A stretch of 27,927 nucleotides of DNA. Source: a virus. The stretch is taken from positions 1 through 27,927 of the IMG/VR virus record IMGVR_UViG_3300035698_022859; one strand, written 5' to 3'. The notes under the pieces were generated by a model. The model did not search any database and had not been told where the DNA came from. It worked only from the letters and a program-made list of their open reading frames with translations. Numbering within the stretch: position 1 is the first letter of the stretch; each line of letters opens with the position of its first letter. Shown piece by piece: positions 1 to 27,927 of the stretch. The translations under genes and the position numbers were made by a program.

Positions 1-1
1 T

Positions 2-280
2 TTATTGGATTATCTAACAATTCCATATGATATAATAGTAAAAACTTTTGGTGAACCTGGAGAATCTGATGGATATAAAGTTGATGCAGAATGGGAAATT
101 GAATTTGAAGATGGAAATGTAGCAACTTTATATAATTATAAATCAGGAAAAAATTATTTAGGAGAGAAAGGTATTCCAACAAAAGATATTAAAGAATGGC
201 ATATTGGTGGACGTAAAAGATCAGTTGTAAAAGATGTAATAGATATATTAAATGATACGTTAGAAAAAGAAGGTATATAA
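2..280 (+). CDS. Small hypothetical protein, possibly 5'-truncated by the window edge
   Basis: The frame is open from the first bases, so the true start may lie outside the window; the first usable start inside is TTG at position 5, and no ribosome binding site can be seen before it. From that TTG the protein is 91 residues, acidic, and contains a segment around residues 27-70 (EIEFEDGNVATLYNYKSG ... EWHIGG). This looks like a small protein I associate with many tailed phages that has no known function; that recognition is from memory and not verified. The stop codon TAA ends at 280 and shares its last base with the ATG of the following radical SAM gene, so the two are probably translationally coupled. 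Confidence 0.75.
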   Translation, partial: LLDYLTIPYDIIVKTFGEPGESDGYKVDAEWEIEFEDGNVATLYNYKSGKNYLGEKGIPTKDIKEWHIGGRKRSVVKDVIDILNDTLEKEGI

Positions 281-1326
281 TGTCGAAAATAAGAATTGTT
301 AATTGGTTATTAACCAGAAGATGTAATCTTAAATGTTCTTATTGTGCAATATCAAGAAATTATAAAAATAAACCAATTGAATATCCTAATATGAAACATT
401 ACTATAAAAATGAAATGTCAACTGGATATATTATCAATGGATTAAGAAAATTAAAAGAACATAATCCAAATTGCTTTAATATATTTTACGGAGGCGAGCC
501 ATTTATAAGGGATGATTTAGTAGAGATTATAAATTTTTGTAATAAGGAGAATATATATTATACAATAATTAGTAATAATTCACCAGAGATTCAACCAAAA
601 ATTGAAACATTTTTTAAAGAAGTTGATATAGTTTATGGTTTTACTGGATCAGTTGATCCTGTTTTAATTGGTGGAGATCCTGATGATGATAGGACTAAGA
701 AAAGTCGATATGCAATTAAACAATTTTCAAAATTGAAAACTCGTGTTAAAGATTTAGTTGCTGAAATGACTGTATCAAAAGATAATATTCCATATTTATT
801 TGACACTATTCAATATCTAACAGAACTTGGAGTATCAACTGATTTAACTTATATTGATATAGCTAAGAATCCTTATTATGATTTTTCTAATATTCATGAT
901 CCAAGTGTATTAGTTTCAAAAACAGATGAATTGATGGAAATAATAAATTCAATGTTAAGTAATAAATTTGATCTTATTATGGATGAAAAAAATATTGAAA
1001 TGATGGAATTGGTTTTACCTTCTGATTATGATTGTAAATTTGAAGATGGAATTCATAATATAACAGTTGATGCAGATGGTTCTCTAAGAACTTGTTTAAG
1101 AATTTCAGGTATTGAATCTCACAGACTTTATTTAAATTCTATATTCACAAAAGATTTAAATCTAAAACCAGAAGTAAAAGAATACATTGTAGATGATAAA
1201 AAATTGTTTTGTAAAAAATGTAATTGGACATGTGTGGTATTTTCAAAATACATGACAGATGATGAAAGTGTTATAAATGATTTAGGTCATTTAGAAAAAA
1301 GGGGATTGAAAAATGAAATGGATTAA
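280..1326 (+). CDS. Radical SAM enzyme with Cys-rich (SPASM/twitch-like) C-terminus
   Basis: The 348-residue protein has the radical SAM cluster motif CX3CX2C at C15, C19 and C22, followed by the SAM-binding motif GGEP at 71-74. These bind a 4Fe-4S cluster and S-adenosylmethionine to make a 5'-deoxyadenosyl radical. The C-terminal part holds C252, C272 and a CX2CX3C group at 311-318, resembling the auxiliary-cluster region of SPASM/twitch enzymes, which often modify peptides or proteins. The substrate is not visible: no obvious short precursor peptide lies next to it. QueE is unlikely because it is shorter and has no such C-terminal cysteines. The gene overlaps the previous one by one base and the next by 14 bases, pointing to a coupled operon. 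The family is clear; the reaction is unknown. Confidence 0.9.
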   Translation: MSKIRIVNWLLTRRCNLKCSYCAISRNYKNKPIEYPNMKHYYKNEMSTGYIINGLRKLKEHNPNCFNIFYGGEPFIRDDLVEIINFCNKENIYYTIISNNSPEIQPKIETFFKEVDIVYGFTGSVDPVLIGGDPDDDRTKKSRYAIKQFSKLKTRVKDLVAEMTVSKDNIPYLFDTIQYLTELGVSTDLTYIDIAKNPYYDFSNIHDPSVLVSKTDELMEIINSMLSNKFDLIMDEKNIEMMELVLPSDYDCKFEDGIHNITVDADGSLRTCLRISGIESHRLYLNSIFTKDLNLKPEVKEYIVDDKKLFCKKCNWTCVVFSKYMTDDESVINDLGHLEKRGLKNEMD

Positions 1327-1597
1327 TGATATTACAACTTTTTGGGAGCAGATAAAAGCAAACGATGAAAGTATAATTAAATTTACAAAGAAAAATGGAA
1401 CAATTAGGAATATGAGATGTACTTTAAATTTTGAAAGAATTCCTGAAAACAAAATTCCAAAAGGGACAGGAACTAGTGGAGGAGATGGAATTATTAAAGT
1501 TTTTGATTTGGACAAACGTGATTGGAGATCTGTTCCATTTGAAAGAGTTCATTGGATAAAAGATAAAAAACAAAATAGATTTTATGTGAGGAGATAG
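1313..1597 (+). CDS. WYL_2 / DUF2693-like SH3-barrel phage protein
   Basis: This 94-residue basic protein carries the pattern RNMRCTLNFERIP (residues 31-43), then an IxVFDL strand and WRSVPFERVHWI near the C-terminus. I recognise this as the small Sm/SH3-like beta-barrel family called WYL_2 (formerly DUF2693), common in large phages and often annotated only as SH3 beta-barrel fold-containing protein. The molecular role is not established; nucleic-acid or ligand binding is a guess from the WYL relationship. The ATG at 1313 lies inside the end of the radical SAM gene, after a GGGGA stretch that can serve as ribosome binding site. Confidence 0.85.
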   Translation: MKWINDITTFWEQIKANDESIIKFTKKNGTIRNMRCTLNFERIPENKIPKGTGTSGGDGIIKVFDLDKRDWRSVPFERVHWIKDKKQNRFYVRR

Positions 1598-1603
1598 ATC
1601 TTA

Positions 1604-1966
1604 ATGACAATAATAAATGAATTACTGAAAGAATTTAAAAATAGTGATCTTTCTGAAAAAGTTCAAATAATATGTGATAAAATAAAAGAACAAGAAACAG
1701 AAGATGATAATGACAAATACAAACCAAAAGGAAATAATATATTTTTATGTTTATCAATAACCCCACTATTAAAAGGGGAGATTTCATTTCTATGTCTTGA
1801 GAGGGAATTTAAAGATCAATTTATTATTTCTGTTTGGACTGGTTATTTAATAAAAATAAAAGAGAATTTGGAAAAAGTAAAAAGGGTGAAAATCATCCAA
1901 GTTAAAGAATATAATCCAGAAAAAGTATTAAAGAAATATGCAGAAGTAATGACTCATTATAATTAA
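1604..1966 (+). CDS. Hypothetical protein, 120 residues
   Basis: I do not recognise this protein. It begins at ATG 1604 after GAGGAG at 1588-1593 and ends TAA at 1966, eleven bases before the next gene. The first 45 residues are charged and probably helical. The middle (residues 43-80) alternates hydrophobic strands (NIFLCLSITPLL, GEISFLCLE, QFIISVWTG), and the end is a lysine-rich helix. There is no signal peptide or membrane segment. It is the last gene before the E2-like gene and may belong to the same transcript, but nothing in it suggests a function. Confidence 0.8.
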   Translation: MTIINELLKEFKNSDLSEKVQIICDKIKEQETEDDNDKYKPKGNNIFLCLSITPLLKGEISFLCLEREFKDQFIISVWTGYLIKIKENLEKVKRVKIIQVKEYNPEKVLKKYAEVMTHYN

Positions 1967-1977
1967 AGGAGAAATAA

Positions 1978-4449
1978 GTGAATACACAAGATGAAATTAG
2001 AATTTCTCACGATTATACAAATGTTGTTGTAACTGATATAGATAATGATAAACCAATAATAAGAAAGAACACTTTTGAAACAATAGAATTAAGCAATTTA
2101 ATAAGTGCTTGTAATAACAATGATATTAATCCATTGAATTGTAGATTCAGTAAAAAAAATGAAAATGAAACTATATTTATTATTGAAGATAGTCCAGCGA
2201 TAAGAAATATTTTTGTAAACTTGGATATGACATCTACAATTGAGAAATTAATAAAAACTGGTAAGTTTGCTAAATATAATATAAATGACAGAATTTATAA
2301 TAATTCTGATCCAAACCCTTTTCAATTATCATTTCCTTATATTGTTTATATTGTTACTATAAATAATAGTGACTTATCTTTATCTAGTATGCGTATATTT
2401 TTCAGATTATCTCCTATTACGAATAGAAATGATTATTTATTAAAAGCTAATTTATTAAATTTAGACGGAAGTCAAAATATGTGTCTTGGAAATATTAATT
2501 CTGTTATAACTTCTGATAATAGAGGTATATACAATCCTGCTAATGCTTGTCAACATTATATTGATAATTTTTGGAATAGTCCATTTAATCATGATTATAT
2601 TATGAATTATTCAGAATATTCTAAAAGAGATAATTGTAATGAAATCAGTGATTATATAACTTGGGAATATTTTACTAAAGTAGATCCAATGTTTATTTAT
2701 AAAATAAATTGGGTAAAATATATTAGGAATATTAATTATTTTTTAAAGATATATGATAATAGTAATAGAAATTTCAATTATTACACAATAAAAGATTTAT
2801 TAAATATTAAAAATTTAAAAAATGATTTAAAATCAAAACATTCTTTTGTAAAAACTATATTTGAATCTGAATACTTGGGAGGAATGGAACTTTCAGAGGG
2901 TGATTCTATTAAGTTTAAATCTAAAAAAGAAGTCTATGTTTATCAAATTTTAACAAGAATTGATAATCCTGATCTTAAAAGTGCAATTCTTGAATTTGAA
3001 AATGGGAAAAAAATTAATTACAAATTAACAAATAGATTTAAAAACTATATAAAAGAGCAATATAATAATAGTGAATATTTAAATAGTGGAACATTGAAAA
3101 ATGGCGAAATTGTAAAAATAGGTGATTGTTTAGATATTTCAGATACAATAGAAAGATTTAAAATAATAAAAAGTTTTAGAAAAGGAATTGATAATTATAT
3201 AGAAGTATCGTTTGATGAAACAATGCCAAATGATTTTTATATTCTTGAAAGTCTTAATGCAAAAGTACATAATTTTGATAATCTTATTGTTCATGGAAAA
3301 CCACTAAAAGAAGGAGATGTTTTATATATTTTAGATAAAAATATCAATGGTTCAATTAATAACATATCATCAGAAATAATATTCAGTAATTTTAAAATTA
3401 GAAATAGCGGAAATCTTTTTCTTCAATTTAAGTATTCTCTTAGTGAATCAACTCATAATATAAAAGAAAATGAAATTGAATATAATACAATTCGTAAAGA
3501 AGATTTAGATCGTATTCCTGAAATAAAAACAACTAGATCATATTTTAATTTAAAATATGGTAAATTTAAAATAATTGGAGATAAATGTATTGCATATCAT
3601 CATGAAGAAAATTCAACTTTTGAAAATATATGCATAGATATTTTTAAGAATGATGGAAAAACTATTGAAATTCCTTCTTCTATTTTAAATATTTCTTTTA
3701 GTATTGGGGATAAAGTTGTTTCTGCCGATTGGGATAATCCAGTTGATATGTTAATTACTAAAACGATTACTAATTTTATAATTGATACTGAGTCAAAGAG
3801 TATTTCATTTGAGTTAACTGACAAAAAGAAAAATGTAAGCATTGTACCATATATAATTGAGAAAACTTTTATTCAAGTTGGAAAGATTAGAAAAATATCA
3901 AACAACTGGTTAGGAGTTAATTCTGGATCAAAAATAATAGCAAGTCAATCTAAAATTAAAAACTTTCCAAAGAAGGATACGAATATAATAATTGGATTCA
4001 TAACAGATACAGGAACTGATCAACCACTAGTTCTATGTAGTAATTGTTGTACTATATGGTTTGATAATTTAATGGATAAATTTAAAATTATACCAAAATC
4101 AAACTCTTTATGGAAAAAACATATTCATTGTGATATAGATCTTACGAAAATCAAAATTCAAAAATCTGATATTATTTCCAGACGAAATGATTCTATACCA
4201 CATGGAATTGCAACTAGAAATAATAGATATACGAGTAGGTATGAGTTAGAATCCTATTATTCATATCATAATAATATTAGGCATAATAAAAAATTATTTG
4301 GAATTATAAATCCTCGACTTATAAATAAAGAAATAGAATATTCAAGAGAATTAAAATCTGCAGTATTAACACTTCATGGAACTATGGTTCCAGTTATTGA
4401 TGGTAAATTAGTTTCTTATTTAAGAGAAAGGACTGTTAATAATGTTTAA
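1978..4449 (+). CDS. E2-like (PRTRC protein B-like) domain fused to long beta-rich tail
   Basis: The 823-residue protein starts at GTG 1978 behind AAAGGAGA. Its N-terminal ~245 residues carry the pattern of the bacterial E2-like family of PRTRC protein B: hydrophobic strands around 117-145 (FPYIVYIV, MRIFFRLSP), then NLLNLDGSQNMCLGN (158-172) with candidate catalytic Cys169, then FWNSPFNHDY (198-207). E2 proteins accept a ubiquitin-like protein on this cysteine and pass it to a target. The remaining ~570 residues are unusual for an E2. They look like serial small beta-barrels with recurring GD turns (SEGDSIKF, KEGDVLYI, SIGDKVVSADW) and a cysteine group at 687-691. That tail may choose the substrate or anchor the enzyme (inference). 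It overlaps the JAB gene by eight bases, which supports co-production. The E2 call rests on motif reading, not on a profile search. Confidence 0.75.
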   Translation: MNTQDEIRISHDYTNVVVTDIDNDKPIIRKNTFETIELSNLISACNNNDINPLNCRFSKKNENETIFIIEDSPAIRNIFVNLDMTSTIEKLIKTGKFAKYNINDRIYNNSDPNPFQLSFPYIVYIVTINNSDLSLSSMRIFFRLSPITNRNDYLLKANLLNLDGSQNMCLGNINSVITSDNRGIYNPANACQHYIDNFWNSPFNHDYIMNYSEYSKRDNCNEISDYITWEYFTKVDPMFIYKINWVKYIRNINYFLKIYDNSNRNFNYYTIKDLLNIKNLKNDLKSKHSFVKTIFESEYLGGMELSEGDSIKFKSKKEVYVYQILTRIDNPDLKSAILEFENGKKINYKLTNRFKNYIKEQYNNSEYLNSGTLKNGEIVKIGDCLDISDTIERFKIIKSFRKGIDNYIEVSFDETMPNDFYILESLNAKVHNFDNLIVHGKPLKEGDVLYILDKNINGSINNISSEIIFSNFKIRNSGNLFLQFKYSLSESTHNIKENEIEYNTIRKEDLDRIPEIKTTRSYFNLKYGKFKIIGDKCIAYHHEENSTFENICIDIFKNDGKTIEIPSSILNISFSIGDKVVSADWDNPVDMLITKTITNFIIDTESKSISFELTDKKKNVSIVPYIIEKTFIQVGKIRKISNNWLGVNSGSKIIASQSKIKNFPKKDTNIIIGFITDTGTDQPLVLCSNCCTIWFDNLMDKFKIIPKSNSLWKKHIHCDIDLTKIKIQKSDIISRRNDSIPHGIATRNNRYTSRYELESYYSYHNNIRHNKKLFGIINPRLINKEIEYSRELKSAVLTLHGTMVPVIDGKLVSYLRERTVNNV

Positions 4450-5467
4450 AGTATTTATTAATGATGGACATGACGAATTACCAAATGATGATATATTTTA
4501 TATTGTTAGTAAAGAAGGAATTTTCCTAAAAAAGAAAACTGGTCTTATTAGTAGTGTAATGCCTGTGGATAAAATTTCTATTTTGCAAAATATAGATTTA
4601 GTAAATCAAGCATCAATTGATATACCAAAAATTGGAAGTGAAAATTTTTCAAAAATTGTTAATTTCTTCAAAGAAGTTTATAAAGAATTTTATGGGGAAA
4701 GTATTGTCTTAATTTATTTTAATGAAAAAATAAAAAGATTTAAATTTATAGTTCCTAAACAAGTAGTAACCGGTTCTAGTATTACATATAAACCGGAAAA
4801 TATTAAAGATCATAATTTAATTGGAGATATTCATAGTCATGCAAGTATGTCAGCTTTTCATTCAGGAACAGATGATGCAGATGAAAAGGCATTTGATGGA
4901 ATCCATATAACTGTTGGAAATGTAAATACTAAAAATGTTACTATATCTGCATCAATTGTAGTAAACGGAAATCGTGTTATGATTGAACCAGAAGATTATA
5001 TTTATGGAATTAAAAAAGTTGCTATTAAAGAGAAAAAGAAAGAGGATAATAGAAGCAGAAGTATAGTTGATTTAGATTATGATTTTTTAAATGATTTTGG
5101 ATATAATTTTTCTGAAATTATGAAAAGAGCAACCAGTATTTCATATAGTAAAGAAAATCAATATTCAATTGAAGTTTCTAAAGAAAGAAGTAAAATTAAT
5201 AAAAACTGGATAACCAAAGTATCTAAACCAAAACCTATTCCTCATAATTTCGTTCAAAAGTTAGGTTTCGGAACACATTTAACAAATACAATTAGTAATT
5301 TTAAATCAACTTCTTTAAAAGATAATATAAAACCCGGAGTTATTGAAGATGATATAGCTCCTTGTATAAATTGTATTTACAGAGATTATAAAATTGATTT
5401 ATTAGATGAAGAAGCCGATGATGAGAATGAATGGATTTTTGATATTAATACTTTTGAAGAAATGTAG
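4442..5467 (+). CDS. JAB/JAMM metallopeptidase, PRTRC protein A-like
   Basis: The 341-residue protein has the JAMM zinc motif HxHx7SxxD at H131, H133, S141 and D144, in the context GDIHSHASMSAFHSGTDD, with an upstream glutamate (E82 or E86) as likely catalytic base. The N-terminal segment (FYIVSKEGIFLKKK, residues 19-32) also fits the start of PRTRC protein A. JAB peptidases cut after the terminal glycine of ubiquitin-like proteins, either to expose it or to remove the tag from a target. The C-terminal 150 residues are charged, with a CX2C pair near 315, and have no match I know. The gene overlaps the E2-like gene by eight bases and lies eleven bases before a ThiF gene, the order expected of a conjugation cassette. 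Confidence 0.85.
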   Translation: MFKVFINDGHDELPNDDIFYIVSKEGIFLKKKTGLISSVMPVDKISILQNIDLVNQASIDIPKIGSENFSKIVNFFKEVYKEFYGESIVLIYFNEKIKRFKFIVPKQVVTGSSITYKPENIKDHNLIGDIHSHASMSAFHSGTDDADEKAFDGIHITVGNVNTKNVTISASIVVNGNRVMIEPEDYIYGIKKVAIKEKKKEDNRSRSIVDLDYDFLNDFGYNFSEIMKRATSISYSKENQYSIEVSKERSKINKNWITKVSKPKPIPHNFVQKLGFGTHLTNTISNFKSTSLKDNIKPGVIEDDIAPCINCIYRDYKIDLLDEEADDENEWIFDINTFEEM

Positions 5468-5478
5468 AAAGGAAAATT

Positions 5479-6156
5479 ATGAGAATCGTAGTAATCGGTA
5501 TTGGTGGTATAGGAACAATTTTAGTTGATAAAATTTCAAGATTTTTAAATTATTCAAATTTAGAAATAAAAGAAATGATTCTTGTTGATGGGGATGATTT
5601 TGAACCTAAGAACTCTGAAAGACAAGAATTCACTGAATTTGGACCCAAAGCTGAAACTAAAGCTTATGAAATTATTAGGAAATTTAAATTATTAGGAAGA
5701 GTTGTTAAGTCCATAAATATTCATATTTCAACTGAAAACATAGGAGGGATTATTCAAGATGGTGACATAATATTATTATGTGTTGATAACCACACAACAA
5801 GAAAATTGGTTTCTGATTATTGTGAAGCTCTACAGAATATTACTATTATTTCTGGAGGAAATGATTACACAGATGGAAATGTAATGATTTATGTTAGAAA
5901 AGATAATATTAATTATACACCAACATTAACTAAATATCATCCAGAAATAAATAAACCAGAGGACAAACATCCTGAGGAAATGTCTTGTCAAGAACTTGCT
6001 AATGTAGAACCACAAATATTCTTTACAAATCTGATGGCAGCAACATTTATGTGCTGTGCTTTTTATAATATTATTATAAAGAAAAATATGAAGTATAGTG
6101 AAGTGTATTTTGATGTATTAAGTATGAAAAGTGATTCAAAAACAAGAAAAGTCTAA
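5479..6156 (+). CDS. ThiF/E1-like adenylating enzyme (first copy)
   Basis: The 225-residue protein has the Rossmann nucleotide-binding glycines GxGGxG at residues 7-12, then LVDGDDFEPKNSERQEF at 35-51, matching the ThiF/MoeB/E1 signature with an acidic motif followed by N-x-x-R-Q. A second glycine-rich turn (SGGNDYTDG) lies at 125-133, and MSC with Cys170 is a candidate thiol acceptor. Such enzymes adenylate the C-terminal glycine of a ubiquitin-like protein and then hold it as a thioester. The protein is at the short end for the family, with no extra C-terminal domain. It starts at ATG 5479 after AAAGGA, between the JAB gene and the ubiquitin-like gene, and resembles the ThiF member of PRTRC cassettes. 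Confidence 0.85.
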   Translation: MRIVVIGIGGIGTILVDKISRFLNYSNLEIKEMILVDGDDFEPKNSERQEFTEFGPKAETKAYEIIRKFKLLGRVVKSINIHISTENIGGIIQDGDIILLCVDNHTTRKLVSDYCEALQNITIISGGNDYTDGNVMIYVRKDNINYTPTLTKYHPEINKPEDKHPEEMSCQELANVEPQIFFTNLMAATFMCCAFYNIIIKKNMKYSEVYFDVLSMKSDSKTRKV

Positions 6157-6181
6157 AGAACAAACATAAAGGAGATACATT

Positions 6182-6706
6182 ATGTTGACATACGAAAGCT
6201 TGACCGATAAAACCGTTGCGGAACTTCGTCAGATTTGTAGAGATAGTAGTATTGTTGGAATGAGCAAGAAAAGAAAGGATATTATCATTACTGCTATTCT
6301 TAACCATCAAGATGAAGGAGCTGATATTAACCATCAAGATGAAGGAGCTGATATTACCCATCAGAATGAAGGAGCAGAATCCACACAAGAAGAGGATACG
6401 AGTGATGTGGTTACTTCTCTTGAGGGAAGTTTTTCTAGTCATTTGAGTAGACCTGATGCACAATTTGGCAATAAAGCAACAACCACAGTTAGAGTTTCTT
6501 GTGGTGCTTCGTCTGGGGATTTTCCGGTTGTTGGAAAAACAGTAGGAGCTGTTGCTGAATATCTTAGGGAGGTTCTGAATGTTGAAAGAATGTCTCGTGG
6601 TTTAGTCAACGGTAATGAAGTTGCTGATTCTTATATTTTAACTGAATATGATATTCTTGAATTTCTGAAACCAGCTGGTCGTAAGGGAGTTATATTAACA
6701 AAATAA
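6182..6706 (+). CDS. SAP-like domain fused to ubiquitin-like (beta-grasp) protein
   Basis: The 174-residue protein has three parts. Residues 7-40 (TVAELRQICRDS ... GMSKKRKDIIITAIL) read as a SAP/Rho-N-like helix-extended-helix module, usually a DNA- or RNA-binding element. Residues 41-66 are a nine-residue repeat (NHQDEGADI). Residues 100-174 look like a beta-grasp ubiquitin/MoaD-like domain: TVRVSCGASSGDFPVVGKTV, RGLVNGNEV, then YDILEFLKPAGRKG. The C-terminus is GRKGVILTK, so Gly169 (or Gly166) could become the conjugating end after trimming by the neighbouring JAB enzyme (inference). The gene is visibly GC-richer than its neighbours and uses CGT arginine and TCG serine codons instead of the usual AGA and TCA/TCT. 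It has a good ribosome binding site (AAAGGAGA) and ends before a strong hairpin. It is the likely modifier of the cassette. Confidence 0.75.
   Translation: MLTYESLTDKTVAELRQICRDSSIVGMSKKRKDIIITAILNHQDEGADINHQDEGADITHQNEGAESTQEEDTSDVVTSLEGSFSSHLSRPDAQFGNKATTTVRVSCGASSGDFPVVGKTVGAVAEYLREVLNVERMSRGLVNGNEVADSYILTEYDILEFLKPAGRKGVILTK
6302..6382 (+). repeat. 27-bp in-frame tandem repeat, 3 copies
   Basis: Two identical 27-base units (6302-6328, 6329-6355) are followed by a third, diverged unit (6356-6382). Each encodes nine residues (NHQDEGADI, NHQDEGADI, THQNEGAES), forming an acidic linker between the SAP-like and ubiquitin-like parts of the protein. Identity of the first two copies at the base level points to a recent duplication, so the copy number may vary between related phages. 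Confidence 0.95.
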
Positions 6707-6729
6707 CAAAATAACAATTTAAACTAAAC

Positions 6730-6767
6730 ATTTTGTATTGGAGAGTAATTTTTCTCCAATACAAAAT
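6730..6767 (+). terminator. Strong hairpin after the ubiquitin-like gene (terminator or RNA-processing site)
   Basis: A perfect inverted repeat of 14 bases (6730-6743 with 6754-6767) extends by one A-T pair into the loop, which is T-rich. It lies in the 75-base gap between the ubiquitin-like gene and the next gene. No T-run follows the stem, so a textbook intrinsic terminator is not seen. Partial termination, protection of the upstream mRNA end, or processing are all possible. It would let the ubiquitin-like gene be expressed at a different level from the genes after it. Confidence 0.75.
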
Positions 6768-6781
6768 CAGAAAGGATATTT

Positions 6782-7024
6782 ATGGGATATAATGGCGATA
6801 AAGATAAGTTAATAAAGCTTTTTGAATATAAGAATGAAAAAGATACATTGTTAATATCTATTTTTTCATATGATGGAGCAAGTCCAAAATTACAAATTCA
6901 CAGAGCATTTGAAAAAAAAGATGGAACATTATCTTATGGTAAAATGGGAAGACTAACAATTGATGAAATGAGATTTTTAAATGATAATATAGAACAAATA
7001 TTTAATTCAATGGAGTCTAAATAA
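6782..7024 (+). CDS. Small PC4/YdbC-like protein (tentative)
   Basis: The 80-residue protein starts at ATG 6782 after AAAGGA. Its pattern LLISIFSYDGASPKLQIHRAFEKK, then YGKMGRLTIDEMRFLNDNIEQI, resembles the PC4/YdbC fold: four strands with a PK-x-x-I-R-like turn, a KMG motif and a final helix. PC4-like proteins bind single-stranded DNA and in some systems assist transcription. The likeness is by eye only; the protein could be an unrelated small alpha/beta protein. Its position between the ubiquitin-like gene and the second ThiF gene, upstream of the phage RNA polymerase, fits either a transcription role or a link to the conjugation cassette. Confidence 0.7.
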   Translation: MGYNGDKDKLIKLFEYKNEKDTLLISIFSYDGASPKLQIHRAFEKKDGTLSYGKMGRLTIDEMRFLNDNIEQIFNSMESK

Positions 7025-7027
7025 CTT

Positions 7028-7888
7028 ATGTATAAATCAGTCGTGGTCATTGGCTCTGGTTCATTAGGAAGTTTTATAACTATTTCAGTTTCTCAATTAG
7101 ACCAGATTGAAAAAATTGTATTAATCGATCATGATATTGTTCTAAAAAAGAATTTACGAAATACTATATACAAAAAGAAAGATATTGGAAGATTAAAAGT
7201 CGATGCTTTGAAAGATATTATTGAAACTAATAATGAAGTTGAAGTTATAAAAATAAATGAAAAATTTATTGAGAATAATATTGATTTATCTGATTATGAT
7301 TTAGTATTAGATTGTAGAGATTTTACATATAATAGAAATAACATTATTCATTCAAGATTATACATATCATCAAGATATTTAATTGTAGATTGTAGAAAAA
7401 ATATTAAGTATGAAAAACAATATAAAGGAAAATATCTAAGTCGATTAACAAAAACTGATTTAAGAAATACAGGTATAATCTTTTCTATTTTAATAGAAAC
7501 TGATAAATTACAATCTTTAATTAAATATCAAAGTGTAAATAGATTTGATTTAGATTATTTTAAAAATGAAATTAGTAATAACAAAGATATTATTTATGAA
7601 TCAGATAATAAAAATTTTGAAGAGCAATTAATAAACTTACCAGAGAACATTTCAACTGTTCTTTATAAAAATAAAACTAATCCAATTGATGTTTGTATAG
7701 GAACAATAGATAACCCAATATACAAACAAACCATTCCAAAAAACATCTTAAATAACAGTAAAGATTTGATTAATAACTTAGGGAATGCTCTTACATTTTC
7801 CCCAACATTTAATACTTTTATTGTATCATTCCAGAAAAAAGATAATCAATATGTTTTAGAATTATTACCAGAAACTGGAGCTGCATAA
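7028..7888 (+). CDS. ThiF/E1-like protein (second copy, divergent)
   Basis: The 286-residue protein opens with VVVIGSGSLGSF (residues 5-16), a Rossmann glycine loop, followed by VLIDHDIVLKKNLRNT (31-46), the acidic and N-x-R elements of ThiF/E1 proteins. Unlike the first copy, it shows no clear catalytic cysteine context; C96, C122 and C223 are the only candidates seen. The C-terminal half has no family I recognise and ends ETGAA. It may be a pseudo-enzyme partner of the 5479-6156 protein, as in heterodimeric E1 enzymes, or a separate adenylating enzyme. Its stop overlaps the next ATG (TAATG at 7886-7890), showing tight coupling to the following gene. Confidence 0.8.
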   Translation: MYKSVVVIGSGSLGSFITISVSQLDQIEKIVLIDHDIVLKKNLRNTIYKKKDIGRLKVDALKDIIETNNEVEVIKINEKFIENNIDLSDYDLVLDCRDFTYNRNNIIHSRLYISSRYLIVDCRKNIKYEKQYKGKYLSRLTKTDLRNTGIIFSILIETDKLQSLIKYQSVNRFDLDYFKNEISNNKDIIYESDNKNFEEQLINLPENISTVLYKNKTNPIDVCIGTIDNPIYKQTIPKNILNNSKDLINNLGNALTFSPTFNTFIVSFQKKDNQYVLELLPETGAA

Positions 7889-8235
7889 TGATTTATATTA
7901 GTAAAATTATTGTACCAGATAGAGTTATAAAAAATAATAAATCATATAAAATATCATATGTATCAAATAAATTTATTACTAGAAATTATGCAGTTTCAAC
8001 AAATAGATATAATAAATTTATTGCTTTGTTTATAAAAAATGAACATCCAAATTCTGAAAATGGAGAATTTTGTATACCAAAAGAAATGTTTTTAAAACAG
8101 TGGGATAATTCATTAAAAGAAAGGATGGAAATAATGATAGCTACAATTAATTTGGATAATTGCTTTTTTATTCCTTGGAATGATGATCTACAATTTGAAG
8201 GAGATCCTATATGGCCGAAGAAAAGAAAAATTTAA
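7888..8235 (+). CDS. Hypothetical protein with HPN...C motif (possible reduced E2-like)
   Basis: This 115-residue protein is translationally coupled to the second ThiF gene through a shared TAATG. Residues 53-62 read HPNSENGEFC, followed by W72. This is strikingly like the active-site motif of ubiquitin-conjugating enzymes (HPN, about ten residues, then the catalytic Cys, then W). The residues before it (FIALFIKN) form a strand as expected. However, the protein is short for an E2, and the N-terminal helix and C-terminal helices are hard to place. A chance match or another fold is possible. Its position in the cassette is the main support for an E2-like reading. Its end overlaps the next gene by 25 bases. 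Confidence 0.75.
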   Translation: MIYISKIIVPDRVIKNNKSYKISYVSNKFITRNYAVSTNRYNKFIALFIKNEHPNSENGEFCIPKEMFLKQWDNSLKERMEIMIATINLDNCFFIPWNDDLQFEGDPIWPKKRKI

Positions 8236-8426
8236 AAACAGTAACTTTAAACCTACTAGACAATTTCGAAGATTTTTTAAAGACTGGAATAGAAGATATA
8301 GTTAATGTTTCATCCGATTCAGCAGTTGATAAAATTAAAAATATTCTAACTAAATACAAAGTAATTTTAAAAGAAAAAATTAATGACGATGATGAGGATG
8401 GGTGTGAAAATGAAAAAATCAATTGA
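8211..8426 (+). CDS. Hypothetical small acidic protein
   Basis: This 71-residue protein starts at ATG 8211 inside the end of the previous gene, preceded by GGAG at 8199-8202. It is mostly helical and charged: a first amphipathic helix (LLDNFEDFLKTGIEDIV), a second (AVDKIKNILTKYKVILKEKI), and an acidic tail rich in D and E. I see no known motif. It overlaps the genes on both sides in different frames, which is typical of a compact phage operon. Being directly upstream of the RNA polymerase genes, it could be an accessory factor, but nothing in the sequence proves this. Confidence 0.7.
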   Translation: MAEEKKNLKTVTLNLLDNFEDFLKTGIEDIVNVSSDSAVDKIKNILTKYKVILKEKINDDDEDGCENEKIN

Positions 8427-8640
8427 CGATAAATTAGGAGAAGAATTAAAAGAAATATTTTTAAGATTACAAAAAGAATCTGAAAAACAAATAGTGAAAG
8501 AAGATATTAAAAAAATCGTTGATGAATTATTACCAAAAATAAATAAGAAGATTTCAATCGAAGTGAAAAAACATTTTATTGAATTAACAAATCACACTAT
8601 TAGTATGTTAAACAAGTTTGTTGAAACCATAGAAAAGTAG
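8410..8640 (+). CDS. Hypothetical coiled-coil protein, 76 residues
   Basis: I choose ATG 8410 (MKKSIDDKL) because GAGG at 8394-8397 lies upstream; GTG 8404 gives closer spacing and is an alternative. Earlier in-frame ATGs from 8383 lie before that site and are less likely. The protein is almost entirely charged helix, with heptad-like leucine/isoleucine spacing (LGEELKEIFLRLQKESEKQI, then VDELLPKINKKISIEV), suggesting a coiled coil. The start overlaps the end of the preceding gene; the stop TAG is followed within eleven bases by the beta' start. The function is unknown. Confidence 0.7.
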   Translation: MKKSIDDKLGEELKEIFLRLQKESEKQIVKEDIKKIVDELLPKINKKISIEVKKHFIELTNHTISMLNKFVETIEK

Positions 8641-8651
8641 AGGATAAATTC

Positions 8652-11360
8652 ATGCCATCTTTATTAAACTTTGATATTTTTTGTGAGGATCTTGAACAAA
8701 TAACAACGACGAAAATTTTAACCAAGGGGAAGTTCCATACAAAAGGATTATTTTCTGAGCAAATCTTTGGACCAATGAAAAATTACACATGTCAATGTGG
8801 AATATATCATGGAAAATCCCATGACGGAACTACGTGTGATATTTGTAATGTAGATATTGTCAATAGCACTGAAAGAAGAAGAAGATTTGCTAAAATTATA
8901 TTACCTATTCCTGTTGTAAATCCAATTTTTTATAATTTAGTAGTAATGGTTGGTGGATCTTATATAAAAAATGCAATTGATAATTTAATGAGAAATGAAA
9001 AAAGTGTCTTGTATAAAGATGGTGATGAATTTATAGTTACTGATTATGAAAATTTACCAACCAGTGTTGAAAAATGGGAAAAACTAGAAGCAATTGAAAA
9101 ACTAATTTTTGGATATGCTGAAGAATGTCAAGAAGATGAATATTGGAAATTAATAAAAGACAATATTGATAAATTATTCACTAATAAAATAATTGTATTA
9201 CCTCCAGATGTTAGACCTATTTCAAAAAGCTCATCAAAAGATGTAAGAATTGGTGACCAAATAAATAGATATTATGTTCAAATATTAACAAAAAAAGAAT
9301 CAATGACAGGAACTATTATCACAATCAATCAAGATAAAAAATTATTCTATACTTATTTTAGACAATTACAAAAAGATGTAAATGAGTTATATGATCATGT
9401 ATTAGAAAAAATGGCAAAAAAAGAAGGATTGATAAGAGGAAATATTTTAGGAAAACGAATTGATTTTTCTGGAAGAGCTGTTATAACACCAAATCCAACT
9501 CTTGATTTTGGTGAATGTGTCCTTCCATATTTTATGATTTTAGAAATATATAAAATTCAAATAGCAAAAAAATTGATTGAAATAGGAAGATTTAAACTTT
9601 TGAATAAAGCAATTGATTTTGTAGATGAGTGTATTGATAATAAAACAAATGTATTATTTAAGATAACAGAAGAAATTGTAAAAGGAGAAGTTTGTTTATT
9701 AAATAGACAACCATCACTTCATAGATTAGGAATGATGGGATTCAATATTCAAGTAAGCGAAGATTCAGTAATAAAAATTCATCCAATGATTACTGGTCCA
9801 TTTGGGGCAGATTTTGATGGTGACCAAATGGCTGTTTATATTCCTATTTCAGAAAAAGCAAAAAAAGAAATTATAGAAAAAATGTTTGTGTCAAAAAATT
9901 TATATAGTCCATCAGATGGTTCATTATCAACTGTTCCATCACAAGATATAATATTAGGAATTTATGTTTTATCAACAGACTGTTTTCCTTACTTACAAAG
10001 AAAAATTGTTTACAAAGGAGAGAAAGTACCAATATCAGTAAAGGTGATAAATGATTGTTTTCCAAAAGATTTTAAATTAGTTACTGGAATAATAACAAAA
10101 AAGGAATTAGTAGAAGTTTTAAATGAAATCAAAGATACATATGATGAATTAACAATAACAAAAACACTAGACAATATAAAACAAATTGGATTTACATATG
10201 CCACATTATTCGGAACAACAATATCTCTTGAAGATTGTATTATCGAAGAAAGTGAATCAATCAGAAACGAAATTTATTCAGCAGAAACTATTACAGAGCA
10301 ATTAGAAAAATCTTCTGATTTAGCAATAACTGATGTTTTAAGAGATAAATTCAAATATTCTTTTATGATTGATTCAGGAACCAGAGGTAGTTGGACTCAA
10401 ATAAAACAATTAGTTTTAACAAGAGGATTTATATCAAATTTTGATGGTGAAATTTTACCAAGTCCTATTAAAAATAGTTTAGTTGATGGATTAACAGAAA
10501 ACGAGTTTTTCAATTCAACATATGGATGTAGAAAAGGATTATTAGATGTTGCATTGAATACAGGAATATCTGGTTATCTTTCAAGAAAGTTAATATTTGC
10601 ATGTGCTAATTTACAAATAAGTTTGGACTTTGATGATTGTGGTACCACAGATTTTTTAGAAATATTTGTAAAAAGTTCTAAAAAAGCTAAATCTTTAATT
10701 GGTAGATATTACAAAAATGGTGAAGTATTAGAACTAATAACAAATAATAATTTAAATGAAATTATTGAAAAAACTATTTTAATAAGAAGTCCTATATTTT
10801 GTAAAAATGAAAAGATTTGTCATAAATGTTATGGGGAAACTTTTAAACATCTTCATACAAGATTCATTGGAATTATTGCAGCACAAACTCTCGGTGAACG
10901 ATCTACTCAATTGGTTCTTAGAAATTTTCATATTTCAGGATCAGCAGTCAAGAAAAACACAGATGATGAAGAATCTAATTCAAATATGAAACAGGATGAT
11001 ATTATTGCTGATCTAGCAACAGCATCAAGACTGTTACATAAATTTAAAAATAAAAATATTACAAAAGTTATTGATGAAATATATGAAGTTTATGCAGGGA
11101 ATAGTAATATGTTCCATGTGCATTTTGAATGTGTTTTATCTCAATTAATTTGGAGTGGTGATAAAAAATGGAGATTACTTGAAAATAGAAATTCTGTAGA
11201 GAAGGAGTTTTTTAGTGTTCAAACAGTTCCTTCGAAAGAATCGTGGGTTTTAGGATTAGCATTTAGTAATCCAAAGAAACATATACTAAAAGGTATATTA
11301 ACTCCTGGTAATTATAAAGGATTATTTGATAAAATTTTATCAGGAAAAGGAATAGAATAA
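8652..11360 (+). CDS. Phage RNA polymerase beta' subunit, single chain
   Basis: The 902-residue protein contains the hallmarks of RpoC in order. An N-terminal zinc finger has C47, C49, C62 and C65 before ERRRRFAKI. The catalytic magnesium motif ADFDGD sits at 386-391, with its three aspartates D387, D389 and D391, after NRQPSLHRLGMMGF. The second zinc site is DDCGT plus CX6CX2C just before the bridge-helix/trigger-loop region, where GIIAAQTLGERSTQ spans about 740-752. The C-terminal end (LGLAFSNPKKHILKGIL) matches the last part of bacterial beta'. It is shorter than bacterial beta' (about 1,400 residues) but looks complete. Together with the next gene it would form the catalytic core of a phage polymerase. 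The gene order beta' then beta is the reverse of bacterial rpoBC. ATG 8652 follows AGAGG at 8640-8644. Confidence 0.95.
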   Translation: MPSLLNFDIFCEDLEQITTTKILTKGKFHTKGLFSEQIFGPMKNYTCQCGIYHGKSHDGTTCDICNVDIVNSTERRRRFAKIILPIPVVNPIFYNLVVMVGGSYIKNAIDNLMRNEKSVLYKDGDEFIVTDYENLPTSVEKWEKLEAIEKLIFGYAEECQEDEYWKLIKDNIDKLFTNKIIVLPPDVRPISKSSSKDVRIGDQINRYYVQILTKKESMTGTIITINQDKKLFYTYFRQLQKDVNELYDHVLEKMAKKEGLIRGNILGKRIDFSGRAVITPNPTLDFGECVLPYFMILEIYKIQIAKKLIEIGRFKLLNKAIDFVDECIDNKTNVLFKITEEIVKGEVCLLNRQPSLHRLGMMGFNIQVSEDSVIKIHPMITGPFGADFDGDQMAVYIPISEKAKKEIIEKMFVSKNLYSPSDGSLSTVPSQDIILGIYVLSTDCFPYLQRKIVYKGEKVPISVKVINDCFPKDFKLVTGIITKKELVEVLNEIKDTYDELTITKTLDNIKQIGFTYATLFGTTISLEDCIIEESESIRNEIYSAETITEQLEKSSDLAITDVLRDKFKYSFMIDSGTRGSWTQIKQLVLTRGFISNFDGEILPSPIKNSLVDGLTENEFFNSTYGCRKGLLDVALNTGISGYLSRKLIFACANLQISLDFDDCGTTDFLEIFVKSSKKAKSLIGRYYKNGEVLELITNNNLNEIIEKTILIRSPIFCKNEKICHKCYGETFKHLHTRFIGIIAAQTLGERSTQLVLRNFHISGSAVKKNTDDEESNSNMKQDDIIADLATASRLLHKFKNKNITKVIDEIYEVYAGNSNMFHVHFECVLSQLIWSGDKKWRLLENRNSVEKEFFSVQTVPSKESWVLGLAFSNPKKHILKGILTPGNYKGLFDKILSGKGIE

Positions 11361-11376
11361 CTCGGAGGAAAATAAT

Positions 11377-14300
11377 TTGAATTTAATAAATCCAGTATTT
11401 GCTCTTACAGATAAAAACATTTTTAATTTACGTCAAATTGATTATGATAATATACTAGACAAAGTAAAAGAAATAGTAAAGCCAGTAGAAGAAATTGGTT
11501 TTACTATTTCTGAATTAGACATAAAGGAATCAAAAGCTTCTAACGGAGAATTACAAAAAACATTAAAGAAAAAAATAATTATAAAATTACAAAAAGGGGT
11601 ATCTAATATAGATATTAGTTTATTTATACCCAAATTAATTAATAACAATTATATAAAAATAAGCGGTAGAGATAAAATACCATTATTTCAATTATATGAT
11701 CTTCCAGTTATTACTAGGGGAAAACATATAAAATTAAATACGAATGTAGCAAGTTTAATGATTTTTGAATCTAAAAAAGAACCTTATGTATCTCTTTCTT
11801 TTATGTCAAAGAAAGTTTCATTAGCTCTATTGATGTTTGCTTCTTATCCAATACAAGAGTTGGTTGATAGATTTGATATTGATAATATTGATTCAGAAAT
11901 AAAGGAAGATTTTAGTATTTATGATAAATTTCTTTATGATATGAAAATTTATTATCAAGAATCTTCTGATTATACTCAAGATGATTTTATCTTAGAAGTA
12001 GGAAGAAATTATTCTAAATATAATTCAAAATCAAAAGGCGAAGAAATATTATTCGGTTTAGAATTAATTCCAAAAATTGATATTTTAACATTTGAACATT
12101 TTAAAACTGATTCTGTTTTAAATGAAATGATTGAAGCAATGAGAATAAGATATATTGATGATACATCTTTTACAAATAAAAGAATTAGATGTTTTGAATA
12201 TATGATATATTCAAAAATTATAAAATCTATTTATAGTTTATGTGTTTCATGTAGAACTGCAAGACAACCAAAATTTAATGTTAATTCATCTCAAATTTTA
12301 TCAGACTGTAATGTTTCAGAAATAGTTCAATTTGATTTTTGTATTAATCCTATTGAAGAACTAACAAAATTATCAAGAATTAGTTTATTAGGACCAGGTG
12401 GATTTTCAAGAGATAGTGTTCCAAAACATTTAAGAGATATTCAACCAACAATGCTTGGAAGAATATGTCCGGTTGATACTCCAGATAGAGATAATTGTGG
12501 TATTCTACAAAGTTTAATTCCCAATGTTAAATTAGAAAATAATATGAAATTCTCTGAAGAATATTTAGATAAACAACCAATTTCTATTTCAGTTTCAATG
12601 GTTCCTTTTTTAGAATATGATGATCAAACTAGATTACAAATGTCTTCGTCTCAAATGAGACAGGCTATACAATTAAAAAGTTTTGAAAAACCTCTGGTTG
12701 CTTCTGGTTGTGAAAATTTATATACATCACAAACAAAATTTATCAAGATTGCAAAAAAAGATGGACAAGTTACTTATATTGGAAATAAATATATCATTGT
12801 TCAATATGATGATAAAGAAGTTGAATTATTTGATATAGAATATAGAAAAATTTATGTTGAGCATATGGATTTTATGACTATTTATGCTTCCCAAGGAGAT
12901 AGAGTAAAGAAAGGAGATATATTAGCAGAGAGTAATTTTTGTAATAATGGGCATATTGTTTTTGGGAAAAATTTATTAACAGGAGTTATGTCTCATTATG
13001 GAAATAATTATGAAGATGGTATAATTATTTCTGATAGATTAGTAAAAGAAGATGTTTTTAAATCAGTTCATTTTTATGATATGTCTTTTGTTGTTTCTCC
13101 GAATAAAGTTCTTCTATCTTTAAGTAACGATGAATATAAACCACTTCCAGATAAATTAGAAAAACTTAGAAAAGGTGATCCTTATGCTATAATGAAAACC
13201 TTTACACAAGATAATGTATGTTTAATTTTTAAAGAAAAAAAGAAATTCTTAGCAACTAGAGACTTTGTAATTTCAGAAGTAAATATTTATGCTAATGAAT
13301 GGAATCATGAAATTCCAGGATATGAAGATTGGTTAGAAGCAAAACTTAAAAAACAAGAAACTGATCAAATATACCTTCAAAAACTTTTAAATGAAACTTT
13401 AGGATCTCATAAAGCAAAAGAGATAATAAAAGATAATAACTTAGACAAATTTTCTCAGACTGGTAAATATAAATTGAAGGGTGAAAAAATAGATGGAATC
13501 CTAATTGAAATGTATGGTTTTTATGAAAGAAATATTAAAGTTGGTGATAAAATTGCAAACAGACATGGTAATAAAGGAGTTATATCAAATATCATGGCTC
13601 ATGATAGAATGCCAAAACTAGAGGATGGTCGTAATGTTGATATTTGTATTAATCCTCTTGGTATTATTTCACGAATGAATATTGGTCAATTATATGAATT
13701 GAGATTATCAGAATCAGTTTATGACCTTAAAATTAATATGTTAAATTTAGTAAATCAAGATACAGATCAAGATTTAATTAAATTATATATATTGGATTAT
13801 ATTAAAATTATTGATAACACAAAAACAGGATGGTACTATGAACAGTTTTCAGAAAAATTACCTGATATAATTGACACAAAATTCGTTGATAACTTTAATG
13901 TAATTCAACCACCATTTGAGGGTGTTAGTTTTAATCAATTAAATAAAGCATGTGCATACACAGGAACTAAATCTAAACAAAAAGTATATGATGATTTATC
14001 TAAAAAGTATTTATTAAATGAAATTGAAGTTGGAAAACTTTATTTCTTTAGAATGGTTCATATAGCAGATGAGAAATTATCTGCTAGAGGAATTGGACCA
14101 TATTCAAGGAGGACATTACAACCAATAAGTATCAAAGGAAGAAAAAAATCAGGAAGAGCACAGAGAGCTGGTGAAATGGAAATAGCATGTCTTATTGCTC
14201 ATGATGCAAATGAAAATTTATCTGAATTTTTCACAACAAAATCAGATTGTATAGATTTAAAAAATGAATACATCAAGAAATTTATCAATACAGATTTATT

Positions 14301-14391
14301 GATAATTCCAGAAAATATTGATAAAACACCAGAATCAGTAAAGTTGTTAAACTCATATTTTAAAGCAATTGGTGTCGAAAATAATGATTAA
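11377..14391 (+). CDS. Phage RNA polymerase beta subunit, single chain
   Basis: The start is TTG 11377, fixed by GGAGG at 11364-11368. The 1,004-residue protein follows RpoB: LGPGGFSRD then LRDIQPTMLGRICPVDTPD (about 338-370, fork-loop region), NNYEDGIIISDRLVKED, GDKIANRHGNKGV (723-735, catalytic lysines), INPLGIISRMNIGQLYE (about 759-775) and the C-terminal clamp segment with KLSARGIGPYSRRTLQP and GEMEIACLIAHDA. The chain is shorter than bacterial beta but not split, unlike the divided subunits known from phiKZ- and AR9-like phages. No alpha, omega or sigma gene is seen in the window. It lies 16 bases after beta' and abuts the FolE2 gene. Confidence 0.95.
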   Translation: MNLINPVFALTDKNIFNLRQIDYDNILDKVKEIVKPVEEIGFTISELDIKESKASNGELQKTLKKKIIIKLQKGVSNIDISLFIPKLINNNYIKISGRDKIPLFQLYDLPVITRGKHIKLNTNVASLMIFESKKEPYVSLSFMSKKVSLALLMFASYPIQELVDRFDIDNIDSEIKEDFSIYDKFLYDMKIYYQESSDYTQDDFILEVGRNYSKYNSKSKGEEILFGLELIPKIDILTFEHFKTDSVLNEMIEAMRIRYIDDTSFTNKRIRCFEYMIYSKIIKSIYSLCVSCRTARQPKFNVNSSQILSDCNVSEIVQFDFCINPIEELTKLSRISLLGPGGFSRDSVPKHLRDIQPTMLGRICPVDTPDRDNCGILQSLIPNVKLENNMKFSEEYLDKQPISISVSMVPFLEYDDQTRLQMSSSQMRQAIQLKSFEKPLVASGCENLYTSQTKFIKIAKKDGQVTYIGNKYIIVQYDDKEVELFDIEYRKIYVEHMDFMTIYASQGDRVKKGDILAESNFCNNGHIVFGKNLLTGVMSHYGNNYEDGIIISDRLVKEDVFKSVHFYDMSFVVSPNKVLLSLSNDEYKPLPDKLEKLRKGDPYAIMKTFTQDNVCLIFKEKKKFLATRDFVISEVNIYANEWNHEIPGYEDWLEAKLKKQETDQIYLQKLLNETLGSHKAKEIIKDNNLDKFSQTGKYKLKGEKIDGILIEMYGFYERNIKVGDKIANRHGNKGVISNIMAHDRMPKLEDGRNVDICINPLGIISRMNIGQLYELRLSESVYDLKINMLNLVNQDTDQDLIKLYILDYIKIIDNTKTGWYYEQFSEKLPDIIDTKFVDNFNVIQPPFEGVSFNQLNKACAYTGTKSKQKVYDDLSKKYLLNEIEVGKLYFFRMVHIADEKLSARGIGPYSRRTLQPISIKGRKKSGRAQRAGEMEIACLIAHDANENLSEFFTTKSDCIDLKNEYIKKFINTDLLIIPENIDKTPESVKLLNSYFKAIGVENND

Positions 14392-14406
14392 TTGGAGGAT
14401 AATAAT

Positions 14407-15249
14407 TTGACAAATAAATTGCCTGATATTCAACAATCTGCACCACTAATTAAAATACCCATTTATCAAGTTGGAGTTGAGAATGTAGAAGTCCCATTCT
14501 ATCTTGAAACTAAATATTTGGGTTTCTATTCAATGATAGCAAATGTTTCTATAAAAACAAATATTGAAGAAAATGTCAAAGGGATATCAATGTCTAGATT
14601 ATTATTAACTTTAAAACCATATTTAGATATCCCTTTGAAAAGATTACTTATTAAAGAAATTCTCGAAAAATTAAGAGTTAATTTAGAATGTGAAAATGTA
14701 AATATGAAATTTGAATTTAAGTTACCAATATTAAGAATCTCACCTTTATCAAATAATGAATTTCCTATTTATTATAAATGTAGATTTGAAGGACAATTAT
14801 TAAATGATAATTTTAAATTTTATCAAGGAGCAATAATACAATATACATCTTATTGTCCATGTTCTGCTGAATTATGTAGTGATTTAAAATCAAAAGGAAA
14901 TAATGGTTTTCCACATGCTCAAAGATCATTTGCTTCTATTTTAATTGAATCAGGAGAATCAACAATTTGGTTAGAAGAAATAATAAAATTAGTAGAAGAT
15001 TCTATCAAAACAAAACCGTATCCTATTATAAAAAGAATTGATGAACAAGAGATTGCTAGAATAGCAGCAGAAAATCCAATATTTGTAGAAGATGCAATTA
15101 GACAAATATCACAATCTTTAAATTCAGAAACTAGAATTATAGATTGGATTGGAAAATGTACACACGAAGAATCTATTCATACTTCAAATGCAATTGCTAT
15201 AAATTGGAAAGGAGTTAATAATGGATTCAATGGAAGTTATTACTTGTGA
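14407..15249 (+). CDS. folE2: GTP cyclohydrolase, FolE2 (type IB) family
   Basis: I place the start at TTG 14407, eight bases after GGAGG (14394-14398); an in-frame TTG at 14392 lies before that site and is unlikely. The resulting 280-residue protein has the FolE2/MptA active-site elements: YCPCSAELC with C150 and C152, then FPHAQRS (168-174), and near the C-terminus HEESIHTSNAIA. The family turns GTP into 7,8-dihydroneopterin triphosphate, the first step of folate synthesis and of the 7-deazaguanine route (preQ0, queuosine). In phages that route can feed DNA modification, but no queD, queE, queC or transglycosylase gene is seen here, so the end product is unknown. The gene directly follows beta and is probably on the same transcript. 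Confidence 0.9.
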   Translation: MTNKLPDIQQSAPLIKIPIYQVGVENVEVPFYLETKYLGFYSMIANVSIKTNIEENVKGISMSRLLLTLKPYLDIPLKRLLIKEILEKLRVNLECENVNMKFEFKLPILRISPLSNNEFPIYYKCRFEGQLLNDNFKFYQGAIIQYTSYCPCSAELCSDLKSKGNNGFPHAQRSFASILIESGESTIWLEEIIKLVEDSIKTKPYPIIKRIDEQEIARIAAENPIFVEDAIRQISQSLNSETRIIDWIGKCTHEESIHTSNAIAINWKGVNNGFNGSYYL

Positions 15250-15274
15250 AAAATTTAATAGAAGAGGGAATTAA

Positions 15275-15613
15275 ATGAAAAGAGAAGATATAATCAATTT
15301 GTATAATAAGGAAAGAAATTACCAAGAAATTGTGTTTGGAAATTATGGTAAAAACCCAGCGTTAAACTTAGGAAGTTTTCTTATCTTTTTAAGAAATTAT
15401 TTAGGGAGGGCTGAAAAAACATATACAAAAAAGTGGATTGATACATTACCTCTATGGTTAGAAAATTGTAAAGAAATGCAACTTCAGAAAAGCGCTCCAA
15501 TATCTACATATAATATTTTAGTTGAAATTATGGCTTTAGCCGGAGCAGCTTTAGAAACATATGCAGATGTGAATGTCGAAGAGTGGCGAAACGAGTTTTT
15601 TAAAAACGAATAA
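15275..15613 (+). CDS. Conserved-looking helical phage protein, possibly MazG-like
   Basis: The 112-residue protein starts at ATG 15275 after AGAGGGA. Residues 18-50 (EIVFGNYGKN ... LNLGSFLIFLRNYLGRAEKTY) and the end (YNILVEIMALAGAALETYADV ... EEWRNEF) resemble small phage helical proteins that I associate with MazG-like nucleotide pyrophosphohydrolases. The usual EExxE metal-binding signature is not clearly present, so catalysis is uncertain. It sits between FolE2 and an unknown protein. A nucleotide-pool role would fit its neighbour, but that is inference. Confidence 0.75.
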   Translation: MKREDIINLYNKERNYQEIVFGNYGKNPALNLGSFLIFLRNYLGRAEKTYTKKWIDTLPLWLENCKEMQLQKSAPISTYNILVEIMALAGAALETYADVNVEEWRNEFFKNE

Positions 15614-15625
15614 AAGGAGAAAGTT

Positions 15626-16558
15626 ATGAGTAGTGATAATCTAGAAGAAACAATTTTAGGAACTGATGAAAATACTGAAATAACATCCAACGAAGAGGTG
15701 AAAATTATAGACGGAGAAAATTTAGCAGAACTTATTCAAGAAACAAATGAAGATGGTCAAGAAATAACATCTACTGAAAATCAAGAAGACATACCAACAG
15801 TAGACAATTTAGCAGAAATTATTCAAGCACCAAATGAAAATCGTATTTCAGAAGATTATATTGATTTTGGTGATGAAAATGATGAACTTGGTACTGATGA
15901 ACCAGTCGTAGATGAACAAGCTGACAATAACAATTCTCTTAATATAACAACATTTGATGAATGGATAGGTCAAAATAATTCAAGATTAGAAAACATCAAT
16001 TTAGTTAATATTTCTTCTAGTGGAATAGATGCTGATGAAACGATTATAATAAAAGTTCTAGATTCAAAAGGAGGAACTGCTAAAGATGGAACACCTAAAT
16101 GTAAATTTAGATTATTTGAAGAAGCAAATATTTCACCCATATTAGATATTCTTGGTGATAGTATGAGAGCATTCTATGGGGGATCATATGAAGTATTTTA
16201 TGAGGAACAGGATGGTATTATTATTAAAGGATATGGTACTAAAACAGGAATGACTATTGTTTTTAATAAGATAGTTGATGATCTTGTGGTTCCTTATCTC
16301 ACAACAAAAATTAAAAGAAATGACACTTCATTTGATATTATTGAACCACCAGAATCTTTACAAGAAAAATTGAATGAAAATGCAAATCTTGAAAATGTTA
16401 TGCTATTATACAAACCAATTGAAAATCATATGAATGATTTAGTAACAAATAAAGATGCAGCAATTTGGTTGATAGAACGTCAAAAAATCGTATCTGATAT
16501 CAACCATTTAATTAAAATTGACAAAGTTATTATTAATCTTGTAACCGAAGCTGAGTAA
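15626..16558 (+). CDS. Hypothetical protein with acidic repeat-bearing N-terminus
   Basis: This 310-residue protein begins at ATG 15626 after AAGGAGA. The first ~110 residues are very acidic and low in complexity, with an imperfect internal repeat: ENLAELIQETNED near residue 31 and DNLAEIIQAPNEN near 60. They are probably disordered. From about residue 125 a folded alpha/beta part follows (ETIIIKVLDSKGG, KCKFRLFEEANISPILDIL, YEVFYEEQDGIIIKGYG, GMTIVFNKIVDDLVVPYLTTKI) and a helical end. I do not recognise the family. An acidic disordered head on a small folded body could be a scaffold or binding protein, but there is no direct evidence. A hairpin directly follows the stop. Confidence 0.85.
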   Translation: MSSDNLEETILGTDENTEITSNEEVKIIDGENLAELIQETNEDGQEITSTENQEDIPTVDNLAEIIQAPNENRISEDYIDFGDENDELGTDEPVVDEQADNNNSLNITTFDEWIGQNNSRLENINLVNISSSGIDADETIIIKVLDSKGGTAKDGTPKCKFRLFEEANISPILDILGDSMRAFYGGSYEVFYEEQDGIIIKGYGTKTGMTIVFNKIVDDLVVPYLTTKIKRNDTSFDIIEPPESLQEKLNENANLENVMLLYKPIENHMNDLVTNKDAAIWLIERQKIVSDINHLIKIDKVIINLVTEAE

Positions 16559-16562
16559 AAAT

Positions 16563-16592
16563 AATGGGGGATATTAATTTATCCCCCATTTT
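16563..16592 (+). terminator. Hairpin terminator, possibly bidirectional
   Basis: A perfect 10-base stem, AATGGGGGAT (16563-16572) with ATCCCCCATT (16581-16590), encloses an 8-base loop. It begins five bases after the stop of the acidic protein gene and ends just before the next gene. On the + strand only TTAT follows. On the - strand the stem is followed by a better T-run, so it may work mainly against antisense transcription or in both directions. Confidence 0.75.
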
Positions 16593-16600
16593 ATAAAGTT

Positions 16601-17335
16601 ATGAAAATATCAGATCATATCCCATTTTTTCTAAACAATGCATATTTATATGATATTGTTTCTTGTCACTATCAAATCTTTCAAAAATATAATTTGAGTA
16701 CTGAAAATATTGATAATATGAATAAACAAGAAAGAAATTCATATATTGGTAAGTTGATGAGAAATAACCAAAATCTAATTTCGTTTTTAAAAACTATTAC
16801 AAATAATAGTATTGATAATTTTATTAAAGAATATTGTATTGATGAGTCTAATATTATTTTAAGACAATATGATGGGATTATAACTAATAAATATTATAAA
16901 CTTAAAGATAAAAATAATGAAATAACTCCAAAATCAAGATGTGTATTTCAACCAATGATATTATCATCTGATAGAAAAAGTTATATTGCTATAGATGAAA
17001 AAGAAAATGTAACAGCTAAAGGGATATCTGGAAAATATGATTACTTAACAAAAATATACAAAAAAATTCTAAAAATAAATTATGGAAATTTAGAAAGTAT
17101 CTTTAGGAATTTACAAAAAATAAAAGATACTCTATACAAAGAGAATGATATATCTTATTTTTTAATTCCTGAAAAAAATAATAAATTTTCAATATATTTA
17201 AAACATTATGGAATAACTGAAATTTCTAGTTCTGCTATAAAACTATTAAGCAAAACTGATATAGATATTGACATTTATTATGATATGTATATAAAACCAT
17301 TTACTGAATCAATAACTATAACATTTTTAAAATAA
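16601..17335 (+). CDS. Hypothetical protein, 244 residues
   Basis: The ATG at 16601 lies a few bases after the hairpin; AAAG at 16595-16598 is a poor ribosome binding site, so the start is less certain. The protein is lysine-, asparagine- and isoleucine-rich. A central block (RQYDGIITNKYYKL, SYIAIDEKENVTAKGISGKYDYLTKIYKKILKINY) faintly recalls the thumb region of family B DNA polymerases, where an 'own-use' lysine-glycine turn is followed by helices. There is no palm or exonuclease motif, so I do not assign that function. It ends just before a tiny leader ORF and the next gene. Confidence 0.8.
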   Translation: MKISDHIPFFLNNAYLYDIVSCHYQIFQKYNLSTENIDNMNKQERNSYIGKLMRNNQNLISFLKTITNNSIDNFIKEYCIDESNIILRQYDGIITNKYYKLKDKNNEITPKSRCVFQPMILSSDRKSYIAIDEKENVTAKGISGKYDYLTKIYKKILKINYGNLESIFRNLQKIKDTLYKENDISYFLIPEKNNKFSIYLKHYGITEISSSAIKLLSKTDIDIDIYYDMYIKPFTESITITFLK

Positions 17336-17349
17336 GGAGAAATTTAAAT

Positions 17350-17385
17350 ATGGAAACAAAGGAGGATTTTAAGAATGAATTTTGA
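17350..17385 (+). CDS. Leader mini-ORF (11 codons plus stop) overlapping the next gene start
   Basis: AAGGAG at 17334-17339 stands ten bases before ATG 17350. The frame encodes METKEDFKNEF and stops at TGA 17383-17385. The strong AAGGAGG (17358-17365 region) of the next gene lies within this mini-ORF, and that gene's ATG (17375) is ten bases before the mini-ORF's stop in another frame. Ribosomes finishing the leader would therefore end on the downstream start, suggesting translational coupling. There is no composition bias toward one amino acid, so attenuation by a specific tRNA is not suggested. Confidence 0.5.
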   Translation: METKEDFKNEF

Positions 17386-18274
17386 AGAAAATTTTGATCA
17401 GATGGGTTTAATTGAAAGAGGGAATGGATGTTATTTTTACGAAGATCAATATAGTCAAGTAGCTTATAATAAAATACAAACTAATCCAAACTCTGAAATT
17501 TTGAATGATATAGAAATTCCTTATTTAGCAATATTTACAAGAAAAGATGATACTACTGATTTTGTATATAGAAGTATAGTTTCTTCTTCGTATCAATTTA
17601 TTGGAAATGATTCTTTAAATCAACAATTAAGGAATTCAATTAATGATGTAGGAAGTCCAATTTTAACAGAAAAGAATTTATTAAACTATACATTAACATC
17701 AATGCATAATCAAATTATAATTAGTAATTGTCATAATGTTCCAGAACAAGGAGATATTTATCCAGAAATTGTTATTAAGAATACTTATAACGGAACAGGT
17801 GCTGCAAATATTTCATTTGGTTTACATATGGATAATTTTGGTTTTGGAAATGTTTCTTTTGGATTTGGATTCAAAAATAAAATTTCTGATATGAGACAAA
17901 TTCATTTATTAAATTCTCAAACTAGTCTTAGTACTGCAATCGGTGGATATGTCAATGTTTTTTCTGAGAATATTGCAGATCTAATAAATGAAAATTTTGA
18001 TCTAGAAGTAAATGAAGAAGAATTATTATCAACTCTAGATCTTGTTGAAAAAATAGGAAAGAAAAAAAGAGATGAGGTATCTTCTTATATTGAAGAGTTA
18101 TCAATTAATAATGAACCATTGACTGCTTGGAAACTATTTTTAGCAATTACTAGATTTTCATCAGTTGAGAAAAATTTAAATGCAAAAAATCTTATTGAAA
18201 ATATTGCTGAACGAGTTCTTGTTGTTCCTGAACAGATGATAAATGCTATGACCGAAATAAATAGAACTGCATAA
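17375..18274 (+). CDS. Hypothetical protein, weakly DUF932-like
   Basis: The 299-residue protein has an excellent ribosome binding site, AAAGGAGG, ten bases before ATG 17375. The middle (YPEIVIKNTYNGTGAANISFG, about 128-149, and a glycine/phenylalanine-rich stretch FGFGNVSFGFGF at 155-167) and the helical end (LTAWKLFLAITRFSSVEKNL) recall DUF932-type proteins of phages and plasmids. That likeness is weak and by eye. The protein has no signal peptide or clear catalytic motif. Its strong translation signal and its own classic terminator suggest it is made in quantity. Confidence 0.85.
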   Translation: MNFEENFDQMGLIERGNGCYFYEDQYSQVAYNKIQTNPNSEILNDIEIPYLAIFTRKDDTTDFVYRSIVSSSYQFIGNDSLNQQLRNSINDVGSPILTEKNLLNYTLTSMHNQIIISNCHNVPEQGDIYPEIVIKNTYNGTGAANISFGLHMDNFGFGNVSFGFGFKNKISDMRQIHLLNSQTSLSTAIGGYVNVFSENIADLINENFDLEVNEEELLSTLDLVEKIGKKKRDEVSSYIEELSINNEPLTAWKLFLAITRFSSVEKNLNAKNLIENIAERVLVVPEQMINAMTEINRTA

Positions 18275-18285
18275 ACAATCATTTT

Positions 18286-18315
18286 AAAAGAAGAGAAACT
18301 TTCTCTTCTTTTTTT
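18286..18315 (+). terminator. Intrinsic terminator
   Basis: A perfect 12-base stem, AAAAGAAGAGAA (18286-18297) with TTCTCTTCTTTT (18301-18312), has a 3-base loop and continues into a run of T to 18315. This is a textbook intrinsic terminator, twelve bases after the stop of the preceding gene. It separates the 15-18 kb genes from the structural block. Confidence 0.9.
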
Positions 18316-18335
18316 GCAAAAACTTTTTAAAACTT

Positions 18336-18346
18336 AGAACAAAATA
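18336..18346 (+). promoter_or_regulatory. AGAACAAAATA motif upstream of the baseplate-like gene (possible phage promoter element)
   Basis: The 11-base string AGAACAAAATA, followed by further A/T, lies 14 bases before ATG 18361 in the gap after a terminator, where a new transcript is expected to begin. The identical string lies before the terminase gene at 20099-20109, and a close variant (AGAACAAACATA, 6157-6168) lies before the ubiquitin-like gene. The role is inferred from position and recurrence only. Confidence 0.3.
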
Positions 18347-18360
18347 TAAAAGGATTTAAT

Positions 18361-19623
18361 ATGCCAGAAAAAGAGAGAGTTTATACCTCAAAAAGAGGAT
18401 ATGATCTTCAATTGAAAATTAAGGATCTTGATTACACTGGAGATCTTGCCCAAGTTTTAATAATCACATCTCTTTCGGTAGCTAATCAAGTTATTGTTCT
18501 GACAATGAATTTGGATCCCAATGATGTAATTCTTGAAGATATATTTGGAACCGAACCATTAAAATTATCAATTAGATTATTAGGTCAAGAAGGAATTCCT
18601 ATGGATCAAATTGATTTTGAATTAATGTATATTATGTCTGAATTCTCTACAATACCAAAACATAATTTATCAGAAGGAAAACAGAAAAATCCTTCTCCTA
18701 TTGAAATTACAACTGTTTGTAGAAAAGCATATAAAACAATGAATACTTTTATTAATGATGTTTTCATAGGATCCACACTCAGAGAAATTTTTGAAGAATT
18801 AGAAACTAGTTTAGAAACAACAATTAATTATGATTCAGATGGAGAAAATAAAGAAGTAATTGATCAGTGTTGTATTCCACCAACAACTTTATACAGAATA
18901 ATAAAAGAATATTCTTCAAATCCTGATAATCCTTACGATGGATATTTAGATCGTTTTTATGGATTGTTTGATGGAGTTGCTGGAGTTTTTTGTCAGTATG
19001 ATAATAAAATTTATATAAAAAATCTCACAAAAAAATTAGATAAATCACAAGCATTTACAATTTATCAATTAGCTAGTGGAGGCGATAACACAGAAATATT
19101 TGAAAAATGTATAGATGGGAAAAATTTTTATACTTATTCTTCTATAAATAATGATTGGTCAGGAAATGCTAAGTATGCAGTTTTAGCACCAACTGTTAAT
19201 TATATTACACTTCCAAAGGATGACTTGTTTTACACAATAACAAAAAAATTAGATGATGTTGTGAGTTCATATAGTTGCTCTTATAAAAATAAAAAAATAA
19301 AAACTGATACTGATGTTTCCTCTATCACAAGAGTAAGATATGTTCAAGACACTGGATTCGGAAAATCAGAAACTCCTTTTAATTCAAGACTAGGAAGATC
19401 ATTATCAGATTTATCAAGTATGGCAATTGAATTAGAAAAGAATTTACCAATATTAAATCTTATGGATGTTGGTGAGTGTGTAAAACTTATAACTCAAACT
19501 TTAGAATATATTGATTTAAGTGGGAAGTATATTTTATGGAGTTCAGAATTGAACTTTCATAAAGATGGTGAATGGGAAGCAACAGCTAAAATAAATTTAT
19601 CAAGAACTAACAAAAAAATATAA
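18361..19623 (+). CDS. Baseplate hub / tail structural protein (tentative)
   Basis: The 420-residue protein starts at ATG 18361 after AAAGGA. Its C-terminal ~50 residues (MDVGECVKLI, then DLSGKYILWSSELNF and EATAKINLSRTNK) match the ending of phage baseplate hub proteins of the gpD/gp27 type, where a 'GD-V-K' barrel turn is followed by a strand pair and an R-T-N-K terminus. The N-terminal part is beta-rich with a mid-protein helical insert. Such proteins form the central ring of a contractile tail's baseplate. Its place in the structural block near the terminase and tape-measure genes supports this. I cannot exclude another virion protein. Confidence 0.8.
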   Translation: MPEKERVYTSKRGYDLQLKIKDLDYTGDLAQVLIITSLSVANQVIVLTMNLDPNDVILEDIFGTEPLKLSIRLLGQEGIPMDQIDFELMYIMSEFSTIPKHNLSEGKQKNPSPIEITTVCRKAYKTMNTFINDVFIGSTLREIFEELETSLETTINYDSDGENKEVIDQCCIPPTTLYRIIKEYSSNPDNPYDGYLDRFYGLFDGVAGVFCQYDNKIYIKNLTKKLDKSQAFTIYQLASGGDNTEIFEKCIDGKNFYTYSSINNDWSGNAKYAVLAPTVNYITLPKDDLFYTITKKLDDVVSSYSCSYKNKKIKTDTDVSSITRVRYVQDTGFGKSETPFNSRLGRSLSDLSSMAIELEKNLPILNLMDVGECVKLITQTLEYIDLSGKYILWSSELNFHKDGEWEATAKINLSRTNKKI

Positions 19624-19646
19624 CTACCGGATGAATTGATTTTTGT

Positions 19647-19685
19647 GTCCTCGTCAAAAATTTGTATATATCTTCTGACGAGGAC
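19647..19685. terminator. Hairpin between convergent genes
   Basis: A perfect 10-base stem, GTCCTCGTCA (19647-19656) with TGACGAGGAC (19676-19685), encloses a 19-base AT-rich loop. It lies exactly between the end of the + strand baseplate-like gene (19623) and the end of the - strand gene (19690), so it probably stops transcription from both sides. T-runs beside the stem are short on both strands. Confidence 0.75.
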
Positions 19686-19689
19686 TTGT

Positions 19690-20004
19690 TTATTGTTCAT
19701 TTTGTGTTAGGTAGCGGATAAATCTTGATACATTCTTTAGTGACTCTACTCGGCCCGCTTCGTAATCGTCCCACATTTTAGAAAGAGCCGACTCACACAT
19801 CTTCTGTGTGATTTTACCCGTTTCCGGGATTCTGTTCGAATCCCATATATCTTCCGCTCCTTCTACATTGCCTGAGGAGTCTAAAAACTCCTCAGTCAGA
19901 ACGACACTTGGGTTTTGAGCGAAACTCCCAAGTAAAACATTGCCAACTGAGATTGAAAAAAATCTACCCTTATTTTCGAATCTTAATACGAATGATCCAT
20001 TCAT
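19690..20004 (-). CDS. Reverse-strand, GC-richer hypothetical protein (moron-like)
   Basis: This is the only supported gene on the - strand. It encodes 104 residues from ATG 20004, six bases after AAGAGGAG (20018-20011). The protein has an N-terminal beta-rich part (FVLRFENKGRFFSISVGNVLLGSF), an acidic middle (FLDSSGNVEGAEDIWD) and a helical C-terminus (ALSKMWDDYEAGRV ... RFIRYL). I recognise no family. By eye the GC content is over 40 percent, far above the flanks, and arginine codons include CGG. It has its own hairpin at the 3' end and interrupts the structural block, so it looks like an independently transcribed insertion (moron). The coding strand is unusually rich in perfect inverted repeats. 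Confidence 0.75.
   Translation of the reverse strand: MNGSFVLRFENKGRFFSISVGNVLLGSFAQNPSVVLTEEFLDSSGNVEGAEDIWDSNRIPETGKITQKMCESALSKMWDDYEAGRVESLKNVSRFIRYLTQNEQ
19793..19933. repeat. Cluster of four short perfect inverted repeats
   Basis: Within 141 bases there are four perfect short inverted repeats: TCACACA/TGTGTGA (19793-19799, 19805-19811), GGGATTC/GAATCCC (19826-19832, 19838-19844), CTGAGGAGT/ACTCCTCAG (19872-19880, 19887-19895) and ACTTGGG/CCCAAGT (19906-19912, 19927-19933). They lie inside the reverse-strand gene. Such density is not seen in the neighbouring genes and would give a strongly folded mRNA. Confidence 0.85.
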
Positions 20005-20145
20005 GGTATTCTCCTCTTAAATGTTTAAATGGTTTTCTATTATTATTTAATATATATAGTTAATTTGTATTTAAATTTAATAGACTGGTAAATTCACAAG
20101 AACAAAATAAAAAGAATTGTTTTGTTGTCTTAACTGGAGGTTCTG
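20005..20145. promoter_or_regulatory. Divergent promoter region between the reverse-strand gene and terminase
   Basis: This 141-base, extremely AT-rich gap separates two divergent genes and must hold a start of transcription for each. It contains TATATATA-like sequence near 20050-20059, the recurring AGAACAAAATA (20099-20109) before the terminase, and ribosome binding sites at both ends (AAGAGGAG on the - strand, GGAGG at 20136-20140 on the + strand). No clear sigma70-type -35/-10 pair could be picked out amid the AT-richness. Confidence 0.5.
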
Positions 20146-21801
20146 ATGAATAATAAAGCTGTTACAGAAAAAACGAATACATATTTAGCTGAGTATATGA
20201 ATTGCAAGAAGGACTTTTTTTACTTTTGTATAAATTACGTTTATTTAGAATTAGGTGGAGGGGATGTTTTATTTAATCCGTATCAGAAACAAAGGGAATT
20301 TATAAATCTTGTTTTAAAAGAACATCATGTGGTTGTTCTAAAAAGCAGACAACTTGGATTATCAACAGTTTTACAAGCATTTGCTTCATGGTTATTAATT
20401 TTTTATGATAATATAGTAATTGGTATTATTTCAAAAGATGGAAAAGAGTCTACTGACTTTGCTCGAAATATCCGGTCTATGGTGGAAAAATTACCGGCTT
20501 GGATGAAACCCATTAAAGGATCACAAGGTAGAGGTTTTGCAAAAAAATCAGAGCAGAGTTTTTTAATGACTAATGGTTCAAAGCTCTATGTTTCACCAGT
20601 TGCTCCTAATGCACCGTCAAAAACTCTCCGAGGCAAAAGTTTGCACTGGCTTTTTTCTGATGAGTCGGCTTTCACATCTAATCTTGAGGATGCTTGGACT
20701 GCACTCGTTCCTGCATTATCTACTGCACAGCGTCAAGCAAGATTAGAAAACATTCCTTATGGTACAATTATAGTATCAACTCCAAATAAAACCACAGGAC
20801 CAGGAAAATGGTATTTCAATAAATACTCAAATGCTATTGCTGGTCATGGAATGTTTAAACCATTTGTCATACATTGGAAAATGGTACCTGAATTAGCAAA
20901 TGATCCCACTTGGTATGACACTCAGTGTGAAATGTTTGATAATGATCCAAGAAAAATAGCACAAGAATTAGAAATGAAATTCCTTCCAACCGAAGGATCA
21001 TTTTTCTCAGCAGATACAGCAGAAAAGATTCAAGATTCAGTTAGAGAACCGATAGAAAAAATTAAGATATTTAATGGAGAAATTTGGTGTTGGGAAAAAT
21101 CTATTCCTGGGAATCATTATTTGATTGGTGTTGATACTGCAAGTGAGTATGGAAATGATAAAAGTGCTATTGTAATTTTTAATTATGAAACATTAGAGCA
21201 AGTGTGGGAATATAAAGGAAAAACAAAAGTAACAGATTTTACAAAAGTTGTTAAAGTTGCTTGTAGTTTATATAAAAATGGAACTGTTGTAATTGAATCT
21301 ACTGGAGGATATGGGAATCAAGTTGTTGAAGCAATAGATGAAGATTCAAATTATATGCTAATGCTTTATAAAGAAAAAAGAGGGGAAGATAAAATTATTC
21401 CTGGGATTAGTACAAACAGTAAAACAAGACCATTAATGATTGATGCTTTATATTCGTATATAACAGAATTTCCAGAAATAGTAAAATCAGAAAGACTATC
21501 TCTTGAATTAGCTGGGTTGGTAAGTAAGAAAAATGGAAGAGTTGAAGCAGAAGATAATGAATTAAATGATGATTTATCTTTAGCAACAGCTTTTATATTT
21601 TATGTTAGAAAATATGATTCTGGTAGATTGATGATTGATTTAGAAAGAAATGTTGAACAATCTGCTTCAATGCAGGAAATTATGAATATGAATACAACTA
21701 TTTTAGATAAGTTTGAAAATGCAACAATTATAAAACATGTTAAAGATAATATAAGTGAGTATAATGGGTTAGTTGATATCTTATCGTTATATAACAATTA
21801 A
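20146..21801 (+). CDS. terL: Terminase large subunit
   Basis: The 551-residue protein starts at ATG 20146 after GGAGG. The N-terminal ATPase has the deviant Walker A KSRQLGLST (66-74) and Walker B WLFSDE (168-173) with catalytic E173, then the coupling motif IIVSTPN (208-214). The C-terminal nuclease has GVDTASEYGNDKSA with D330, E384 (VVIEST) and D475/D476 (NDDLSLATA), the acidic triad of RNase H-like terminase nucleases. The protein packages DNA into the prohead by ATP hydrolysis and cuts the genome. Its length is normal for the T4-like terminase group. It begins a + strand run with the metalloprotease-like and tape-measure genes. Confidence 0.97.
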   Translation: MNNKAVTEKTNTYLAEYMNCKKDFFYFCINYVYLELGGGDVLFNPYQKQREFINLVLKEHHVVVLKSRQLGLSTVLQAFASWLLIFYDNIVIGIISKDGKESTDFARNIRSMVEKLPAWMKPIKGSQGRGFAKKSEQSFLMTNGSKLYVSPVAPNAPSKTLRGKSLHWLFSDESAFTSNLEDAWTALVPALSTAQRQARLENIPYGTIIVSTPNKTTGPGKWYFNKYSNAIAGHGMFKPFVIHWKMVPELANDPTWYDTQCEMFDNDPRKIAQELEMKFLPTEGSFFSADTAEKIQDSVREPIEKIKIFNGEIWCWEKSIPGNHYLIGVDTASEYGNDKSAIVIFNYETLEQVWEYKGKTKVTDFTKVVKVACSLYKNGTVVIESTGGYGNQVVEAIDEDSNYMLMLYKEKRGEDKIIPGISTNSKTRPLMIDALYSYITEFPEIVKSERLSLELAGLVSKKNGRVEAEDNELNDDLSLATAFIFYVRKYDSGRLMIDLERNVEQSASMQEIMNMNTTILDKFENATIIKHVKDNISEYNGLVDILSLYNN

Positions 21802-21811
21802 GAGGACATAA

Positions 21812-22771
21812 ATGAAAAATCAATTAAATGAAGTATTTATTCTTCCATTCAATTTAAAACCAGTGATTAAGTTTGATGGAAATCTTTTGTATAGTTCTGA
21901 TAAAGTAAAAAAGAAATATATAAAAGCATTATCAAAATATCCACAAACTAAAAGTTCTATCCTTGGGTTAACTAAGCTTGTAAATAATAATGAATTAATT
22001 CCATGTTATTTAGAAAAGAAATTAATTAGATTTATTCAATGGAGAATTTTTCAATCTAATAAAAGATTAATAGAATATTATGATGAAACTGATGAAAAAA
22101 TGGTTACAATTAAAGTTGACCCACTAAAAGCAGCTCATTCAATCATGGGATTTTATACTCCTGAAAAGAAAAAAATTATATTGTTTGTAAGTAATTTAGC
22201 AAATATAATTACTTATGTTTCAAATAATTTTTTGGGTCAATTAACAGTTCATGAATTAGCTCATAAATTGGCTCAAGAAAAAAGAAATAAGTTTCTATCA
22301 TATTTCTCTAATATTCTTATTTCTTTTTATGAGAATTTATTTACTAATATATTTAAATTAGAGAAAAAAATAAACCAAAAAGATATTGTTAATATAGTAA
22401 AGTTTTTAATGAAACTTGAAACATCTTTTAAAAAAACAGGAAATTCAGAATTAATTCAATATCATAAATTATTATTCAATTTGAAAAAATATTCTGCATT
22501 AAATAATAAAGAATTTGAAAGTAAAGCAAATGATTATATTACAATTTGTAAATATTTTTTGAAGGATATATCTTTATTTTTTGCTAAGATTAAAAAATAT
22601 AATCATATTTTAGGACCAATATATAAATCTTATGAACAGACATTTAATAATAAATATGCAGCAACAGTTTGTATTCAAGAATTATTATATCCATCTGAGG
22701 TAATTGCTATTTCTTCAGAAAAATCACAGTCAAAGATTGTAAAATATATTGTTGATAGTTTAACTTCTTAA
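21812..22771 (+). CDS. HExxH zinc metallopeptidase-like protein in the structural block
   Basis: The 319-residue protein starts at ATG 21812 after AGAGGA, ten bases after the terminase. Residues 143-151 read QLTVHELAH, the HExxH zincin motif (H147, E148, H151), within a helix as expected. A possible third ligand is a glutamate in the C-terminal helix (IQELLYPSEVIAISSE, near 288-303). The rest is lysine-rich and helical, with no signal peptide. Such a protein could mature head or tail proteins, or be carried in the virion to act on host proteins. It is not a recognised prohead protease family (those are serine proteases). The zincin motif is clear; activity and target are unknown. Confidence 0.85.
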   Translation: MKNQLNEVFILPFNLKPVIKFDGNLLYSSDKVKKKYIKALSKYPQTKSSILGLTKLVNNNELIPCYLEKKLIRFIQWRIFQSNKRLIEYYDETDEKMVTIKVDPLKAAHSIMGFYTPEKKKIILFVSNLANIITYVSNNFLGQLTVHELAHKLAQEKRNKFLSYFSNILISFYENLFTNIFKLEKKINQKDIVNIVKFLMKLETSFKKTGNSELIQYHKLLFNLKKYSALNNKEFESKANDYITICKYFLKDISLFFAKIKKYNHILGPIYKSYEQTFNNKYAATVCIQELLYPSEVIAISSEKSQSKIVKYIVDSLTS

Positions 22772-22784
22772 AGGAATATAACCA

Positions 22785-23561
22785 ATGGCATATAAACCAC
22801 CAATAGTAGATACAACTGAAAGTCAAAATAGAGCTAAAAAAATAAATTCTTTAGCTAGTCATTTACATACTCTTGAACAACAACAAGCTATACATTCAAG
22901 AAAAGTCAATGACGAACTTGAGACTTCAAAAAAATCTACTAAAAAGTTTCAAAAAGATTATAATTCTTCTGAATTTGAGAATACTCTCCCAGAATTAAAT
23001 AAAACTGTTGGTAAGTTAAATAAAACTATTGACTCAGTTGCTACTGGTATAATGAATATTACAAAAGGAACTGTTTCTGCTACCAGTAATGTTGTTGGAC
23101 AGTATGGCAAAGCAATTTCTGATGATATGGGAATGAATAAAAAAAATATGATAGCTATGTCATTAGCACAAGCTTCTCCAATTTTTGGTTATTTTGCTGC
23201 TAAATTTGTTGAAACAGATGTATTCAAAAAAGCCAAAAATAAAATGGCTGAAAATATCAAAGGGGTATTTGCAAGAAAACCAAAACAAGAATATATATCT
23301 AAAGGAAAGAGTGATTCAATTCCTCAAATGCAAAAAGGTGGATATGTTCAAAAAGAAGGAATGGTTAATATTCATCCTGCTGAAATTGTAATACCTATTG
23401 ATAAATTATTAAAACAAATAGATGATAGAGATAAAAAGAATAGGGATTTTAGATCAATCAATGAAACAAAAAGATCAGAATCATTAACATTAAGTATTAA
23501 TAATCTTTCTAAGAATTTTGTAAAAATGGAAGATTATATACAAGAACCTAAAAAGAACTAA
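22785..23561 (+). CDS. Tape-measure protein, N-terminal part in frame 0
   Basis: This 258-residue frame starts at ATG 22785 after AAAGGA and ends at TAA 23559-23561. It is helical and coiled-coil at first, with a small-residue, possibly membrane-active stretch near 110-140. It then contains GGYVQKEGMVNIHPAEIVIP (residues 185-204), a motif typical of tape-measure-type proteins. The same motif pattern recurs in the downstream open frame (24694-24753), which has no good start of its own. I therefore read this as the N-terminal part of one tape-measure protein, joined to the next frame by a frameshift; a separate short protein is the alternative. Tape-measure proteins set tail length and often help DNA enter the cell. 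Confidence 0.8.
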   Translation: MAYKPPIVDTTESQNRAKKINSLASHLHTLEQQQAIHSRKVNDELETSKKSTKKFQKDYNSSEFENTLPELNKTVGKLNKTIDSVATGIMNITKGTVSATSNVVGQYGKAISDDMGMNKKNMIAMSLAQASPIFGYFAAKFVETDVFKKAKNKMAENIKGVFARKPKQEYISKGKSDSIPQMQKGGYVQKEGMVNIHPAEIVIPIDKLLKQIDDRDKKNRDFRSINETKRSESLTLSINNLSKNFVKMEDYIQEPKKN

Positions 23562-26500
23562 AAAGTCAATTGCTAAAGATTTTGTTGAAGCTTATAAAGA
23601 AGCTAAAAATATAAAAGAACAAAAATGGCAAGATAGATTATTAAAAGCAACTATTGAATTGAAAATTGGTTTAATAGGAATGACTTCAAGATTTAAAATT
23701 GCCTGGCAAAAAACATTAATAGAACATCCAGCATTTAGAAATATGGCATTGTTTGGAACAATTTTAAAGAAAACTTTTGTTTCTCCATTAAAATTTTTAT
23801 TCGGAGCTAAAGGTGGGTATGGTGGTGAAGTAAGTCACGCTATGAAAACAAATAATGTTTTTCTAAAAATTACAAATGTTCTTAGTCTAATTTATACTAG
23901 AGGAATGGTAAAATTAGATAAAATAATTTATCTTCTTGAAAAGAAATTTAAAATATCCTCAAAAGGTGTAAAAGATAAAACTTGGATTGTATTTGATGAA
24001 ATGAAGAAATGGTTTTCTGGAAAAAGAAAACCTATAGATCTATTTAAAATAATGACAAAGAAATTAGATTTAGATAAAGAAGCTATGAAAAAATCTGGTT
24101 TTTCTAGTCTTAAAGATCTAAATCCAAAAAATATAATAAATAAAATTGGTGTTAAAGAATGGCATGATAAAAAACTTGAGATTTTTACAAAAAAATTACA
24201 AAAGAAATCTTCTCCTAAAGAAGCTATAGTAAAAGCTCAAGAAGAATCTAGTGAAGAAAACCCAGAAAAAAAATCTTATTATTCAAGAGCTAAGGGTTTT
24301 ATTTCAGAAAAATATAATAAAGCAAAAGGTTATTTTACAGGAAAATTTAAAAGAGAAGATAGCGAAGAAAGCTATTTCAAAAAAGCTAAAAAATTTTCAA
24401 CTGATCAACATGAAAAAACAAAAAATTTATCAGATAAACATTTCAAAAAGATTTCAACATTTGTTAAAGATAAATACGAAACAATGGCTGCTGGAATTCT
24501 TGTTTATTATGATAAAGTAAAAGAATTTACAACTGATTTGTTTAAAAAATTTAAAAAGTTCTCTGCTGATCAATATGAAACAATGGCTATTGCTTCTCTT
24601 ATAGCTTATGATAAGGTAAGTGGTTTTACTAAAAAGCAATATACCAAAGGAAAAGAAAAATTCACAGGAACTGGAGAACCACAACATAGACTTGGTGGGT
24701 GGATAAGAAAAACTGGAAGAGCTATTCTTCATAAAGGTGAAATGGTTATTCCTGCTGAAACAGTTTTTAAATCAATGACTAGTGTTATAAAGTCTGTTGG
24801 TGAATTAAGACAAAGAGATAAAGAAAAGAAATTTGAAAAAGCAAAAGAAAAAGCAAAAAATAAACATGAAACAGGAATTGAAAGTGGTATTGGAAATATT
24901 GATGAAAAATTTAATAAAAGAATAGAAAAACGCTCAAAGAAGATGGACAAGAAGTTAAGCGAGTCTATTGAATATGGTACAAAACAATTTATGAATCGTA
25001 CTGCTAGAAGTGTTGAATTTAAAGAAAAACAAGAATTAATATCAAACAAAAGAGTGAATAGAGTAAAAGAATTTCAGGATATGAATACTGAAAGAAGAAG
25101 ACAAAATTTAGTTAATGGAGCTTTAAAAGACCAAGCTAAAATACAAAAGAAGTATAATAAGAAAGCTGAAAAATTTCAAAATACAATGTTAAAAGGTCAT
25201 GCTAAATATTTCAATTGGATCTTTAGTAGTTCATTCAGAGCTAAAAGAAGAGAAGTTAGATCATTAGAAGCTATAAATAAACAAAATGATAAATTAGAAA
25301 GAAAAAAAGAAAGAATAGAGAAAAGCACTAAAAAAATTGAAAGAAAGATGGAGAATCGTAAAAATGCATTAGAAAATAAAATGAAGTTAACTAAAGAAAA
25401 ATTTGAAGGAAAACAAGAAACCAGACTTACTAAAATTAATGCTAAAGCTGAATACATGAAGAAAAAAGCAGAGTGGATAGCAAAAAGACCTGAAATGAAG
25501 TTAGCAGAACAAAAAGCCAAAGCTCAAATGAAGATAGATTTAATAAAATTTAAAAAAGAAGCAAAGCAAGCAAAAATAGATGCAAAACAGAATCAAGCAG
25601 ATCTAAAAATTGAATTGAAGGATTTAAAGAAAAAAGAAAGAGAAGCAAGAAAAGAAGCATTAAAGCAAAGATGGAAAGGATTTGTTAATACACCAAAAAG
25701 AATAAGTGATCTTGCTAAAAGTATAAAAGCTGATTATAAACAAAGAAAAGAAGATGCTAAAAAAGGTCAATCATGGCAAGAAAATATTAAAACTAATTTA
25801 GAAGGATACAAAGAAAGATTCAGAACTTTTGGAAGATCTTTAAAAAATATTAGTGGTCATTTATGGAGTGGTTTATCAACAATTAGTTCTGGTATTTTTA
25901 GATTAAATAAAGGAATATTTGGATTAGGAAAATTTATCGTGGGAGGTATTGGTGGTGTATTAAAAAAAGGGATTATGAGTGTGTTGGTTCCTTCTGCTAT
26001 GTCAATTGGTGCTAAACTTTTTAATGCAAGTAAAAGTGTAATTGGAATAGGTGGTGTATTATCTAAAAGAAAACAAAATGAAAAAAATGAAAAAAGACAA
26101 AAAAAGGCATTTAGTATTCAAGCAAAAGCATTAAAAGAACAAAAGAAACAAACCAAAGTATCAATGACTACGAATAGAAAATTAGATAAAGTAAGATCTA
26201 CATTAAAGAAAACAGGTTCTAAACTTTGGAATTGGATACTAATAGGACTTACTTTTATAAAAACCGTATTAGGATCTATATTTTCACCAATTACTAAATT
26301 TTTTAAAGTGGGTGGATTCAAAACAGCTTTAACTGCAATTATTCCTTTGATGGCAAAGAGTATGCCACTTTTATTAGCTGGAGCGGCTGGATATGCAGCA
26401 GGAATGATAATTAATAAATATATGGTTGACCCATTAATAAAAAGTGTTTATGGTAGATTAGATAAACTAGATAAAAAATCAGGTGACATAAAAAAAGATG

Positions 26501-27927
26501 CATTGGATAAAGCTTTTCAAATACAGAAAGATGCTAAAGCAGGAAAAATATCATCAAAAAAAGGATTTGAAAGTAATCAGATTGTAAGAAATAGTATAAA
26601 TATGGAATCAATTAGAGAAAAGAGTGAAGCAGATTATGGGATATTTGCACTGGATATATCTCATCAAAGAATTCGTGATAATCAACAAATATATATGAGA
26701 GAACATATTGGAGATTATCTTATATATGGTTCAGATGAAGTTAATATAGTAAGAAATGAATGGTTGAAAAAAGGAGGGATTTCAGGAATAGGAATGGGAT
26801 TTACCGAAACCCCTGAAAAATATGGACAAAGAAGGGAAGAAGCTTTCTTAAAATATTTAAAAGCAAAAGGAAAACCTCTTTCTGAAGGAGAGAAAACAAA
26901 GTTACATTCAAAATTTTTAGAAGCTAAAGGAAAACAACTTGGATTTGTATCTGCTTATGAAGAATCAAGAGGAAGAGGTGCAGGAACAATTAGTACTGGA
27001 AAAGGTGATGCAGGCGGAGCGTCATATGGAGTTCATCAACTTTCTTCAAAAAAAGGAACTCTTCAAAAATTTATAGCTCAATCAGGATTACAAGAAGAAT
27101 TTAAAGGATTAAAACCAGGATCAAAAGAATTTAATGAAAAATGGAGAGATAAAGCTAAAAATAACGAAAAAGGATTTGAAAAATCTCAATATGATTTTAT
27201 AAAATCTACTCATTATGATCCAATGGTTAGTAAATTAATGAAAAGTGGATTTGATGTTACAAAGAGATCAAGAGCAGTACAAGAAGCAATTTTTTCAACT
27301 GCAGTTCAATTTGGTCCTGACTCATCAATTGTAGAAAAAGCAATCAATCTTGCTAATATTGCAAATATTAGTGATGCGGAAATAATTAAACAGTTATATG
27401 ATGAAAAGGCAAAACTTAATGATTGGTTTCCAAGTTCACCAAAAATGCATAAAGGATTAGGAAAAAGATTTACAAGAGAAAGAAAAAAATTATTAGCTAT
27501 AAATGCGAATGAAAAGAGAATAAGTCCAATACCAGAAACTGGTATAAAAGTAGCAAGTGCAGCTGGAATAAATAAGAGTCAATCTAATAGTCTTGAACTT
27601 TCTAGACGGGATGCTCGTATTAGGAGAGAAAACCGGAATTCTCTTATACCAGCGCCTGCAGATGGTAACGAGACTCAAATGGCTCGAAATAGACGTTCTA
27701 AACATAATAGTCTTATTAGGAAAAAGCGTTTTGATGCTCGTAATACTAATGAAATGAAAGTAAGTCCAATACCAGAAGCTGTTAAAACTGCTGCTATGGC
27801 TTCTAAGAAAGGAAGTGCTATTGAATTAGATAGTTCTGGAGTGGTTATAGGACAAAAAGAAATTGCTAATAAACAACATAATGAAAAAACACAGCAAGCA
27901 AATTACACAGCAAAACAATATGGAAAA
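23524..27927 (+). CDS. Tape-measure protein, main part in +1 frame, incomplete at window end, with lysozyme-like domain
   Basis: The frame starting at 23524 has no stop for 1,468 codons to the right edge. The first ATG is 23680 and has no convincing ribosome binding site, so expression by frameshift from the 22785 frame is likely. Order of parts: helical region; a 33-residue repeat (KYETMA and QYETMA units, 24472-24669); GGW...LHKGEMVIP (24694-24753); a very long lysine/glutamate coiled coil (about 24780-25680); three hydrophobic, membrane-like stretches (about 25840-26040, 26220-26300, 26320-26430); and a domain at about 26941-27480 with YEESRG and GKGDAGGASYGVHQLSS, which I recognise as lysozyme-like and found in phage tail proteins. 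That domain could open the cell wall during injection. The tail end (27517 on) carries a diverged duplication. Confidence 0.85.
23547..23561 (+). other. Candidate frameshift site (+1 or -2) in the tape-measure gene
   Basis: In frame 0 the end reads CCT AAA AAG AAC TAA. The +1 frame is open from 23524, just after its own stop at 23521-23523, to the window end. The A-run at 23550-23554 allows the lysine tRNA on AAA (23550-23552) to slip forward one base to AAA (23551-23553) and continue AGA ACT AAA AAG. A canonical -1 heptamer is not present, and -1 would give the wrong frame. A one-base sequencing or assembly error in the A-run would look the same. Confidence 0.5.
24472..24669 (+). repeat. Two-copy 99-bp (33-residue) repeat in the tape measure
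   Basis: Units begin at 24472 (KYETMAAGILVYYDKVKEFT) and 24571 (QYETMAIASLIAYDKVSGFT), exactly 99 bases apart. The bases have diverged while the protein pattern YETMA...YDKV..FT is kept, so the repeat is old and under protein-level selection. Tandem helical repeats are a usual way for tape-measure proteins to change length. Confidence 0.8.
27517..27822 (+). repeat. Diverged direct duplication flanking an Arg-rich insert
   Basis: NEKRISPIPETGIKVASAAG (about 27508-27567) and NEMKVSPIPEAVKTAAMAS (about 27748-27804) are diverged copies; AGTCCAATACCAGAA is shared at the base level. Between them (about 27601-27740) is an arginine-rich stretch using CGT/CGA/CGG codons, unlike the AGA-rich rest. A short direct repeat GATGCTCGTA occurs at 27610 and near 27733. 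The arrangement looks like a duplication with an interposed segment. Confidence 0.6.

Follow-up and report, generated by a model that had tools for sequence, protein, structure and literature searches.

Ubiquitin-like tagging in bacteria is best known as an antiphage weapon, and genes for the same chemistry in a phage genome raise the question of what the virus itself does with them. The locus considered here lies in a 27,927-base genome fragment, hereafter the window, which is the whole of the IMG/VR virus record IMGVR_UViG_3300035698_022859. The presence of a terminase large subunit gene, of tape-measure-like matches in a PHROGs/Pfam gene scan, and of RNA polymerase and FolE2 genes identifies its sequence as a fragment of a tailed phage. 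Six genes, all on the + strand and either overlapping or separated by short gaps, stand ahead of the RNA polymerase genes and are assigned below to two modules, A and B. The features referred to throughout are the following:

1978-4449, + strand: E2-like protein of 823 aa (module A), with a Prok-E2_D/PRTRC-B-like N-terminal domain
2458-2460, + strand: codon of its invariant Asn161, eight residues ahead of Cys169
2482-2484, + strand: codon of its candidate catalytic Cys169
4442-5467, + strand: JAMM/JAB metallo-isopeptidase of 341 aa (module A), with E86, H131, H133, S141 and D144
5479-6156, + strand: E1a, ThiF-type activating enzyme of 225 aa (module A; ThiF, 1.5e-18)
5986-5988, + strand: codon of the E1a candidate catalytic Cys170 (98% conserved)
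6182-6706, + strand: precursor of the SAP-Ubl modifier, 174 aa, with a Rho_N/SAP-like N-terminus and a beta-grasp-family C-terminus
6686-6688, + strand: codon of Gly169, the predicted mature end of the modifier, with the tail VILTK after it
6730-6767, + strand: RNA hairpin just past the Ubl stop codon, with a 16-bp stem and no U-tract
7028-7888, + strand: E1b, second ThiF-type enzyme, 286 aa (module B), with an adenylation domain (ThiF, 1e-12)
about 7670-7885, + strand: C-terminal beta-beta-alpha-beta-beta domain of E1b, ending ...ETGAA
7888-8235, + strand: E2b, E2-like protein of 115 aa (module B), with H53-P54-N55 and Cys62
8071-8073, + strand: codon of E2b Cys62
8652: start of the RNA polymerase beta' gene
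11377: start of the RNA polymerase beta gene
14392-15249: FolE2 gene
20146-21801: terminase large subunit gene (phrog_2, 1.2e-34)

The original prediction had proposed a full ubiquitin-like conjugation set of five adjacent + strand genes, and all five lie where it placed them. The reading as a conjugation system is supported by our analysis, but the prediction missed the second E2-like gene at 7888-8235, and the genes make up two separable modules and not a single cassette. Also absent from it were the C-terminal processing site of the Ubl, the beta-beta-alpha-beta-beta C-terminus of E1b and the hairpin at 6730-6767. Taking the sequence evidence as a whole, we consider it likely that these genes encode a reversible Ubl-conjugation system of the phage's own, organized in two modules and working in the manner of PRTRC and Bil systems.

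Relatives of the window were gathered by searching viral contigs with RNA polymerase beta', which yielded 80 loci on contigs of up to 312 kb. Fifty-six of these, the window included, belong to one uncultured jumbo-phage lineage and have at least 8 kb of upstream sequence; some are near-duplicates. All six genes occur in the same order ahead of beta' in 53 of the 56 loci, which agrees with the placement before the RNA polymerase genes that had been predicted, and on the RNA polymerase tree the cassette is spread across the lineage and retained throughout. Judged by its synteny in tens of divergent phages, and by active sites that are invariant at about 30% overall identity, the cassette is conserved far beyond chance. 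One locus carries only E1b and E2b (L056, whole contig 92 kb) and another only the E2-JAB-E1a-Ubl genes (L066, whole contig 62 kb), so that the six genes can be divided into two separable modules; a relative with neither module (L064) indicates that phages of the wider lineage can do without the cassette. A DNA search for close relatives among cultured phages gave nothing real, and tblastn with E1b found no match in cultured phage records. A beta' search of genome contigs, for its part, gave 80 kept loci in which the only matches were cellular rpoC-like genes of about 30% identity, and hence no hint of a host.

The surroundings of the cassette are also recurrent. Most loci have, ahead of it, a radical SAM protein whose C-terminus has an additional cluster of cysteines (280-1326 in the window), a WYL_2/Sm-like protein (1313-1597) and a protein family (1604-1966) whose members often end in ...GE (G 78%, E 73%). 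FolE2 lies close to the RNA polymerase genes in most loci, a placement that suggests that the phages have a 7-deazaguanine or folate-related metabolism. Two divergent beta' genes occur per contig in two cases (L017 with L087, L056 with L088), as in two-polymerase jumbo phages.

Within module A, the 1978 protein had been proposed to contain an E2-like domain with Cys169 as its candidate catalytic residue. Prok-E2_D matches 22 of 30 members of this family (best E=1.2e-6, Pfam) and PRTRC_B (TIGR03737) seven of the 30 (best 4.8e-4); the window's own copy is weak against Prok-E2_D by Pfam alone (E=0.026) and gives no match to PRTRC_B. A single-sequence search of viral contigs with the 1978 protein found no relatives, and an alignment search succeeded. 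Every one of the 57 relatives that extend over the site has both Asn161 and Cys169, with a spacing of eight in 54 of them; in canonical E2s the catalytic Cys likewise follows the HPN Asn at a distance of eight. Beyond the Prok-E2_D/PRTRC-B-like domain, the protein continues in a C-terminal extension of about 600 aa. The protein encoded next matches PRTRC_A (4e-12) and Prok-JAB (1.4e-5), and it has a complete E...HxH(x7)S(x2)D motif whose residues E86, H131, H133, S141 and D144 are each 98% conserved in 65 JAMM sequences; the assignment as a JAMM peptidase through H131, H133 and D144 holds, as does the resemblance to PRTRC proteins A and B noted at the outset. E1a, rightly recognized as ThiF/E1-like, also matches PRTRC_ThiF across its full length (6.8e-11). 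Its GxGGxG, D37, R48, K57 and D103 are about 100% conserved in the alignment, and Cys170 has the same sequence context as a Cys in plasmid PRTRC ThiF.

The fourth gene of module A encodes the modifier, described from the start as a SAP-Ubl fusion, and the family profiles agree with that description. Rho_N matches the N-terminus in 32 of 39 members (best 3e-15), and ThiS and TGS match the C-terminus in 22 and 24 of the 39, respectively, at weak E-values (best 3e-4 and 1e-3); MoaD families match there as well. A predicted beta-grasp with a C-terminal glycine is therefore supported for this protein. The terminal KG is invariant in the 39-member alignment, and the residues after it range over none, Cys, Arg, LA, LL, DRKGC and VILTK, that is, tails of 0 to 5 residues; one homolog has a 67-residue tail past KG (L040) and another a complete second copy in a tandem SAP-Ubl-SAP-Ubl arrangement (L074). 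A fixed KG followed by variable tails or a tandem copy is what a glycine-cutting protease would allow, which argues that the tag is a processed precursor; the JAMM enzyme, encoded two genes upstream, would be the obvious candidate for its trimming. Small SAP-only proteins with acidic tails are encoded directly upstream of the E2-like gene in three loci (L017 3161-3523, L021 3052-3489 and L051 3792-4118), and it is possible that they are partners or regulators of the SAP-Ubl.

The Ubl gene is followed by an unusually regular structural element. The hairpin at 6730-6767 (-20 kcal/mol, z -5.6) is one of a series found at this place in 62 of 64 loci, differing in stem sequence and alike in structure. 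Stems of at least 8 bp follow the Ubl gene in 89% of the 64 loci, against 0-5% for other genes and 20% for beta'. An ordinary terminator was rejected, a U-tract being present in only six of the 64. The hairpin probably protects or ends the Ubl mRNA, which would let the tag outnumber its enzymes. Between the Ubl and E1b genes, at 6782-7024, lies the gene for an 80-aa protein that is present in about 17 loci; a resemblance to PC4 noted by eye was dropped when profile searches gave no support.

These features can be assembled into a working scheme for module A (1978-6706), each step of which is read from active-site conservation and family relationship. The module would operate as a PRTRC or Ufm1-type cascade, in which JAMM trims the SAP-Ubl precursor after ...GRKG and releases VILTK. 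E1a would adenylate the glycine exposed in this way and carry the tag on Cys170, from where it would move to Cys169 of the 823-aa E2-like protein and on to lysines of target proteins. JAMM would also take the tag off conjugates. Neither a substrate nor an E3 was found for the system. The SAP/Rho_N part of the tag probably confers affinity for DNA or RNA on the modified protein, and we tentatively propose, as speculation, that the tag's likeliest use lies in tethering or regulating the proteins of transcription or genome handling that the phage encodes alongside.

Module B (7028-8235) would constitute a second E1-E2 pair, serving either the same tag or one of its own. E1b, also correctly predicted to be a second ThiF-like protein, has an adenylation domain whose closest matches are MoeB (1.6e-14 by profile), MccB, ThiF and Cap2. 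Apart from C96, which is part of the D-C-x-D motif common to ThiF proteins, and C122, whose conservation is lower, the alignment holds no conserved catalytic cysteine of the E1 type. The AlphaFold2 model (pLDDT 88.5) places a strand-strand-helix-strand-strand arrangement at residues 220-281; as a prediction of topology, this order of strands and helix is that of a beta-grasp. Sequence-profile tests of the E1b C-terminus as a beta-grasp gave no support. The last residue of E1b is Ala in 59 of 60 relatives and is never extended, with Gly two places earlier in 90%, and no other family of the neighbourhood has a terminus as fixed.

E2b carries a solid E2 sequence signature. In the alignment of its relatives, His and Cys are present in 60 of 60 and the HPN Asn in 56; among 2,714 other ORFs of at least 80 residues in these loci, the HPN...Cys pattern occurs in only four. 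Searched against the PDB, the family profile aligned with eukaryotic E2s at exactly the HPN...C site (E=0.09), ranked behind a designed protein with repeated HPN. The AlphaFold2 model (pLDDT 94.6) runs from a strand meander through HPN and Cys to a helix, the order of the UBC core minus its first helix, and makes a UBC fold likely. Foldseek searches of the PDB and of viral models gave no significant match to this model; the weak ones were often to E2 or UEV proteins, with TM values of at most about 0.4 to E2s.

Comparison with known systems places module A closest to the PRTRC cassettes (NCBIfam PRTRC_A, B, C and ThiF), which are borne by plasmids and mobile elements. Its JAMM, ThiF and E2-like proteins are homologous to PRTRC proteins; the Asn-x7-Cys spacing of the phage E2-like protein recurs in an annotated plasmid PRTRC B, and the PRTRC C of that plasmid has, by eye, a near-identical end, ...EFRRGVGTKG against ...AGRKG in the phage Ubl. 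The scores nevertheless fall short of the curated cut-offs, with 46.1 bits against 101.8 for the JAMM protein on PRTRC A, which marks it as homologous and not an equivalog, and 41.9 against 144.75 for E1a on PRTRC ThiF. NCBIfam PRTRC_C matched none of 39 Ubl members, and neither a ParB-related gene nor PRTRC D, E or F was found in the window by Pfam and PHROGs, with NCBIfam added for the cassette genes. The phage cassette further differs in the fusion of its Ubl to SAP, the 600-aa extension of its E2, its gene order and its added second E1-E2 pair. By the curated definition, as scored on sequence profiles, it is not a PRTRC cassette. Related phage-borne versions of module A, with PRTRC-like JAMM, ThiF and E2-like genes, are found in Bacillus phage vB_BauM_KLEB27-3 (gp194-gp196) and in four further loci (L006-L009); the latter have a Ubl that ends in ...RRAGEKG and lacks SAP, their contigs hold no module B, and in the stretches seen none of these modules adjoins RNA polymerase genes. 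PRTRC-like ThiF and JAMM or E2 genes were also observed in plasmid records, on large non-mobilizable Firmicutes 'plasmids' (L230, L231 and L232) that may be phage-plasmids.

The antiphage operon Bil (BilABCD) shares the set of E1, E2, JAB and Ubl, and its Ubl precursor consists of two tandem Ubls processed by the JAB protein, according to the summary in PMC11354881. Where the phage has two small, minimal ThiF-type E1s, Bil has a single large E1 in which an adenylation half is inactive; its E2, BilB, is described with a CEHH motif that differs from the phage E2 signatures, and the phage cassette is carried by the phage itself. PADLOC models for Bil gave only generic E1-E2 adenylation-domain matches, in a version (2.0.0, of 2023) that may lack Bil by name. 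Type II CBASS (Cap2/Cap3) is approached chiefly by E1b, whose adenylation domain comes nearest to Cap2 in fold (Cap2-CdnD02 as the best Foldseek match, 4.5e-8) and which ends in Ala much as the modifier of that system, cGAS, ends in a conserved Gly or Ala (PMC10097602). The phage cassette differs in having no CD-NTase or effector and in keeping E1 and E2 as separate proteins. The phage tail-assembly genes TAPI and TAPK, a Ubl and JAB pair in a phage (PMC1779556), differ in having no E1 or E2 and in being part of tail assembly.

Two accounts of module B can be set against each other. The invariant Ala terminus of E1b and the Gly or Ala end of the protein conjugated in type II CBASS are the basis for supposing a modifier carried by the enzyme itself. 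The phages would then have two conjugation systems operating in parallel, the SAP-Ubl cascade derived from PRTRC and an E1b whose C-terminal beta-grasp, ending in ...G-x-Ala, is activated in cis or by a partner subunit and handed to the stripped-down E2b; we regard this as possible, although doubtful. Somewhat better placed, if still short of an even chance, is the explanation that the C-terminal domain is a ubiquitin-fold domain that recruits E2b, its conserved tail docking into a partner and not being transferred. In eukaryotic E1s a C-terminal beta-grasp of this kind binds the E2, and the genes for E1b and E2b are neighbours that rarely occur one without the other. One locus (L058), however, has E1b with no detected E2b, and recruitment alone leaves unexplained a final Ala that is kept in nearly all relatives and never extended.

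Different uses of the cassette as a whole were weighed in the same way. It might interfere with host systems of the Bil, CBASS or PRTRC type, for example by removing host tags or competing for them, or by tagging defence proteins of the host; host systems that use the same chemistry exist (PMC10097602 and, for Bil, PMC11354881), and foreign tags could be stripped by a JAMM enzyme. A full set with its own modifier, however, exceeds what stripping needs, and PADLOC families gave no match beyond generic E1 domains. The cassette's constant location alongside the RNA polymerase genes, shared by almost every member of the lineage, is also unlike the variable loci typical of counter-defence; with lineage-wide retention, this position fits a core phage function better, and counter-defence appears improbable. 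Less probable still is a sulfur-carrier or other small-molecule or nucleotide pathway, in which the Ubl would form a ThiS-ThiF-like thiocarboxylate and JAMM/ThiF would act with radical SAM and FolE2 in cofactor, tRNA or DNA-base modification. The matches of the Ubl to ThiS and MoaD families and of the E1 domains to ThiF and MoeB would suit such a pathway, as would a radical SAM gene upstream and FolE2 downstream. Against it, sulfur transfer has no place for a pair of E2-like proteins with invariant Asn/His-Cys sites, Pfam and PHROGs matched neither a rhodanese nor a cysteine desulfurase in the window, and both the SAP domain and the tandem precursor are in keeping with a protein tag. As a guess at purpose, we rank tethering or regulation by the SAP tag first and counter-defence second.

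An E1/E2 cassette goes unmentioned in the passages retrieved from two jumbo-phage reviews; earlier reports may exist beyond the range of the literature search, among preprints and most subscription papers, and the combination of an E1-beta-grasp protein with a mini-E2 may be new. Should E1b prove to be a self-carrying E1-modifier fusion of this orientation, it would represent a new kind of conjugation enzyme. No function for the plasmid PRTRC cassettes turned up in the literature found, and the phage genes bear on both the origin and the role of those cassettes. On the proposed reading, the phage cassettes, with tens of natural variants, would offer a testable system whose tag brings a nucleic-acid-binding domain with it and whose E1 architecture may be new. 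If that reading is true, ubiquitin-like tagging is a regular component of the life cycle of bacterial viruses and not only a weapon that they meet in their hosts.
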